64,000 bases of DNA from an uncultured Clostridia bacterium. GTDB taxonomy: Bacteria; Bacillota; Clostridia; Oscillospirales; Ruminococcaceae. The stretch is taken from the NCBI GenBank assembly GCA_944388075.1, contig CALXHI010000028.1, forward strand, positions 1 through 64,000, in the 5' to 3' direction. Both the position numbers and the translations under genes were made by a program. Below are positions 1-64,000 of the stretch, one piece after another. The notes under the pieces were generated by a model. That model did not search any database and was not told where the DNA came from. It saw nothing but the letters and a program-made list of their open reading frames with translations. Each line of letters begins with the position of its first letter. Within the stretch, counting starts at the first letter, position 1.

Positions 1-341
<341 letters not shown>

Positions 342-370
342 ATGACAAATCCCACAAAGTATGGTATAAT
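342..370 (+). promoter_or_regulatory. Promoter of tgt-gltX
   Basis: ATGACA (342-347), a 17-nt spacer and TATAAT (365-370) with an upstream TGG give a sigma-A-type promoter. Start of transcription would be near 377, about 30 nt before the tgt start codon. Confidence 0.75.
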
Positions 371-408
371 AAAGGGTAAGACAACCATATCGCAAAGGAG
401 TCCACAGT

Positions 409-1548
409 ATGTACGAATTGCTGAAACAGGAGGGTGCCGCACGCCGTGGCGCATTCCATACCGTGCATGGCACGTTCCAAACCCCCTGCTTCATGAATGT
501 AGCCACAGCCGGTGCCATCAAGGGCGCACTCTCCGCGCAAGACCTCAAAGCCCTGAATTGTCAGGTCATGCTCTGCAATACCTACCACCTGCACATTCGC
601 CCCGGCGACCGTGTGGTACACAAAATGGGCGGCTTGCAAGGCTTTACCGGCTGGGATAACCCCACCCTCACCGACAGCGGCGGCTTTCAGGTATTCTCGC
701 TTGCCAAGCTCCGCAAAATCAAAGAGGAAGGTGTCACCTTTCGCTCCCACGTAGACGGCAGAGCCATTTTCATGGGACCGGAGGAGAGCATGCGGATTCA
801 ATCCCACCTCGGTTCGACCATCGCCATGACATTTGACGAGTGCGTGGAGAACCCTGCGCCCTATCTCTATGCCGCACAGAGCTGCGCCCGCACAACCCGT
901 TGGCTCAAACGCTGTCAAGCCGAATTGCAACGCCTGAGCCAACTCGAAGATACCCTCAACCCCAAGCAATTGCTGTTCGGTATCAATCAGGGCTGTACCT
1001 TCACCGACCTACGGGAGCAGCATATGGACGAGATTGCCGCCCTTGATTTGGACGGCTATGCCATCGGTGGCTTGGCAGTCGGCGAACCGGCAGAGGTCAT
1101 GTACGATATCATCGAGCATGTCGAGCCGCATATGCCCAAAGAAAAAATCCGTTACCTCATGGGCGTTGGCACACCGCAGAATATCGTCGAGGCCGTCGCC
1201 CGTGGTGTTGACCTGTTCGACTGCGTCATGCCGAGCCGCAACGCCCGTCATGCGACCGTGTTCACCTGGCAGGGCATCATGCACCTGACCAACCGCAGCT
1301 TCGAGACAGATCCCCGCCCCATCGAGGAAGGCTGCGGCTGCCCAACCTGTCAGCATTTCAGCCGTGCGTATATCCGCCATTTGTTCAAGGCCGGCGAACA
1401 GCTTGCCGGACGCTTGGCGGTACAGCACAATCTCTGGTTCTATAACAATCTCATGACACAAATCCGCAATGCCCTCGATGAGGGACGCTTTGCCGCATTC
1501 TATGCCGAGCATAGCAAGGCTCTGGGCGGTCTGCGTCCTGCGGATTGA
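409..1548 (+). CDS. tgt: Queuine tRNA-ribosyltransferase (tRNA-guanine transglycosylase)
   Basis: TGT exchanges guanine at position 34 of tRNAs with GUN anticodons for preQ1, the first tRNA-bound step of queuosine synthesis. The 379-residue protein has the normal bacterial length. The substrate-binding segment DSGGFQVFSL carries the conserved catalytic Asp, the GVGTP loop is present, and the C-terminal CxCxxC motif with a downstream His is the structural zinc site. An AAAGGAG ribosome-binding site lies just ahead of the ATG. gltX follows after 15 nt, so the two are probably cotranscribed from the promoter at 342-370. Confidence 0.96.
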   Translation: MYELLKQEGAARRGAFHTVHGTFQTPCFMNVATAGAIKGALSAQDLKALNCQVMLCNTYHLHIRPGDRVVHKMGGLQGFTGWDNPTLTDSGGFQVFSLAKLRKIKEEGVTFRSHVDGRAIFMGPEESMRIQSHLGSTIAMTFDECVENPAPYLYAAQSCARTTRWLKRCQAELQRLSQLEDTLNPKQLLFGINQGCTFTDLREQHMDEIAALDLDGYAIGGLAVGEPAEVMYDIIEHVEPHMPKEKIRYLMGVGTPQNIVEAVARGVDLFDCVMPSRNARHATVFTWQGIMHLTNRSFETDPRPIEEGCGCPTCQHFSRAYIRHLFKAGEQLAGRLAVQHNLWFYNNLMTQIRNALDEGRFAAFYAEHSKALGGLRPAD

Positions 1549-1563
1549 CGAAAGGAGTATTTC

Positions 1564-3207
1564 ATGGACGTTCAACAGCTTGCAAACCTGCTGTTCCCCG
1601 ATATCACCAAAACCATTGCAGACTATGAAGCACAGTATCCGCCCCGCAATCTTCCCGAGGGCGCAGTGGTCACCCGAATTGCCCCAAGTCCCACGGGCTT
1701 TGTCCATCTGGGCAATCTCTACAACGCCATCGGCGAACGCTTAGCACACCAAACCGGCGGTGTGTTCTTCCTGCGTATTGAGGATACCGACCAAAAACGA
1801 GAGGTAGAAGGCGCAGTCGAAGCGGTCATCGATGCCATGCAGTTCTACGGTGTCACCTTCGATGAGGGTGCAACCGTGGAGGACGAAATCGGTGCCTATG
1901 GCCCATATCGCCAACGCCGGCGCAAGGAACTCTACCAAACCATCGCAAAGGCACTCGTCCTGCAAGGACTTGCCTATCCCTGCTTCTGCACCGAGGAATC
2001 CCTCACCGCCATGCGTGAGGAACAGATGGCAGAGAAAGCCAATATCGGCTACTACGGCAAATGGGCATGCTGTCGGGAGTTGACGCTTGCGCAAGTGCAG
2101 GAAAAGCTGCAAGCCGGTTTGCCCTGGGTTTTGCGATTCCGTTCTTCGGGCGATCCTGCCAACATGATTCCCGTACAGGACGGCATTCGAGGCGAACTCA
2201 AGGTACAGGAAAACTATACCGATTTCGTCCTGCTCAAGTCGGACGGCATCCCGACCTATCACTTTGCCCATGTGGTCGATGATCATTTTATGCGCACGAC
2301 CCATGTCATTCGAGATGAAAGTTGGCTTGCTACCCTGCCGATTCACATCCAGACTTTCGATGCGCTCGGCTGGCAGCGTCCGATTTACTGCCATACCGCA
2401 ACACTGATGAAGATGGACGGCGAATCCAAGCGCAAGCTCTCCAAGCGCAAAGATCCCGAATTGGCATTGTCCTACTATCGGGAAGAGGGCTATCCGCAAG
2501 AGGCAGTCTGGCTTTATCTCCTGACCGTGCTCAACAGCAATTTTGAGGAATGGCATCTCGCCAACCCGACTGCCAATTCCCGTGACTTCACCTTCTCGCT
2601 CGAGAAGATGAGCAGCTCCGGCGCACTCTTTGACCTTGCAAAATTGGACAATATTGCGAAAGATTATCTTTCTTTGCAAACTGCCGATTTCGTCTATAAC
2701 GGTCTGCTCACATGGGCGCAGCAATACGATACCGACCTTGCCGCACGCATGAAGCAAAAACGGGACTGCTACCTCGCTGCCATCAACATCGGCAGAGGCG
2801 GTGACAAGCCCCGAAAGGATTTCGGCAGCTGGCGGCAGGCTGCGGCGTTTCTCTCATTCTACGATGCGAAGACATTCGCCCGTATCGATGCCTGCCCTGC
2901 CAACATCTCCCTCGAGCACAAGCAGCAAATTTTGCAGCAATATCTCGATACGCTCGATTTTGCCGATACCCCCGAAGCGTGGTTTGCCAAGGTCAAGGCG
3001 ATAACCGAAGCGATGGGCTATGCCGTGCAGGTCAAGAAATACAAGAAAAATCCCGAGCTGTATCCTGGCAGCATTGTCGATGTCAGCAATCTGATTCGTG
3101 TGGCAATCACCGGTCGCCAAAATTCCCCCGATCTCTGGGACATCAGTCATGTGCTCGGCGAAACCGAAACCCGACGCCGTATCACCGAATACCTGCATGA
3201 GGCATAA
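1564..3207 (+). CDS. gltX: Glutamate--tRNA ligase
   Basis: Class I aminoacyl-tRNA synthetase charging tRNA-Glu. The HIGH-type signature appears as SPTGFVHLGN near residue 42, and the KMSKS-type loop as KLSKRKDPE in the middle of the protein. At 547 residues it is longer than the roughly 470-490 residue textbook GluRS. It matches a longer clostridial type with an extended insert in the catalytic half. Whether it also forms Glu-tRNA-Gln cannot be read here. It lies 15 nt after tgt with a GAAAGGAG ribosome-binding site, and a small zinc-ribbon gene begins 2 nt after its stop. Confidence 0.95.
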   Translation: MDVQQLANLLFPDITKTIADYEAQYPPRNLPEGAVVTRIAPSPTGFVHLGNLYNAIGERLAHQTGGVFFLRIEDTDQKREVEGAVEAVIDAMQFYGVTFDEGATVEDEIGAYGPYRQRRRKELYQTIAKALVLQGLAYPCFCTEESLTAMREEQMAEKANIGYYGKWACCRELTLAQVQEKLQAGLPWVLRFRSSGDPANMIPVQDGIRGELKVQENYTDFVLLKSDGIPTYHFAHVVDDHFMRTTHVIRDESWLATLPIHIQTFDALGWQRPIYCHTATLMKMDGESKRKLSKRKDPELALSYYREEGYPQEAVWLYLLTVLNSNFEEWHLANPTANSRDFTFSLEKMSSSGALFDLAKLDNIAKDYLSLQTADFVYNGLLTWAQQYDTDLAARMKQKRDCYLAAINIGRGGDKPRKDFGSWRQAAAFLSFYDAKTFARIDACPANISLEHKQQILQQYLDTLDFADTPEAWFAKVKAITEAMGYAVQVKKYKKNPELYPGSIVDVSNLIRVAITGRQNSPDLWDISHVLGETETRRRITEYLHEA

Positions 3208-3209
3208 AT

Positions 3210-3386
3210 ATGGAACAGAACATCACCTGTCTGCGCTGCCAAACGCCAATGCAGCGTGTGAAGATTGAAACTTGGAAGCCCGGCAACCTCTTTTTAGTGC
3301 AATTGCAAAAAATGGTTGACGGTGTCGGCGTGACCATTTACCACTGTCCCTGCTGCGGTAAACTCGAATTTTTCCGCAAGCCCTAA
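3210..3386 (+). CDS. Small zinc-ribbon protein
   Basis: A 58-residue peptide starting 2 nt after the gltX stop. It has two CxxC pairs, CLRC near residue 7 and CPCC near residue 49, separated by a mostly beta-type segment. This is the layout of a single zinc ribbon. It ends in a basic KLEFFRKP tail. Small proteins of this type are common and mostly uncharacterised in Clostridia. The tight spacing suggests translational coupling to gltX. No function can be assigned. Confidence 0.75.
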   Translation: MEQNITCLRCQTPMQRVKIETWKPGNLFLVQLQKMVDGVGVTIYHCPCCGKLEFFRKP

Positions 3387-3460
3387 TCCTCTGCCCTACA
3401 ATCCTTTGCGGATTGTACCATATTGCCGGCACACCGGCTGAACCGAAAGGAGTTTTTCTC

Positions 3461-3829
3461 ATGAAATTTTATCAGTGTCCCGATTGCAAGCAAATCCTCA
3501 TTGCCGCCGATGGTGAAACCCCGTCCTGCTGCAGCTCGACCCTCGTCGAGGTCATCCCGAACACCGTCGATGCTGCAAAGGAAAAGCATATTCCGGTGCT
3601 CTCCCGTGAGGGTCAGACCGTAACCGTGACCGTCGGCAGCGTCCTGCACCCGATGGAGGAGAAGCATTTCATCGAATGGATTCTGCTCTGCACCGACCAA
3701 GGCGAGGAGCGCAAGCAGCTGAAGCCCGGCGAAGAGCCTTCCGCACAGTTCTTTGTCGAGGAAGATGCGGCCCTGACCGCCTGCTATGCCTACTGCAATC
3801 TGCACGGTCTGTGGGCTGCAACTGTTTAA
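3461..3829 (+). CDS. Desulfoferrodoxin-type superoxide reductase
   Basis: A 122-residue two-domain protein of the desulfoferrodoxin family, which reduces superoxide to hydrogen peroxide in anaerobes. The N-terminal desulforedoxin domain keeps its four Fe ligands (Cys6, Cys9, Cys23, Cys24). The SOR domain keeps the full His4Cys centre (His43, His63, His69, Cys112, His115) and the catalytic Glu41-Lys42 pair before the first His. The ATG at 3461 is chosen because AAAGGAG precedes it; an in-frame ATG 48 nt upstream lacks a ribosome-binding site. Electron donors, probably rubredoxin, are not encoded nearby. Confidence 0.92.
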   Translation: MKFYQCPDCKQILIAADGETPSCCSSTLVEVIPNTVDAAKEKHIPVLSREGQTVTVTVGSVLHPMEEKHFIEWILLCTDQGEERKQLKPGEEPSAQFFVEEDAALTACYAYCNLHGLWAATV

Positions 3830-3841
3830 GACAACACCGTA

Positions 3842-3877
3842 CAAAGCCGTACTTCCCTGCAAAGCAGTACGGCTTTG
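3842..3877 (+). other. 11-bp perfect hairpin after the superoxide reductase gene
   Basis: CAAAGCCGTAC (3842-3852) pairs perfectly with GTACGGCTTTG (3867-3877) across a 14-nt loop, in the gap between two genes on the same strand. There is no U-tract, so it is an mRNA stabiliser or attenuating hairpin rather than a standard intrinsic terminator. Confidence 0.6.
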
Positions 3878-3896
3878 CACACGAAAGGAAGCAAAC

Positions 3897-4532
3897 ATGA
3901 AACTGTCATCTATCACAGCAGAATCGCTCGTGCGTATCATTCGCAAACGCAATCTGCGATACGGCATTGGTGCAATCTTTTTCGTTCTGCTTTCCTGCTT
4001 GCTGCTCATGGTGGCCTGCGACATGATACGAAACCAATCCTATGGATATGGGCTCCTGGGAATCCTCGTCAGTGTCATCTGTATTGATCAGTCGTTCACA
4101 GCCGCTGTCACACGATTGTCGGTCGTCAGCGATACCGATCACTGCCGTTTTTTTCGGAAATTCGGATCGCCCGAGCAAATTGCAGCCCAAATGACCGATG
4201 AGGCAGAGCGTATTTTGTTTCAGCACAAGTCCATCATCTTGACCCAATCCTACATTATCAATACTAATGATCTCGAAACCTTCCTGCCCTACGACCAAAT
4301 TCGATTGCTTTACCGTGAAACACATCGTACCAACGGCGTGGCAGACGGCACATATTTGGTTCTGCACGACGCTTTCAACGACATACATAAATACGCATTT
4401 CCGATTGGAAAGAAAAAGGCGGCTATCCAGAATGAAGCTGCCTCTCTGATCATCGAACGTGCGCCAAACGTCCTCATCGGTTACACAAACGATAATTTAC
4501 AGCAGGTTGAAGCCAACAAGCAAACGCTCTGA
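3897..4532 (+). CDS. Membrane protein of unknown function, two transmembrane segments
   Basis: A 211-residue protein. A basic N-terminus (RIIRKRNLR) is followed by two closely spaced hydrophobic segments at about residues 23-43 and 52-70, then a soluble domain of about 140 residues that is probably cytoplasmic. The soluble part looks like a small alpha/beta domain, with the run LLYRETHRTNGVADG in its middle. I do not recognise a characterised family. The start at 3897 is supported by GAAAGGAAG. It follows the superoxide reductase gene but is separated by a strong hairpin. Confidence 0.75.
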   Translation: MKLSSITAESLVRIIRKRNLRYGIGAIFFVLLSCLLLMVACDMIRNQSYGYGLLGILVSVICIDQSFTAAVTRLSVVSDTDHCRFFRKFGSPEQIAAQMTDEAERILFQHKSIILTQSYIINTNDLETFLPYDQIRLLYRETHRTNGVADGTYLVLHDAFNDIHKYAFPIGKKKAAIQNEAASLIIERAPNVLIGYTNDNLQQVEANKQTL

Positions 4533-4929
4533 CCACAAATGCAATGTCATCTCGCTATGCTCCGGCAGCAGCCGCAGCAATCCCCTGTCCGAACAAGCAT
4601 CGAACAGGGGCATTTTGATCGGTGACCTTCTATGCGCCGCACACGCTGTCGATGTATGGTTATGCCGCCCTAAGCTTCGGGACACAACGCCGTGTTGTCT
4701 ACATAAAAAGGAGAACAGAACGGGTCTCCGTCTGTTGAATACCACGGCGCAATGAAGATGCAGTTCGCATCAGGATTCTTTTCCGTCAAACCGCTGCGCA
4801 GCCGAGGAGTATGTCATTCATGTTATCCCAATAAGCAATTCAGGTTTTGTTTTCATATGCTCCCTCTTATATGTTTGTTGATATTATTATGGTGCACTTT
4901 GTATCGCATTGCAATGCTTGCGAACACAA
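4533..4929. other. Intergenic region, no gene recognised
   Basis: About 400 nt lie between the membrane protein and the convergent hydrogenase operon. The open frames here are short, or run on as antisense readings of hydA, and none has a recognisable product. A hairpin with 7-bp arms CCCCTGT/ACAGGGG at 4582-4610 is a likely terminator for the upstream plus-strand genes. A second imperfect hairpin (about 4727-4745) follows an isolated AAAAAGGAG. Nothing else is seen. Confidence 0.5.
4582..4615 (+). terminator. Probable terminator of the tgt-gltX side
   Basis: Stem CCCCTGT (4582-4588) / ACAGGGG (4604-4610), extended inward by three pairs past one mismatch, followed by a short CATTTTG tract. 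The U-tract is weak. Confidence 0.5.
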
Positions 4930-4966
4930 AAAGGACTTGCCGGATGCAGCAAGTCCTTTCGTTTTT
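4930..4966. terminator. Bidirectional terminator after the hydrogenase operon
   Basis: AAAGGACTTGC (4930-4940) pairs with GCAAGTCCTTT (4949-4959). Read on the minus strand it ends in TTTTTGTG; on the plus strand a CGTTTTT tract follows. It lies 17 nt past the hydA stop codon. Confidence 0.85.
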
Positions 4967-4982
4967 GGAATATGCACTCAAA

Positions 4983-6743
4983 TCAGAAGTGAATCTTACG
5001 GGCGACATAGGAAGTGTGCAAAATCTCGTGTGCCTTATGACCGCCGGGTTCACCGAGATACTCGCCGTACACTGCCTGAATCGAAGGATTATCCTGCGAC
5101 TTGCGCAGTGTCATGGCAGCATCTTGGTCATAGAGTGCCTTTGCACGGAGCGCACGCAGGTCGGTGAAATTGCGTACCGATGCCGGCTGAATCGGCTGAC
5201 CGCCGCCGTTGACGCAGCCGCCCGGACATGCCATGACCTCGATGAAGGTGTAGTCTGCCTCACCGGCTCTGACCTTCTCCATCAGCTTGCGCGCATTTGC
5301 CAGACCACTGACAACCGCAACCTTGACAGTCAGATCGCCAACGGTATAGCTGGCTTCCTTGATATCCTCCGTACCACGAACTTCTTTGAAGTCGAGCTTT
5401 TCTGCCGGCAAAGTGTCGCCGCTGATCTTCTCGACTGCGAAACGCAGTGCTGCCTCCATAACACCACCGGTTGCGCCGAAGATCAGACCGGCACCGGAGA
5501 AGATGCCGAGCGGATCATCAAACTTCTCGTCCGGCAGAGCAGTGAAGTCGATGCCTGCACGGTCGATCAGTCTGCCCAGTTCACGCGTGGTCAGGGCATA
5601 GTCGATATCCGGATAGCCGGAAGCTGCCTGATTCTCACGTCCCATCTCGAACTTCTTTGCCGTACACGGCATAATCGAAACGCAGACGATATCCTTTGGA
5701 TCCCAGCCCATCTTCTCGGCAAAGTAGGTCTTAATAATGGCACCGAACATCTGCTGCGGCGACTTGCAGGTCGAGAGATTCGGAATCAGATCGGGGAAGT
5801 AGTGCTCGCAGAACTTCACCCAGCCCGGAGAGCAGGATGTGATCATCGGAAGCACGCCGCCCTTCTGAACACGCGTAAGCAACTCCGTACCTTCCTCGAT
5901 AATGGTGAGGTCGGCAGCAAAGTTGGTGTCGAATACGAGATCAAAGCCCAGACGGCGCAGTGCGGCAACCATCTTGCCTTCGACATTCGTGCCGATCGGC
6001 ATACCGAAGCATTCACCCAGACCTGCACGAACAGACGGTGCGGTATTGACAACAACCTTCTTGTTCGGATCGGCAATGGCAGCCAGCACCTCATCGGTGA
6101 AGTCTGTCTCGGAAAGTGCGCCGGTCGGGCAGACAGCGATACACTGACCGCAGGATACGCAAGCAGTCTCGCCCAGACCCTTCTCAAATGCAGAACCGAT
6201 ATGGGTTGCGAAACCACGATCATTTGCACCGATCACACCGATGCCCTGTGTCTTTTCGCAGGCGGCAACGCAGCGACGGCACAGAATGCATTTGTTGTTG
6301 TCACGGAACATATGCGGTGCGGTCTTGTCCACAGCATAATCCATGGTGATGCCATCGTAATAGCCATCGTCCTCGATGCCGAGGTCGTGTGCCAGACGCT
6401 GCAATTCGCAGTTTTTGCTTCTGACGCAGGACAGGCACTTTCTGTCGTGATCGGACAGCAGCAGCTGCATGGTCTTCTTACGGGAATCGAGAATCTTAGG
6501 GGTATTGGTCAGAACCTCCATGCCCTCGGAAACCGGATACACGCAGGCAGCAACCACACGGAAGCCTCTGCCCTCGTTGACCTCGACCACGCACATACGG
6601 CAAGCACCGATCTCATTGATATCCTTCAAGAAGCAAAGGGTCGGGATCGTGATATTGGCGGCATGGGCGGCTTCCAGAACGGTAGAACCCTTCGGGACTG
6701 CAACAGCCTGACCGTTGATTTTTACATTTACCATCTCACTCAT
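4983..6743 (-). CDS. hydA: [FeFe]-hydrogenase catalytic subunit HydA of the trimeric bifurcating enzyme
   Basis: Catalytic subunit of HydABC (also called HndACD), which reversibly couples H2 to NAD and ferredoxin by electron bifurcation. The 586 residues read in order as an N-terminal [2Fe-2S] ferredoxin domain, a His-ligated [4Fe-4S] motif (HDRKCLSCVRSKNC), two [4Fe-4S] ferredoxin motifs (CILCRRCVAAC and CVSCGQCIAVC), and the H-cluster domain. The latter has TSCSPGW, MPCTAKKFE and ACPGGCVNGGG. The 3' end is followed by a strong terminator. It is the last gene of a three-gene operon, 14 nt after hydB, with AAGGAGG ahead of its start. Confidence 0.96.
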   Translation of the reverse strand: MSEMVNVKINGQAVAVPKGSTVLEAAHAANITIPTLCFLKDINEIGACRMCVVEVNEGRGFRVVAACVYPVSEGMEVLTNTPKILDSRKKTMQLLLSDHDRKCLSCVRSKNCELQRLAHDLGIEDDGYYDGITMDYAVDKTAPHMFRDNNKCILCRRCVAACEKTQGIGVIGANDRGFATHIGSAFEKGLGETACVSCGQCIAVCPTGALSETDFTDEVLAAIADPNKKVVVNTAPSVRAGLGECFGMPIGTNVEGKMVAALRRLGFDLVFDTNFAADLTIIEEGTELLTRVQKGGVLPMITSCSPGWVKFCEHYFPDLIPNLSTCKSPQQMFGAIIKTYFAEKMGWDPKDIVCVSIMPCTAKKFEMGRENQAASGYPDIDYALTTRELGRLIDRAGIDFTALPDEKFDDPLGIFSGAGLIFGATGGVMEAALRFAVEKISGDTLPAEKLDFKEVRGTEDIKEASYTVGDLTVKVAVVSGLANARKLMEKVRAGEADYTFIEVMACPGGCVNGGGQPIQPASVRNFTDLRALRAKALYDQDAAMTLRKSQDNPSIQAVYGEYLGEPGGHKAHEILHTSYVARKIHF

Positions 6744-6757
6744 GCTGAGCGTCCTCC

Positions 6758-8656
6758 TTATTTCTTAATGATTGCGCCGAACTTACACTTCGCAACGCAC
6801 GCACCGCACTTCACGCAGGTATTCGGATCGATTGCCAGAGCGGGCAGCTTCTTGCCGGGCGCAACATAGTCGGTCTTGGAAATTGCGGATGCCGGGCACT
6901 GCTTTGCACACATGCCACAGCCAATGCACTTGTCCTTGATAATCTCGTAGCTGAGCAGGGACTTGCAGACGCCTGCCGGACAACGCTTCTCGACAACGTG
7001 TGCAATATACTCGTCACGGAAGTACCGCAGAGTTGAGAGAACCGGGTTCGGTGCTGTCTGACCCAGACCGCAGAGTGAGTTTGCTTTGACATAATTGCAG
7101 AGCTGTTCAAGCTTGTCAATGTCCTCAAGTGTACCCTGACCCTTGGTAATCTTGTCGAGAATCTCGTACATTCTTCTTGTGCCGATACGGCAGGGCGTAC
7201 ACTTACCGCAGGACTCGTCCACCGTGAACTCGAGGAAAAACTTTGCAATGTCGACCATGCAGTTATCCTCATCGAGAACGATCAAACCGCCCGAACCCAT
7301 CATCGAGCCAATGCCGATGAGGTTGTCGTAGTCGATCGGGATATCCATATGCTGAGCCGGAATACAGCCGCCGGAAGGGCCGCCGGTCTGTGCAGCCTTG
7401 AACTTCTTGCCGTTCGGGATACCGCCGCCGATTTCCTCGATCACCTCACGGAGGGTGGTGCCCATCGGGATTTCCACCAGACCGGTATTCTTGATCTTAC
7501 CGCCCAGTGCGAACACCTTCGTACCTTTGGACTTCTCCGTCCCCATCGCTGCAAACCACTCTGCACCGTTCAGGATAATCTGCGGAATGTTGGCATAGGT
7601 TTCCACGTTGTTGAGAACGGTCGGCTTTTGGAACAGACCCTTTTCTGCCGGGAACGGCGGACGGGGACGCGGTTCACCACGGTTACCCTCAATCGAGGTC
7701 ATCAGCGCAGTTTCCTCACCGCAGACGAATGCACCTGCGCCCAGACGCAGATCGATATCGAAATCAAAGCCCGTGCCGAAGATATCCTTACCGAGCATAC
7801 CGACCTCTCTTGCCTGTCGGATGGCAATGGTCAGACGCTCAACGGCGATCGGATACTCTGCACGCACATAGATATAGCCCTGCTTTGCGCCGATGGCATA
7901 GCCGGCAATGGCCATTGCCTCAAGCACAACATGCGGGTCACCTTCGAGGATGGAACGGTCCATGAAAGCACCGGGGTCGCCCTCGTCGGCATTACAGCAA
8001 ACATACTTTATATCGGCATCCGGCACGAGGTTCTTTGCGAGTCTCCACTTCATACCGGTCGGGAAACCGCCGCCGCCTCTGCCACGCAGACCGGAATCGA
8101 GAATACACTGAATCACCTCATCCTGTGTCATCGAGGTCAGCACCTTGCCCAGAGCCTCATAGCCGTGGCGGCCGATATACTCGTTGACGCATTCGGGATT
8201 GATGACGCCGCAGTTACGCAGTGCCACACGATGCTGCTTCTTATAGAAGGCAGTCTCATTCAAGTGCAGAATGCCGTGATCGGTAACTGTTTCATCATAG
8301 AGGAACTCCTTGACGGGATTGCCGTCTCTGAGGTGTTCCTTGACGATACGATGAATTTCGTTGACATCGACCTTGGAATAAAACGTGGCTTCAGGGTATA
8401 CAATCATAATGGGGCCCAGTGCGCAAAGACCAAAGCAACCGGTCTTGACAACCTGCACCTTCTCGGTCAGCCCATATGTCTCCAACTCTTCCTCCAGCTT
8501 CTCAATGACTTTCGCCGAGCCGGAAGACGTACAACCTGTACCGCCGCAAATCAGAACGTGCTTCTCGTACTTGGAATCCGCTTCCTCCTCGATACGGAGT
8601 GCGACTTCCCTTGCCATCTGTTCTCTGATTGCTACGAGGTCCTGCAATGTTTTCAT
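6758..8656 (-). CDS. hydB: NADH-binding subunit HydB of the bifurcating [FeFe]-hydrogenase (NuoF-like)
   Basis: The FMN- and NAD-binding subunit (632 residues) of the trimeric hydrogenase. An N-terminal thioredoxin-like [2Fe-2S] domain (about 1-115, Cys in CGGTGC and CFGLC) is followed by the NuoF-like FMN/NAD domain with the Gly-rich GLRGRGGGGFPTG loop. Next come a [4Fe-4S] motif, CGKCTPCRIG, and two C-terminal ferredoxin clusters, CIGCGMCAKQC and CVKCGACVAKC. This domain set is the one known from bifurcating HydB rather than from simple NuoF. It is preceded by AGGGAGG and lies 21 nt after hydC. Confidence 0.96.
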   Translation of the reverse strand: MKTLQDLVAIREQMAREVALRIEEEADSKYEKHVLICGGTGCTSSGSAKVIEKLEEELETYGLTEKVQVVKTGCFGLCALGPIMIVYPEATFYSKVDVNEIHRIVKEHLRDGNPVKEFLYDETVTDHGILHLNETAFYKKQHRVALRNCGVINPECVNEYIGRHGYEALGKVLTSMTQDEVIQCILDSGLRGRGGGGFPTGMKWRLAKNLVPDADIKYVCCNADEGDPGAFMDRSILEGDPHVVLEAMAIAGYAIGAKQGYIYVRAEYPIAVERLTIAIRQAREVGMLGKDIFGTGFDFDIDLRLGAGAFVCGEETALMTSIEGNRGEPRPRPPFPAEKGLFQKPTVLNNVETYANIPQIILNGAEWFAAMGTEKSKGTKVFALGGKIKNTGLVEIPMGTTLREVIEEIGGGIPNGKKFKAAQTGGPSGGCIPAQHMDIPIDYDNLIGIGSMMGSGGLIVLDEDNCMVDIAKFFLEFTVDESCGKCTPCRIGTRRMYEILDKITKGQGTLEDIDKLEQLCNYVKANSLCGLGQTAPNPVLSTLRYFRDEYIAHVVEKRCPAGVCKSLLSYEIIKDKCIGCGMCAKQCPASAISKTDYVAPGKKLPALAIDPNTCVKCGACVAKCKFGAIIKK

Positions 8657-8677
8657 GGATAAACCTCCCTATTCAAA

Positions 8678-9181
8678 TCAATCGGCGTATTTTGCGAGGA
8701 TCTCATCGATTTCCTCCGCCTGACCGACCAGTCTGCCATACACATCATCGTTTACCATCACGACCGGTGCGAGACCGCATGCACCAACACAGCGGCAGTC
8801 ATCGAGCGAGAACTTGCCGTCCGGCGTGATCTCACCAACACCGATGCCGAGCTTCTCCTGCAGCTTCTCGAGAAGGATGCCTGCGCCCTTAACGTAGCAG
8901 GCAGTACCGAGACATACGGAGATGCGGTATCTGCCCTTCGGCGAAAGCGTGAACTGTGCATAGAAGGTGGCAACGCCATAGACCTTTTCGAGTGGAATGT
9001 TCAGCTGCTCTGCGATGATGGTTTGCACCTCAATCGGAAGATAGCCGTAGATCTCCTGTGCCTTCTGCATGATCGGCATCAAGCAGCCCTGCTCCGCTTT
9101 CAGTTCGGAAATGACCTCCAACAGCTGTGCTTCCTGCTGCGGAGTTCCCTGGAACGGGATGGTTGCAATTTTCTTTGCCAT
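8678..9181 (-). CDS. hydC: [2Fe-2S] subunit HydC of the bifurcating [FeFe]-hydrogenase (NuoE-like)
   Basis: The small electron-transfer subunit (167 residues), NuoE/HndA family. It has a helical N-terminal half and a thioredoxin-like domain whose four cluster Cys lie in CLGTAC and CRCVGAC. It is the first gene of the hydCBA operon, with AAGGAGG upstream. Its promoter is probably the TTGATT-17-TAAAAT pair at 9301-9329, giving a leader of about 110 nt. Confidence 0.95.
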   Translation of the reverse strand: MAKKIATIPFQGTPQQEAQLLEVISELKAEQGCLMPIMQKAQEIYGYLPIEVQTIIAEQLNIPLEKVYGVATFYAQFTLSPKGRYRISVCLGTACYVKGAGILLEKLQEKLGIGVGEITPDGKFSLDDCRCVGACGLAPVVMVNDDVYGRLVGQAEEIDEILAKYAD

Positions 9182-9300
9182 GTGAACCGATTTCCTCCTT
9201 ATAAAGAATCAGGTTTTGATGTTTGCCCCCACACCCCGTGGGAGCCGGATATTCACCTATGCAGTACGGATGTTCCGCAGACCGCACTGCGCCACAGATG

Positions 9301-9329
9301 ATTTTACTACAAATCCGACAAAAAATCAA
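9301..9329 (-). promoter_or_regulatory. Promoter of hydCBA
   Basis: Read on the minus strand: TTGATT (9324-9329), 17-nt spacer, TAAAAT (9301-9306). The next 110 nt form an untranslated leader before hydC. Confidence 0.6.
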
Positions 9330-9430
9330 TCCGCAATTTGCATAACAATCGCCCTATATTTTCATACGATTCCATGAATTTCTTTTTCATTTATCTTCAT
9401 TTTTCTTGATATTGCGTCAAAAAACTATCA

Positions 9431-9477
9431 AGTACAACTTCAAAAAAATGTCCTTGTACAGAGTACAGTTGTACTCT
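9431..9477. promoter_or_regulatory. Cluster of TACA/TGTA inverted repeats, CopY/BlaI-like operator
   Basis: A perfect 18-nt palindrome, AGAGTACA-GT-TGTACTCT, sits at 9460-9477. Its core TACAGTTGTA matches the TACA-N2-TGTA element bound by CopY-type, and in similar form BlaI-type, repressors. Overlapping it, TGTAC-AGA-GTACA (9455-9467) forms another dyad, and AGTACAACT (9431-9439) is the inverse of AGTTGTACT (9467-9475). Four GTAC half sites therefore lie in 47 nt. The regulator is not in the window. Confidence 0.6.
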
Positions 9478-9640
9478 CCTGCAAGAATTTAGAAAATTCG
9501 ACCTTTTTCACAAAAAAACATTTTCAAAATGCAGTTCCATTGGAATATTCAACACATCTCTCGCATACAATGACCATGCGGCAGGAAAATTCTGCCCTGC
9601 CGTTTTAAAAACACCCGAACAAAAGGAACTGGAGGTTCAA

Positions 9641-10588
9641 ATGGAATCATTGCATTGTTACTTACCTGAAGGCAGTCTGCTCGATTCTCCGCAGAATGCC
9701 GCCTGTCTGCGTACCGAAGCAGGCTTGCGTGAAGCGATGCTCTCCGGCAGACGACTCGAAGCCCGTGTGCGCGTCTGCGACGGCAGCCACAATCTGCATG
9801 TCGAGCTGCCCTGCATGCGAGGGCTTATCCCCCGTACCGAAGGCGCACTCGGCATCAGCGAGGGTACAACCCGAGATATCGCCTTGATTTCCCGTGTCAA
9901 CAAACCGGTCTGCTTTTCGGTGCTGCGCATCGAGCAGGACGATGCCGGCAATCCTGTCGCCGTACTCTCCCGCCGCTTGCAGCAGGAGCAGTGTCAGGCG
10001 GATTATATCCGTCACCTGCGGCCGGGCGATGTGATACCGGCACGCGTGACGCATCTGGCACCATTCGGCTGCTTTGTTGATATCGGCTGCGGCGTACCGT
10101 CCTTGATTCCGATTGATGCGATTTCGGTTTCCCGTATCGCACACCCTTCAGACCGTTTCCGTGTCGGGCAGGAGATTTCGGTTGTCGTCAAGGGCTTCGA
10201 GAACGGCAGAGTGCTGTTGACGCACAAAGAGCTGCTCGGCACATGGGAAGAAAATGCCGCCTGTTTTTCGGCCGGAGAAACGGTTGCCGGCATTGTGCGC
10301 TCTGTGGAGAACTACGGCATTTTCGTCGAGTTGGCACCGAATCTGGCAGGGCTTGCCGATCTGCGGCCGGACATTCGTCCGGGACAGCATGCGAGTGTCT
10401 ATATCAAGAGCATCGTCCCCGATCGTATGAAAATCAAGCTAGCGATTGTCGATGTATTCGATGATAGCTGTCCGCCGCCGCCCATGCGCTATTTCTTCGA
10501 GGGCAGACATATGGACGAATGGGTTTACACACCGGCATCCGCCAAACGACAGATCGTCACATCATTTCTGCCGGATACCGCATGTTGA
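9641..10588 (+). CDS. S1 RNA-binding domain protein (RpsA-like)
   Basis: A 315-residue protein built from three S1-type OB folds: a divergent one at about residues 38-110, a clear one at about 126-196 (GDVIPARVTHLAPFGCFVDI), and a third at about 211-270 (GIVRSVENYGIFVEL). About 45 further residues form the C-terminus. Length and domain order resemble the short RpsA-like proteins of Clostridia, which may act as ribosomal protein S1 equivalents. An mRNA-binding role is inferred from the domains. The start is supported by AACTGGAGG. The gene ends at a bidirectional terminator shared with the convergent GH44 gene. Confidence 0.85.
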   Translation: MESLHCYLPEGSLLDSPQNAACLRTEAGLREAMLSGRRLEARVRVCDGSHNLHVELPCMRGLIPRTEGALGISEGTTRDIALISRVNKPVCFSVLRIEQDDAGNPVAVLSRRLQQEQCQADYIRHLRPGDVIPARVTHLAPFGCFVDIGCGVPSLIPIDAISVSRIAHPSDRFRVGQEISVVVKGFENGRVLLTHKELLGTWEENAACFSAGETVAGIVRSVENYGIFVELAPNLAGLADLRPDIRPGQHASVYIKSIVPDRMKIKLAIVDVFDDSCPPPPMRYFFEGRHMDEWVYTPASAKRQIVTSFLPDTAC

Positions 10589-10598
10589 CCTGCAACAC

Positions 10599-10637
10599 AA
10601 AAAACGCTTACGGTCTGTGTGACCGCAAGCGTTTTTT
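10599..10637. terminator. Bidirectional terminator between S1-domain gene and GH44 gene
   Basis: AAAAACGCTTACGGTC pairs with GACCGCAAGCGTTTTT (one mismatch) across a TGTGT loop. Runs of T or A on either side allow function in both directions between two convergent genes. Confidence 0.9.
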
Positions 10638-10643
10638 CATGGA

Positions 10644-12473
10644 TTATACTGTTTCTATGGGCAGCGTCCCGAGATTGGCAATATACCGCATTAGCGCAGA
10701 CACATCTGCGGACGTAATAATACCATCCAGATTGCAATCCGCATTCCGCATAGCTGCATCTGTCAGAGGTGTATCCAGTGACTCGGCAATATAGCGATTC
10801 GCCATAACCGCATCTCCAACGGTTACCACACCATCTTCATCCAAATCGCCATAAAGCGGTGCAGCATCGCCGTTCAGCTCAACCTGTACGACCGAAGCCG
10901 CCGGCAGATTGAGCGTCAGCACATTGTTTTCGAGCGATATCACGCAGCTGTCCATCGCAACAACCTCGCTTGCCGCCTCGGTAATGCCATACACCTTCAC
11001 GTTCTCATAGCTGATATTCGTGCCGGTCAGGGTAATTTCGGTGGTCCGGCTGTCGGTCATGCTCTTGTTCGACACCACGACCTGTACGGTGGCATCATTG
11101 CTACCGACATCGGTTGCCGCATAGGCATAGCCTGCCTCGATATTGGAAACCGTACACGGAATGCTCGTATCGCCAAATGCCGAACCGGCACCGTCATAGT
11201 TAGTATAGAGATTGATGGCAGCCTTCTGGAATGGGCAGTCCTCATACGGCCAAAGTGTTGCCAGATAGACCTCCTGCACGCCGAATACACCCAAAGCATC
11301 TGCCTGTGCAACCGCACCGCTAATGGTGTTGCCACCACCGAACGAATACTCCGACAGGCTGATTTTCGTACCAGGATAGTACCGGTCAATGGAATCCTGA
11401 ATCTTCGGCAGATAGGGCAGATAGGATTTGCCCCACTGACCAACCCAGCTGTTCTCCGCATAGGACGAATCCCAGAATGTCCGCACCGCCTGCATACGGG
11501 TTTCCTGACAGGCAGTATGGCTTGCATCATCGCAGTTTACAATTCGACAGTCGCCCTGTGCTTCCGAGTAGTTGTGAATATCGAGCACATCGAGCAGGCG
11601 CACGCCCTGTGTCTCCGAGGCTTTGCGCATCTGATCAAGGTAGTAGGAGATGAACCAGTCATAACCATTGCCGACCGTGCCCCAATCCGTTGCAGATTGC
11701 AAGTTGACATACGCCTGATGACCATAGAGGGCAGGCCCATAAATCTCCGCAGCCGGATCAACCGCCTTGACCGCCGATGCCAGCTCTACGGACTTGTCTA
11801 CCAGTTCCTGACAGGTTACCGGTGTGGCATGAATGCGTGCATGCGTGCTGCTCCAGAGCGCCGGCTCATTGTCGAGCAGATAACCCTTGATACCGGTTGC
11901 CGTGGTCGCATCGCCGAGATGGCGCACGAGGTAGTTGACATATTCATCCATATACACGGTACCGTCGGTCAAATCCGGTGTATCGGCAAAGACTGCATTC
12001 TTCTTTGCCACAACCGCATTCCAACGGGTCGAGGGTGCAGCTTCCTCCTCCGTCACCTTGCCGTTAATATCGGCAGCGACATAGCCGCACATCTGGAGCG
12101 TTGCGACGGTGTAGAGATTGCCTCGTTCCGCCGCCATGGCAGAGAGCTGCCTTGCACAGTCTGCCGGATCCGTCGAAGAGGAAAGGTAGGTATCGGAGCT
12201 GTGATACCAGTCCGAGCCGGCATTGGACGCATTGGTTTCCCAGTTATAGGCAGTATAGCGGTTGCCGCCCTGCCGAATCGATCCAACCGTCACATCACCG
12301 GTTGCGGCATAGTCATTGATACCATAGATATATGGGCTGATAGCATGGCGTTCCGCAGACAGATCGACCTGTACGGACAGCGTGTTGGCAGCATCTGCCG
12401 TCACCGCACCGGATACCGAGCAAAGCCCGACCAGTGCCGACAGATAGCAGGCACAAAACTTTAAGTGCTTCAT
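10644..12473 (-). CDS. Secreted GH44 family glycoside hydrolase with type I dockerin
   Basis: A cellulosomal enzyme of 609 residues. It has a signal peptide (about 1-29, cleavage after the TADA region), a GH44 (beta/alpha)8 domain with its beta-sandwich (about 32-540), and a C-terminal dockerin (about 545-609). The expected acid/base Glu is in LLDNEPALW (Glu203) and the nucleophile in ISLSEYSFGG (Glu375). The dockerin has two Ca-binding loops, GDLDEDGVVTVGDA and ADCNLDGIITSADV. GH44 enzymes are mainly endoglucanases or xyloglucanases; the substrate here is not proven. ATG 12473 is preferred to TTG 12479 because of its distance to AAGGGGG. No scaffoldin or cohesin gene is in the window. Confidence 0.93.
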   Translation of the reverse strand: MKHLKFCACYLSALVGLCSVSGAVTADAANTLSVQVDLSAERHAISPYIYGINDYAATGDVTVGSIRQGGNRYTAYNWETNASNAGSDWYHSSDTYLSSSTDPADCARQLSAMAAERGNLYTVATLQMCGYVAADINGKVTEEEAAPSTRWNAVVAKKNAVFADTPDLTDGTVYMDEYVNYLVRHLGDATTATGIKGYLLDNEPALWSSTHARIHATPVTCQELVDKSVELASAVKAVDPAAEIYGPALYGHQAYVNLQSATDWGTVGNGYDWFISYYLDQMRKASETQGVRLLDVLDIHNYSEAQGDCRIVNCDDASHTACQETRMQAVRTFWDSSYAENSWVGQWGKSYLPYLPKIQDSIDRYYPGTKISLSEYSFGGGNTISGAVAQADALGVFGVQEVYLATLWPYEDCPFQKAAINLYTNYDGAGSAFGDTSIPCTVSNIEAGYAYAATDVGSNDATVQVVVSNKSMTDSRTTEITLTGTNISYENVKVYGITEAASEVVAMDSCVISLENNVLTLNLPAASVVQVELNGDAAPLYGDLDEDGVVTVGDAVMANRYIAESLDTPLTDAAMRNADCNLDGIITSADVSALMRYIANLGTLPIETV

Positions 12474-12545
12474 GAACAAAATCCCCCTTGAACCGGATAT
12501 TCAGGCATGCGGTACAATCCTAAATTATCCTTTAAATTACAATAT

Positions 12546-12574
12546 AGTATACATGATTCTGCAAAATTTGTCAA
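12546..12574 (-). promoter_or_regulatory. Promoter of the GH44-dockerin gene
   Basis: TTGACA (12569-12574), 17-nt spacer, TATACT (12546-12551), minus strand. It is close to consensus, so the gene may be expressed at basal level without an activator. Confidence 0.85.
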
Positions 12575-12595
12575 GGCTTTCCGACAATTTGATAT

Positions 12596-12623
12596 AAAAA
12601 ACTCCGTGACCGAAATCACGGAG
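12596..12623 (-). terminator. Terminator after tRNA-Arg
   Basis: On the minus strand, CTCCGTGA and TCACGGAG pair around a 6-nt loop and are followed by TTTTTTATA. It lies 8 nt past the tRNA 3' end. Confidence 0.88.
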
Positions 12624-12630
12624 CCTTGTA

Positions 12631-12704
12631 TGCGCCGGAAGGGATTCGAACCCCCGACCTACTGGTTCGTAGCCAGTTACTCTATCCAGCTGAGCTACCG
12701 GCGC
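12631..12704 (-). tRNA. tRNA-Arg (anticodon ACG)
   Basis: The 74-nt minus-strand sequence folds as a complete cloverleaf: acceptor GCGCCGG/CCGGCGC, D arm GCTC...GAGT, anticodon stem ACTGG/CCAGT with loop CTACGAA (anticodon ACG, read as ICG), and T arm GGGGG-TTCGAAT-CCCTT (one G-T pair). Discriminator base A; the CCA end is not encoded. It has its own consensus promoter and terminator. Confidence 0.97.
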
Positions 12705-12727
12705 ATCATTCGTCTGGCGACTATGAT

Positions 12728-12756
12728 ATTATAGCACAACGCAGACAATTTGTCAA
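12728..12756 (-). promoter_or_regulatory. Promoter of tRNA-Arg
   Basis: Perfect consensus on the minus strand: TTGACA (12751-12756), 17 nt, TATAAT (12728-12733), about 24 nt upstream of the tRNA 5' end. Confidence 0.92.
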
Positions 12757-12835
12757 GGGCTTTTTTTGAAAAAATTCCAAAATCCAAATCTTGCTTAGAA
12801 CTGCACAAAATTCGCACGGAAAATAACACAGATTC

Positions 12836-13456
12836 CTAGGAATATGTACATACCACAACTGCCGTTATCGGCGATAAGGGCTGTTTCCACAGACCGTGGA
12901 GGTTGCAGCAGCAATACAGATCACCGTCCCCTCTCGGGAAAAATCGGGCTGCCACCTCGCCCTCCGGATAGAGCTTTTTCAGCTCGATTCTGTCCGAAGT
13001 CACATACGCCAAAAACGAGATGGCATGCGCCTTTTCCATCGGATGCGAAACCGTCACATACAGCTCGTCCTCGATTTCCTCCACCTGCATGATATGGTCT
13101 GTGTCGGCAGGTTCCGGCTCCGCTGCCGGCAGCGTCAAGCCGCAGCAGCTGGTTACAGCTTCCCCCATCGCAAATAGCACATTGCCGCAAATCGGGCAGA
13201 TATAAAACTGCAAACGGTTCAGATTGCCGGCTGCATTGCGATTGGTAATCGGCACGCCCGACATCAGCGCAATCACCGATACCCCCAATGCAGCGGCAAG
13301 CGGCTCGAGCAATGAGATATCCGGAAAGCCCTTTCCGGTTTCCCAACGGGATACCGCTTTGCTGCTGACATGAAGTCGCTCAGCAAGCTGCGCCTGCGTC
13401 ATACCGCTGCGCACTCGCAGTGTCTTGATGGTTGCAGCTGTCACATAGCAATCCAT
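12836..13456 (-). CDS. HTH (Xre/Cro-type) fused to desulfoferrodoxin domain
   Basis: A 206-residue fusion. Residues 8-64 are a helix-turn-helix of the Xre family (MTQAQLAERLHVSSKAVSRWE). Residues 83-190 are a complete desulfoferrodoxin: desulforedoxin Cys87, Cys90, Cys104, Cys105, and SOR ligands His121, His138, His144, Cys184, His187. The Glu-Lys pair that precedes the first His in active enzymes is Thr-Asp here, so the iron site probably senses rather than turns over superoxide. The start is set by AAAGGAGG. The gene is divergent from trxA and shares its 268-nt control region. A redox-sensing regulator is inferred; fusions of this kind occur in some Firmicutes, but I know of no characterised member. 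Confidence 0.88.
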   Translation of the reverse strand: MDCYVTAATIKTLRVRSGMTQAQLAERLHVSSKAVSRWETGKGFPDISLLEPLAAALGVSVIALMSGVPITNRNAAGNLNRLQFYICPICGNVLFAMGEAVTSCCGLTLPAAEPEPADTDHIMQVEEIEDELYVTVSHPMEKAHAISFLAYVTSDRIELKKLYPEGEVAARFFPRGDGDLYCCCNLHGLWKQPLSPITAVVVCTYS

Positions 13457-13477
13457 TGAATCACCTCCTTTGCCAAC

Positions 13478-13506
13478 AGTGTACCACGAAATCGCTTGCC
13501 CGGCAA
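13478..13506 (-). promoter_or_regulatory. Promoter of the HTH-desulfoferrodoxin gene
   Basis: TTGCCG (13501-13506), 17 nt, TACACT (13478-13483) on the minus strand, with TGG before the -10. Confidence 0.65.
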
Positions 13507-13631
13507 CCTATGATTCATAGAGTAGGCAGCAATTGTGATTTTCAAAAAGTTTATCTTTCATCTGCTGAAATATTGACTTTCGCATCCTTTTCCGTTATGC
13601 TGTAATTAATCCGAGGGCTGCATCCAATTTC

Positions 13632-13672
13632 GTGATATTATCACAGAAAGTCCGTAAATTCTGTGGTATACT
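13632..13672 (+). promoter_or_regulatory. trxA-cdr promoter with a centred activator-type palindrome
   Basis: The -10 is TATACT (13667-13672) with an extended TGTGG, but no acceptable -35 lies at the right distance. In its place is a perfect palindrome, GTGATA-T-TATCAC (13632-13644), centred near -41 from the predicted start. That is where class II Crp/Fnr-type activators bind. A second inverted repeat, CACAGAA/TTCTGTG (13642-13665), overlaps it. A Crp/Fnr gene lies about 2 kb downstream. Confidence 0.6.
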
Positions 13673-13724
13673 GTAATCAGCCGAAGGGCAAACCAAATCT
13701 ATCAACGCTAAGGAGGTCATCCCT

Positions 13725-14030
13725 ATGTCTGTTCTGCATATCACAAAAGAGAATTTCAACGCTGAGGTTATTGCCTCAAAATCTCCGGTGCTGCTCGATT
13801 TCTGGGCACCTTGGTGTGGTCCGTGCATGATGGTCGGCCCTGTCCTCGACGAGATTGCCACCGAACGCAGCGATATCAAAATCTGCAAGGTCAATGTCGA
13901 TGAGCAGCCCGAGCTTGCCGCACAGTTCGGTGTTTCCAGCATTCCGATGCTCGTTGTCATGAAGGATGGCAAACCCGTTCGCAGTGCAGTCGGTGCTCGT
14001 CCGAAGGAGCAGATCCTCGCTTTGCTGTAA
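13725..14030 (+). CDS. trxA: Thioredoxin
   Basis: A 101-residue thioredoxin with the active site WCGPC at about residues 28-32, the buried Asp in LLDFWAPW and the cis-Pro in SSIPML. It is slightly shorter than E. coli Trx at the C-terminus. It is translated from AAGGAGG and is followed after 21 nt by a CoA-disulfide reductase-type gene, so the pair forms a small thiol-redox operon. No thioredoxin reductase gene is adjacent. Confidence 0.95.
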   Translation: MSVLHITKENFNAEVIASKSPVLLDFWAPWCGPCMMVGPVLDEIATERSDIKICKVNVDEQPELAAQFGVSSIPMLVVMKDGKPVRSAVGARPKEQILALL

Positions 14031-14051
14031 CTGCTGTCAGGAGGTGGTCAC

Positions 14052-15743
14052 ATGAAAGTTGTCATCATCGGTGGCGTTGCAGGCGGTGCGACCGCTGCTG
14101 CCAGAATCCGCAGACTCGATGAATCCGCAGAAATTGTCATATTCGAGAAATCCGGGTTCATCTCCTATGCCAACTGCGGTCTGCCCTATTATATCGGCGG
14201 TACGATTCCGCAAGCGTCTAGCCTGACCTTGCAAACACCGCAGAGCTTTGCCGCACGCTTTCATGTGGCTGTTCATATCAACCATGAAGTGACTGCCATT
14301 CACCCTGCCGAGCAATGTGTGACCGTCAAGAATCTGCAGACCGGCAAGGAACGTGCGGAATCCTATGACAAGCTCCTGATCGCAACCGGTGCAAAACCCT
14401 TGCGACCGGCATTGCCGGGCATCAATTCGGAACGCCTTTTCTCCCTGCGTACAGTTGAGGACACGCTCCGCATTCGGCAATATGTCGAGAACACCAAACC
14501 CTGTTCTGCGGTCATTGTCGGCGGCGGCTTTATCGGTGTGGAGATGGCAGAGAACCTGCGGGAGTTGGGTCTGGATGTCACGGTTTTGCAGTCGGGCGAT
14601 CAGCTCATGCCGATTTTCGATCGGGATATGGCAGCATGGCTGCATACGGAAATGCGCCAAAACGGCGTCAATCTCGTGCTGAATGCAAGAGTCAACAGCT
14701 TCTTGACCGATGACCATTCCATTCACACCCGGCTTCCTGATGGCAGAACGTTCTCTTCGGATTTCGTGATACTTGCCATCGGCGTACATCCTGATACCCA
14801 TCTTGCAAAAGCTGCCGGGTTGGCACTGGGCTTGAAGGAGAGCATTCTCGTCAATGAACGCATGGAAGCCTCCGTACCGAATATCTATGCTGTTGGCGAT
14901 GCGGTACAGGTCAACCATACAGTCACAAATGCTGCAGCGCTGATTGCACTGGCAGGACCTGCCAACAAGCAAGGACGCATCGCTGCCGACAACATCTGTG
15001 GTCGAAACAGCCGGTATTGGGGCAGTCAGGGCAGCTCGATTCTCAAGGTGTTCCGCCTGACCGCCGCCGCTACCGGTATCAATCAGAAAACCGCACAGGC
15101 ACTCGGCATGAAAACCGAAAAGGTGATCCTCTCGCCGATGAGCCATGCGGGCTACTATCCCGGCGGCAAGGTCATGACGATGCAGGTACTGTTCGAGCCG
15201 GAAACCGACCGCCTGCTTGGGGCACAAATCATCGGCTATGACGGTGTGGACAAGCGCATTGATGTACTGGCAACCGCCATCCATGCCGGCATGCAGGCAT
15301 CGAAATTGGCAGAGCTGGATTTGGCATATGCGCCGCCCTACGCTTCCGCTAAGGATCCGGTCAACATTGCCGGATTCATGATCGAGAATCTCGAAACCGG
15401 ATTGATCCGCCAATGGTATGCCGAGGACGCCGATACCCTGCCCCGAGACGGCAGTGCCGAACTCATCGATACCCGAACACCCGGTGAATATGCCGCCGGC
15501 CATCTCGAGGGCTTTGTCAACATTCCGGTGGACAACCTGCGAGAGTGCATCGGGGAAATTGCAACCGACAAGCCGGTATATCTGGTCTGCCAGAGCGGAG
15601 TGCGCAGCTATATTGCCGCACGCATTTTGGAAGGATATGGTATCACCGCCTCCCATCTTGCCGGCGGCTATCGCCACTATTCCGCCCTCTGCACCGATCG
15701 AGCTTTGACCAAATCGACAACCGCATGCGGCATGGATGCCTAA
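14052..15743 (+). CDS. CoA-disulfide reductase-like flavoprotein with C-terminal rhodanese domain
   Basis: A 563-residue FAD/NAD(P)H pyridine nucleotide-disulfide oxidoreductase of the single-cysteine group. The FAD-binding GGVAGG motif is at the N-terminus, the redox Cys42 is in SYANCGLPYY, the NAD-binding GGGFIGVEMAE is near residue 160, and the FAD motif NIYAVGDA near 280. Residues 460-555 form a rhodanese domain with its active Cys513 in CQSGVRS. This arrangement matches CoADR-RHD proteins, which reduce CoA disulfide, persulfides or polysulfide. The rhodanese Cys favours persulfide chemistry. The exact substrate is not determined. It is cotranscribed with trxA. Confidence 0.9.
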   Translation: MKVVIIGGVAGGATAAARIRRLDESAEIVIFEKSGFISYANCGLPYYIGGTIPQASSLTLQTPQSFAARFHVAVHINHEVTAIHPAEQCVTVKNLQTGKERAESYDKLLIATGAKPLRPALPGINSERLFSLRTVEDTLRIRQYVENTKPCSAVIVGGGFIGVEMAENLRELGLDVTVLQSGDQLMPIFDRDMAAWLHTEMRQNGVNLVLNARVNSFLTDDHSIHTRLPDGRTFSSDFVILAIGVHPDTHLAKAAGLALGLKESILVNERMEASVPNIYAVGDAVQVNHTVTNAAALIALAGPANKQGRIAADNICGRNSRYWGSQGSSILKVFRLTAAATGINQKTAQALGMKTEKVILSPMSHAGYYPGGKVMTMQVLFEPETDRLLGAQIIGYDGVDKRIDVLATAIHAGMQASKLAELDLAYAPPYASAKDPVNIAGFMIENLETGLIRQWYAEDADTLPRDGSAELIDTRTPGEYAAGHLEGFVNIPVDNLRECIGEIATDKPVYLVCQSGVRSYIAARILEGYGITASHLAGGYRHYSALCTDRALTKSTTACGMDA

Positions 15744-15751
15744 CACAGAAG

Positions 15752-15788
15752 AACCGACTGTACCCTTTTGCAGGTACAGTCGGTTTTG
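15752..15788. terminator. Bidirectional terminator between cdr and the Crp/Fnr gene
   Basis: AACCGACTGTACC (15752-15764) pairs perfectly with GGTACAGTCGGTT (15773-15785) and is followed by TTGTT on the plus strand. It lies between convergent genes. Confidence 0.88.
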
Positions 15789-16442
15789 TTATGCTTCGAG
15801 CAGCGTATCCAATTCGTCACAGACCGCAATCATACCTCTTGACAGCTTGACATAGCCCTCATTCTGAAAATATTTCAGCATACGTGTGACAACCTCTCTG
15901 GGGTTGCCGAGATGGCGGCCAATCATTTCATGTGTGATGCGGAGCTGATTGGTCCCCTCGATTTGTACCTCGTTGCACAGAAATTCTGCCAGCCGCACAT
16001 CAAAGCGTTTCCAGAGAATTTGATCGAGCAGCCACATGACCTCCGAAAAGCGGCTCGCCATAATCTCATTGGTATAGTTGGCAAGCGGTGCGGAAATCGA
16101 CATAATGCGCTTGTACAATTCTGCAGGAATCACCAAAACCTCCGAGTCCTTCTCCGCTTCTACCATAATCTCAAACTGAATGCTGTTCATTATGCAGGAT
16201 GCCGAAAACAGACAGATATCCCGTTCAAAGAGACGGTACAGCGTAATTTCCCTGCCGTCCTCCGAAAGGATATAGGCACGCAGCTGCCCGGCACAAACCA
16301 GTATCAGCCCCGTACAATCCGCATCACCCTGATGAAGTACCGTACCCTTTGGACAGGTACGGCGTACCGATGCGGCTTCGAGTGCGGTTTGCTGCTCTGC
16401 CGTCAGCGACTTCCATACAGACAGCGATTGCAAATCAATCAT
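15789..16442 (-). CDS. Crp/Fnr family transcriptional regulator
   Basis: A 217-residue regulator with an N-terminal cyclic-nucleotide-binding-type beta barrel (about 20-125) and a C-terminal winged helix (about 145-210, with ITHEMIGRHLGNPREVVTRML as recognition region). No Cys cluster typical of O2-sensing Fnr is seen at the N-terminus, although scattered Cys occur. It starts 18 nt after the last polysaccharide gene with AGGAGGTG, so it could be read from that operon as well as regulating nearby redox genes. A likely target is the palindrome upstream of trxA. Ligand unknown. Confidence 0.88.
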   Translation of the reverse strand: MIDLQSLSVWKSLTAEQQTALEAASVRRTCPKGTVLHQGDADCTGLILVCAGQLRAYILSEDGREITLYRLFERDICLFSASCIMNSIQFEIMVEAEKDSEVLVIPAELYKRIMSISAPLANYTNEIMASRFSEVMWLLDQILWKRFDVRLAEFLCNEVQIEGTNQLRITHEMIGRHLGNPREVVTRMLKYFQNEGYVKLSRGMIAVCDELDTLLEA

Positions 16443-16460
16443 GCTGCACCTCCTATGCTG

Positions 16461-18881
16461 TCACTGTGATTCGACCTTGCAGAAGATACAGGGCACGGCT
16501 GCGGTAATCGGCTTTTGCAGTACGCCGACCTGATATTCCAGCAACAGCGTACCTTTGTGTGCATGCGCCGGAATCGGCAAGACCAGCTCCGGATTGACAC
16601 CGGCATCCACGGCAGTAAGCTCCAGTTCTTGCTGCGGCACGAGCCATTGCCCCTTTGCATCGGTAATCCCCCAACGCAATGTACCGTTTCTCTTGTCATC
16701 GGCAATCGCAAGCGGCAGCCGTAAAACCGTACCGGTCGGAATATAGGCAATCTGCGGCACACGGAATTGCAATGCATCTCCCTGTCCTTCCAGTGCATAC
16801 TCCGGCAATACGCCATAGAGATTGCGGTAGACCTGCTCTGCCATCTCGTTGGCAGCATGGGCAACCGTTTGTCGTTGCAGCTCTCGTTCCCAACGGGCAA
16901 TCTTTTCTATGCTCTCGGCAATCGCCGTATCTGCGTGGTATTCGGTATGCATACCCTCGAACACATGCCCTGCGGTATAGAGCACATCGTAGAAATTCTC
17001 AAAGCAATAGTGCTTCGGCTTACACCAAAGCGTCCAGTCCGTATGCGCCCCCGGCCATGCGATGGTGCAATACGGCTCTGCCAAGAATTTCTGCGGATAA
17101 TGCTTCAGCCCGTAGTTGAAATAAATGCTCCACTCGCCCAGACCCTTCCGTTCAATGCCCGGATACGCATCGAGCAGTTCACAGTACAGCTTGCGCTCGA
17201 TCACCTGCGGCTGATGGGAGGAATACTGCAAGGTCGGCATCTGCTCTCCGAGCAGAAAGTCACGAGTTCGGAACTGTCCCAAATCATAGGACGTGTAATT
17301 GCCCTGCGTACCCTTCCATTCACAAAGGTCATAGCAATAGTAGGCACGGTAACGACCCTGCGTGCGGAATACTTCTTCAGTCAGCGGATACAGCGGCCGA
17401 TAGTCATCGTCGCACATCACGAACAGCTCGTCGAGCGGCGCTTTGCGCAGAATCAAACAGCGCAGGAACAGGTTGCGGGTGATATGGTCCTCCGGCAAGC
17501 TTTCCCCGGCAAGCAGCTGCTCATCGGTGAAAAACTTCAGCTGTACACGGCCTTGCCATTTCGCCTGCAATTCCGCAACATTGCGTTCCGGACAGCATAC
17601 CAGAACCTCCTCGATGAACGGCATACATGCATCCCAAGACGGCAGCGCACGCAGCAAATCCTCGTTTCTGGCACTGAGTACGAGCATCTGCCGAATCGGG
17701 CAATCCAGAGCCTGCCCTTGGATTTGGCCCATTTCGCAAAGCGCCTGCATCATCTGGTCGGTACAGTCATCCCAAGTAGTCGGAGTAAATGCGGCAATCT
17801 TTGCACGCTTTTCCTGATAGGCATTCGGGTCGGTCACCAAAGCCTGTACCGCCGATACGAGCGCATCGACGCTTGTCTGATCAAAATAATCCGCATACGA
17901 TCCGCCGACTTCCCGCAACACCGGCAAATCCGATGCCAAGACCGGTGTGCCGTGCAAAAACGCCTCGACAATCGGCAGACCAAAGCCCTCATTCTGTGTC
18001 GGGAATACCACCGCAAGCGCATTGGCATACAGTTCCCGAATCGTTGCATCGGTCGGCGAATTGGCAAAGAAAAACCATTTGCCGTTTTCCGGATGATTCT
18101 CCATGCGTTTCCGGAACTCCTCCATATTCCAACCGATTCTTCCGGCGAATACCACTCGCACATTGATCGTTGCCAGACGCTCCACCGCATCGAGCAGCAG
18201 TGCATGATTCTTTCTCGGCTCAATCGTGCCGACCATCAGGACATACCGATGCTTTGGCAGCTTTGCAAGCAGTTCCCGATCCGGTTCTTCCGCACTCGTC
18301 TTGCGTGCAAAATCTGCACCAAGCGGTACGACTGCCGTTGGCGGCGGTGTCAATTGCAGAGACTTGCAGAGCGTTGCAATGGCATTCTTGGTCGCATGCG
18401 CATTGCAGATGATATGGTCGGCATAACGCAGTACCATCGAAATCCACGTCAAAAACTGCCGCATGGTTTGCTCGTGAAAAAAATACGGATGTGTGACCGG
18501 AATGATGTCATACACATGCGCCACCACCGTCACGCCACGCTGTTTCAGCAGCGGATAAAGCCACGCTCTTGCCATATTCATATTCCATGCGCTGTCGATA
18601 TCAAAGAAAATCGCAAAGGTCGGAATATCCTGCGGCGAGAGAATGCGGGGCTGCTGCGTCCCATAGGGCGAACCGGTCTGCTCGGTGTAGTATGCGGCAA
18701 AGGCATCCGGGTCAAGGACACGCCATTGGATATGGTTCGGGCATTCTGCCAGCAGCGTGACATCCAAATCCGGATTTTGTAGCATCCGCAGTACAATCGA
18801 CTTCGCCACACGCTGTATGCCGGTTGTAAATGTCGTCAAGCAGAGCCGTGACAGGTCGATGTAAACAGCCGTCTTTGCCAT
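16461..18881 (-). CDS. Large multidomain glycosyltransferase: GT4, second transferase-like domain, C-terminal beta domain
   Basis: An 806-residue protein at the end of the polysaccharide operon. Residues 1-385 are a GT4 (GT-B) enzyme with the GTIEPRKN donor loop and the NEGFGLPIVEA motif. Residues about 395-700 form a second domain with DITRN-like HITRN and a DDDYRP motif (Asp491-493) that recalls the metal-binding acidic triad of GT-A enzymes. The last 90 residues look like an all-beta domain similar in style to the C-terminal part of the adjacent Wzt. The ATG at 18881 shares one base with the preceding stop. Probable polymerising or chain-modifying transferase; linkage unknown. Confidence 0.8.
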   Translation of the reverse strand: MAKTAVYIDLSRLCLTTFTTGIQRVAKSIVLRMLQNPDLDVTLLAECPNHIQWRVLDPDAFAAYYTEQTGSPYGTQQPRILSPQDIPTFAIFFDIDSAWNMNMARAWLYPLLKQRGVTVVAHVYDIIPVTHPYFFHEQTMRQFLTWISMVLRYADHIICNAHATKNAIATLCKSLQLTPPPTAVVPLGADFARKTSAEEPDRELLAKLPKHRYVLMVGTIEPRKNHALLLDAVERLATINVRVVFAGRIGWNMEEFRKRMENHPENGKWFFFANSPTDATIRELYANALAVVFPTQNEGFGLPIVEAFLHGTPVLASDLPVLREVGGSYADYFDQTSVDALVSAVQALVTDPNAYQEKRAKIAAFTPTTWDDCTDQMMQALCEMGQIQGQALDCPIRQMLVLSARNEDLLRALPSWDACMPFIEEVLVCCPERNVAELQAKWQGRVQLKFFTDEQLLAGESLPEDHITRNLFLRCLILRKAPLDELFVMCDDDYRPLYPLTEEVFRTQGRYRAYYCYDLCEWKGTQGNYTSYDLGQFRTRDFLLGEQMPTLQYSSHQPQVIERKLYCELLDAYPGIERKGLGEWSIYFNYGLKHYPQKFLAEPYCTIAWPGAHTDWTLWCKPKHYCFENFYDVLYTAGHVFEGMHTEYHADTAIAESIEKIARWERELQRQTVAHAANEMAEQVYRNLYGVLPEYALEGQGDALQFRVPQIAYIPTGTVLRLPLAIADDKRNGTLRWGITDAKGQWLVPQQELELTAVDAGVNPELVLPIPAHAHKGTLLLEYQVGVLQKPITAAVPCIFCKVESQ

Positions 18882-19384
18882 TATGCGCCCCCCCTTCCGG
18901 CGATTTTCTTTGCGATTTTCTTCAGCGGCTGCGGCATCGCATGGTACAGTCGCATCACACGCTCCGGTACTGCCGGGCCGGACACATTGACCGTCACGGC
19001 AAGCCCATTCTCCGCAATCGGCAGCGGACAATCCCGCAAGGGAATGCCGTGCATCCGATATTCCTCCGAATGGAGAATCGCTTTCAGCAACATCGTACGA
19101 AAGGCAGTCTGCTCCATATCGAGCTGTGATTGCCGTGCCGCCTTTGCACCCGGATCAATGGGTCTGCCCAACAGCAGCATATACGCCGCTTCGAGAAACT
19201 CCGCATTGTTCAGATGCTCCAGCTGCCGATAGGATGTTCCCTCCGGATCGACCATCGACAGCGTCAGAAACATTTCTTCTGCGCAGGGCATTTCTTTCCC
19301 TGCCGCCTGCATATTCTGTGCAGCAATGCCGTAAACAGACCGCAGCAATGCCGCATCGGATACATTGGGAAACCGTTGCGCCAT
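18881..19384 (-). CDS. Small DUF4214-like protein of the polysaccharide locus
   Basis: A 167-residue soluble protein. Its central part (about 58-110) has the DUF4214-type pattern AAYMLLLGRPIDPGA followed by a helix and LHSEEYR. Such domains accompany glycosyltransferases and surface-glycan genes, but their function is not established. The C-terminus is basic (KKIAKKIAGRGGA) and could associate with membrane. It lies between the GT-methyltransferase gene and the large GT gene, and its stop overlaps the next start, so translation is coupled. Confidence 0.7.
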   Translation of the reverse strand: MAQRFPNVSDAALLRSVYGIAAQNMQAAGKEMPCAEEMFLTLSMVDPEGTSYRQLEHLNNAEFLEAAYMLLLGRPIDPGAKAARQSQLDMEQTAFRTMLLKAILHSEEYRMHGIPLRDCPLPIAENGLAVTVNVSGPAVPERVMRLYHAMPQPLKKIAKKIAGRGGA

Positions 19385-19399
19385 AGTGCATCCTCCTTC

Positions 19400-21805
19400 T
19401 TATTTGAGCGACGCCCCGTCCATCCGGCAAACAGCTGCCGTCCAGGTCATCGGCTCATCACAAAATTCATCCGGCAGTTGATAGAGTCCCTGCCCAATCG
19501 GTATCAGTGCCACCAAGCGCAAACCGTTTTGTGCCAGCTCTCGGCGAATGCTTTCCGGTGTCCAGAATACATCGTAGATATTGTATTTGCCCCAGCCGTT
19601 GTGATAGCGATGCGGCACTTCAAAGCGGATATTCGGCACGTCAAACAGCAAAATGCCATCCGTGGTCAGCGCATTGCGCAGCTTTTCCCAAAGCATTCTG
19701 CGGTCGCTGTATTCATAATGCCGAATGAACCGAAAAATCGTGATCACATCGTACTGTCCCTGCAACGGGTCGGCAATCAGGTCAATCGGATAGGTTTCCA
19801 AATCGGCATGGGGGAATCTTGCCTTCACCCGCTCGAGCATGGCCTCCGACGCATCACCGGCAGTGCAGTGTCCAAAGGTTAACATCGTCTGCAAAATGCG
19901 GCCATCTCCGCATGCCAAATCGAGCAATCGCAAATCATGCCTGCGATCTGCGGTCAGCTGCTCGAGCAATACGGCAACGCTCTGCCGCTCCATACGGTCA
20001 AAACAGTTCTGCGGATATGCCACAAAACGGTCAACGGTATAATTTTTGGCGATATCCTGCCGTTGATAGTATGCCTTCAAAGCGGAATAGCCCTTGACGA
20101 GATGGCGGTTTTCGAGCTTGAGCTGCCGATCCCATTCATAAATCGTGCAAACACCATAGGGCGTTGCCTGCTCGATGCACTGTTCCGCATAGCGCACGAA
20201 TGCCGCACCGGAAACCAAATCCCGCAGCTTGGTAATGCGCCAATCCTCCCGATAGGCATCATAGGATATGCGCAGCTGTCGCAATGCTGCAGCCATATCT
20301 GCCGCTTGTGTGCCGTCTGCCACAATGCCAAGTCCGGTTTGTGCAATCAGCTCGAATATACCGGAAACCGGTGTTGCCACCGTCGGAATTCCCATGCACA
20401 TTCCTTCGAGCGCAGAAAGCGAACAGGCATGGTTATAGTTTTCATCGGCATAGGGAATCAAAATGCTGTCAATTTCGCTGTAGAATGCCGCCATATCGCA
20501 GCGTCCTGTACGCACCGCACAGTTCGGTGCAGCCTGCAAAGCTTCGGGAATCGGGACGGCATCAGCATCCCGCCACAACACAACAAACCGCATCTCCGGA
20601 CAAGCCGCAACCAGTTCACACAGTGCCGGTATGCCCCTCGAATTGACCTGCTCGGGGCGCATCGGCGAGGATGCAAATCCAACCGTAAACTGTTCCGCAT
20701 CATAGCCGTGCGGTCTACGGGAAAACATCGGCTTGTCGAGATTCAGATACGGATACATCACCGCAGGCCGCCGGAATCCCATGCGTTCCATCGTATCAGC
20801 AGCCGCCTGTGATGCGGTACAGTAATGCTGAATGCCGTAGTCGCTCAAATGCAGCAGCTCCTGCATTTGACTGCCGCCCATGGACTGCGCCGGATTCTGC
20901 GCACTGAGGCGAACAATGCTGTTGCGCAGCAGCATACACTGCTGTCCGGCATTGAGAATCGCAACCGTACTCTCGCAGAAAATCAGCAGAGCCGGATTTT
21001 TTCGGCGCATCCAATCTGCCAATTCCGATTCGGTCAGCGGATAGACATCGGTCTGCTGCACAGGCTGCACCTGTGCGACGATCGACACAATGCAAACCGG
21101 ATAGCGGCTCGAAGCTTTCAGCAGACGGTACAAATCCCAAACCTCGTTCTTGATGGCTTCCATGCCGGCTCCCTCGGCATATTCCCGACAGACCAGCACA
21201 ATCGAACGGCTTTCGCCCTGCGTGGTCTGCGCCTGCATGGCATCGTGAAGCAAACCGGTATATCGCTGTTCGAGCTGCTGCAAGGCAGTTTCTGCGGTTT
21301 CGGGATTCTGCGCCCGACGCACGGCATCCAATTCTGCCGCCATGCGGTCATAGCCCAAATGCGGCATCCGTACCAACGGCGGTGTATCCACATCGGGACG
21401 CGCCGCCGGTGCAGCCGCTGCAAAGCTCCGGTTCACATCCGCAGCCATGCTTGCCGTGATCTGCTTTTGCCGTTCGAGTTCTGCGGTCAGTGCCTGCTCC
21501 AATGCGGCAATGCGGCGATCGGATTCCTGTTTCTGCTGTACCTGCTGCTGTTGCAGCTGTGCCAACTTGTCCTGCATTTCCGCTTCCAGACATTCAAGCG
21601 TCGCCTGTGTTTCGACCAGAACATCAACAGTGGCTTCGTTATAGGCATTCTGTGCCTCACCAAACGGTCGTACATACCAGAATGTCAACTTTCTGCCCAC
21701 ACGCTTTGCCGCCACACCCTTGCCTTCCGGATCCGGTGCGGTAAAGCTGTATTTTTTTGCATTGAGCGTATGCAGCAAGGTTTTGAGTTGTTCCCAATCT
21801 GCCAT
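19400..21805 (-). CDS. Coiled coil - glycosyltransferase - SAM methyltransferase fusion
   Basis: An 801-residue protein. After a 60-residue N-terminal part there is a Gln/Glu/Ala-rich coiled coil at about 62-120, then a GT4-like domain at about 200-550 (ALEGMCMGIPTVATPVSG near 465). A class I methyltransferase follows at about 605-801, with SAM motif LLDLACGDGRI (627-637). In Wzm/Wzt systems that recognise a capped chain, such as E. coli O9a, a coiled-coil methyltransferase (WbdD) ends the chain and sets its length. This protein could play that part, with a GT in place of the kinase. That role is inference. ATG 21805 is chosen for its GGAAAGGAG. Confidence 0.83.
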   Translation of the reverse strand: MADWEQLKTLLHTLNAKKYSFTAPDPEGKGVAAKRVGRKLTFWYVRPFGEAQNAYNEATVDVLVETQATLECLEAEMQDKLAQLQQQQVQQKQESDRRIAALEQALTAELERQKQITASMAADVNRSFAAAAPAARPDVDTPPLVRMPHLGYDRMAAELDAVRRAQNPETAETALQQLEQRYTGLLHDAMQAQTTQGESRSIVLVCREYAEGAGMEAIKNEVWDLYRLLKASSRYPVCIVSIVAQVQPVQQTDVYPLTESELADWMRRKNPALLIFCESTVAILNAGQQCMLLRNSIVRLSAQNPAQSMGGSQMQELLHLSDYGIQHYCTASQAAADTMERMGFRRPAVMYPYLNLDKPMFSRRPHGYDAEQFTVGFASSPMRPEQVNSRGIPALCELVAACPEMRFVVLWRDADAVPIPEALQAAPNCAVRTGRCDMAAFYSEIDSILIPYADENYNHACSLSALEGMCMGIPTVATPVSGIFELIAQTGLGIVADGTQAADMAAALRQLRISYDAYREDWRITKLRDLVSGAAFVRYAEQCIEQATPYGVCTIYEWDRQLKLENRHLVKGYSALKAYYQRQDIAKNYTVDRFVAYPQNCFDRMERQSVAVLLEQLTADRRHDLRLLDLACGDGRILQTMLTFGHCTAGDASEAMLERVKARFPHADLETYPIDLIADPLQGQYDVITIFRFIRHYEYSDRRMLWEKLRNALTTDGILLFDVPNIRFEVPHRYHNGWGKYNIYDVFWTPESIRRELAQNGLRLVALIPIGQGLYQLPDEFCDEPMTWTAAVCRMDGASLK

Positions 21806-21827
21806 ACAGCCACTCCTTTCCTTGCAA

Positions 21828-23060
21828 TTATTCAGTATCTGTGGGAATCTGCCATGTATGCGCAAGGCGCGCGATGCCGGTTTCATCAATCGTATTGTAT
21901 ACGGTAAATTGCACTGCCTTCGAGCGATAGTCATAGGCGAACATATCCGGCCGGCGCAGTGCCACGTCAAACCAATAGCTTCCGGCAATCAAATTCATCG
22001 GCGAAAAGGTACAAGTCATTGTGCCCTTTTCCTTGAGCCGAATGTTCTGAATATGCTCTCGCTGGGTATTCGTACCATAGCAAAGCGCACGGTCGGCACG
22101 ATAGAGCGCAAGCCCGATCAGCACCGCTTCGTCCGGAACAGGATTCGCCTCATACGTCAGCTGCAAGGTGACGGTATCGCCCGTGCAGAATTTATCGATG
22201 CGTTCGCCCTTGTCATTCAGCAAGCAAATATCCGTCCAGCGAACCGTTTTTTCCTGCACGGGTTCTTCCATCGGTACGGTTGCTTTCGGCAGCGGCTTAG
22301 GACTGCCATGCCGCTGCTGACCCATATAATCCAGATACAGCGGATGAACCACACTCGGCGCATCGTCCATCCGAATATTGCCGCTGTCAATCCAAATTGT
22401 GCGGTCACAAATGCGTTCGAGCTGTGCCATGCTGTGAGAGACAATCACAATCGTTGTGCCGGACGCTTTGATTTCCATCAGCCGTTCAAAGCATTTCGCC
22501 TGAAATGCCGCATCGCCGACTGCGAGAATCTCGTCAATCAGTAAGATATCCGCTCCCACATGAATGGCAACCGAAAACGCCAAACGCATATACATACCGG
22601 ACGAATAGGTACGCACGGGCGTATCAATGAACGGCTCCAACTCGGAAAACTCGATGATTTCGTCCATACGGGATTCGATTTCCTTTCGGGTCAAACCGAA
22701 AATCGCCGCATTGGTGATGATATTCTCCCGTCCGGTCATATCGGGATGAAAGCCTGCACCCAGCTCAATCAGCGAGGACACTCTGCCCTCGAGCTTGACG
22801 CTGCCTCCATCCGGATAATAGATACGGCTGAGCAGCTTTAAGAGTGTAGATTTGCCACAGCCGTTTCGTCCGACCAATGCCACAGCCTCGCCCTTACGAA
22901 TCTCAAAGGAAACGCCGCCAAGTACCCAGCGTTCCTCATAGCTGCGGCGTTTTTTGAACAGCAGCTTTTCTTTCAGAGAACGCCCCTGATCGGCATAAAT
23001 TCGGAATTTCTTTTTGAGGTCACGCACCATAATGACGGTATTCGTTGCAGTTGTCTCCAT
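21828..23060 (-). CDS. wzt: ABC transporter ATPase Wzt with C-terminal glycan-binding-like domain
   Basis: ATPase of a two-component ABC polysaccharide exporter, 410 residues. The ATPase domain (about 10-250) has Walker A GRNGCGKST (64-72), the YSSGM signature (152-156) and Walker B DILLIDE (171-177). The IELGAGFHPDMTGREN block is typical of Wzt/TagH/KpsT proteins. Residues about 275-410 form an extra all-beta domain like that of Wzt proteins which bind the capped end of the polysaccharide. Capsule-type and teichoic-acid ATPases lack this. Two in-frame ATGs (23063, 23060) overlap the wzm stop; the second is better spaced from GGAGGAG. Confidence 0.92.
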   Translation of the reverse strand: METTATNTVIMVRDLKKKFRIYADQGRSLKEKLLFKKRRSYEERWVLGGVSFEIRKGEAVALVGRNGCGKSTLLKLLSRIYYPDGGSVKLEGRVSSLIELGAGFHPDMTGRENIITNAAIFGLTRKEIESRMDEIIEFSELEPFIDTPVRTYSSGMYMRLAFSVAIHVGADILLIDEILAVGDAAFQAKCFERLMEIKASGTTIVIVSHSMAQLERICDRTIWIDSGNIRMDDAPSVVHPLYLDYMGQQRHGSPKPLPKATVPMEEPVQEKTVRWTDICLLNDKGERIDKFCTGDTVTLQLTYEANPVPDEAVLIGLALYRADRALCYGTNTQREHIQNIRLKEKGTMTCTFSPMNLIAGSYWFDVALRRPDMFAYDYRSKAVQFTVYNTIDETGIARLAHTWQIPTDTE

Positions 23061-23851
23061 CATAACTCCTCCGCAAACCGTCTTTGCAGACAGGCAAACA
23101 CCCAAAATCCCAGCACGGCAATCGCAAGGCTGATCAAAAATGCTTGCAGCAGCATCCCCCAATCGGGTATCGCTTTGTAGTACAAAATATCCCGATATGC
23201 CAAAATCAGCGGCGACATGGGATTGAGCAGATAGAGCGTTTTCCACTGCTCCGGCACAAAGGAAATACCGTACACGACAGGCGACAGATACATCCACGCC
23301 ATGCTCAACACGCCCATGATATGCTCCAAATCTCGTGCGTAAACCGTCAATGCCGAGGTCAGCAGATTGACCCCAAGCACCAGCACATACTGAATCAGCA
23401 TCACCGGAATCAAGCAGGGCAATGCCGCCCAGTTCACGCCATAGCCCGTCACCGCAATCACCGCAAAGACAATGACCATCGAAAACAGCATATTGAAAAA
23501 GCCGCTTGTCGTATAAGCAACCGGCAAAACCTCTCTCGGAAAAAAGACCTTCTTGATCAGGTTTTTCTGATCGAGTATCAAGTGCGAGCCGGTCGTCAAT
23601 GCGGAGGAAAAGTAAATCCACGGCACCAACGCAACAAACAGATGCAGATAATACTGCGGAATGCCGCTTTTCATAATGACCGAAAACACCAGCGTATACA
23701 CCAGCAGCTGCAACAAAGGATTGAGGAATGTCCAGAGAAAGCCCAATACGCTTCCCTTATAGCGTCCCTTCAAGTCCTTGCGCACAAGGCTTGCAATCAT
23801 TTCCCGATACCGATAAAGTTCCCGTATCAGCCGCACTGCGCCTGCCTCCAT
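23060..23851 (-). CDS. wzm: ABC-2 type polysaccharide export permease Wzm
   Basis: A 263-residue ABC-2 permease with a basic N-terminus (LVRKDLKGRYKGSVLG) and about six membrane helices. The DLKGRYKGSVLGFLW and KKVFFPREVLPVA motifs are those of the Wzm/TagG/KpsM family. It moves undecaprenyl-linked polysaccharide across the cytoplasmic membrane with the ATPase encoded just behind it, whose start overlaps its stop codon. It follows rmd by 7 nt, so it sits well inside the operon. Confidence 0.94.
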   Translation of the reverse strand: MEAGAVRLIRELYRYREMIASLVRKDLKGRYKGSVLGFLWTFLNPLLQLLVYTLVFSVIMKSGIPQYYLHLFVALVPWIYFSSALTTGSHLILDQKNLIKKVFFPREVLPVAYTTSGFFNMLFSMVIVFAVIAVTGYGVNWAALPCLIPVMLIQYVLVLGVNLLTSALTVYARDLEHIMGVLSMAWMYLSPVVYGISFVPEQWKTLYLLNPMSPLILAYRDILYYKAIPDWGMLLQAFLISLAIAVLGFWVFACLQRRFAEEL

Positions 23852-23858
23852 TCTCGTG

Positions 23859-24803
23859 TTAGGATTGATACTGTGCCCGCCATGCGTCCAACGTATCAGT
23901 CAGCGTTTGCGCAAGCGAAATCTCCGGCATCCAGCCGGTATCCCGCTGCAAGGCGGTAATATCGGCACAGATCATCGGCGCATCCACCGGCCGTATCCGT
24001 GCCGGATCCGGTTCTACCGTAAACGGCACACGGCATTGTGCCTGAATCATCTGCAAAACCTGCTCGATGGCAATCGCATGACCGCTGCCGACATTGTAGA
24101 CCATGCCGGATGTGCCGCATTCCATCAAGGCCCCATAAGCACGCACCACATCTCGCACATCGGTAAAGTCCCGTTTGGAGCTGAGATTACCGGTACGAAT
24201 CACCGGCTCATGCAGACCGCATTCGATTTCGACTGCCTGCTTGCAGAAATCCGATACCACAAACTGCGGTGTCTGTCCCGGCCCGATATGGTTAAAGGCA
24301 CGCACCGACACAATGTGCATGCCATATGCCTTTGCGTAAATCAAGGCAATCTGCTCGGCACATGCCTTCGTTGCGGCATAGAGATTGCAAGGGTGCAGTG
24401 CTGCCGCTTCCGCAATGGGGTACGCCGATTCCGGATGAATGCCGTATTCCTCCCCCGAACCAATCATCAGCAGCTTTGGCGGCTGTGCCTGCCCACGCAA
24501 TGCTTCCAGTACATTGACCGTACCCTGCACATTGATGGCCACGGTCAGATTCGGCTTCTTCCACGAGAGAGCCACCGAGCTTTGCGCTGCCAAATGCACC
24601 ACCCAATCCGGCTGTACCTGCGCCAAAGTTGCTGCAATCGCATCGGGCTGCAGGATATCCAAATCCAATACGGCGGCATTCGGCACATCGAGCGTTTCCT
24701 GCGGCAATTTGGTTGCAAACACCGTTGCACCCATATCTGCCGTCAAATGCCGAATGAGGTACGGCCCGACAAAGCCTGCCGCACCAATCACCAAAACCTT
24801 CAC
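23859..24803 (-). CDS. rmd: GDP-4-dehydro-6-deoxy-D-mannose reductase
   Basis: A 314-residue extended SDR enzyme. The NAD(P)-binding GAAGFVG is at the N-terminus and the catalytic Tyr-x3-Lys is in NLYAATKACAEQ. The GSGEEYG motif is characteristic of Rmd, which reduces the 4-keto product of Gmd to GDP-D-rhamnose. Fucose synthase (GMER) would differ in the active-site region. A GTG start at 24803 is chosen for the AGGGAGG ahead. With gmd and manC in the same operon the complete route from mannose-1-phosphate to GDP-D-rhamnose is present. The choice of rhamnose over another 6-deoxyhexose is inferred. Confidence 0.85.
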   Translation of the reverse strand: MKVLVIGAAGFVGPYLIRHLTADMGATVFATKLPQETLDVPNAAVLDLDILQPDAIAATLAQVQPDWVVHLAAQSSVALSWKKPNLTVAINVQGTVNVLEALRGQAQPPKLLMIGSGEEYGIHPESAYPIAEAAALHPCNLYAATKACAEQIALIYAKAYGMHIVSVRAFNHIGPGQTPQFVVSDFCKQAVEIECGLHEPVIRTGNLSSKRDFTDVRDVVRAYGALMECGTSGMVYNVGSGHAIAIEQVLQMIQAQCRVPFTVEPDPARIRPVDAPMICADITALQRDTGWMPEISLAQTLTDTLDAWRAQYQS

Positions 24804-24805
24804 GG

Positions 24806-26005
24806 CTATTCCTCCCTTTTCACTTTGCGCTGATACGGCATACCGGCAAACCGAGTGCCCTCGAGCAGCACCTCCCATGTCTGCCGCAATATCTGTGCAA
24901 TATCGAATGTTTCCAGCACCCGTTCTCTTGCCGCCATGCCGTACTGCACACGCAGTTCATCCTCCGTCACGAGCAGCTGCATGGCATCGGCAAGAGATGC
25001 GGCATCCGATGGCGGCACGGTCAAACCGGTTTTCCCATGCAAGCTGACAAGCGGTACGCCGGTTGGCAATGCCGTATTGATGACGGGCTTGCCATAGACC
25101 ATCGCTTCCAGCTGCACAATGCCAAAGGCTTCACTGTTTGCCACAGACGGCAAGACGAAGATATCACAATCCCGAAACGCCGCACGCAATTCCGGTGTCA
25201 CCCGTCTGCCGAGAAAATGCACCCGCTGTGCAATGCCCAGTTCCGCAGCTCTTGTCTTCAGCGTATCTCTCAACACGCCATCACCTGCCAAAAACAGCTC
25301 CGCATTCCCTATCACCTTGGCAAAGGCTTCCAGCAGCACATCCACGCCCTTATAATAGACCAACCGTCCGACAAAGAGGATCTTCTTTGCAGACGGATCA
25401 TGCAGGCGTTGTGTGAGTACCGGCACGGTCGGTGCAGCGGCATATTCCTTCGGGGAAATGCCATAGGGAATCACCACGCATTTCTCCCGAAATTCCCGTA
25501 AATACGGTGAGCTGTCGATATGCGCCTTGGTAGCCACGATAATCGCATCCGCACGGCGCAGCAGCCACCGCATCAGCGGTGCATAGAGCTTGAGCAGCCG
25601 CTTTTGCCGCACCACATCGCTATGCCATGCGACAACCACTCTGCCCTTGTATCCGGAAAGCAGGCATGCCAGATCCGCCGGCGGAAACGGCAGATGCAAT
25701 TCGACCACATCCGCACACATCACCTTGCGCCGAAACTGCATCACGAATTCCGGCGAAAGCGGACAGGATGCCACCGTGCCAAGGCTGCCGCAGCGCAAGA
25801 CCGGTACACCGTGAATGCGTTCGACCTGCGACAGCCCCCAATCGTCTCGACAGGTCAATACGGAAACCTTCGCCCGCCCATTGCAGCCATCGGCAACCTG
25901 CTGCATGACGGTTTCGATGCCGCCGATATGCGGATCATAGGCCTTCCCGACAATCAAAATGCGGGGCTTTTGCCCACGCATTTCGGTATGATTTGCTTGT
26001 TTCAT
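24806..26005 (-). CDS. GT4 family glycosyltransferase
   Basis: A 399-residue retaining GT-B enzyme. It shows an N-terminal PHIGGIETVMQQVA acceptor-side motif, the VGRLVYYKGVDVLLEAF donor loop and the ANSEAFGIVQLEAM motif with the E-x7-E signature. It resembles the D-rhamnosyl or mannosyl transferases of the WbpX/Y/Z type in general form. Acceptor and linkage cannot be determined from sequence by eye. It ends 2 nt before rmd and starts 13 nt after the other GT4 gene. Confidence 0.9.
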   Translation of the reverse strand: MKQANHTEMRGQKPRILIVGKAYDPHIGGIETVMQQVADGCNGRAKVSVLTCRDDWGLSQVERIHGVPVLRCGSLGTVASCPLSPEFVMQFRRKVMCADVVELHLPFPPADLACLLSGYKGRVVVAWHSDVVRQKRLLKLYAPLMRWLLRRADAIIVATKAHIDSSPYLREFREKCVVIPYGISPKEYAAAPTVPVLTQRLHDPSAKKILFVGRLVYYKGVDVLLEAFAKVIGNAELFLAGDGVLRDTLKTRAAELGIAQRVHFLGRRVTPELRAAFRDCDIFVLPSVANSEAFGIVQLEAMVYGKPVINTALPTGVPLVSLHGKTGLTVPPSDAASLADAMQLLVTEDELRVQYGMAARERVLETFDIAQILRQTWEVLLEGTRFAGMPYQRKVKREE

Positions 26006-26018
26006 ATGGTATCCCTTT

Positions 26019-28234
<2,216 letters not shown>

Positions 28235-29323
28235 TTACAACAATTCGCCTCTGCCCTGCTCCCGCAGCATTTCGGTCATCTTCTTGATATCCTGTGCGGA
28301 ATCGACATCGCAAATCAACAGGGCATCTTCGGTATCCACAACAATCATATGCTCGACGCCAACCGCCGCAATCAGCCGCTTGCCGCCGACAAAAACGCTG
28401 TTCTTTGTTCCGACGGTCAAGACATCGCCGCTGCGGTAATTGCCGTTGGTATCGGTTTTCGCCACACGGCGCAGAGCCGGCCAGCTGCCGACATCGTCCC
28501 AGCCAAAGCTGCCGGGAATGGTATAGATATGGTCGGCGCGTTCCAGCACACCGTAATCCACCGACTCCGACGGCATCTTCTCAAATTCCGTTTGCAGGAT
28601 TTCAGGAAATTGCTCCGTGCCATATGCCGCAATCAATGCCTTCGCACCGGCAGAAACCGCCGGCAGATATTGCTCTAAGGCTGCCAGATAGGTGCTTGCC
28701 TTCCACGCAAACATACCGCTGTTCCAGAGGAATCGACCCGATTCCACATATTGTCTTGCCGTATTGACATCTGGCTTTTCCTTGAACGAGGACACGGTGT
28801 AGACACCGGCAGGGGTTTCAGTGCTGCGGCTGTATTCGATATAGCCATAGCCGGTTTCGGGATAGGTCGGGGTAATACCAATGGTAACGAGATTCTGTCC
28901 TGCCGCCGCCGCATGAATCGCACGGCTTAGCACATCTACGCAAAGTGCCACATGCCGAATTACATGGTCGGACGGCAGCACCAGCATCACAGCATCGCCA
29001 TAGCGCTTGGTAATGACCGCCGCCGCCAAAGCGATGCAAGGTGCGGTATTGCGTGCCACAGGCTCTTGCAACAGATTTTCCGCCGGAATCTCCGGCAGCT
29101 GCTCCTTGACCAAATCCATATAGTTCGCATTCGTCACAACGAAAATATACTCCGATGCGACCAAGCCCTGCAAGCGTCGGACGGTTTTCTGAATCATGGT
29201 TTCGCCGTCACCGGTCAAGGACAGGAATTGCTTCGGGCGATGGGTTCGGCTCATTGGCCAAAAGCGTTCGCCCTTACCGCCTGCCATAATCACAGCGGTA
29301 ATCGGTCTGATTTGCTCACTCAT
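28235..29323 (-). CDS. manC: Mannose-1-phosphate guanylyltransferase
   Basis: Makes GDP-mannose from mannose-1-phosphate and GTP. The 362-residue single-domain enzyme has the nucleotidyl signature MAGGKGERFWPMSR, followed by the PKQFL motif. The central LPSDHVI and ETGYGYIEY, and GSFGWDDVGSW near the C-terminus, are all diagnostic. It lacks the phosphomannose isomerase domain of bifunctional AlgA/WbpW proteins, so isomerase and phosphomannomutase must be encoded elsewhere. It overlaps the preceding transferase gene by 8 nt. Confidence 0.95.
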   Translation of the reverse strand: MSEQIRPITAVIMAGGKGERFWPMSRTHRPKQFLSLTGDGETMIQKTVRRLQGLVASEYIFVVTNANYMDLVKEQLPEIPAENLLQEPVARNTAPCIALAAAVITKRYGDAVMLVLPSDHVIRHVALCVDVLSRAIHAAAAGQNLVTIGITPTYPETGYGYIEYSRSTETPAGVYTVSSFKEKPDVNTARQYVESGRFLWNSGMFAWKASTYLAALEQYLPAVSAGAKALIAAYGTEQFPEILQTEFEKMPSESVDYGVLERADHIYTIPGSFGWDDVGSWPALRRVAKTDTNGNYRSGDVLTVGTKNSVFVGGKRLIAAVGVEHMIVVDTEDALLICDVDSAQDIKKMTEMLREQGRGELL

Positions 29324-30722
29324 CTTGCGTCTCCTTTTGGGATTGATTGGGATGGGAATTTGGTTTTGTTTTGTAATCGGTCATTGTCAGGCCTTCTGCC
29401 GCATTGGTTTTCGGCGGGAACAAGGCCGTCTTGATCGTCATGAGTAAAATTTGCAGATCCAACACAAAGGAATATTGCTCGATATACATCAGGTCCATTT
29501 TCAACTTGTCAAACGCTCCGGTATCGTAAGTACCGGTCACCTGCGCATAGCCGGTCAAACCTGCCTTCACCTGCAAGCGATAAGCAAATTCGGGGAATTG
29601 CTTAGTATATTCCGCAGAAAGCTCCGGTCGCTCGGGTCGAGGTCCGACCAGCGACATATCCCCTTTCAGGATATTGAGCAGCTGCGGCAGCTCGTCCAAC
29701 CGGAATCGCCGCAGTACCGCACCGACCTTCGTGATACGGGCATCGTGATCGGCTGCGAGGACTGCCTTGCCATCCGCTTCGGCATTGGGAATCATGCTGC
29801 GGAATTTCAGCACATCAAATTCTCTGCCGTCACGGGTCAAACGCCGCTGTCGATACAGCACCGAGCCGCCGTCCTCCAGCTTGACTGCCAAGGCACAAAT
29901 CGCCAGAATCGGCAGCAGCAAAACCAGCAGTACCGCCGATACCAGCAAATCAAACGACCGCTTGAGAAATCGCTGCTCGATGGTCAAACCCTCATTGCGG
30001 CAGAGAATCAACGGCGTATCGAACAGTCGGATTTCCTCTCCGCCACGCAGAATGATATCCGAAAGCTTCGGGGAGACATAGGCACGAATGCGATGACCGC
30101 AGCAGTATTTGACCAGTTCATTGCGCAGCTTTGCCTCGATATCACACAGAATCACACCGTCAAACTGTTGCAGCTCCTTGATAATTTGCTCGTAGCCGAT
30201 GGACACATCCAAGCTTTCGCAGATCATATATTTGTCAACACGGGCACTCATCTTCAGCACCAAATCCGCTGCATGCTTGGAACCATACACAATGACCAAT
30301 TGCCTTGGCGGATACAGCCAAAAATACAGATGATTGAACAAAAGCGACCAGCAGACAATCAACACCCAATCTGCCAAGGTCAAAACCAACAGCGGTGTTG
30401 GGGACATCAGATGCCGACCGATGACGCTGACCTGCAAATAGCTGAGGGCATTGACCAACGTAATCGCAATCACCTGATTATAGATCAGGTCACTTCGCTT
30501 CAAATATCCGTATTTTAAGCAGCCGTAAGCCTTGAAAAACACGGCAGTCAATACGGCGTAAATCAACACAACAACCCAGTTTCCACGGCGGAAAAACGGT
30601 TCGATGATAGCAGTGGCATAATAGCACTGCCAAACATAGGCAAACTCCAGCGTCAACACGCACAGCAGCAAAAAGCCGGATCCCAATGACACCAGATGCC
30701 GATATGCTCTTCTCTGTTTCAT
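29316..30722 (-). CDS. Polyprenyl glycosylphosphotransferase (initiating transferase)
   Basis: A 468-residue initiating enzyme of the WbaP/WcaJ type that transfers a sugar-1-phosphate to undecaprenyl phosphate. Four to five membrane helices lie in the N-terminal third, then a linker domain with a Rossmann-like stretch. The C-terminal catalytic domain carries KRSFDLLVSAVLLVLLLP, QRRLTRDGREFDVLKFRSM and SLVGPRPERPE. It is the first gene of the polysaccharide operon and lies 72 nt past a near-consensus promoter. The sugar it transfers is not known. An upstream in-frame start has no ribosome-binding site; ATG 30722 is preceded by AAAAAGGAG. Confidence 0.92.
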   Translation of the reverse strand: MKQRRAYRHLVSLGSGFLLLCVLTLEFAYVWQCYYATAIIEPFFRRGNWVVVLIYAVLTAVFFKAYGCLKYGYLKRSDLIYNQVIAITLVNALSYLQVSVIGRHLMSPTPLLVLTLADWVLIVCWSLLFNHLYFWLYPPRQLVIVYGSKHAADLVLKMSARVDKYMICESLDVSIGYEQIIKELQQFDGVILCDIEAKLRNELVKYCCGHRIRAYVSPKLSDIILRGGEEIRLFDTPLILCRNEGLTIEQRFLKRSFDLLVSAVLLVLLLPILAICALAVKLEDGGSVLYRQRRLTRDGREFDVLKFRSMIPNAEADGKAVLAADHDARITKVGAVLRRFRLDELPQLLNILKGDMSLVGPRPERPELSAEYTKQFPEFAYRLQVKAGLTGYAQVTGTYDTGAFDKLKMDLMYIEQYSFVLDLQILLMTIKTALFPPKTNAAEGLTMTDYKTKPNSHPNQSQKETQDE

Positions 30723-30800
30723 ACTGCTCCTTTTTCGCTCTCTCAACGGTTTGCTGTTTCTTTCTCCCAACCACGTTCACCAATTGCTGCATACAAGGAT

Positions 30801-30829
30801 AGTATACCAAGTTTTTCCGTATTCGTCAA
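30801..30829 (-). promoter_or_regulatory. Promoter of the polysaccharide operon
   Basis: TTGACG (30824-30829), 17 nt, TATACT (30801-30806) with TTGG before the -10, minus strand. It can drive all eleven polysaccharide genes down to 16461, since no terminator is evident between them. Confidence 0.85.
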
Positions 30830-30935
30830 GCCTATTGAAATTTCTTTGCATTTCTGGTGATATGCACTGACGTTTTCTGCGTATTTTTGTATATTTCATC
30901 GGCATTATCACAGTATGAACACAGCCGCTTTTCTG

Positions 30936-31766
30936 TCAAGGTCTGCCGGACTGCGTGGTAATATGCACAATCTCCGGCGGATTGCCCATGCGAAATTTAC
31001 CAAGACCCGCACTGACAATCATCATCGAATTTCGTCTTGTATAGACGCCTTTTGCGTAGCGTGGGAAGAAGCGCCGCTCCGGCGAGAGCAGACCGCCGAG
31101 CATCGGCACTCGAATCACGCCGCCATGCACATGTCCCGACAGCACCAATGCCGCCCCCCATTCCGCATAAGCAGAGAAAAAGAGCGGGTTATGTGCCAGC
31201 AGCACCGTATGGGGCGCACAAGGTCCCAATCGGCGATAGAGCGTTTCCACCGTACAAGATTCCAGGCCGCGATATCCGTCTCCATTCCGGTAATGATTAG
31301 CAGTCAGTACCAATCCGGCAAAAGGAATGCCCTCCCACATGACGGTTTGATCCTCGAGCCACATCACACCACAGGCTCGCACACACTGCCGAAATTCCAC
31401 ATATCGAAACGGCTGCAAATCCAGTTCATGATTGCCCGGCACCATCATAACCGGTGCCATGCCGCAGAGCCGCCGCAGCAGCCGCTTCACATCGGTGAAA
31501 TCGGTCACGGTACGGGAAATCAGGTCGCCGGTAATCACAATCAACTGCGGCTTCTGCTGCTGAACGGCTTGCAGCAGCTTTTCATTGCGGCAGCCGAATT
31601 GCCGCCGATGCAAATCCGAAATCTGCACGATATTCGGCAATTGAGGAATGTGTTCGGTACGGTGCAGACAGTAATGCGTTGTTTCGAGTGCAGCGGTATT
31701 CTCCCAGAGCGCATAGCCGCCTATCGCTGCCGTTGCCAGTCCCATTAGCAGTTTTCCGTTTGCCAT
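30936..31766 (-). CDS. Membrane-anchored metallophosphoesterase
   Basis: A 276-residue calcineurin-like phosphoesterase. The N-terminal hydrophobic stretch (about residues 4-20) may anchor it. The metal-binding motifs appear in order: ISDLH (near 55), GDLI, GNHE, and GHVHGG near the C-terminus. YkuE-type proteins with the same layout act on lipid or nucleotide phosphates; the substrate here is unknown. It overlaps znuB by 22 nt and so belongs to the zinc-uptake operon, and its own metal centre may explain that location. Confidence 0.85.
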   Translation of the reverse strand: MANGKLLMGLATAAIGGYALWENTAALETTHYCLHRTEHIPQLPNIVQISDLHRRQFGCRNEKLLQAVQQQKPQLIVITGDLISRTVTDFTDVKRLLRRLCGMAPVMMVPGNHELDLQPFRYVEFRQCVRACGVMWLEDQTVMWEGIPFAGLVLTANHYRNGDGYRGLESCTVETLYRRLGPCAPHTVLLAHNPLFFSAYAEWGAALVLSGHVHGGVIRVPMLGGLLSPERRFFPRYAKGVYTRRNSMMIVSAGLGKFRMGNPPEIVHITTQSGRP

Positions 31767-32626
31767 GTTTCCTCCTGTTCTTGCTCCTGTAACCGTTTTA
31801 CACGGGCATTGCGCAGCGCACCATTCACCGATGCCGTCGTAAATGCCAATAGATTCATCGCAATCACGCTTGCACCAACCGCTGTATCCCAGCAGAGCGA
31901 TAACAGCAATCCGCACAGGAAACAGACCACCGAAATCACCACCGATGCAATCATGACCGATCGAAAGCGTTTGCAGAGCTTCATTGCCGTGACAGCCGGA
32001 AAAATCATCAGACTGGAAATCAGCAATGCACCCATCATCATCATGCCCAACACCACCGTCACCGCCGTCAATACCGCAATCAGCAGATTGTAGAAACGCA
32101 CGTTCAAGCCGGTAGCCCGGGCAAAGTTCTCGTCAAATGTTACAGCGAAAATCTTATCGTAAAACAGCAGATACACCAAAATCACGCAAATGCTCAGCAC
32201 AACGCTCAAAATCACGTCCCCGCGGCTCATCGCCAAAATGCTGCCGAACATATAGTGACTGACATCGGTTGTCAGGTTCGCTTTGGACGATGCCAGAATG
32301 CCAATTGCCAACGCCGAGGTAGAAAACAACGCAATGGCGGTATCGCCCTGCACACGACTAGTTTCTGACAGTCGCAGCAGAATATACGCTGCGACAATGA
32401 CAATCGGGATGGTTACCTGCATCGGTGCCCAGCCCATTGCAACGGCAATGCAGAGCGTACCATAGCCGACATGGGATAATCCATCGCCGATCATCGAGCA
32501 GCGTTTCAGCACCAAACTCACGCCGAGCAAGCTCGAGCAAAAGCTGACTGCGATACCTGCAATCAAAGCCGGCAGCAGAATGACCGACCAATATTCCGGT
32601 GTCAGGATTTCGGATAATGCGTTCAT
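31745..32626 (-). CDS. znuB: Zinc ABC transporter permease
   Basis: A 293-residue ABC-3 family permease with about eight to nine membrane helices; the GDGLSHVGYG motif in the cytoplasmic loop contacts the ATPase. Zinc rather than manganese as substrate is inferred from the Zur-type regulator at the head of the operon and the His-rich binding protein. Its start overlaps the znuC stop by 4 nt, with AAGGAGGAGG ahead of the ATG. Confidence 0.92.
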   Translation of the reverse strand: MNALSEILTPEYWSVILLPALIAGIAVSFCSSLLGVSLVLKRCSMIGDGLSHVGYGTLCIAVAMGWAPMQVTIPIVIVAAYILLRLSETSRVQGDTAIALFSTSALAIGILASSKANLTTDVSHYMFGSILAMSRGDVILSVVLSICVILVYLLFYDKIFAVTFDENFARATGLNVRFYNLLIAVLTAVTVVLGMMMMGALLISSLMIFPAVTAMKLCKRFRSVMIASVVISVVCFLCGLLLSLCWDTAVGASVIAMNLLAFTTASVNGALRNARVKRLQEQEQEETWQTENC

Positions 32627-33372
32627 GATACCTCCTCCTTTGTACCGCCGCAGCAATGTCCGCCCTCCGATGCCGATGCATCCAGAAACCGCTTGCCTAA
32701 CTCGCTTTCCTGATATGCCGCACAAGTGCCGAAAAAGCTCACATTTTTACCGATATGGAGAATCTTGCCGGCATGGCGCACCGCACATTCCACATCATGC
32801 GTAACCATTAAAATAGTAATGCCGTGATCCTCATGCAGATGGGAGAGAATGCGGTACAAATCGGTTGTCACAACCGGATCAAGACCCGTAGTAGGCTCAT
32901 CGAGAATGAGCAGTTTTTTGGTTGCACAGAGTGCCCGTGCCAGCAGTACACGCTGCTGCTGTCCGCCGGAAAGCTCCCGATAGCAGCGATTTGCAAGGTG
33001 CGTGATTTGCATACAGTCCATCTGTTCGGCGGCACGCTGCTTGTCCGCTTTGGTATAGAACGGGTGCATACCATGACTATTCAGGCAGCCCGACAGCACG
33101 ACCTCCTGCACCGAGGCAGGGAAATTCCGCTGAATCTGGGTTTGCTGCGGCAGATAGCCGATTTCCCGCCGTTTCAGACCGTCGCCGAGGGTGAGTTTTC
33201 CGCCATCAGCGGCTTTGAGTCCGAGCAGACATTTCATCAGCGTACTTTTGCCCGAGCCGTTTTCGCCGACAATGCAGAGGTAATCGCCCGATTCGACGGA
33301 AAAGCTCAGGTCGTTGATGACGGTCAGCGTATCGTAGCGCAGCGTCAAATGTTCACAAGTCAACAATGCCAT
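32623..33372 (-). CDS. znuC: Zinc ABC transporter ATPase
   Basis: A 249-residue ATPase with Walker A GENGSGKST, the LSGGQQQRV signature and Walker B KLLILDEPTTGLD. Two His and two Cys near the C-terminus (GGHCCGG) may bind metal. It lies between znuA and znuB with overlapping ends on both sides, so synthesis is coupled. Confidence 0.94.
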   Translation of the reverse strand: MALLTCEHLTLRYDTLTVINDLSFSVESGDYLCIVGENGSGKSTLMKCLLGLKAADGGKLTLGDGLKRREIGYLPQQTQIQRNFPASVQEVVLSGCLNSHGMHPFYTKADKQRAAEQMDCMQITHLANRCYRELSGGQQQRVLLARALCATKKLLILDEPTTGLDPVVTTDLYRILSHLHEDHGITILMVTHDVECAVRHAGKILHIGKNVSFFGTCAAYQESELGKRFLDASASEGGHCCGGTKEEVS

Positions 33373-34316
33373 CAGCCGAGTGCCTCCCGAATTACGTCCA
33401 AATTCTCCCAGAGAAACGCCTGATAATGCTTGCCGGCATCGTAATCGGCTTGAGAAATGTTGTTGCAGGAATGCAGCTCCTTGACGGCTGCGCCGGTCGC
33501 CTCACAGATCGCATCGGCAATCTGCATGGTCGAATTTTCCGGTACGAGCACCGTTTTCACGCCGGTATCCTTGACCGTTTGAATCACCGTAGACAGTGCG
33601 GCTGCAGACGCATCGGTATCGCTGCTGCATCCCGAAAACGGCGACACATAGTTCCAGCCGTAACGGTGTATGAGATAGCGAAACGGGAATCGCTCCGCAA
33701 AGACAAGCGTCCTGCCCTTTGTCGCATCGGACAATTCGGTATAGGCAGCATCGAGCTGTTCAAGCTCCTGCAAGAGAGTCTGCTCGGCGGCATCACAAGC
33801 GGAAGCCTGCTCGGGAGCGGCGATGGCAATGGCATCGGCAATGGCAGCCACCATGGCTTGGGCATTTTGCGGGTCGGTCCAGATATGCTCATCGGCGGCA
33901 TCGTGGTCATGCGATTCGTCATGTGCATGATCGTGATCCGCCTCGGCATACACAGGCGTGACGGTATCCATCAGCTTGACATTACAGCCCTCGGGGCGGC
34001 TGCTCTGCGCAAGCAAAGAATCCACCCAATTCTCCGACACACCGCCGATATACAAAAACACGTCACAGCTTTGAATCGCCGCAACATCCGATGGCGACGG
34101 CTCATAGGAATGACTTTCGCCACCGGGCTGCAGCAGGAGCTTGACCTCGCATTCTTCGGTAAAGTCTGCGGTCAGCTGTTTGGCGAAATCATAGCTGGCA
34201 TAGACGGTCGCGACAATGGAGAGCTTGTCTTCTTTGGGCTGCGCATCGCATGCCGCAAGCCAACCGCCGAGCAGCAGCGCAGCGGCAAGGGCAATCACAC
34301 GGGAACTATGCATCAT
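33372..34316 (-). CDS. znuA: Zinc ABC transporter substrate-binding lipoprotein
   Basis: A 314-residue solute-binding protein of the ZnuA/TroA cluster. A signal peptide ends in the lipobox LAAC, giving a lipid-anchored protein. The ligand His residues lie in SHSYEPSPSD and, with the flexible metal-collecting loop, in EADHDHAHDESHDHDAADEH. His-rich loops of this kind mark zinc rather than manganese binders. The ATG at 34316 overlaps the zur stop by 4 nt; a second ATG follows directly. Confidence 0.94.
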   Translation of the reverse strand: MMHSSRVIALAAALLLGGWLAACDAQPKEDKLSIVATVYASYDFAKQLTADFTEECEVKLLLQPGGESHSYEPSPSDVAAIQSCDVFLYIGGVSENWVDSLLAQSSRPEGCNVKLMDTVTPVYAEADHDHAHDESHDHDAADEHIWTDPQNAQAMVAAIADAIAIAAPEQASACDAAEQTLLQELEQLDAAYTELSDATKGRTLVFAERFPFRYLIHRYGWNYVSPFSGCSSDTDASAAALSTVIQTVKDTGVKTVLVPENSTMQIADAICEATGAAVKELHSCNNISQADYDAGKHYQAFLWENLDVIREALG

Positions 34317-34750
34317 AAGGAATCCTTTCTGCATGAATCGAGTTTGGCACGGCATTGCTCGCAGACGCCATAGAAGACGGTACGGGAGTGGTCGACGACA
34401 AAACCGTGATGGGAGAGGATGTGGTCACCGATGCCGTCGAGGTAGTCGCAGGTGACATGGATCAGCGTACCGCACTCCGTACATTTGAGGTGAAAATGCG
34501 TGGTACAGGCATGACCGCCGCAATACTGCCAGCAAGCCCCGCCCCGTTCGTCGGTGGTATACCGCCGGACAAGCCCCTCGGACTCAAGGCGTTCGAGCTG
34601 GCGATAGATGGTAGCGAGACTGATGGGCTTTGGCAGGGTTGCGAACGCCTGCAGCAGTTCCACTGCGGTGACATGGTGTTCTGCGTGGGCGATGAAATAG
34701 TCCAAAATCTGCGCACGCTGTTTGGTCTGATATCCGCCGGACGGACGCAT
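34313..34750 (-). CDS. zur: Fur-family regulator, probably Zur
   Basis: A 145-residue Fur-family repressor. The N-terminal winged helix has SLATIYRQLERLESEGLV. The C-terminal part has two CxxC pairs (CTEC and CEQC) that form the structural zinc site, and His residues in THFHLKC for regulatory metal. Its place at the head of znuACB supports Zur. A TGAAA-N5-TTTCA dyad between its promoter and start codon is a plausible autoregulatory operator. A TTG at 34771 is rejected because AAAGGAG lies between it and the ATG at 34750. Confidence 0.88.
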   Translation of the reverse strand: MRPSGGYQTKQRAQILDYFIAHAEHHVTAVELLQAFATLPKPISLATIYRQLERLESEGLVRRYTTDERGGACWQYCGGHACTTHFHLKCTECGTLIHVTCDYLDGIGDHILSHHGFVVDHSRTVFYGVCEQCRAKLDSCRKDSL

Positions 34751-34780
34751 AGCCTTCTCCTTTCGTTCCAAAACCGAAAA

Positions 34781-34795
34781 TGAAACTCACTTTCA
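34781..34795. promoter_or_regulatory. Fur/Zur-like operator dyad
   Basis: TGAAA-CTCAC-TTTCA, a 5-5-5 inverted repeat, begins 13 nt downstream of the -10 of the zur promoter. It would block transcription when bound, which fits zinc-dependent autorepression. Confidence 0.5.
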
Positions 34796-34808
34796 AATTG
34801 ATGGATTC

Positions 34809-34837
34809 ATTATACCACAAACGCTTGCACTTGTCAA
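34809..34837 (-). promoter_or_regulatory. Promoter of zur-znuACB
   Basis: Perfect consensus: TTGACA (34832-34837), 17 nt, TATAAT (34809-34814) with TGTGG before the -10, minus strand. It begins at the foot of the terminator of the upstream Cys-rich gene. Confidence 0.92.
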
Positions 34838-34867
34838 GAAAAAAGAAATGCGTCCAAAGACGCATTT
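34838..34867 (-). terminator. Terminator of the FeoB-associated peptide gene
   Basis: On the minus strand, AAATGCGTC/GACGCATTT pair around a 4-nt loop and are followed by CTTTTTTCTT. It stands between that gene and the zur promoter. Confidence 0.88.
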
Positions 34868-34873
34868 CCGCAT

Positions 34874-35029
34874 TCATTCGGATTCGGTTCGGTTTGTGCA
34901 GCAGCCGCCGCATTGCTTTGCATGGGGACAGCCGACACAGGTCTGCCCACTTTTCTTTGCCCGACGCAGAAATCGTACCGCACCGCCGACAATTCCGCAC
35001 ACAACACATACAATAATGACATTTTCCAT
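34874..35029 (-). CDS. FeoB-associated Cys-rich membrane peptide, orphan
   Basis: A 51-residue peptide: an N-terminal membrane helix (VIIVCVVCGIVGGAV), a basic RRAKKSG border, and a Cys-rich tail with CVGCPHAKQCGGCC. This is the pattern of the FeoB-associated Cys-rich membrane proteins, which normally end ferrous-iron transport operons. No feoA or feoB is nearby. It has its own consensus promoter, an operator-like palindrome and a terminator. ATG 35029 lies 11 nt from AAAGGAG. Another ATG at 35039 gives a long frame that runs through the terminator and is rejected. Confidence 0.82.
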   Translation of the reverse strand: MENVIIVCVVCGIVGGAVRFLRRAKKSGQTCVGCPHAKQCGGCCTNRTESE

Positions 35030-35055
35030 AGGACAGCATACTCCTTTCGCAAACG

Positions 35056-35071
35056 GTTAGCGACCGCTAAC
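35056..35071. promoter_or_regulatory. DtxR/IdeR-like operator palindrome
   Basis: A perfect 16-nt palindrome, GTTAGCG-AC-CGCTAAC, lies in the leader of the FeoB-associated peptide, about 10 nt downstream of its -10. The GTTAG/CTAAC arms resemble sites of DtxR/IdeR/MntR repressors, which fits iron control. Confidence 0.55.
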
Positions 35072-35080
35072 TCCAAGAAC

Positions 35081-35109
35081 AGTATACCATAAACGCCAAG
35101 GTTTGTCAA
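35081..35109 (-). promoter_or_regulatory. Promoter of the FeoB-associated peptide gene
   Basis: TTGACA (35104-35109), 17 nt, TATACT (35081-35086) with ATGG before the -10, minus strand. Confidence 0.9.
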
Positions 35110-35116
35110 GAGGCAA

Positions 35117-35156
35117 ACAAAAAATGCTCCCCTATGCGCATAGCATAAGAGAGCAT
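35117..35156 (-). terminator. Terminator of the pilin/membrane-protein unit
   Basis: On the minus strand, ATGCTC (35151-35156) pairs with GAGCAT (35124-35129). An inner CTATGCGCATAG palindrome lies within the loop, and a T-rich tract follows. It begins 6 nt past the stop codon of the membrane protein. Confidence 0.8.
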
Positions 35157-35161
35157 CGCAA

Positions 35162-36850
35162 TCAATCCGTCACAACGGGTTCGACATCATCGAGCGAAGA
35201 GGAATTGTCTTTGTTGATTTCCTCCAAATCACCCCTAGCAGCGTCCACCAACTCATCATCATCAATGTAATCCGTATTGTAATCCAGAATTGTAATTTCC
35301 GATACCATAAAGTTTCTTAGATTGATGTCATAGCCATAATATTCTGCCCAAAGACGGAAATACAGAATCGTATATGAGCTGCCTTCCAACGGAATCTCCA
35401 TCACACTCTCCGGTACATTTTCGGCATCCTCATCATACGGCGTTTCAAAATAGGTACTGTCATCTGCACCGAAATAAGGCAGACTAATCATCTGATAGAC
35501 AGGACGATCAGGATCTTCAAGCTGTTCCTTCAAAAAAGAAACTCGCAACTCATTGGCATACCAATTCATACATAGACAGTAGCAATACATAGAACCGATG
35601 ACCGCCAAGCCGGTTCCGACCATCGGCACAGTGAAGAGTTTTCGATCTCGATCCGCATAGAGTAAGATTTCCACTGCTAGCAGAATCCAGAAAATATCAT
35701 TCGGGAAAAAACAGCGAGGGCTCACCGGTGTGACGAAACAATAGATTCCGCTCAGAATCAAGGTGCTGACCAAATCCACCAATGCCCGTACTCTCTGTGA
35801 AAACGGCATGAATAAGTAAATCAAATACGCTATTGCCACCACATATAAAAATGTCAGGCAAGCCTCAAACGCATTGATTCGCATATTCCAACTGGTTTCC
35901 TGCAAAGCAGTCACCAGATTGGTAAAGCAGGAATAGAACGTAAAGATGCTCACCATCAACATAGAAAGTTTCGCATAGAGCTTCCGTTCCTTCTTCCAAT
36001 CCGTCGTATTCACCTGATAATAGAGCATAAAAAAGCTAATGAAAATTATCAAATGAATAGCCAAGATTTTTTTGGTATAATAAGGCAACACCTCATAATA
36101 CAGTTTCATGAAAATATCCGAAACAGAAAATTCAAAGGAACGATAACCAATCTGATCTTCCTGCGCAATGGTATGGTAATTTTCATTGGTAAGCATAATG
36201 ACAGTGCCGACAGCCACCGCCAGGGCATAACAAATATGAATCGGCAAGCACTGCTTTTTCTTTGCTGCAACGGCATAGATGATTGCAAAAGCCGCAAAAC
36301 AAATGGAATAGACCGTCATGCTTTCCAGACAAAGTGTTCCACATATACCTAAAATAATCGAGCAAACGCAAAAGATCCATCCATGATTCCGGTCATTCCC
36401 AAACCAAAAACGATAACAAATACAGAGATAACAGCATGCACACAGCGTTGAAATGACGTAGTTCGGATAAGCAGAGAGAAAAAAGATTACGCTCTGCAAA
36501 ACATTTGTTGGAATGCAAAAGAACAGCAACAGCACCAAAATAAAGCTGCGCACATCCTTTGGTTTGCTCTGATTGCTCTGTTTTCCCATTGTCCACAACA
36601 AAAGCGGTATGGAGATTAGAAAAACCAACCAACGTCCGAGTGGATATCGTATTATGAAAAAAGACAAAAAGTTGCCCAAATAACGACCATTGGGCATTCG
36701 CCAAGCATCTAACGCATCATATTCATAGGCATAATACCAGAAAAAGTCATCGCCTCGCATGACCTGTGTCGCACAACAAATGCTTGCAAACAAAACATAC
36801 AAAGCGATGATCAAAATCCGGTTTCGATTTGCCTGAAAAAAGGCTTTCAT
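35162..36850 (-). CDS. Polytopic membrane protein, DUF6056/GT-C-like, downstream of the pilins
   Basis: A 562-residue integral membrane protein with about 11-12 hydrophobic segments and a soluble, very acidic C-terminal tail of about 130 residues. Near the N-terminus an acidic RGDDFFWYY loop follows the first helix, and PNGRYLGN follows it. This pairing is typical of DUF6056-type and other GT-C-fold membrane transferases. It starts 34 nt after the second pilin gene and ends at a terminator, so it is probably cotranscribed with the pilins. Modification of pilin or of another surface protein is a reasonable guess, not shown. Confidence 0.7.
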   Translation of the reverse strand: MKAFFQANRNRILIIALYVLFASICCATQVMRGDDFFWYYAYEYDALDAWRMPNGRYLGNFLSFFIIRYPLGRWLVFLISIPLLLWTMGKQSNQSKPKDVRSFILVLLLFFCIPTNVLQSVIFFLSAYPNYVISTLCACCYLCICYRFWFGNDRNHGWIFCVCSIILGICGTLCLESMTVYSICFAAFAIIYAVAAKKKQCLPIHICYALAVAVGTVIMLTNENYHTIAQEDQIGYRSFEFSVSDIFMKLYYEVLPYYTKKILAIHLIIFISFFMLYYQVNTTDWKKERKLYAKLSMLMVSIFTFYSCFTNLVTALQETSWNMRINAFEACLTFLYVVAIAYLIYLFMPFSQRVRALVDLVSTLILSGIYCFVTPVSPRCFFPNDIFWILLAVEILLYADRDRKLFTVPMVGTGLAVIGSMYCYCLCMNWYANELRVSFLKEQLEDPDRPVYQMISLPYFGADDSTYFETPYDEDAENVPESVMEIPLEGSSYTILYFRLWAEYYGYDINLRNFMVSEITILDYNTDYIDDDELVDAARGDLEEINKDNSSSLDDVEPVVTD

Positions 36851-36884
36851 GAATTTACTCCTTCAGCAAAATAGAGTTTTGTAT

Positions 36885-37427
36885 TTAACTTTTAAGGTTG
36901 GCATCCTCAACTGCATACCCCAATGCCATTTTAGAATCCCAATTGACATTCGCTCCATGATAATCTTCATAGGAAATTGCGATTGGATAACTGCCCGGAT
37001 AGTTGCCGTTCATCACGCCAACACCAATACAGCCGGTTTCATCATAGCGGAACGAAAAATTTGTGGTTGCCACAAGCTGATTGAAATAGCGATAAACACC
37101 ATGATAAAGCGCATTCAAAATCGCACTCGCATCCGCTTTATTCAGCGTAGACATGTCAAAATCTTTCTGTGCAACGATAACATCTCCGCTCAAGTTGTAA
37201 TAATCATTAGCAATTAAGTTCAAATCGCAGTCAGCCTGCGTCAATTCAGCCGCAGTTGTATTGATCGCATTAAACAGATTTTTGGCATTGGTATTTCCCG
37301 CAGAAATTTTTGATTTGGTCACATAACCCAACATTGCAGGCACTAAAATCGCAGCCAAAACCCCTATGATTGCAATAACAACGATTAATTCAATCAAGGT
37401 AAACCCTTTTGCAACTGCACGTTTCAT
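36885..37427 (-). CDS. Type IV prepilin, second major-type pilin
   Basis: A 180-residue prepilin. The 8-residue leader MKRAVAKG is cleaved before FTLIE, leaving the N-methylated Phe and the Glu at +5. The hydrophobic N-terminal helix is nearly identical to that of the neighbouring pilin. The C-terminal part has TGCIGVG and NYPGSYP motifs shared with it, while the middle differs. It is separated from the first pilin by 116 nt containing a perfect hairpin. Start set by GGGAGG. It may be a minor pilin or a variant major subunit. Confidence 0.9.
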   Translation of the reverse strand: MKRAVAKGFTLIELIVVIAIIGVLAAILVPAMLGYVTKSKISAGNTNAKNLFNAINTTAAELTQADCDLNLIANDYYNLSGDVIVAQKDFDMSTLNKADASAILNALYHGVYRYFNQLVATTNFSFRYDETGCIGVGVMNGNYPGSYPIAISYEDYHGANVNWDSKMALGYAVEDANLKS

Positions 37428-37478
37428 ATACCGTCCTCCCAATCTATCATGTCGGTTTCTTTTTCTATCCACCTATGA

Positions 37479-37505
37479 CAATACCGCTCCGAAGGAGCGG
37501 TATTG
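37479..37505 (-). other. Perfect 12-bp hairpin between the two pilin genes
   Basis: CAATACCGCTCC (37479-37490) pairs exactly with GGAGCGGTATTG (37494-37505) around a GAA/TTC loop. No U-tract follows on the minus strand. It is more likely an mRNA-stabilising or partial-termination element that lowers expression of the second pilin than a full terminator. Confidence 0.75.
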
Positions 37506-37543
37506 CACAAAACCAAATCATACTCTTTCGTAGTGACTCGAAA

Positions 37544-38044
37544 TTAATCCTGTGCATAAGACAGAGCAGATGCAGCACTCCAATTATCTACTCCATCATA
37601 CGCATCCACAGTCATAGCCTTCGGATAGGAACCCGGATACACACCGCTCATAATGCCGACTGCAACACAGCCGCCCTTCTCGATCTGAACCTGGAAGTCC
37701 CTTACCTTCTCAATGTCAGAGAAGTACTGGCTGACCTTAGACCACAGGACAGCGGTTTCGTTAGAAGAACCATCATAAGTCACAGAAGCAGTAGTATACA
37801 ATGTAGCACCATCCAAGTCACCGCTGATCGCAGTGCCAAGATCCTTGATCGGGATATCCTCGGAGTCCATATCGGTCAGAGCAGAGTTCATAGCGTTGTA
37901 CACGGACTTTGCAATGGTGTTAGCAGTGGTGATCTTGGACTTCTTGACGTAGCCAAGCATTGCAGGGACGAGGATTGCAGCCAGAACGCCGATGATAGCG
38001 ATAACGACGATCAACTCAATCAGGGTAAAGCCTTTCTTTTTCAT
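37544..38044 (-). CDS. pilA: Type IV prepilin, major pilin candidate
   Basis: A 166-residue prepilin. The short basic leader MKKKG precedes FTLIE with Glu at +5, then a 25-residue hydrophobic helix and a soluble domain rich in Ser/Thr/Asp. Only one Cys is present (GGCVAVG), so the C-terminal disulfide loop of Gram-negative pilins is missing. It is the first gene after a consensus promoter and a 150-nt leader, and has GAGGAGG at the start. Cellulolytic ruminococci use pilins like this in adhesion to cellulose; that role is inferred here. Confidence 0.93.
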   Translation of the reverse strand: MKKKGFTLIELIVVIAIIGVLAAILVPAMLGYVKKSKITTANTIAKSVYNAMNSALTDMDSEDIPIKDLGTAISGDLDGATLYTTASVTYDGSSNETAVLWSKVSQYFSDIEKVRDFQVQIEKGGCVAVGIMSGVYPGSYPKAMTVDAYDGVDNWSAASALSYAQD

Positions 38045-38200
38045 AGTGAAAACCTCCTCATAGTTTGTGGGACAAAGCCCACATTAGATTGATATACGAA
38101 CCGCATCTATGGTGAATCGAATGCGGTGTTCGCACGTTCCAGAGTTAGAACGCCACCTGCACCCGACGTCAAGATGCTGTGATGTTCTCTCTATGGTCAT
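38045..38200 (-). other. 150-nt structured leader of pilA
   Basis: The transcript between promoter and pilA start can form several hairpins: CCGCAT with ATGCGG (minus strand, near 38101-38126), GTGGG/CCCAC around a 6-nt loop at 38069-38084, and GTTC/GAAC pairings near 38135-38155. I did not find the conserved core of c-di-GMP-I or -II riboswitches. Function unknown; stabilisation or regulation of an abundant mRNA are both possible. Confidence 0.4.
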
Positions 38201-38229
38201 AGTATATCACATTTCTGAATTGTTGTCAA
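38201..38229 (-). promoter_or_regulatory. Promoter of the pilA unit
   Basis: TTGACA (38224-38229), 17 nt, TATACT (38201-38206), minus strand, within the 380-nt gap after pilT. Confidence 0.9.
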
Positions 38230-38375
38230 GTGATTTCTGAAAATTTACCGTTCTGTGAACAATCTTTTACGAAACCGTTTTTTTTCAGGTTATTTTTGGT
38301 TTCGTTTTCGACGTTTTGCACAATGATTGTAACTACTTTGTAACCAAATAAGCCGCAGATATCATCTAAGCATCA
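38230..38375. other. AT-rich spacer between the pilT terminator and the pilA promoter
   Basis: About 145 nt rich in T and A, with a T run at 38280-38284. No gene or clear repeat is seen. An upstream (UP) element for the pilA promoter could lie here. Confidence 0.4.
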
Positions 38376-38414
38376 TAAAAAGCAAAACAGTCCCCCTAAA
38401 TTTTAGAGGGACTG
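38376..38414 (-). terminator. Terminator of pilB-pilT
   Basis: On the minus strand, CAGTCCCTCTAAA pairs with a TTTAGGGGGACTG arm (38388-38414) and is followed by TTTTGCTTTTTATG. It lies 12 nt past the pilT stop. Confidence 0.88.
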
Positions 38415-38426
38415 CACAATTTTGCT

Positions 38427-39536
38427 TTATGCCATAACGCCCTGCTGTGTAACCACCGACTGACCACCCATGGCGGTGAGGTAGCGGTAGAATTCCGTCT
38501 TGTCCTGACACTTCTCGAGTGCATCGATTTCGTTGACGGTATTGTTCTTGACCAGACGGGCAAGTTCCTGATCAAGGCTCATCATGCCGTGTGCCTTACC
38601 TGCCTGAATCGAGGACAGAATCAGGTGAATTTTGCCCTCACGGATCATCGCAGAAACAGCGTCCGTCACGGCGAGAATCTCCATCGCCGCAATACGACCG
38701 TTGCCCGACTTCAGCGGCAGCAGCGTCTGCGACACAACGCCCACAAGAACATTTGCAAGCTGTGTTCGAATCTGCACCTGCTGGTGTTCCGGATATACGT
38801 CGATGATACGGTTGATGGTGTCCGGTGCAGACGTGGTGTGCAGAGTCGAGAACACAAGGTGACCGGTTTCCGCAGCGGTAATAGCCGCCTGAATCGTTTC
38901 AAAGTCACGCATCTCACCGACGAGGATAACATCGGGGTCTTCACGGAGTGCGGCACGCAATGCCATTGCGAAATCCGGCACGTCATCGCCAACCTCTCTC
39001 TGGTTGATCATGCAGCGTTTATGCTCGTGCACATACTCAATCGGGTCCTCAACCGTAATGATATGCGCACTCTTATTGCAGTTGATGTAGTCAATCATGC
39101 CGGCAAGCGTTGTCGATTTACCGGAACCCGTCGGTCCGGTGATGAGTACAAGACCACGAGGACGCATCGCAAATTCAGCCATAACCGGCGGCATGAGCAA
39201 ATCGTCCAAAGTCGGGATATCATTGCGCAGCAAACGAATCGCAATGGCACTATGACCACGCTGGAAGAAGATGTTGCAGCGGTGACGGAAGCCGGCACGG
39301 GTCACATAGGAAAAGTCCGTGTCCTGATGTCTGGAAACCTTCTGACGCTGCTGGTCATTGGTCATTTGCTCGATGATTTCGCCAATCATTTCATCCGTCA
39401 TTTCCGGATAGCTGCTCATCTTCCGCAGCTGGCCGTGCAGACGCACAACCGGACAGATACCGACTGTAAAGTGCAAGTCGGAGCAGCCGATCGCTCGGAC
39501 GTCGTCCAGAATTTTGTTGATCACAATCGTAGGCAT
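38427..39536 (-). CDS. pilT: Type IV pilus retraction ATPase
   Basis: A 369-residue secretion-type ATPase. It has the N-terminal GCSDLHFTVG PAS-like segment, Walker A GPTGSGKSTT, the Asp box DPDVILVGEMRD, and His-box TGHLVFSTLHT. The C-terminal AIRxGK-like AMIREGKIHL and the sequence after it are typical of PilT rather than PilB. It disassembles pili, so these pili are probably dynamic. It follows pilB after 27 nt and ends in a strong terminator. Confidence 0.94.
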   Translation of the reverse strand: MPTIVINKILDDVRAIGCSDLHFTVGICPVVRLHGQLRKMSSYPEMTDEMIGEIIEQMTNDQQRQKVSRHQDTDFSYVTRAGFRHRCNIFFQRGHSAIAIRLLRNDIPTLDDLLMPPVMAEFAMRPRGLVLITGPTGSGKSTTLAGMIDYINCNKSAHIITVEDPIEYVHEHKRCMINQREVGDDVPDFAMALRAALREDPDVILVGEMRDFETIQAAITAAETGHLVFSTLHTTSAPDTINRIIDVYPEHQQVQIRTQLANVLVGVVSQTLLPLKSGNGRIAAMEILAVTDAVSAMIREGKIHLILSSIQAGKAHGMMSLDQELARLVKNNTVNEIDALEKCQDKTEFYRYLTAMGGQSVVTQQGVMA

Positions 39537-39563
39537 ACTGAGTTCCTCCGTTTCGTAGTTCGA

Positions 39564-41222
39564 TTAGACGGCGTAGGTGACACGCACCAGCTCGTCCATA
39601 CTGGTCACTCCCTGCATAACCAAATCGGATACATTGTCACGCAGCAGCTTGGTACCGTTTGCACGGGCAAGATTCTCGATCTCCTCCTTACCGGCACCAT
39701 TCGCAATCAAGGTCGAGATACCGGCAGAGCAGTGAATGATCTCGTGAATTGCAGTACGACCACGATAACCATTGCCGCATTCATTGCAGCCGACCGCATC
39801 GAAAATCTGTACGGAGTGATCGATATGCATGAGATCGTTCTCCTCCGGCGTAGACATTCTCGCACGACGGCACTTCGGGCAAAGCACCTTCACCAAACGC
39901 TGTGCCACAACGCCGATGAGCGACGACGCCACCATGTATGCCGGGATACCCATATCCACCAGACGAACGATCGTCGAAGCGGCATCGTTGGTATGGAGCG
40001 TGGAAAGCACCAAGTGACCCGTGATAGCGGCACGGATACCGATTTCGGCTGTCTCGCTGTCACGCATCTCACCGATCATGATGACATCCGGGTCCTGACG
40101 CAAGATAGAACGCAGAGCCGCCGAGAAGGTCATGCCGGACTTAACATTTACCTGACACTGATTGATACCGTCCATCTGCTTTTCGACCGGGTCTTCTACG
40201 GTAACAACGTTTACATCCGGACGGGCGATTGCACCCAATGCCGCATACAGCGTGGTAGACTTACCGGAACCGGTCGGACCGGTAACGAGGATAACGCCGT
40301 GCGGGCACTTAATCATGCTGGTGAAGAGCTGGTAGTTGTAATCGGACATACCCAAATCCTGCAGCTTACGGGTCTTGATGGCACCCGTGGACAGGATACG
40401 AATTACGATCTTCTCGCCGTGTACCATCGGCAGTGCGGACACACGAACGTCGAGCGGAATGCCATCTACCGTCTGGGAGAAACGGCCGTCCTGCGGGATA
40501 CGCTTTTCGGCGATGTTCATACCGGAAATCAGCTTCAGACGGGTAGTCAGCTGGTTGTGTACGTTATTGGTCACGCTCATCAGCTGCACGAGGTCGCCGT
40601 TCACACGCACACGAATCTGGGTATATTTCTCGAACGGCTCGATATGGATATCGGTTGCCTCCATACGGAAAGCGTTTTCGACAATCTGCGTAGCGAGCTT
40701 AACAATCGGCGCACTCTCAACACGGTCTTTGGACTCATCGTCCTCAATCACCTCCATGCCGCCGACTTCACCGAGATCGCCCAGATCAGACATCTGATAT
40801 GCCTTACCGATGGCTTTCTTGATGGCAGCACGGGTCGCCAGCACAGGAATACAGTCATATCCTGTTTTAACTTTGATGTCCTCAAGAATATTGAAGTTAA
40901 CCGGATCATCGGTCGCAACGGTCAAACGGCGACCGGTCATGTTGATAGCGATCACACAGTTACGCTCTGCCAAATCCTGCGGAACTTTGCAAGCGATTTC
41001 GCCGTCGATCTCCAAGCTGTTCAGATCGACATAAGGAACCTTGAGCTTGCCGGAAAGTGCCTGAGCGAACTTCACATCGGACATGAAGCCCATCTCGACA
41101 AGCACTTCGCCAAATCGTTTCGGCTCCGTGGACTCTTGCTGTCTTTGCAGAACCTGCTGCAACTGTTCGGGGGTGATATGACCCTCTTCTACGAGATAAT
41201 CACCGATACGAATATTTCTCAT
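39564..41222 (-). CDS. pilB: Type IV pilus assembly ATPase
   Basis: A 552-residue GspE/PilB ATPase that powers pilin polymerisation. The N-terminal domain (about 1-150) is of the MshEN/GspE type. The ATPase core has Walker A GPTGSGKSTT, Asp box DPDVIMIGEMRD and His box TGHLVLSTLHT. The tetracysteine zinc site CPKC...CNEC follows. The ATG at 41222 is preceded by GGAGG at 6 nt; a TTG 6 nt upstream is less well placed. It is divergent from the prepilin peptidase gene. Confidence 0.94.
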   Translation of the reverse strand: MRNIRIGDYLVEEGHITPEQLQQVLQRQQESTEPKRFGEVLVEMGFMSDVKFAQALSGKLKVPYVDLNSLEIDGEIACKVPQDLAERNCVIAINMTGRRLTVATDDPVNFNILEDIKVKTGYDCIPVLATRAAIKKAIGKAYQMSDLGDLGEVGGMEVIEDDESKDRVESAPIVKLATQIVENAFRMEATDIHIEPFEKYTQIRVRVNGDLVQLMSVTNNVHNQLTTRLKLISGMNIAEKRIPQDGRFSQTVDGIPLDVRVSALPMVHGEKIVIRILSTGAIKTRKLQDLGMSDYNYQLFTSMIKCPHGVILVTGPTGSGKSTTLYAALGAIARPDVNVVTVEDPVEKQMDGINQCQVNVKSGMTFSAALRSILRQDPDVIMIGEMRDSETAEIGIRAAITGHLVLSTLHTNDAASTIVRLVDMGIPAYMVASSLIGVVAQRLVKVLCPKCRRARMSTPEENDLMHIDHSVQIFDAVGCNECGNGYRGRTAIHEIIHCSAGISTLIANGAGKEEIENLARANGTKLLRDNVSDLVMQGVTSMDELVRVTYAV

Positions 41223-41242
41223 ACGCAACCTCCAAGTTCTTC

Positions 41243-41271
41243 TTGCAAAATTGGGATATCTGTGATAAAAT
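41243..41271 (+). promoter_or_regulatory. Promoter of the prepilin peptidase gene
   Basis: TTGCAA (41243-41248), 17 nt, TAAAAT (41266-41271). It lies in the 81-nt divergent gap, where I could not find an equally good promoter for pilB. Confidence 0.65.
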
Positions 41272-41303
41272 AACAGTACAAACCATCATAAGGAGGTACT
41301 GTT

Positions 41304-42224
41304 ATGTACACGAAACAAATTCCGCTTGTTTGCCTACTGCAAACCGGCTGGGAAGAATGGCAATTTTACGATTGGCAATTCTTCTTGCTCGCCATTCCCG
41401 TAGTCTTTATTTATGGTATCTGCATTGGCAGCTTTTTGAATGTTGTGATCTATCGGCTGCCGGCAGGTGAATCGCTCATCAAGCGAGCATCCCATTGCAT
41501 GACCTGCGGTGCAAAGATCCGCATCCGCGATCTGATCCCGATCTTCAGCTGGGTATTCCTGCGAGGCAAATGCCACAGCTGCGGCGAACCGATTTCCCCT
41601 CGCTATCCGATTGTCGAAGGGCTCAACGGTCTTGTGTATGTCGCTTGCTTCCTTGCATTTGGACTGAACTGGAACATGGTGCTAATGTGCATATTTAGTT
41701 CTCTGCTCATTGTCATCGCATTCATGGATTGGGACACCATGGAAATGGATTTGCGGGTACTTGCCGGAATTTTAGTGATCAGCATTCCAAGCTTTTTCGT
41801 CACGGATTTGACGATTTGGGAGCGTCTGATTGGTGCAGCCAGCATTGGCGTACCGTTTCTCCTGATTGGGGAAATCAGCCGCATTGTCATCCGGAAAAAA
41901 ACCGGTGACGACATCCGGGGAATCGAACAGGGCGATACCATTTTGATGGCGGTATCGGGCTTCTACCTTGGGTGGAAACCGATGATCCCGGCTGCCCTCA
42001 TTGGCATTTTTCTCGCAGCAATTTGCGGATTGATTTTGAAACGCATCACAGGCGAATCAAAGTTTGCATTCGGACCTTATCTTTGCATTGGATTGTTTTT
42101 CGGAGCGATATTCGGCGAAGAGTTGACTATTTGGTATATTGCCCGCTACATTACACCGTTACTCGAACCGGAAGTGCAAAGCTATACCAGCGACCTACTG
42201 CACAGTCTGCCGCTACGACTGTAA
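41304..42224 (+). CDS. pilD: Prepilin peptidase (PilD/ComC family), divergent active-site motif
   Basis: A 306-residue membrane aspartyl protease that cleaves the leaders of the four prepilins in this window and N-methylates them. The cytoplasmic zinc site has both pairs, CMTC and CHSC. The first catalytic Asp is in MDWDTMEMD. The second lies in GIEQGDTILMAVSGFYLG, where the usual G-x-G-D becomes E-Q-G-D and the following Lys-Leu is replaced; the Asp itself is kept. It is read alone on the plus strand between two pilus units. GGAGG precedes the start. Confidence 0.9.
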   Translation: MYTKQIPLVCLLQTGWEEWQFYDWQFFLLAIPVVFIYGICIGSFLNVVIYRLPAGESLIKRASHCMTCGAKIRIRDLIPIFSWVFLRGKCHSCGEPISPRYPIVEGLNGLVYVACFLAFGLNWNMVLMCIFSSLLIVIAFMDWDTMEMDLRVLAGILVISIPSFFVTDLTIWERLIGAASIGVPFLLIGEISRIVIRKKTGDDIRGIEQGDTILMAVSGFYLGWKPMIPAALIGIFLAAICGLILKRITGESKFAFGPYLCIGLFFGAIFGEELTIWYIARYITPLLEPEVQSYTSDLLHSLPLRL

Positions 42225-42250
42225 GCAGTTTACACAAAAGACAACTCAAG

Positions 42251-42288
42251 AAATCAGGCAGCCAGCAACTAGGCTGCCTGATTTGCTT
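42251..42288. terminator. Bidirectional terminator between pilD and the minor pilin genes
   Basis: AAATCAGGCAGCC (42251-42263) pairs perfectly with GGCTGCCTGATTT (42272-42284) around an 8-nt loop, with T-rich sequence on both sides. The genes are convergent. Confidence 0.9.
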
Positions 42289-42307
42289 TCGGAAAACAAG
42301 TTGTAAC

Positions 42308-43486
42308 TTACGGTGCTGCCGTTGTCGGAAGGGTCTGATTCACGACCAAATCTTCCGCATTCGGTGCATCATGGATGTTTTGCGGAATGGTAAAGATGAA
42401 GTAGAACCCATCAAATTCAGCCGTTGTATTGATGTCGACAGCACGATATCGTGGGATATTCGTAGATGTATAGACATGGGGTTGTACCGTCTCATCATGA
42501 CATCTCAAAACATAATCGTCCAATGCCGAACCGTCGAGTTTTCCGGTATCCATAACATTCTTCATGGAGAAAGTACAGATACTGGATCGCGTGACGTCAT
42601 CTCGGAACAATCCACCATTGGCATTATCCTTTTTGATTTCACACATGGAAATGGAAATCGTACAGTCAGAAGGATTGAAATACACTTTTTCGGTTGTTGC
42701 GAGCGTAGTACCTGTCTCTTCACCGGAAGTGGTTGCAGCAGTTGTCGTAGTGGTAGCAGTCGTAGTGGTCCATCCAGTTGTTGTGGCAGCCGGCTCATTA
42801 AACGCACCAAGTGTAAAACGATAGTCAAAATTGCCATAGAGCTTTTGATTGACATACCATGTTGTAATCTGATCGGCATCCGGTTTGGCATACTCAATGG
42901 TTCCACCTGAAAGCGAAGATGCAGTCTCGATTTGAAATACCTCTTCAAAAGAGTCTAGAGTGTCATCATAATTATCGAATTGAAATTCGTAGAGAACCAT
43001 TTTACCCGAATTCAATTGATTTTGGGTATAATCAGAAACTCTTTGCAATGGTGATGAAGCGGTATGCATCGAGGTCTCATCGACGAGCGTCGTATTATCA
43101 AAGCAAAGGACATAGATCGAACCGGAAGTATCGAGACATTTCCGATCTTCAAAAAATTCCGTGTAAAAAGTTTTCAGATTCTTCGTCAAATCCACTGTAG
43201 GGCTATAATCGGTTTTCTTGACTGTCAAGCCGCCCGTTGTATCATCGTAATATTGATAGGGCGCATAGCCGGAATATGCACGCACACGATCGGCAAATTT
43301 GAGATTCCCTTCGATCGAACGTTTCATATTATCGATACAAGCCGTAGTATTTTCAAAGTTCGAGCTGCGAACCATGAACTTGGAAACCGGATCCAACAAA
43401 TTCACAATACTCAGCATAATGCCGGAAAAAATCGCAAGCACAATGATCATTTCCACCAACGTAAATCCTTTGAGTTTGTGTCTCAT
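42308..43486 (-). CDS. Minor pilin-like protein with Thr-rich insert
   Basis: A 392-residue prepilin-like protein. The leader MRHKLKG precedes FTLVE, followed by the usual hydrophobic helix. It is about twice the length of the major pilins. Around residues 229-258 there is an almost pure Thr stretch (TTTTATTTTTAATT) that probably forms an extended, O-glycosylated linker. The rest shows no known domain. It is the last gene of the pilC operon, so it is likely a tip or initiation component. The ATG at 43486 is used; the GTG 12 nt upstream lies within the ribosome-binding site. Confidence 0.87.
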   Translation of the reverse strand: MRHKLKGFTLVEMIIVLAIFSGIMLSIVNLLDPVSKFMVRSSNFENTTACIDNMKRSIEGNLKFADRVRAYSGYAPYQYYDDTTGGLTVKKTDYSPTVDLTKNLKTFYTEFFEDRKCLDTSGSIYVLCFDNTTLVDETSMHTASSPLQRVSDYTQNQLNSGKMVLYEFQFDNYDDTLDSFEEVFQIETASSLSGGTIEYAKPDADQITTWYVNQKLYGNFDYRFTLGAFNEPAATTTGWTTTTATTTTTAATTSGEETGTTLATTEKVYFNPSDCTISISMCEIKKDNANGGLFRDDVTRSSICTFSMKNVMDTGKLDGSALDDYVLRCHDETVQPHVYTSTNIPRYRAVDINTTAEFDGFYFIFTIPQNIHDAPNAEDLVVNQTLPTTAAP

Positions 43487-43579
43487 GGCAATGTACACTC
43501 CTTTCTTGAAACTGTTCCATGCTTGGCACCGAACATCGATGCCAAGCCGGAATTCGTATGATATGCCGGAGAAAATGAA

Positions 43580-44425
43580 TTATTGCGGCTGCAAAATCAA
43601 ATAACCTTCACTATTCTTTTGCAACTTATAAACCGCTTGATCAAACAAAATCGTTTTGTTCTCACCATCGATCGATTCCTTAACGACTTTTGTTCGGAAG
43701 TTAATGGTAGATCTCAAAATCTCAACATCATTGATCGTCTTCGTTTCACCGGTTGCAGGATTCGTTGCCACCATATCGTCAAATAAACTGAAAGTAAAGG
43801 AACCGGCACCATCTGCAGCATCAATCGCCGATACGTCCAATTCCAGTGTGAGCAAGGTATTACCGCTAATACTGTAATTTGCTTCATCCAATACAATCCT
43901 GCGACTTGCATCGCCCTCATAGGGATGTGACGTACCATTATATTGTGCATTCACAAAATTGGTTTCCACAACAATGTAGTTGGCAGGGTCAATGGCTTCC
44001 GGAATCACGATTAAGATCTTAAAGTTTTCTGTACGGGTTGCGACCGAGGAGTCGCTTGGCTTACCGAATACAATGAACTTATAGTTCAGATCGGAATGAT
44101 ACTCTACACCGGAAGCATTGGGGTTTTCGTAATTGGTGATATACTCTGTGCCATATGCTTCCAAGGTAGAATCCGTATCGTAGGTAATGATTGCTTTATC
44201 GAACGCATCATTGCTGTCAAATGGTCCATTTTCTCCTGTGGTAATCAAATTGTCAGCGTATTTTGCTTCATATGCCAAGCGCTTGTTGAGTTGATCGGCA
44301 GAACGCATGGTTGCATTGACCAACGTCATAATCTCTGTCAAGAGCAAGGCCAAAACTGCATAGATGGCAATTGCAACTAGAATCTCAATCAAGGTCATAC
44401 CTTTGCGAGTGTATTGACGTTTCAT
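43580..44425 (-). CDS. Minor pilin-like protein
   Basis: A 281-residue prepilin-like protein with leader MKRQYTRKG followed by MTLIE: Met replaces Phe at +1 and Glu stays at +5. The hydrophobic helix is followed by an acidic, Asp/Thr-rich soluble domain with no Cys and no recognisable family. It lies between the PilX-like giant and the Thr-rich minor pilin, 15 nt after the former. It is a plausible member of the priming complex, analogous to PilV/PilW. Confidence 0.87.
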   Translation of the reverse strand: MKRQYTRKGMTLIEILVAIAIYAVLALLLTEIMTLVNATMRSADQLNKRLAYEAKYADNLITTGENGPFDSNDAFDKAIITYDTDSTLEAYGTEYITNYENPNASGVEYHSDLNYKFIVFGKPSDSSVATRTENFKILIVIPEAIDPANYIVVETNFVNAQYNGTSHPYEGDASRRIVLDEANYSISGNTLLTLELDVSAIDAADGAGSFTFSLFDDMVATNPATGETKTINDVEILRSTINFRTKVVKESIDGENKTILFDQAVYKLQKNSEGYLILQPQ

Positions 44426-44440
44426 GATACTCGCACCTCC

Positions 44441-47400
44441 TTAACTTGCACCTTGATAGTTGTTATCGAAGTAGTCACCATCATGGTAAGACTGTTCTTT
44501 ACCATAAGCATCTTCGTCCTTCGTGATTTCCTCCCATGTCGGCGGAACCTCAGGCACACTGGTACGACCCGCATCACCGATATAGACCGACAGCGGAACG
44601 TTCGATGCGACATAGTCCTTCACATACATTGTACCGACACAGTTTGTATACGTTGACTTCGTATGCGTGTAGGGTACCGATTCAGTCAGTTCACGGTAGG
44701 TGACCTTCGAAAGCTGTGTCAATGCATCACCGGAAGCCGAACGGAAGGTACTGGTCGGCATGAGCACTTCGGCATTCATGAACACACCATTCTGGAATGA
44801 GTAGGTGGTATCTTTTTGTCCGAAGACAACGACGTTGGGAACCAACTCAAACTTGTACTTATCCTTCTTGCTCAGATTATTCCAAATGTTCTTTTCTGTG
44901 CCGTCCGGATACAGCGGATTGCTGACTACATCAAAGGTTTTCGCCTTGTACTGTGCATATGCACCACTGCAAATCACGCTGAACAAATTATTCGCCTTAT
45001 CGCCTTCACAAGCCTCCAAGAAGATGATAACATCTCTGCGGCCTGCAAATCTGCCCTTTTCACCGGGTGTATTCTCTTCGATCGTACCGTAGGATGGATT
45101 CGAGTATACCCCGCCCTCGTTCTTATCGACAAAGGAATAATCTGTTTGATCAGCTCCGGTCTTTGCATTATAGTTGACGGTATTATTGATCACGATATCG
45201 ACCTTGGTATTGTCACGTTTTCCGGACAACACAACCACCAACGGACCCTTCGCCATGTTCTCACCATACCCGTTTGCGACCGGATCGATGAAAATGGTTC
45301 TGGTATTGTTCATCGGAATGCTAGTCATATCAATCACGCAGCTATCCGTAATCACATAGGCGTCATTGATGGTGGAGTTGACCACATTACCGTCTGCGTC
45401 ATGGTTACCGAGCTGAACTGTCTGGGGTGTCATGCTTCCAATATTCACAGGCGTATCCGAACCAGCTGTTGCAAAATACTTCGACTTCAGCGTTGCCAAG
45501 TCCTCATAATATGTGGTACTTGCCAAACCCGAATTGCCGGAAACAATCTGCAGTTCTTTGATAAAAGCATGATTTTCCGCATCTTTCGGTGTAGTATACG
45601 GCACATATCGAGTTATCGTGCCGCCCGCAGCGTTATCACCGGTCACTTTCTTAACCTGCCAAGTATGACCGGCAGCAACACTTTCCAGAATCCAAGGATC
45701 GGTTGTCAGCAAAGTGATTGCAGCTGCTTCCGTTTCCTGTGCCAGATCCCAACGGTAGTAGACTTCATGAATCTCGTCGAGTCGACTGCAGAACGGCATC
45801 AGATTCATTTTGTTTTCCGCTTTCACTTTGGTATGATAATCCGCAGGATATCCTGCCGTGTCGGCATTCAAAATCTTTGCAACGGTATCCGCATACGATG
45901 TACCGTTCACCGAAAGTCCAAGGCTTTCAATCTTCGCAGAGTACTGGGTATTTCCACCACCCTCTGCACTGCCCATCAGAGCAAATGCGGTTGCAATGTC
46001 CGACTGACCGTTAAACCTCACAGTGCCTTCAAGTTTATCGACATCCACATAGACGCCATTATCAACCATAATATTCACTTCGCCATTGGTTACGATCTTT
46101 CCGGCAACAACAAGAGAACCCTGAACATCAAGCTTTGCACCGTTCTCCAAATACAACACACCATTGGGATTGGTCATGATCAAATCGCCACCAATGGTAC
46201 GGGTATTATTGGTGCCGGTAAACGACAATTGCTGATTGTTACAGATCAAATCGCCGCCAATATAGCCACCCTCATAGTTCGCCTTCTGAATCTGGTTGGT
46301 CACAAACTGATAGAGCTGGCTAGAGCCCTGCGGCATAGTAGATTCCGCACTGGCATCATAAAGGAACATATCGCCGTAAAGATTCAGGGAGCAATTATCG
46401 CTGTCGCCCTTAATTGAACCGAGATACATATTCACGGGATCGGTTCTGCCGGCGGTCACGGAGCCAATCACCGGCTTTGCACCGGCGGTAATATCAAGCG
46501 TTCCGCTCACATAAACATATGGCACATCCTTGTACTTGTATGCAGAAGTCGCAAGTGCTTCCGGCAATACTGCTTGTGCTATCAAACCATTGTTGTTCGA
46601 TGCAGCATAATCGCCATAGAAAACCGCACCTTCGCCAAGGTTCTGAAAGACAAACTGCACTTCAACAGAGGAAGTCACATTGCCAACGAACAAGCCATTA
46701 CCAATGGTAACGCTGTTATTCTTGAAGCTGTTGACCGTTGTGCTCATACCGGGAATGGTATTGACACCGGCAGTCTGCGGACCTAAGCATGACATGTTGT
46801 TACCGGAAGCCAAACCGCCAAGCGTATAGACAGAGTTGGCGATTGAACCGATGTTGTCAGTATCGATCTCCCCGGCCGTACCGCCTTTCAGTTCAAAACC
46901 GGACACCCATGTGTTATCGGCCGTGTTCTGAGAAACCACACCGGCGCCTGCCTCACGCACTTTCTCATAGATATAGTTGCAGATGGTATACTCCGCTGCA
47001 TTCTTACCGGTACCAACTGTGGCAGTCGAAGTAATCTTCCAAGCACGCTGCTGATAGATCAGCTTGTTATCTTCGCTCCAGATATAGTTATCCGAAACCG
47101 CTTCGATGGTACAATCCACCACCGCACCACTATCTCCATTTAACGGAATGGAGGATTGCGAGAAATCAACCGAAATTGGGCACTGAATGGGATTTCCATT
47201 GATATCGAAAACAGCATTTTGGTCAACCCAATTGAAAAAGTCCTCATCGCTGTATGCGGAACTTGTAATGGCATCGAGGGCTGCCTGTGCTGCATACTGT
47301 GCCTGATTTTCGTAATAGGAGTAATGGGCACGTTTTTTGGACGAGGTCACGAGAATCAGCGTTGACATCAAAAAGACGACCATGACCATCATGACAGTGA

Positions 47401-47467
47401 CAACGGTAAAGAGCACCGTGCCTCGCACCATCTGCCGGGGCTTTCCTTTCCTTGAAATTTGTTTCAT
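44441..47467 (-). CDS. Very large PilX-like protein with bactofilin-like repeats
   Basis: A 1008-residue protein. The N-terminus has a basic cluster, a hydrophobic helix (about 20-43) and a following YYENQAQYAAQAALDA helix, as in PilX N-terminal domains. There is no FTLxE cleavage motif. From about 340 to 500 the chain shows repeated short beta units such as GGDLIMTNPNGVLYLENGAK and DVQGSLVVAGKIV, as in bactofilin-like beta-solenoids. It is far longer than PilX proteins of Gram-negative pili (about 170-200 residues). A large tip structure or adhesin is possible. ATG 47467 is preceded by AAAGGTGG. Confidence 0.82.
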   Translation of the reverse strand: MKQISRKGKPRQMVRGTVLFTVVTVMMVMVVFLMSTLILVTSSKKRAHYSYYENQAQYAAQAALDAITSSAYSDEDFFNWVDQNAVFDINGNPIQCPISVDFSQSSIPLNGDSGAVVDCTIEAVSDNYIWSEDNKLIYQQRAWKITSTATVGTGKNAAEYTICNYIYEKVREAGAGVVSQNTADNTWVSGFELKGGTAGEIDTDNIGSIANSVYTLGGLASGNNMSCLGPQTAGVNTIPGMSTTVNSFKNNSVTIGNGLFVGNVTSSVEVQFVFQNLGEGAVFYGDYAASNNNGLIAQAVLPEALATSAYKYKDVPYVYVSGTLDITAGAKPVIGSVTAGRTDPVNMYLGSIKGDSDNCSLNLYGDMFLYDASAESTMPQGSSQLYQFVTNQIQKANYEGGYIGGDLICNNQQLSFTGTNNTRTIGGDLIMTNPNGVLYLENGAKLDVQGSLVVAGKIVTNGEVNIMVDNGVYVDVDKLEGTVRFNGQSDIATAFALMGSAEGGGNTQYSAKIESLGLSVNGTSYADTVAKILNADTAGYPADYHTKVKAENKMNLMPFCSRLDEIHEVYYRWDLAQETEAAAITLLTTDPWILESVAAGHTWQVKKVTGDNAAGGTITRYVPYTTPKDAENHAFIKELQIVSGNSGLASTTYYEDLATLKSKYFATAGSDTPVNIGSMTPQTVQLGNHDADGNVVNSTINDAYVITDSCVIDMTSIPMNNTRTIFIDPVANGYGENMAKGPLVVVLSGKRDNTKVDIVINNTVNYNAKTGADQTDYSFVDKNEGGVYSNPSYGTIEENTPGEKGRFAGRRDVIIFLEACEGDKANNLFSVICSGAYAQYKAKTFDVVSNPLYPDGTEKNIWNNLSKKDKYKFELVPNVVVFGQKDTTYSFQNGVFMNAEVLMPTSTFRSASGDALTQLSKVTYRELTESVPYTHTKSTYTNCVGTMYVKDYVASNVPLSVYIGDAGRTSVPEVPPTWEEITKDEDAYGKEQSYHDGDYFDNNYQGAS

Positions 47468-47533
47468 AATGAAACCACCTTTCATGTGCGGATAGCCTCC
47501 TTGTTTCCAAGAAGGCAGTCCGATGCATTCAAA

Positions 47534-48430
47534 TTACTGCGTAGCTTCTGTTGTTGGATTGGGAGAGACATAGGTTCTCCATTCGTCACCATCCCAAATG
47601 GTTTTGTCATATTCCTGACCGGTGTCGGGTTTTGTCGGTTCCTGCATGTAATACACTTCGTAGTCAATGTTGACGCTTGTATAGCCGTATTCTTCCGGCT
47701 TGAGTTGCTCTTCGCCCTCTACCGCAGCAGGCGGCGTGCCGATGATTTCGCCGTTAGCATCTCGTTCCAGCGGCTGACCGTTGAAATCATACTCGGCAAA
47801 TTCAATTGACCTAATCAGCATAGCGTCCTTGTTGTCGACCGCAAACTTGCGTACTGCATCGATAAAGGACATCGTGTCTTCGCGGTTCATGATCACTGTC
47901 AAACTAGCTGTACCCATTGCAATTGTCTGTGCCGTACGTGCCGAGAGAATATCCGATTCCTTTCGCTTTTCCTGCACTGCTGCTGCAAGCGAACCATCGA
48001 AATCAGCATATTCATACAGCGGATAGGTTACGATGTTCGGGGTATAATAGTAGTACGGAATAGAGGTCGTAGTCTCATCGCTTACACTCAATTGACCCTC
48101 TAACGACACATCATTCTTGATAAATGTTTCGTTATTAAAGAACTGCTCCTGCAAGAACTTGTCAAGCTCCACGCTGTTCATTTCATCCGTGAAATTCTTT
48201 GAGATGTCCAACGCATTGCTGTATTTTTCGTCAATATTGGAGCGAATGGTATTGATGCTCTCATAGCCTTGCAATTGCTGTGACCATGTTGTTTCCAAAT
48301 CTTCGAGTTCTTCGGTTTTTTTGTTCAGCTCTTCCCACTTCGGCTTGATGAATACAAAAATACCAATACCAAGAATTACGGCAACACATAGTACCAAAAG
48401 GAGAATCCGATCACGATATCCTAATTTCAT
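47534..48430 (-). CDS. PilO-like pilus assembly protein
   Basis: A 298-residue bitopic membrane protein with a short cytoplasmic N-terminus (MKLGYRDR), one membrane helix (about 9-28), a coiled coil (about 30-70) and an extracellular domain. This topology and the position after pilM-pilN fit PilO/GspM. It would form the alignment subcomplex with PilN. The C-terminus has a Pro/Thr tail (SPNPTTEATQ). Sequence identity to known PilO is low by eye, so the name rests on topology and context. Its start overlaps the pilM-pilN stop by 4 nt. Confidence 0.78.
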   Translation of the reverse strand: MKLGYRDRILLLVLCVAVILGIGIFVFIKPKWEELNKKTEELEDLETTWSQQLQGYESINTIRSNIDEKYSNALDISKNFTDEMNSVELDKFLQEQFFNNETFIKNDVSLEGQLSVSDETTTSIPYYYYTPNIVTYPLYEYADFDGSLAAAVQEKRKESDILSARTAQTIAMGTASLTVIMNREDTMSFIDAVRKFAVDNKDAMLIRSIEFAEYDFNGQPLERDANGEIIGTPPAAVEGEEQLKPEEYGYTSVNIDYEVYYMQEPTKPDTGQEYDKTIWDGDEWRTYVSPNPTTEATQ

Positions 48431-50091
48431 TCTGCTTCCTCCTCCGCATCCAACTCAATGCCATCGCCCTTGAACTGGACTTCCATGGTAAATGTTTGAG
48501 TCTCTGTTGTAGTTTCCTCACCGGCCACCGGATTGCCATCGGCATCCACACCGCCTGCTGCTTCCTGAGTCACCGTTGCGACAGAATATCCGACATACTC
48601 TACATAATAGACCTCATCCAAATCACGGAGGGTCTGAATCAGCTTTGCCGGCAATGTCTGCAGCGGCAGATCCTCTGCTTTCGCAACAAAGTCAATCGAA
48701 TAGACACCATCGCTGTAATTGAGGCTATTGATGGTATAATATTCCGAGAAGTCAGCTTCTGTGCGCTTTTTGCCCTTCAAATCCGGATCGGCTTCCACCT
48801 CAGCCTTGAAGACATCTTCCACCACAACCTTGTGAATGGTATCCTCAAGCAGGGTATAATTCGCACTCAACGGATACGGGCGAGAGCGATAGGCATCATA
48901 AGCATCCTGAACACCGTCATAGTAGGTGTTCATAGCCTCACGCAACGCTTTCAGATCTTCCAGTTGTTTGGTCAGATCGGTTGCCAACGCACTTGCTTGT
49001 TTGTCTTTGATCTCTTGGATATCGGCCTTCTTGCCGGCGGTTTTGATCTGAAGCACCAACCAAGTTCCAAAGGTGATACCGACTGTAATGAGCACGGTCA
49101 CCAGCAGCAGCATATAGTACGACGAATCGGATTTAATCTTATTGTTGTTGACAGTATCGGTTTCGAGTAGGTTGATGCGCTCGGTATCCTTATTACGCTT
49201 AAACATCGCACCAATCGCATTGGCATACTGTGCGAACTCCAGATTCTGGTAGCCTTGGATCTGAGGCGGTGCCTTAATCGTATCGGGACGGATGCCCATT
49301 TTCTCAAGCTCATTGGTCAAACGAACATACTCACGCGTATCGCCGTAGAACACAACATTCTCGATGGGATCGCTGTTGGGTTTGCTCTTCTGGAACTGGA
49401 GCATACGGAAGATGTTCTCGTTGACCGCCTCGAACACATAGTCTTCCGAATCATCATAGTCCTCAGCAGAAATCGAAGCGAAACGGGAGAAGGAGAGCTG
49501 ACCATTCTCATAGAGGTTCAGAGAAATAAAGTTGTTATCGATCTGAACCGCCAAGAGCGGCATTCTCGATTTGATCTTGGTATCGGCAAGCAGCACTTTG
49601 GTAATGCAGTTGCAGCCGATCATAACGGAGCGGAGATTCAGCTGAAGCATATTGAACACACGCTTATAGCAGTCCACAACCTCATACGGACATGCCGTTG
49701 CGAGAACTTTTACGCCGCCCTCCTGCTGATCGGAGTCGCCGACGATGATGTATGATACGGAATACGAATCATCAATTCCGAGGGCAGCAGCCATTTCGGC
49801 ACGCACCATTTTCATGAAGTCCTGCTCCTTGGCAGCCTTCTGAATATGGAGTTCCTTGAAGATGGTCATATTAGAAGAGATACTGACGATCGCTTCTTTA
49901 TCTGCCATACGATTGGTACGAAGCACCTGGTTGATGAGAGTTGCCAAACGGGGCACGTCACGGACGTGACCGTTTACAATGACCTCTTCATCCAGATTCA
50001 AGGTTGCAGCGGAAGAAATTTTAATCTTGCCGTTGCTCTCAGAGCCCTTGATAATTCGTATGTTTCGATCGGTAATGTCAAATGAAAGCAT
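48427..50091 (-). CDS. PilM-PilN fusion protein
   Basis: A 554-residue fusion. Residues 1-300 are a PilM-like actin-type ATPase that begins MLSFDITDRNIRIIKG. Residues 301-554 are PilN-like: the ERINLLE motif (304-310), a membrane helix (326-348), a coiled coil and an extracellular ferredoxin-like domain. In separate proteins the INLL peptide of PilN docks into PilM, so the fusion locks a known interaction. The C-terminus is acidic. It follows pilC in the operon. Normal pilM and pilN genes are absent, and no stop or frameshift divides the two parts. Confidence 0.85.
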   Translation of the reverse strand: MLSFDITDRNIRIIKGSESNGKIKISSAATLNLDEEVIVNGHVRDVPRLATLINQVLRTNRMADKEAIVSISSNMTIFKELHIQKAAKEQDFMKMVRAEMAAALGIDDSYSVSYIIVGDSDQQEGGVKVLATACPYEVVDCYKRVFNMLQLNLRSVMIGCNCITKVLLADTKIKSRMPLLAVQIDNNFISLNLYENGQLSFSRFASISAEDYDDSEDYVFEAVNENIFRMLQFQKSKPNSDPIENVVFYGDTREYVRLTNELEKMGIRPDTIKAPPQIQGYQNLEFAQYANAIGAMFKRNKDTERINLLETDTVNNNKIKSDSSYYMLLLVTVLITVGITFGTWLVLQIKTAGKKADIQEIKDKQASALATDLTKQLEDLKALREAMNTYYDGVQDAYDAYRSRPYPLSANYTLLEDTIHKVVVEDVFKAEVEADPDLKGKKRTEADFSEYYTINSLNYSDGVYSIDFVAKAEDLPLQTLPAKLIQTLRDLDEVYYVEYVGYSVATVTQEAAGGVDADGNPVAGEETTTETQTFTMEVQFKGDGIELDAEEEAE

Positions 50092-50184
50092 TTAGGATAT
50101 CCACCTCTCTATTTTTATTGACGATGAGTTGCGGGTGTGGCGGCGTTGAAAACCGCCACACCGTAAAGTCCGTTGGAAGGATGA

Positions 50185-51375
50185 TTACTCGATGTTGCCG
50201 ATCGAGTCGTACAGTGCCGGGAAGAATGCGCCACAGACCAAACCGATAACAATACCCATGATAATGAGCATGATCGGCTCGAGCATCGAGCACAAGCGCT
50301 TAACGGCTGCGTCTGCTTCTTCATCGTAGTACTCAGCGGTTTTCGCCAAGATGTCATCCAAGGCACCGGCCTCTTCACCGACATAGATGATGGAACAGAA
50401 CATGGAGTCAAAGATATCGGCTCTTTGAATCGAGGAACTGAGCGTTTCACCGCTCTTGACCTCGTCGATGATATCACGGAACTTCATGGAGATGTACGAG
50501 TTGTTCAGGGTATCGGCAGAACGCTTGAGGCATTCCACCATCGGCAGACCTGCGGAATACAGGGAAGCCATCGTCTGTGCAAAACGGGCGGTATAGATCT
50601 TAACGACCAGTTTGCCAAAGCCCGGACCTTTGATAATGAAACGATCCCATTTCATTCGCACATCAGGCAGCTTCATCGCATAGGTCACTACCACGACCAA
50701 CACGACAATAATGCCAATCCACAAATACCAATAGTTTATCATGCCGTTACCGATATTCATCATGGCCTTTGACAGAGCAGGCATATCATCCGGATTATCA
50801 TACAAGTCCGCAAATGTCGGCATGATAAATACGAAGACGCCGATGACAACCACTACGAGCAAGACGCATAGAATGATCGGGTAGACCATTGCGCTCTTGA
50901 TGGTATTGGAGATTTTGTTCTGATTCGCATAGTAGTCGCTCAAACGCTGCATAATAACATCCAGCGAACCGGACGCCTCACCGGCACCGACCATAGCGAC
51001 CAATAATGTCGGGAACACACTGCCGTGTACTTCCAGCGAATCGGAAAACGATTCACCCTTCTGCACGTTCTCATACACATCACGCCAAATATTTCGTGCA
51101 GCTTCGGATTCCTGTTCTTTGCAGAGAATGTCCAGTGCACGCACGAGTGTCAAACCGGATGTTAACATGGCAGCCATCTGACGGGTTGCGAACGCCAAAT
51201 CTTTGGTCTTAAACTTCTTTACCGTCTTGACCTCCGAATGTTTTTCCTGATACTCGGTGACATACATTCCCTTTTCTCTGATTCTTGCCAGAAATTCCTG
51301 CTCACTCTCCGCTTGCATGACACCTTTTCGCACATTACCCACAGCGTCCTTCGCAGTATAAGCATAACTCGGCAT
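50185..51375 (-). CDS. pilC: Type IV pilus inner membrane platform protein
   Basis: A 396-residue GspF/PilC protein with two homologous halves. Each has a cytoplasmic helical domain followed by membrane helices, and there are three helices in all (about 165-190, 215-237, 370-392). The N-terminal YAYTAKDAVGNVRKG and both MVGAGEASGSLD and YVGEEAGALDDIL motifs are diagnostic. It joins the assembly ATPase to the pilus base. It is the first gene of its operon with CAGGAGGTGG; the ATG at 51375 replaces an upstream frame without a ribosome-binding site. Confidence 0.94.
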   Translation of the reverse strand: MPSYAYTAKDAVGNVRKGVMQAESEQEFLARIREKGMYVTEYQEKHSEVKTVKKFKTKDLAFATRQMAAMLTSGLTLVRALDILCKEQESEAARNIWRDVYENVQKGESFSDSLEVHGSVFPTLLVAMVGAGEASGSLDVIMQRLSDYYANQNKISNTIKSAMVYPIILCVLLVVVVIGVFVFIMPTFADLYDNPDDMPALSKAMMNIGNGMINYWYLWIGIIVVLVVVVTYAMKLPDVRMKWDRFIIKGPGFGKLVVKIYTARFAQTMASLYSAGLPMVECLKRSADTLNNSYISMKFRDIIDEVKSGETLSSSIQRADIFDSMFCSIIYVGEEAGALDDILAKTAEYYDEEADAAVKRLCSMLEPIMLIIMGIVIGLVCGAFFPALYDSIGNIE

Positions 51376-51505
51376 AAAACCACCTCCTGATTCCGTTGTT
51401 TTCACAGCGGGCATATGTCCTTTGCACCGTCTGTGTTCGGGATTTCCTGCTGCCTCTCCGCACCGTGCAATGGGCAGAGATACCGCTTACAGTTTCCATA
51501 GGGAT

Positions 51506-51534
51506 ATTATATCATATTTTGTTCATGTTTGCAA
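51506..51534 (-). promoter_or_regulatory. Promoter of the pilC operon
   Basis: TTGCAA (51529-51534), 17 nt, TATAAT (51506-51511) with ATGA before it, minus strand; leader of about 125 nt before pilC. Confidence 0.82.
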
Positions 51535-51574
51535 TCGCTAATTAGACAAAATTTAGCTTTTGTTTTTAGGCATT

Positions 51575-52624
51575 TCACCCATTCCCAAGCATTTCTTTGG
51601 GCGGTTCGCTCATGGAGTGTTTCAGAATAATACGTCCGGGAATGACATGACGAGCGGCAGGGCGTTTGGGATTTTCCATGCGAGAAAGCAGCAGATTAAC
51701 CGCTATATGCGCCATTTCGCTCAAATTGACCTCTACTGTCGTAATGGCAGGCTCACACATATCCGCTACCGTATAGTTGTCATAGCCGGTGACCGAGATA
51801 TCCTCCGGAATCCGATAGCCCATCTGTTTCAGTTGTTTGATGACACGAAACGCCGTTTCGTCACAATTGCAAACGAATGCTGTCGGCATCGTCTCCGGGA
51901 ATGCTATTTCGTTCAATAAACGAATGCCATCCGCATGGCGATCTGCCAGCGTCCATTCCGGATGATAGGTCAAGCCATTCTCCATCATGCACTTCACATA
52001 GCCCAGAAACCGATCCTGAATGCTGCTGGTTGCCGTGACCGAGCCGATGAACCCGATATCCCGATGTCCGAGCATCACCAGCCGATCGGTCATCAGGTAA
52101 CTATCATAATAGTTGTCAGAAATCACAGCGTCCACATTGCTGTGTTTGTCATAGAAATCAAGGAACAGAATCGGCAGATGCAAAGTCGTCAGCTTGTCGA
52201 GATAGGCACTTGCCATCTGCCCGACCACGATCAATCCCTTCACCTGCTGATCGGTGAAAATACGCGGCAGATTACACGCCTGCTCATCAGCAACCGATAC
52301 GTTCTCATAGATTGAATACAGATTACAGTGTGTCAGCTCCTTGGAAATAGCTGCCGTCAAGAACCAATAGAACGTGCCTCTTGCACCGGCAAACCGTTCG
52401 CTGGTGAGGATACCGATATTGCCGCCCTCGGTTGTCTGTGCAAAATGGGGTTTCCGTGTTGTCCTCGGAGCGGAAGGACGATAGCCGAGCTGGGAAGCAC
52501 GCTCTTTGATTTTTCTCCGCATCTCCTCACTGACACCGCCTCTGTCGTTCAGGGCATTGGATACCGTTACCACACTCACGCCGAGCTCCTTTGCAATATC
52601 CGACATCCGAATTCCATTTTTCAC
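51575..52624 (-). CDS. LacI-family transcriptional regulator
   Basis: A 349-residue repressor. The N-terminal LacI helix-turn-helix (MSDIAKELGVSVVTVSNALN, about 7-26) is followed by a hinge and a periplasmic-binding-protein-like effector domain (about 70-340) with the typical GYDNYTVADMCEPAITTVE motif. In cellulosome-forming clostridia LacI-type regulators such as GlyR3 control glycoside hydrolases. No sugar transport or hydrolase gene is adjacent here, so the target is unknown. The start is GTG, 7 nt after AAGGAGG. Confidence 0.92.
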   Translation of the reverse strand: MKNGIRMSDIAKELGVSVVTVSNALNDRGGVSEEMRRKIKERASQLGYRPSAPRTTRKPHFAQTTEGGNIGILTSERFAGARGTFYWFLTAAISKELTHCNLYSIYENVSVADEQACNLPRIFTDQQVKGLIVVGQMASAYLDKLTTLHLPILFLDFYDKHSNVDAVISDNYYDSYLMTDRLVMLGHRDIGFIGSVTATSSIQDRFLGYVKCMMENGLTYHPEWTLADRHADGIRLLNEIAFPETMPTAFVCNCDETAFRVIKQLKQMGYRIPEDISVTGYDNYTVADMCEPAITTVEVNLSEMAHIAVNLLLSRMENPKRPAARHVIPGRIILKHSMSEPPKEMLGNG

Positions 52625-52740
52625 AGCATCGCCTCCTTCATCATGAGAGAATACATCTCTGTATTATAATATAGCAGTGTCGTTATCGTATCATATGCAG
52701 CCAAGCCGTACTTCTTGCACGAATTCGATTTCCTTTTTCT

Positions 52741-52769
52741 ATTATACCACAATTTTCCGATTTTGTAAA
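52741..52769 (-). promoter_or_regulatory. Promoter of the LacI-family gene
   Basis: TTTACA (52764-52769), 17 nt, TATAAT (52741-52746) with TGTGG before it, minus strand, giving a leader of about 110 nt. Confidence 0.75.
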
Positions 52770-52986
52770 TAGGCAGAAGCAGAATACATCTGGTATATTT
52801 TTCAAAATCACTTTTCAGGCATTCCTCATATTTGGCAAGCTTATTATACCATCAGTCAAACTTTTCGCCTCATCCCGTGCATTTTTCGACTTCTTTTGCC
52901 CTTTATTTCACTTAAATTAATCTCAAATCCAATTTTTTCTACGTTTAGCATAAAAGTCGTCTGTACAATTTGTGCAATCTGCCTAT

Positions 52987-53015
52987 TGCGTTTTTGCAGA
53001 AAACCGTGTAGAATA
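52987..53015 (+). promoter_or_regulatory. Promoter of the lipoprotein gene
   Basis: TTGCGT (52987-52992), 17 nt, TAGAAT (53010-53015) with CGTG before it. Confidence 0.65.
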
Positions 53016-53076
53016 GGCTATAAGGGCTATTTTGTCCATCACACACATCTATCAATATAAGGAAAGAGGAATTACC

Positions 53077-53847
53077 ATGAACAAGAAACTGTTCTCCGCA
53101 CTTTGTGCATCCGCTCTGATTCTGTCGCTCTGCACCGCATGCGGCGAGGAATCCGACTCTTCGAGCAAAGCTGAATCTTCCGCTTCGTCCACTACCACCA
53201 CGGCAGGCACAGTCGAGCCGGTTACCACCGAGCCGACTGCGTTTGAAGAAGCTGTTGTTGCCGAATCCGGCGATGCTTTCCTGTACATTGCCGACAGCCA
53301 GTGGTATGTACAGTATGACGGCACTGCCGACAGCCTGATGACCTATGATGCAGGTGTTACCAAGATTACCGGTGATGGCGACTATACTGTCAGCGTCAAC
53401 TCCGGCACGAAGGGCTGCCTGTTTGATATCACCGGCGATGCCAACGGTGAATACCAGTGCGAAAGCATTTCCGTTATGCTGGTGAAGGTGGTCGACGGCA
53501 CGAAGCTGTTCCCGAATATGTCCATCAAGGTCAACGAGATCCGTGTGGACGGAAAAGTCGCAACCTTGACCGCAAAGAACTACACCTCCTCCGATGACGG
53601 TGTTGAGATGCGTGCCAACATCTGCAACCCCTATGTCACCGATCTGACCAAGGTTTCCGATGCGCACGATGAGAACGGTCCGATTGCCGGCAAAGAGAGC
53701 GACTACTCCGCTACCATCATCGACCTCGCCGAGTTCACCAAGTGGAACAAGATCGAGGTTGACTTCACGGTTTCCGGCTGCGGCGAAGAAACCGCAGCTG
53801 ACCAGACCGATGCACCCGCCGAAACCACCACTACGGCTGCACAGTAA
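53077..53847 (+). CDS. Thr-rich secreted lipoprotein of unknown function
   Basis: A 256-residue protein. A signal peptide ends in a lipobox-like LCTACGEES with Cys22 as the likely lipidated residue. A low-complexity Ser/Thr linker (about 25-55, SSASSTTTTAG) leads to a single beta-rich domain. The domain has two Cys pairs that could form disulfides (GCLF/YQCES, ANICN/SGCGE), and the chain ends in another Thr-rich tail. No family was recognised. An in-frame ATG 45 nt upstream is rejected because GAAAGAGGAA precedes 53077. Tandem terminators follow. Confidence 0.82.
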   Translation: MNKKLFSALCASALILSLCTACGEESDSSSKAESSASSTTTTAGTVEPVTTEPTAFEEAVVAESGDAFLYIADSQWYVQYDGTADSLMTYDAGVTKITGDGDYTVSVNSGTKGCLFDITGDANGEYQCESISVMLVKVVDGTKLFPNMSIKVNEIRVDGKVATLTAKNYTSSDDGVEMRANICNPYVTDLTKVSDAHDENGPIAGKESDYSATIIDLAEFTKWNKIEVDFTVSGCGEETAADQTDAPAETTTTAAQ

Positions 53848-53857
53848 TCCAAACCAC

Positions 53858-53890
53858 AAAACCGCCTCACCTTCGGGTCAGGCGGTTTTC
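53858..53890. terminator. Bidirectional terminator, lipoprotein gene and spoVM
   Basis: AAAACCGCCT (53858-53867) pairs with AGGCGGTTTT (53880-53889). It can end the lipoprotein transcript on the plus strand and the long operon that ends with spoVM on the minus strand. Confidence 0.82.
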
Positions 53891-53903
53891 CTGTACATGA
53901 GAT

Positions 53904-53940
53904 ACGGCTCACCTTCGCACTGCGACTGTGAGCCGTTTTT
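53904..53940 (+). terminator. Second terminator after the lipoprotein gene
   Basis: ACGGCTCA (53904-53911) pairs with TGAGCCGT (53929-53936), followed by TTTTG on the plus strand. It is the second of a tandem pair. On the minus strand it has no T tract. Confidence 0.75.
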
Positions 53941-53941
53941 G

Positions 53942-54031
53942 TTATTCGCAAGGTGTTTCTTTCTTGATGTGGAACAGCATCCGGAGCAATCCGGCGATCA
54001 ACTTCGGACTCTTGACAATGACAACCTTCAT
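53942..54031 (-). CDS. spoVM: Stage V sporulation protein M
   Basis: A 29-codon gene. The product begins MKVVIVKSPKLIAGLLRMLF, an amphipathic helix with Pro9, basic residues on one face, and a length like the 26-residue SpoVM of B. subtilis. There SpoVM recognises the curved forespore membrane and anchors the coat protein SpoIVA. GGGAGGGATGCACC precedes the ATG. It stands 55 nt downstream of thiN, exactly where spoVM is found in Bacillus and Clostridia, which strongly supports the call. Confidence 0.88.
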   Translation of the reverse strand: MKVVIVKSPKLIAGLLRMLFHIKKETPCE

Positions 54032-54086
54032 GGTGCATCCCTCCCGATGTAAGATACCACATCATATGCAAACAGCGGCATTTGTG

Positions 54087-54707
54087 TTACAATCGAGAGC
54101 AAATCAGCAGCAACAGCCCTGTTTCACAGGAAATCTTTGCCGATTCTGCGGTAATGACATTGCTGATGCCGAGCGGGTAGTCTGCGGTCATAACACCACC
54201 GTTCAGCGGATAGTACACACCGGATTCCGATACGCCCTCTGCACGATCGGTCAACGCAAAGACCGACAGCGAAAAGCCGTCCATTTTGGGGATTCGGCAG
54301 CTGCCTGCGCCTTGAATCAACGCATAATCATTCGCCCCGATGAGCATACCTTGCACACCCTGTGCATGCAGATAGCGCAGCACTTGCAGATTGGCAAAGG
54401 TATGGTCAAGCCGTCCGCCGAATGCGCCATAGATACGGATTTCGGAATACCCTGCCGCCAACGCATGGCGCACACAGAGCATCGTATCGGTATCGTCCTT
54501 TTCGACCGGTGCGGCTTGATACGAATAGCCCTCCGGCCATGCGCCAAGGGAATCGAAATCTCCAAGCACCCAATCCGGCTTTACGCCCATGCGTTCTGCC
54601 AGCCGCAAGCCGCTGTCCGCACAAAGCACGAACGCATTCTCCGGTATCGGCAGGCAGGGCAAACCCGTTTCCGGGCCGCCTGCAAAAATGCAGCAGAGTC
54701 TCGTCAC
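54087..54707 (-). CDS. thiN: Thiamine pyrophosphokinase
   Basis: Phosphorylates thiamine to thiamine pyrophosphate. The protein of 206 residues has the ThiN signature: CADSGLRLAERMG, PDWVLGDFDSLG and KDDTDTMLCVRHAL, which carry the metal-binding Asp residues, then GGRLDHTFANL. The GTG at 54707 overlaps the rsgA stop by 4 nt and has GGGGGAAG at a good distance; an in-frame ATG at 54722 is the alternative. It sits between rsgA and spoVM as in B. subtilis, but rpe, present there between rsgA and thiN, is missing. Confidence 0.93.
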   Translation of the reverse strand: MTRLCCIFAGGPETGLPCLPIPENAFVLCADSGLRLAERMGVKPDWVLGDFDSLGAWPEGYSYQAAPVEKDDTDTMLCVRHALAAGYSEIRIYGAFGGRLDHTFANLQVLRYLHAQGVQGMLIGANDYALIQGAGSCRIPKMDGFSLSVFALTDRAEGVSESGVYYPLNGGVMTADYPLGISNVITAESAKISCETGLLLLICSRL

Positions 54708-55570
54708 TTTTTCTTCCCCCATTCCTTGCGTGCGAGGATTTCCTCGAGCATGGCAAGATAGCTTTCATAGCGGCTTTGGGCGATTCGACCATCGGCAACC
54801 GCCTGTCGAATGCCGCAATCCGGCTCTTTTCGGTGGCGGCAGTCGTCATAGCGGCAGCCGTCCTCGACGGCAGTGAAATCCGGAAAGCATTCTGCCAATT
54901 CTTCCGCAGAAAGTTTCGCATAGCTTTCCGTTTCAAAGGTCGAAAAGCCCGGCGTATCGGCAACTTTTCCACCATTTTCCAATGTATACAATTCCGTAGT
55001 ACGGGTGGTATGCCGACCACGACCGAGCTTTTTGCTAATGGCAGCGGTTTCGATTTGCAAGCGTGCATCGAGTGCATTGAGCAGCGTAGACTTTCCCACG
55101 CCGGAATTGCCGGTAAATGCACTGATTTTCTCGGCAAGCGCATCGTAAATCTGCTCCAATTTCTCCGGCTGATTGTAGTCAACAAAAAAGATGGGGAATC
55201 CGGTCGCACGATAGGTTTCCGCATAAACGGCCGCATCGGCAAGATCGAGCTTTGTGAATACCAGCATCGGCTGAATCTGCTTGTGGACACAAACGGCAAG
55301 GAACTTGTCAAGCAGCAGCAGATTTGGTGCGGGGTCGCAGGTGGACAGCACCAGAATCAGCTGATCGAGATTGGCAAGCGGCGGTCGAATCAAGAGGTTC
55401 TTACGAGGCAGAATCTCGACAATGCAGTCCCCCGTCACCTCCACACGGTCGCCGGCACATGGCGATATGCCACGCTGACGGAAAACACCTCTCGCCTTAC
55501 ACTGCAATAGACCTTCGGGGGACTCTACTGTGTAAAGTCCCCCGACTGCCTTCAAAATCACACCGTTCAT
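54704..55570 (-). CDS. rsgA: Ribosome small-subunit assembly GTPase RsgA
   Basis: A circularly permuted GTPase that acts in late 30S maturation. The 288-residue protein has an N-terminal OB fold (about 1-65), then G4 TKLD before G1 GNSGVGKSTLLN and G3 DTPGF. The C-terminal zinc site follows, with CRYDDCRHRKEPDC. Its start overlaps the kinase stop by 4 nt. Confidence 0.95.
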   Translation of the reverse strand: MNGVILKAVGGLYTVESPEGLLQCKARGVFRQRGISPCAGDRVEVTGDCIVEILPRKNLLIRPPLANLDQLILVLSTCDPAPNLLLLDKFLAVCVHKQIQPMLVFTKLDLADAAVYAETYRATGFPIFFVDYNQPEKLEQIYDALAEKISAFTGNSGVGKSTLLNALDARLQIETAAISKKLGRGRHTTRTTELYTLENGGKVADTPGFSTFETESYAKLSAEELAECFPDFTAVEDGCRYDDCRHRKEPDCGIRQAVADGRIAQSRYESYLAMLEEILARKEWGKKK

Positions 55571-57741
55571 GCTCCGCCGTCCTCAGCCTGCGGAACGGCG
55601 GTTGTCGTCGTTTCGTCGCTCGAAGGCGTTTCTTCTTGGCTCTGAGAATGGCTAGCGGTCGTAGTCGTGCTGGCAGTGGCTGTCGTGGTCGTGGTTGTAG
55701 TAGTCACAATACCGCCGACACTCTCGAATGCCTTCTCAATATCTGCGGAAATGACGGAGGTACTCTTATCATCGAAGTTAATCGTATAGGTGCCGATGGT
55801 GGCGGACAGACCCGTCAAATCATTGATCAGCACCGCCGTCATATCGACCGTACCCGTACCCTTCAGTGTCACACTGGTCGTACCGTTTGCGTAATCGACA
55901 TTGAAGCTCGGACCTGCATAGTTGACCACGCCGCCTTCATAGAAGGTAATGTGGAACATACCGGTTGCGTTCGCCGGAATGGTGAACGGAACCTTAACCT
56001 CCTGCTCTGCCGGAATACCGTTGGAGATCGTCAGCTTGACGGTCGTACCCTCGGTCACGGGGTCATTCGGGTTAATGCTCTGATCGATGACCTCACCCTC
56101 GGGTGCACTGGAATTACCCTCGGCAGTCACAATCTCAATCTTGTACAGGTCGGCAGTCTGCTGTGCCTGCTCGATCGTCATACCGATGAAGTTCGGCATG
56201 CTGATGGTATTCTTGTTCGGACCCTTGCTGACCACGACCACCACATAGCTGCCCGGTTCCATCTCAATTGGTCCGGTCGGGTCGGTGGAGATAATCTTGC
56301 CGGCAGGAACGGTATCATGGAACGCATCTCTGCGGTCAATCGTCAAGCCCAGCTGTGTAATCTGCGTTTTGGCGGTTTCGTAGTCCCAGTTGGAATAGTC
56401 GCCGAGCGTCACCTTTCGAGCACCCTTGGATACCTTGACCTTGACCACATCACCCACTTCAAAGGGACTGTTCGGCTCGAGATCCTGCTCGAAAATCTTG
56501 CCCGTACCCATGGTTTCATGGAACTCCTCACTCTCGACCTCAATTTGCATCAAGTGCCCATACTGGAGCGTTGCCTCGTCATAGTCCATACCAACAAGCG
56601 TCGGCATCAGATTCTGCCCACGGTTGGGATCGTCATTGTTTTGCAGATAATCCCAAATTAAGGTCGTACCCAAAATCGCAGCCACAACCAAAACAACGAT
56701 AATGATAGCCGTCAAGATCGGTACGAACAGAGAGCTGTGCTCTTCTTCCTCGTACTCATCATCGTCCTCATCATAATCATCGTAATCGTCCTGCGACTCG
56801 TCATAGACAGTGATATCGTCCTCCTCTTCGGATTCTGCATCTGTTTGGGAAACAATATCCACATCATCCAGTTCCGGGAAATAGCCAAACTTGACATCGG
56901 GATTGTCCTTGAACGTTTCGATATCGTCCATCATATCCCGTGCAGACTGATAGCGATTGGCAGGATCCTTCTGCATCGCCTTCAGGATAATCTCCTCCAG
57001 ACCGGGTGCAATGTCCGGACGAATGCTTCTCGGACGCTCCGGTTCCGTCTGCATGTGCATGACGGCAATGCTGACGGGATTGTCCGTATCAAAGGGTTTC
57101 TTGCCCGTGAGCATTTCATAGAGCATCACGCCGACCGAATACAAATCGGATTTGGCATCGGTATCGCCGCCTCTGGCCTGCTCGGGGCTGATATAGTGTA
57201 CCGTACCGATGGCACGATCCGTACCGGTCTTACCGTCCTCCCGTGCCAGCTTGGCAATGCCGAAGTCCATGACTTTGATGGTACCATCTCGCAGCACCAT
57301 GACATTCTGCGGTTTGATATCCCGATGGACAATGCCTTTGCTGTGGGCATGTTGGAGCGCACGCAAGATTTGCAGCACAAAATGCACGGCGTCCTTCCAA
57401 CCCATCGGGTTGACCTGCTCCATATATTCATTCAGGGTAATACCATCAATGTATTCCATGACAATGAACTGAATGCGCTCCGAAAAGCCCACATCATAAA
57501 TCTTAACGAGATTCGGATGTCCGAGCAGCGCAATCGCCTTGGATTCATTGCGGAATCGGCGCAGAAATTCCTCATTCTCTGCGAATTCCTTCTTCAGGAT
57601 TTTGACGGCAACGACCTTGTTGTCCACAATGTCGTTGGCACGGTAAACATCCGCCATACCGCCATCGCCAATGCGCTCCGTGATTTCGTAGCGACCATCA
57701 AGTTTCTTTCCAATGTTCTTGTCATCGAGATCTTTTTCCAT
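55567..57741 (-). CDS. prkC: PASTA-domain Ser/Thr protein kinase (PrkC/Stk1)
   Basis: A membrane kinase of 724 residues that responds to cell-wall fragments in relatives. The kinase domain (about 17-280) has [27 protein letters not shown] and DFGIAKL. An acidic Asp/Glu-rich juxtamembrane stretch (about 305-337) precedes the single membrane helix (about 343-366). Three PASTA repeats (about 378-590) follow, then a beta-rich domain of about 80 residues and a Thr-rich tail. The last two are unusual additions. It is translated with PrpC and RsgA, as in other Firmicutes. Confidence 0.95.
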
Positions 57742-57786
57742 CGTGAACCTCCATTACCAATTTCTGTATGAATGAAACACTGTTCC

Positions 57787-58530
57787 TCAAAGAGGTGGTT
57801 TCTCTTGCGTGAGCAGAATCACAGAAATGTTATCGTTTCCGCCGTTTTCATTGGCGAGTGTGATGCATCGGCTCGGCACTTGTTCCGGCGGTGTCCTGCG
57901 CACCACATCTGCCAAAACATCCTCTCTCACCATACCATAGAGTCCATCCGAACACAGCAGCAGCTGTTCGTTCGGCTGTATATCAAAATCCACCATGTCC
58001 ACAAGCAGTCGCTCACATACACCGACAGCACGGGTCAATTCATTGCGGCGCGCATGCGTTGCACGCATTTCCGCTGTAATGACGCCCTGTTCATAGAGTG
58101 CCTGTGCGACCGTATGATCGGTCGTAAGCTGCTCAGCCGGTCCTTCCGAACCGATACGATAACATCTCGAATCGCCAACATTGACCAGACTGATGTGAGT
58201 TTCCCGTGCGAACACGCCGACCAGCGTTGTGCCCATTTTGGCCGGAATCCCCTTTTGCATGGCAGCCCAATAAACCGCATGGTTGGCATCTGCCACAGCA
58301 CTGCGCAGCAGTTCATGCACTTCTGCGTGGGGCATGGATGCCGTATAATCCTTCCGAAACCGTTCAAACGCAACGGTGATGGCAGTTTCACTGGCTTCCA
58401 AACCGTCCCGCATACCGCCCATGCCATCACAAACGATGGCAAGCAATCCATTCGGATAGGTTTCATAGTAGATATGGTCTTGGTTCTCCGATCGTACTTT
58501 GCCGATATGGCTTCCGCCAAATGCCTGCAT
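57787..58530 (-). CDS. prpC: PP2C-type Ser/Thr protein phosphatase (PrpC/Stp1)
   Basis: A 247-residue metal-dependent phosphatase that reverses PrkC phosphorylation. It begins MQAFGGSHIGKVRSENQDH, the usual PrpC start with the metal-binding Asp. CDGMGG, NVGDSR and LLCSDGLYG, followed by GGNDNISVIL, complete the PP2C set. ATG 58530 is preferred to GTG 58539, which overlaps the rlmN stop but stands too near AAAGGAG. The kinase gene follows after 45 nt. Confidence 0.95.
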   Translation of the reverse strand: MQAFGGSHIGKVRSENQDHIYYETYPNGLLAIVCDGMGGMRDGLEASETAITVAFERFRKDYTASMPHAEVHELLRSAVADANHAVYWAAMQKGIPAKMGTTLVGVFARETHISLVNVGDSRCYRIGSEGPAEQLTTDHTVAQALYEQGVITAEMRATHARRNELTRAVGVCERLLVDMVDFDIQPNEQLLLCSDGLYGMVREDVLADVVRRTPPEQVPSRCITLANENGGNDNISVILLTQEKPPL

Positions 58531-58535
58531 CCCGT

Positions 58536-59609
58536 TCACGCTCCTTTCAAATTGGTTTCATTGGCTGTCTGCTCGAGGGTATTCCGGCGCAGCTGACCGC
58601 ATCCCGCCTGAATATCCTCGCCCAAGGTACGCCGAACTGTTGCATTGATGCTTTCCCGTTCGAGCAATTTGCGAAACCGCTGCGCACTGCCTGCCTGAAA
58701 ATCCGTTCCGGCAACCGGATTGACGGGAATCAGATTGACATGCGGCCGCTGACCGGAAAAGACCGGTCGCAGCAGTGTTCCCAGTTCCGCAGCCGCCTGC
58801 GGAGTATCGTTTTTGCCGGCAATCACGGCGTATTCAAAGGTAATGCGCCTGCCGGTTGCCGCAAAATAGGAACGGCAGGCATCCATCAATTCAGCAAGCG
58901 GATACCGCCGATTGATCGGCATCAGCGCACTGCGCACATCATCGGTTGCCGCATGGAGCGAAACCGCAAGCGTGACCGGCAATGCCTCCTGTGCGAGCCG
59001 AAGAATCATCGGCACCAGACCGCAGGTTGAAAGCGACACATGCCGCAGACTCATATTGCGCCCCTCCGGGCAGGAGATCAGACGCAGAAAGCGTATCACA
59101 TTGTCGTAATTGTCGAGCGGCTCTCCGATGCCCATCAATACCACACCGGCAATGCGTTCCGATGCGGGACAGCCCTCATCAGCGGCATAGATCTGCCCGA
59201 GCATTTCGGATGCTGTGAGGTTACGGACAAATCCAAGCGGTGCAGAGGCACAGAAGGTACAGCCCATCTTGCAGCCGACCTGCGTCGAGATACATGCGGT
59301 TGCGCCATGATGATACGCCATCCGCACGGTTTCGACACAGTTTCCGTCCGACAGCCGACATAAGTATTTTACAGTATCATCAACATGAGATGCAAGTGTT
59401 TGCTGCATTTTTAGTCGATTTATATAAAACTGTTTTTGCAGCTCCTGCTGAAACTGTTTAGATAGATCCGTCATTTCCGCAAACGACGAAACTCGTCGTA
59501 CATGCAGCCAGCGAAAGAGCTGTTTGGCACGGTAGGCAGGTGCGCCCATGGCCTTGCACTCTTCTGCCAATTCTTCGGGCAGCAGATTCAGGATATCCGT
59601 TTTCTCCAT
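58536..59609 (-). CDS. rlmN: 23S rRNA (adenine2503-C2)/tRNA methyltransferase RlmN
   Basis: A radical SAM enzyme of 357 residues that methylates C2 of A2503 in 23S rRNA and A37 in some tRNAs. The CxxxCxxC motif is CKMGCTFC, the GEPL motif follows in MGIGEPLDNYDN, and the C-terminal catalytic Cys is expected in the AGCGQLR region. It lies between rsmB and prpC, the standard arrangement. Cfr, its resistance paralogue, is excluded by this context. Confidence 0.95.
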   Translation of the reverse strand: MEKTDILNLLPEELAEECKAMGAPAYRAKQLFRWLHVRRVSSFAEMTDLSKQFQQELQKQFYINRLKMQQTLASHVDDTVKYLCRLSDGNCVETVRMAYHHGATACISTQVGCKMGCTFCASAPLGFVRNLTASEMLGQIYAADEGCPASERIAGVVLMGIGEPLDNYDNVIRFLRLISCPEGRNMSLRHVSLSTCGLVPMILRLAQEALPVTLAVSLHAATDDVRSALMPINRRYPLAELMDACRSYFAATGRRITFEYAVIAGKNDTPQAAAELGTLLRPVFSGQRPHVNLIPVNPVAGTDFQAGSAQRFRKLLERESINATVRRTLGEDIQAGCGQLRRNTLEQTANETNLKGA

Positions 59610-59642
59610 GGACGCACCTCCTTGTCAAAGCATGTATTTGCG

Positions 59643-60962
59643 TTATATTTCCTGTTTTCGCATGCGGCAGAGAAAAAATCCGTCCGTGCCGAGCATACGA
59701 GGAAACAGCGTTGTTTTCTCCTGTGCAAAGGCTGCAAGCTCCGGCAGCTGCTGCCAAGGGCGTTCCGGCATAAATTCCGGATGCGCCGCCAAAAACCGCT
59801 CCACGACCGCATCATTTTCCTTGCAAGAGAGCGTGCAGGTCGAATAGACCAGTACACCGCCCGGTCGCACGGCTTTTGCCGATGCGTCCAGAATGGCATA
59901 CTGGATTTCGGGCAGCCGTTCCAACTCCGACAAATCCTTATATCGCACCTCGGGTTTCCGTCGCATCACGCCAAAGCCCGAGCATGGCACATCGCACAAT
60001 ACCCGATCTGCCATCGGTCGGTCAGCATCGGGCTGTACCGCATCGCCGACTTTTGCTTGTACCATCGAAAGCTGCAAGCGGTTTGCACCATCCGTAATCA
60101 GCTTCACCCGATGCGGATGCAGATCATAGGCAAGCAGTGTGCCGGTATTCTGCATCTGTTCTGCCATGGAGAATGTCTTACCGCCCGGTGCCGCACAGAC
60201 ATCGAGTACGGTTTCCCCCGGCTGCGGATCGACTGCCAAACAGCAAAGCTGCGATGCCAAATCCTGCACATGAAACCATCCTTTGCGAAAGCCTTCGGTT
60301 TCGGTCAGCGTGCCGCTCCGTTTGACCTGATATGCCAGCGGAATCTGTGGTACAGAGGTTAGCTCCGGCATTTCGACCAGCAATGCTTCCTCGGAAATCA
60401 GCAGCGGATTGCGCCGAATATACACCGGCGGCTCACCCATACTTTGTTCGAGAAAATCCGCAACATCCTCACGGGCATATTCGTGCATGAGCTGTTCGAG
60501 CAAGGGTTTCGGCACGGAATACTGCACCGACCATGCCCCGATCTCGTCCTTAGGCAGCGGAATGGCTTTTCCGCTGCGCAGGAATTTTCGCAAAATCGCA
60601 TTGACCATACCCGATGCACTCTGAAACCGCAGGCTTTTGACCGCCTCCGTCCAAAGGTTGACGACTGCCGCTTCAGGTGTATGCAGTTCGAGCAGCTCGT
60701 AAATACCGCAGCGCAGCACACACAGCACCGGCAAATCCAACTTCTTGAGCGGTCGCTGACTATGTGCCGCAATGCAGGCATCGACTGTCAGCAGCCGTTC
60801 GAGCGTCCCCTGATAGAGCATCGTACACAGACGTTTTTCCTGTGCATCCAAATCACTTTTCGAGAGGGCTGCATGGAGGGCGAGATTGCTGTATCCATGG
60901 GATTTCAGCGTCTGCACGAGCGTCTTGACGCAGAGCAGCCGACAAGCAAGTCCTTGCATCAT
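59643..60962 (-). CDS. rsmB: 16S rRNA (cytosine967-C5)-methyltransferase RsmB
   Basis: A 439-residue RsmB. An N-terminal NusB-like RNA-binding domain (about 1-135) is followed by the methyltransferase domain with SAM motif VLDVCAAPGGKTF. The two catalytic Cys are in DVPCSGFGV and STCTLS. Its ATG overlaps the stop of the preceding peptidase gene; a second ATG follows immediately. Confidence 0.95.
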   Translation of the reverse strand: MMQGLACRLLCVKTLVQTLKSHGYSNLALHAALSKSDLDAQEKRLCTMLYQGTLERLLTVDACIAAHSQRPLKKLDLPVLCVLRCGIYELLELHTPEAAVVNLWTEAVKSLRFQSASGMVNAILRKFLRSGKAIPLPKDEIGAWSVQYSVPKPLLEQLMHEYAREDVADFLEQSMGEPPVYIRRNPLLISEEALLVEMPELTSVPQIPLAYQVKRSGTLTETEGFRKGWFHVQDLASQLCCLAVDPQPGETVLDVCAAPGGKTFSMAEQMQNTGTLLAYDLHPHRVKLITDGANRLQLSMVQAKVGDAVQPDADRPMADRVLCDVPCSGFGVMRRKPEVRYKDLSELERLPEIQYAILDASAKAVRPGGVLVYSTCTLSCKENDAVVERFLAAHPEFMPERPWQQLPELAAFAQEKTTLFPRMLGTDGFFLCRMRKQEI

Positions 60963-61621
60963 CGGCGGTTATTCCGAATCGCAAGCAGCCGCAGCAGCTG
61001 CAAAGCCGATACTGCCAAAGCGGCGACATAGGTCATCGCTGCCGCACGCAGCACATTCGATACACCCTTGCGCTCGTCCTCATCAAGCAGGAGCGTATCC
61101 CGAATCGTCCGAACAGCTCTGCCGCTGGCATTGAACTCGACCGGCAGTGTGACCAACTGGAAGAACAATACCACACAGAACAAAATGATGCCGAGGTCAA
61201 TCAAAATCGTACCCTGCCCAAATATGAGTCCAAGCAGAATCAGAAAATACGATGCGGTAGAGGCAAAATTTGTCACACCGACAATGGCAGATCGAATCTT
61301 CACCGGTGCATACTGTTCTGCATGCTGTACGGCATGTCCTGCCTCGTGCATGGCAACACCCACCGCCGCAACCGTCGGTTGATCGTATACCGCCTCCGAC
61401 AAGGCAATCGTATTGGTTCTCGGATCATAGTGGTCGGTCAATTCACCGGCACATCGGGTAATCTGCACCTGATAAAGCCCATGGTCATCGAGCATCTGAC
61501 GGGCAGCCTGCGCACCGGTAATGCCGCGGCTGTTGCGTACTTGTGAATATCGCTTGAATGCGCTGTTGACACCGATGGATGCCGCAAGCGAAATAATCAT
61601 CGAAATCAGAAAAAACCACAT
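60959..61621 (-). CDS. Membrane zinc metallopeptidase (YugP-like)
   Basis: A 220-residue membrane protein. An N-terminal helix (about 1-18), the HEAGHAVQH zinc motif (near 92) and about three further helices match the YugP-type zinc peptidases often located between fmt and rsmB in Clostridia. Substrate unknown. It has no close homologue in the equivalent B. subtilis operon. Its stop overlaps rsmB. Confidence 0.9.
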   Translation of the reverse strand: MWFFLISMIISLAASIGVNSAFKRYSQVRNSRGITGAQAARQMLDDHGLYQVQITRCAGELTDHYDPRTNTIALSEAVYDQPTVAAVGVAMHEAGHAVQHAEQYAPVKIRSAIVGVTNFASTASYFLILLGLIFGQGTILIDLGIILFCVVLFFQLVTLPVEFNASGRAVRTIRDTLLLDEDERKGVSNVLRAAAMTYVAALAVSALQLLRLLAIRNNRR

Positions 61622-61640
61622 ATCGCTTTCTCCTTTCCTG

Positions 61641-61660
61641 TCCGATGCCTCCGCATCGGA
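61641..61660. other. Perfect 8-bp hairpin in the fmt-peptidase gap
   Basis: TCCGATGC-CTCC-GCATCGGA within the 84-nt gap between fmt and the peptidase gene. No T tract follows in either direction, so it is likely an mRNA-processing or stabilising structure. Confidence 0.5.
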
Positions 61661-61705
61661 TCACAGTTCAGTCCCAGTATATGCAATTGAGTATCGTTTC
61701 ATCCC

Positions 61706-62644
61706 TTAACCGATGGCACAACGCAATCGGTCGCCGTTTTGTATGACCGCCCCACGCAGGAAATCGCTCACTGCCATGGCACGGCTGCCCTCTGCCTGCA
61801 CCACCAAGGGTCGTACGCAAAAACCGTCGCCGCAGACAAAAGTCATGGTTGCGGCATCGACAATTGTACCCGGTGCGGCATCGGATTGCTGCTGCACCCA
61901 TTCAGAAGCATAGAATTTCACACGCTTACCGTTGAGCATTGCATAGCCCGTGACGGCACGAATCGTGCAGTCAATGCTCTGCGCCGGACGGGTAAAGTCC
62001 AGACAGCTCATTTCTTTCGTAATTTTCGCCGCAAGGGTAGCATCGGCATCGTTTTGCGGTACGGGATTCAGCATATGCTGTTCCAATTGTTGCAAGGTTT
62101 CCTGCATGACATCGGCAGACATCTCTGACAGCCGATCGTGCAAGGTATTTGCCGTTTCGGTTGCTGCAATGGCGGTTTCCCGTTTGAGCAGCATATCGCC
62201 GGTATCCATGCCGATTGCCATCTGCATTGCCGTCACGCCGGTGACGGTATCGCCCGCAAGAATCGCTCGTTGAATCGGTGCAGCCCCGCGCCAGCGAGGC
62301 AGCAGCGACGCATGCAGATTGATGCAACCATAGACCGGCAAATCCAGAATTTCCTGCGGCAGCAGCTGCCCATAGGCGATCACCACAATCAAATCCGGCT
62401 GCAACTCCCGAAGCAATGCCATGGTCTGCACGGCATCTTCTCCACGCTTGAGCGAAGCCGGCTGATAGACCGGCAGTCCCAATTCCAACGCACGGCGCTT
62501 GACCGGCGGCGGTTGCAGCTTATGGCCACGTCCGCTCGGACGGTCCGGCTGCGTGAACACTGCCTGCACCGTATGCCCCAAATTCACCAGCCGCTGCAAG
62601 GTCGGCACAGAGAACGCCGGTGTGCCCATGAACACAAGTTTCAT
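61706..62644 (-). CDS. fmt: Methionyl-tRNA formyltransferase
   Basis: Formylates Met-tRNAfMet for initiation. The 312-residue protein has the N-terminal FMGTPAFSVPTL and folate-binding NLHASLLPRWRGAAPIQ motif with the catalytic Asn-His, then the MDTGDML loop. The C-terminal anticodon-side domain (about 205-305) is complete. It overlaps def by 4 nt. Confidence 0.96.
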   Translation of the reverse strand: MKLVFMGTPAFSVPTLQRLVNLGHTVQAVFTQPDRPSGRGHKLQPPPVKRRALELGLPVYQPASLKRGEDAVQTMALLRELQPDLIVVIAYGQLLPQEILDLPVYGCINLHASLLPRWRGAAPIQRAILAGDTVTGVTAMQMAIGMDTGDMLLKRETAIAATETANTLHDRLSEMSADVMQETLQQLEQHMLNPVPQNDADATLAAKITKEMSCLDFTRPAQSIDCTIRAVTGYAMLNGKRVKFYASEWVQQQSDAAPGTIVDAATMTFVCGDGFCVRPLVVQAEGSRAMAVSDFLRGAVIQNGDRLRCAIG

Positions 62645-63105
62645 TGCAAATCCTCCGGACGCACATATTCCTCCACCAATGCTGTGAACAGCTGTCCGTC
62701 CAGATGGTCATTCTCATGGCAGGCACAGCGTGCGCCCAACTCCTTCAGTGACAGCTCATACTGCTCACCGTGACGGTTATAGGCACGGAGTACCACATAT
62801 TTCGGACGGGTCACATAGCCCCAGCGGTTCGGGCAGGACAAACAGCCTTCCAAATCCCGCTGCACACCGCTCGTCTTGACGATTTCGGGATTGACCGCCT
62901 CGATGATGTGATCGTCGATGTCCATGATAAAGACTCTGCGCAGAATGCCGATCTGCGGTGCTGCCAATCCAACACCGCCCGATTGCTTCAGCGTTTCAAT
63001 CATATCATCAATCAGCTGTGCGAGCTTCGCATCAAACTGTTCAACAGGTCTTGCTTTGGTCTGCAAAACCGAATCGCCTTCCTTTACGATTGTACGAATG
63101 GCCAT
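62641..63105 (-). CDS. def: Peptide deformylase
   Basis: Removes N-formyl groups from new polypeptides. The 154-residue metalloenzyme has motif 1 GGVGLAAPQIG, motif 2 EGCLSCPNRW with the metal Cys, and motif 3 CHENDHLDG with two His and the catalytic Glu. In motif 3 the usual Ile/Tyr/Phe after HE is Asn. The gene opens the def-fmt pair and is preceded by AGGAGGAAT. Confidence 0.95.
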   Translation of the reverse strand: MAIRTIVKEGDSVLQTKARPVEQFDAKLAQLIDDMIETLKQSGGVGLAAPQIGILRRVFIMDIDDHIIEAVNPEIVKTSGVQRDLEGCLSCPNRWGYVTRPKYVVLRAYNRHGEQYELSLKELGARCACHENDHLDGQLFTALVEEYVRPEDLQ

Positions 63106-63126
63106 GCGGCAATTCCTCCTTCTTTC

Positions 63127-64000
63127 TCACTCGTTTGCAAAGCCCTCACCCCAACGGCGCAAGTGCTCCGCCGTGAATGAGAACCCGCCAAGGTTCAAAT
63201 TTGCTTTGGACAGATCTTCCTCCGTATACCACGGGTCATCCGGATGTTCATACGGACCTGCCAGAATATGAAAGCTCTGCGCCGGCATCATGCCCTGTGC
63301 CAATAAAAAGCAGCGTTCGCCTTCGGCATTGACCGCCTCGTCCACAATCAAAATTACATGTCCGGGCGAGCCGCCGCAACAGAAAAAGTCACCGGTTTTT
63401 GCCTCAGAAAGCAGAATCGTCTGCGACTCCTTCTCGAGCGACAGCGTACCGGCATACCGCATGACGGTTTTCAGATAATTGAGCAGCTGCTGATAGGATG
63501 TATCTTTGCCTTGTATCGGCACCCACTGTACCCAATCAAACAGTACCAATGCCCGTTTGCCGTCCCGCCAGCTGTGATAGTCGAGCAGAAATCCGCTTGT
63601 GGTATGGAACGCAATGCGTTCGGTTTGGTTGGTTTTCCAAAAATATTCCGTGTAAACGCGAATAATACTGTCCGCACATTGCTGCAGATCGGCGTTGCCC
63701 ACATCCATGTCATAGACCGCAGACGCATAGGAATTGCTCGTCGTTTCGCCATTGTAGAGGTAAATCAGACTGCCATCGGGATAAACCGGCATATTTCGCA
63801 TGAATGCCAAAAAAGAATCCTCCGCAGCCGGAATCCGAGCATAGCCCTCCGACGGCAGCAGACGGGTTTCCTGTGTCATCCCATCGGGGTTGATCTGCGG
63901 CGATTGGGGAACAAGCTGTGCGGTTTGCACGGTTACGCTTGCCGGCTCCCAAGTCGGGCAGGTACGCATCCACAGCAGCCAAAATCCGGCGATACACAAC
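63127..64000 (-). CDS. DUF4846-like secreted protein, 5' end outside the window
   Basis: Partial gene; the reading frame is open up to the window edge, and at least 290 codons are seen. The visible N-terminus is hydrophobic (FWLLWM), which suggests a signal or membrane anchor. The main part resembles the DUF4846 group: LPSEGYARIPAAEDSFLAF, a central YHSWRDGKRALVLFDWVQW, and TGDFFCCGGSPGHVILIVD near the C-terminus. The last stretch resembles a cysteine/His/Asp arrangement, but no enzyme activity has been shown for the family. It ends 21 nt before def and may belong to the same operon. Confidence 0.72.
   Translation of the reverse strand, partial: LCIAGFWLLWMRTCPTWEPASVTVQTAQLVPQSPQINPDGMTQETRLLPSEGYARIPAAEDSFLAFMRNMPVYPDGSLIYLYNGETTSNSYASAVYDMDVGNADLQQCADSIIRVYTEYFWKTNQTERIAFHTTSGFLLDYHSWRDGKRALVLFDWVQWVPIQGKDTSYQQLLNYLKTVMRYAGTLSLEKESQTILLSEAKTGDFFCCGGSPGHVILIVDEAVNAEGERCFLLAQGMMPAQSFHILAGPYEHPDDPWYTEEDLSKANLNLGGFSFTAEHLRRWGEGFANE

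What the first reader, a model, noticed from the sequence alone, without database searches (positions are those of the whole stretch)
19400..21805. Coiled coil - GT - methyltransferase fusion as a candidate chain terminator and length ruler
Seen: a single 801-residue protein joins a coiled coil, a GT4 domain and a SAM methyltransferase, directly downstream of a Wzt with an extra beta domain. Known: in E. coli O8/O9a, WbdD uses a coiled coil as a molecular ruler, and its methyl cap is the signal read by the Wzt C-terminal domain. Inference: this gene is a functional analogue built differently, with a glycosyltransferase replacing the kinase part.
Basis: partly seen in the sequence, partly recalled or inferred. 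Interest (0 to 1): 0.75.

Follow-up and report, generated by a model that had tools for sequence, protein, structure and literature searches.

The report
Methyl-cap chain terminator with glycosyltransferase insert
A gut/rumen Ruminococcus-type bacterium carries one protein that probably sits on the membrane, holds a sugar-adding and a methyl-adding enzyme at the end of a helical rod, and caps a surface sugar chain so that its exporter recognises it as finished; it is a Gram-positive variant of a system worked out in E. coli, Klebsiella and Geobacillus.

Summary
Window 19400-21805 (-) encodes one 801-aa protein: amphipathic N-terminal anchor, one ~84-residue helix, a GT4/GT-B domain and a class I methyltransferase (MTase). 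It lies 22 bp downstream of a Wzt with a Wzt_C cap-binding domain (CBM), in a GDP-mannose/GDP-6-deoxyhexose glycan locus of a Ruminococcus-type genome.

The terminator reading gains strong genomic support. A profile of the anchor and coil alone, without the MTase, retrieves proteins from other Bacillota that mostly follow a Wzt_C gene directly and usually end in an MTase. Where the transporter cluster was lost, the catalytic motifs decayed. In one genome the CBM and this protein decayed together, including the aromatic that lids the methyl pocket in Aquifex.

"GT replaces the kinase" is not supported: the commonest relatives are anchor-coil-MTase with neither kinase nor GT, so the GT4 looks inserted into an MTase-only terminator of reversed domain order. 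Closest precedents: WsaE, MTase-only WbdD of E. coli O8, Klebsiella O7 ORF6, and the Aquifex methyl-cap reader.

Cap chemistry, ruler function and the GT's role remain inference. The GT has an invariant His at the first Glu of EX7E.

New variant of a known kind; interest 0.5.

The parts
19400..21805 (-). 801-aa anchor - coil - GT4 - methyltransferase fusion protein (candidate chain terminator)
21632..21718 (-). N-terminal anchor motif, residues 30-58 (KRxGRKLTFWYVxPFGxxQNxxN), amphipathic and cationic; shared with MTase proteins that follow Wzt_C genes in other Bacillota
21413..21664 (-). single long helix, residues 48-131 (candidate coiled-coil spacer/ruler; N53-P133 span 59-98 residues in the intact homologues)
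20171..21214 (-). GT-B (GT4) domain, residues 198-545
20405..20431 (-). EX7E-equivalent motif H459-x7-E467: invariant His in place of the first Glu
19421..20011 (-). class I SAM methyltransferase domain, residues 599-795
19892..19927 (-). SAM-binding motif I, residues 627-638 (LLDLACGDGRIL)
21828..23060 (-). Wzt: ABC ATPase with C-terminal cap-binding domain (Wzt_C)
21861..22265 (-). Wzt_C cap-binding domain; Tyr378 aligns with Aquifex Trp362, which lids the methyl pocket
   Evidence: PMC9445017
23060..23851 (-). Wzm, ABC-2 permease
23859..24878 (-). NAD-dependent epimerase/dehydratase family (SDR), candidate GDP-4-keto-6-deoxymannose reductase (assignment inferred)
24806..26005 (-). GT4 glycosyltransferase a (candidate polymerase component)
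26019..27173 (-). GT4 glycosyltransferase b (candidate polymerase component)
27170..28228 (-). GDP-mannose 4,6-dehydratase (TIGR01472, above cut-off)
28235..29323 (-). mannose-1-phosphate guanylyltransferase (ManC-like)
29316..30770 (-). polyprenyl-phosphate sugar-1-phosphate transferase (initiating enzyme)
18881..19384 (-). small DUF4214-like protein (weak, E = 0.062), directly downstream of the fusion
   Evidence: DUF4214 genes lie near a comparable Pseudomonas locus
16461..18881 (-). 806-aa GT4 protein with an unassigned C-terminal half

Best explanation
The protein is the chain terminator of a Wzm/Wzt-CBM glycan pathway. A lipid-linked polymer of GDP-mannose-derived sugars (probably D-rhamnose and/or D-mannose) grows in the cytoplasm at the membrane through the neighbouring GT4 enzymes. 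The terminator sits on the membrane by its N-terminal amphipathic helix. Its ~84-residue helix, probably oligomeric, holds the GT4 and MTase domains about 12 nm away. Only chains long enough to reach that far are modified: the GT4 domain adds or positions the last sugar and the MTase O-methylates it, which stops growth. The methylated end fits the pocket of the Wzt CBM, and the transporter then exports the chain. Shown here: architecture, gene context, co-occurrence, co-decay, homology of the MTase, and relation of the CBM to a methyl-cap reader. Inferred: methyl cap, polymer identity, ruler function, GT role.
For: (1) Conserved locus: the order PHPT-ManC-GMD-GT4b-GT4a-SDR-Wzm-Wzt-fusion is kept in the genus and largely in other lineages. 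(2) Anchor-first tests: an anchor+coil profile over 398 Bacillota genomes hits 5 others. All 5 carry Wzt_C (35 of 397 do; p = 4e-6) and 4 of 5 hits lie directly after it. A second scan gives 14 credible new loci, 9 directly after a Wzt_C. (3) Wzt_C-first test: 8 of 9 Wzt_C genes of the CYGTNT type have an anchor protein next downstream (second gene in one case), against 0 of 32 others (p about 1e-7). (4) Co-decay: after loss of the cluster in four genomes His459 of the GT is lost in all four, SAM motif I is destroyed in two and altered in a third. In G011, where the rest of the cluster remains, the fusion has lost half its GT and its SAM motif, its branch is 1.4 against 0.18 in its sister, and the CBM is at 29% identity while the ABC part keeps 70%. 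The one relative next to a CBM-less Wzt lacks the MTase core. (5) The Aquifex CBD, which binds 3-O-methyl-D-Man caps (PMC9445017), is the best PDB sequence match of the window's CBM, though weakly (0.012), and clearly matches a CBM of the same clade (5.7e-9). The Trp362 lid column is Tyr in all Wzt_C paired with an intact fusion and Ala in G011. (6) In G009 the fusion is unlinked from Wzt, yet both are intact.
Against: No chemistry is known for this glycan. Some anchor loci with an aromatic lid show no MTase in the stretch read (L116, L160, L161), so the anchor-CBM link does not always involve a fused MTase. The heptad signal is weak in this species. The aromatic lid is common among Wzt_C generally, so its presence alone is weak evidence; its loss in G011 is the informative point. 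Decayed copies still keep open frames and the anchor, which the model does not explain.
Confidence: 0.68

Rival explanations
1. The GT4 domain is part of the polymerase, as in WsaE and Klebsiella O7 ORF6, and only the MTase terminates.
For: WsaE and O7 ORF6 carry both polymerising GTs and the terminating MTase (PMC2943079, PMC11231755). A Campylobacter relative is MTase-coil-GT4-GT4.
Against: In the characterised Klebsiella and E. [quoted passage not shown]). Here the GT is on the same side as the MTase. The locus already has two or three free-standing GT4 enzymes, and most anchor-coil-MTase relatives lack the GT.
Confidence: 0.22
2. The GT-like domain is not catalytic: it is an acceptor-binding platform that presents the chain end to the MTase.
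For: The first Glu of EX7E is replaced by an invariant His. The GT and MTase domains decay together.
Against: The C-terminal half of the GT, where a GT-B enzyme binds its donor, holds the most invariant columns of any region in intact copies (35), as expected if a nucleotide sugar still binds.
Confidence: 0.25
3. The MTase modifies an internal sugar or a protein, and the link with Wzt is operon hitchhiking.
For: Internal O-methylation is common in bacterial glycans (general knowledge). No substrate was tested; the methyltransferase families matched are generic.
Against: Linkage to Wzt_C recurs across Bacillota through the anchor module, the pair is kept in G009 although unlinked, and the CBM and the MTase decay together in G011.
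Confidence: 0.12
4. It is a terminator but not a ruler: the helix is only a scaffold or oligomerisation element.
For: Coil length varies from 59 to 98 residues between intact homologues. WsaE methylates in vitro independently of chain length (PMC2943079).
Against: The extended coiled coil is described as the marker of this assembly strategy and is an established ruler in two systems (PMC11231755). Length variation is also what different modal chain lengths would need.
Confidence: 0.3

Closest known systems
WsaE, Geobacillus stearothermophilus S-layer glycan (PMC2943079)
   Same: Gram-positive; one protein joins a sugar O-methyltransferase with GT domains; gene next to wzm/wzt; the methyl cap is proposed to end the chain and be read by Wzt.
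   Different: MTase is N-terminal, with two GT domains; methylation in vitro was independent of chain length; works on an L-rhamnan. No sequence comparison with WsaE was made here.
WbdD, E. coli O8 / O9a (PMC3482155)
   Same: Terminator on a coiled coil with a membrane-proximal end; cap required for export. The O8 form is a methyltransferase without kinase.
   Different: Order is MTase-(kinase)-coil-anchor and it has no GT; here anchor-coil-GT4-MTase.
Klebsiella pneumoniae O7 ORF6 and O12 WbbB (PMC11231755)
   Same: Terminator, coil and GT modules in one polypeptide; export by an ABC transporter that reads the cap.
   Different: The terminator is N-terminal and the GTs lie on the far side of the coil; O7 adds methyl-phosphate, O12 a terminal sugar by a GT. 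Loci L036/L037 in the same order as the window resemble O7 ORF6 in architecture.
Aquifex aeolicus Wzm/Wzt CBD (PMC9445017)
   Same: Cap reader for 3-O-methyl-D-Man/Rha on a Rha/Man polymer; best PDB sequence match of the window's CBM (weak) and a clear match for a CBM of the same clade.
   Different: His350 is Arg and Trp362 is Tyr in the window clade, so the ligand may differ.
Anchor-coil-MTase proteins after Wzt_C in Bacillota (L075, L076, L077, L120, L154, L165-L168)
   Same: Related anchor motif, coil and class I MTase; same place directly after Wzt_C.
   Different: No GT domain; an extra N-terminal motif (about xxEIMxxIRxxI) that the window protein lacks. I found no paper describing this group.

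Membership tests
Coiled-coil chain terminators of CBM-dependent ABC glycan pathways (WbdD/WbbB type) | Terminating enzyme domain on the same polypeptide as an extended coil | tested here: met
   heptad signal weak in this species, and that the enzyme terminates is not shown
Coiled-coil chain terminators of CBM-dependent ABC glycan pathways (WbdD/WbbB type) | Membrane-associated amphipathic segment at the opposite end of the coil from the catalytic domain | tested here: inconclusive
   an amphipathic cationic helix is there, residues ~30-45; membrane binding itself is not testable here
Coiled-coil chain terminators of CBM-dependent ABC glycan pathways (WbdD/WbbB type) | Partner Wzt carries a cap-binding domain | tested here: met
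   PF14524 5.5e-21; co-occurrence
Coiled-coil chain terminators of CBM-dependent ABC glycan pathways (WbdD/WbbB type) | Adds a cap at the non-reducing end that stops growth and is needed for export | not testable with these tools
   inferred from context and co-decay only
WbdD proper (O9a) | Kinase domain next to an N-terminal MTase | tested here: not met
   no kinase domain; MTase is C-terminal; GT4 present
WsaE-type methylrhamnosyltransferase | N-terminal MTase with two GT domains | tested here: not met
   one GT, MTase at the C-terminus; sequence similarity to WsaE not tested
GT4 glycosyltransferases | GT-B fold | tested here: met
   Foldseek to PimA, BshA, WaaG, E about 1e-11 to 1e-12
GT4 glycosyltransferases | EX7E motif | tested here: not met
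   His459 at the first Glu, Glu467 kept
Wzt_C cap-binding domain (of the partner Wzt) | Score above Pfam cut-off and alignable cap pocket | tested here: met
   75.5 bits against cut-off 30.4; pocket columns

The most novel reading that the evidence does not exclude
A two-step cap made at the far end of one rod: the GT4 domain, with a His in place of the first EX7E Glu, adds a dedicated last sugar that occurs nowhere else in the chain, and the fused MTase then methylates it. The co-evolving CYGTNT-type Wzt_C reads sugar and methyl together. This would be a terminator class with an N-terminal membrane anchor, spread in Bacillota and not yet described.
Probability: 0.35. Interest if true: 0.65.

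Novelty: new variant of a known kind. Interest (0 to 1): 0.5.

Why it matters
Cap-dependent chain termination has been worked out mainly in Gram-negative O antigens. This work gives a sequence handle (the anchor motif) for candidate terminators in Gram-positive gut and rumen bacteria, shows that they track one type of Wzt cap-binding domain, and supplies natural losses in which reader and writer decay together. It makes direct, testable predictions: a methylated end group, coil-dependent chain length, and a role for an unusual GT4. It also warns that the anchor-coil module can exist without a fused methyltransferase.

Tried and rejected
tblastn of the anchor+coil of a relative against plasmids: no match. 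Full-length phmmer against the PDB gave only generic MTase and GT hits. hhalign of the two families aligned only the MTase part; the anchor relation rests on HMM hits. The anchor HMM did not match the proteobacterial relatives, so I do not claim the same anchor there, only a similar layout. A model of an anchor-coil-MTase relative was poor outside the MTase (pLDDT 57) and is not used. One anchor hit (L162) is antisense to a tRNA-synthetase-like gene and was dropped. I considered 'aromatic lid if and only if MTase' as a general rule; it does not hold outside the genus because most Wzt_C have an aromatic there anyway. The genus-level Fisher test (p = 0.011) is weakened by shared ancestry; I rely more on the repeated losses seen on the tree. 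Paper searches for Ruminococcus Wzt systems, Rhizobium etli caps and Bacillota terminators gave nothing on this protein.

Full report
OBSERVATION. The minus-strand gene at 19400-21805 encodes 801 aa from a conserved ATG. Pfam assigns a GT4 C-terminal domain and a class I methyltransferase. The AlphaFold model (mean pLDDT 80, 21 homologues in the alignment) shows an N-terminal helix (31-45), one continuous helix (48-131), a complete GT-B fold (about 200-545) and an MTase (599-794). Foldseek gives PimA and other GT4 enzymes for the GT, and CypM and 3L8D for the MTase. The upstream gene, 22 bp away, is Wzt with Pfam Wzt_C. Upstream of that are Wzm, an SDR, two GT4 enzymes, GDP-mannose dehydratase, a ManC-like enzyme and an initiating sugar-phosphate transferase. 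The gene order and short gaps look like one operon (inference). The closest records are MAGs named Ruminococcus sp. or Oscillospiraceae.

DISTRIBUTION. 25 of 100 sampled genomes (the window's own included) have the protein, all in the same genus, where 24 of 29 other genomes match, a few only with fragments. A scan of GTDB species genomes adds five loci outside that set (L064-L067, L071). In L064-L067 the fusion is intact and directly follows Wzt.

LINK TO THE CAP READER. In the genus, 21 genomes have both Wzt_C and the fusion, 1 has Wzt_C only (on a 3.6-kb contig), 4 the fusion only and 4 neither (Fisher p = 0.011; shared ancestry inflates this). The four 'fusion only' genomes have no recognisable Wzm. 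Their fusion lies near the METALLO gene with the transporter cluster missing between them. His459 of the GT is lost in all four; SAM motif I is destroyed in two (L020, L023), altered in L019 and intact in L022. On the tree they sit in three places: L019/L020 with L018, L023 with L006, and L022 apart.

CO-DECAY IN G011. Here the biosynthetic cluster is present, but the fusion lacks the second half of the GT and SAM motif I. Its branch is 1.4 against 0.18 in its sister. Its Wzt keeps 70% identity to the window's in the ABC part but only 29% in the CBM; the more distant L064 has 70% and 48%. The CBM has lost the CYGTNTQRE and DMFAYDY motifs. At the column of Aquifex Trp362, which lids the methyl pocket and whose W362L change essentially abolishes LPS binding (PMC9445017), the window clade has Tyr and G011 has Ala. 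A more distant relative, L071, has a 244-aa Wzt without CBM and a 535-aa homologue without SAM motif I and without the GT C-half.

ANCHOR-FIRST TEST. A profile made only from the anchor and coil (A4) was run over 398 Bacillota genomes. It hits five besides the window's own; all five carry Wzt_C, against 35 of 397 overall. Four of the five hits are directly downstream of Wzt_C. Four of the five are anchor-coil-MTase proteins with open frames of 418-527 aa; the fifth (L074) is a 150-aa anchor-coil protein. A wider anchor profile (A6) over 341 and 83 genomes gave 14 credible new loci. Nine lie directly after a Wzt_C, one directly after a Wzt without CBM (and has no MTase), and four near GT4 genes. 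Conversely, of 41 Wzt_C loci read, 8 of 9 with a CYGTNT-type CBM have an anchor protein downstream and 0 of 32 others do (test run with 31). In L038 the anchor protein is the second gene, after a coil-FkbM-type methyltransferase (FkbM assignment is my reading). The type boundary was drawn after seeing the data, so this p value is indicative.

PROTEOBACTERIA. MTase relatives on plasmids show a similar layout. In Pseudomonas putida, Shinella and Campylobacter they follow a Wzt with CBM; by eye the Pseudomonas form is helix-coil-MTase, the Shinella form MTase-coil, and the Campylobacter form MTase-coil-GT4-GT4. The anchor profile itself does not match them.

MECHANISM. The anchor segment is amphipathic and cationic (moment about 0.5-0.7). 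The helix of 84 residues would span about 12 nm (calculated at 0.15 nm per residue). The catalytic domains are at the far end, the arrangement reported for characterised terminators (PMC11231755). A reader domain of the same clade aligns with the Aquifex CBD at 5.7e-9, although the window's own copy does so only at 0.012. Aquifex exports a Rha/Man polymer with 3-O-methyl caps, and the window locus carries GDP-mannose and GDP-6-deoxyhexose genes, so a methyl cap on such a sugar is the simplest prediction (inference). The GT has an invariant His at the first Glu of EX7E and keeps the second. It may add the last sugar, or only present it.

Right: the architecture, the position and the WbdD/Wzt analogy. 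Not supported: GT replacing a kinase. Relatives without GT also lack a kinase, E. coli O8 WbdD lacks one (PMC3482155), and domain order is reversed. Missed: WsaE (PMC2943079).

LIMITS. No biochemical data. Most genomes are MAGs, so absences can be assembly gaps; the four cluster losses are seen within contigs of 20-54 kb with other genes in place. Literature was searched only in open-access papers, so 'not described' means not found here.

Noticed in passing
L028-L031 (G007, G008, G022, G029): Copies of the fusion that lost their transporter cluster keep open frames of 775-827 aa and nearly all invariant anchor residues while the catalytic motifs decay; why they persist is unexplained.
   Followed up: partly
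L158, L160, L161: Two short anchor-coil proteins in tandem, without methyltransferase; after Wzt_C in L160 and L161, next to GT4-like genes in all three.
   Followed up: no
L036:6126-9638, L037:3-2651: After Wzt_C in the same order: MTase - unassigned domain - coil - GT2 domains (two GT2 in L036; L037 cut by the contig end), resembling Klebsiella O7 ORF6.
   Followed up: partly
L150:3980-7315 (Campylobacter sp. RM16187 plasmid): 1111-aa MTase - coil - GT4 - GT4 protein directly after Wzt, annotated only as glycosyltransferase.
   Followed up: partly
L040 and L041 (G009): The locus is split: sugar genes to Wzt in one place, fusion-DUF4214-GT4 in another, and both halves look intact.
   Followed up: partly
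window 16461-18881: GT4 protein whose C-terminal ~400 residues match no Pfam family.
   Followed up: no
window 14037-15746: 569-aa open frame without any Pfam or NCBIfam match.
   Followed up: no
window 10644-12479: Glycoside hydrolase family 44 with a dockerin domain, a cellulosome-type enzyme.
   Followed up: no
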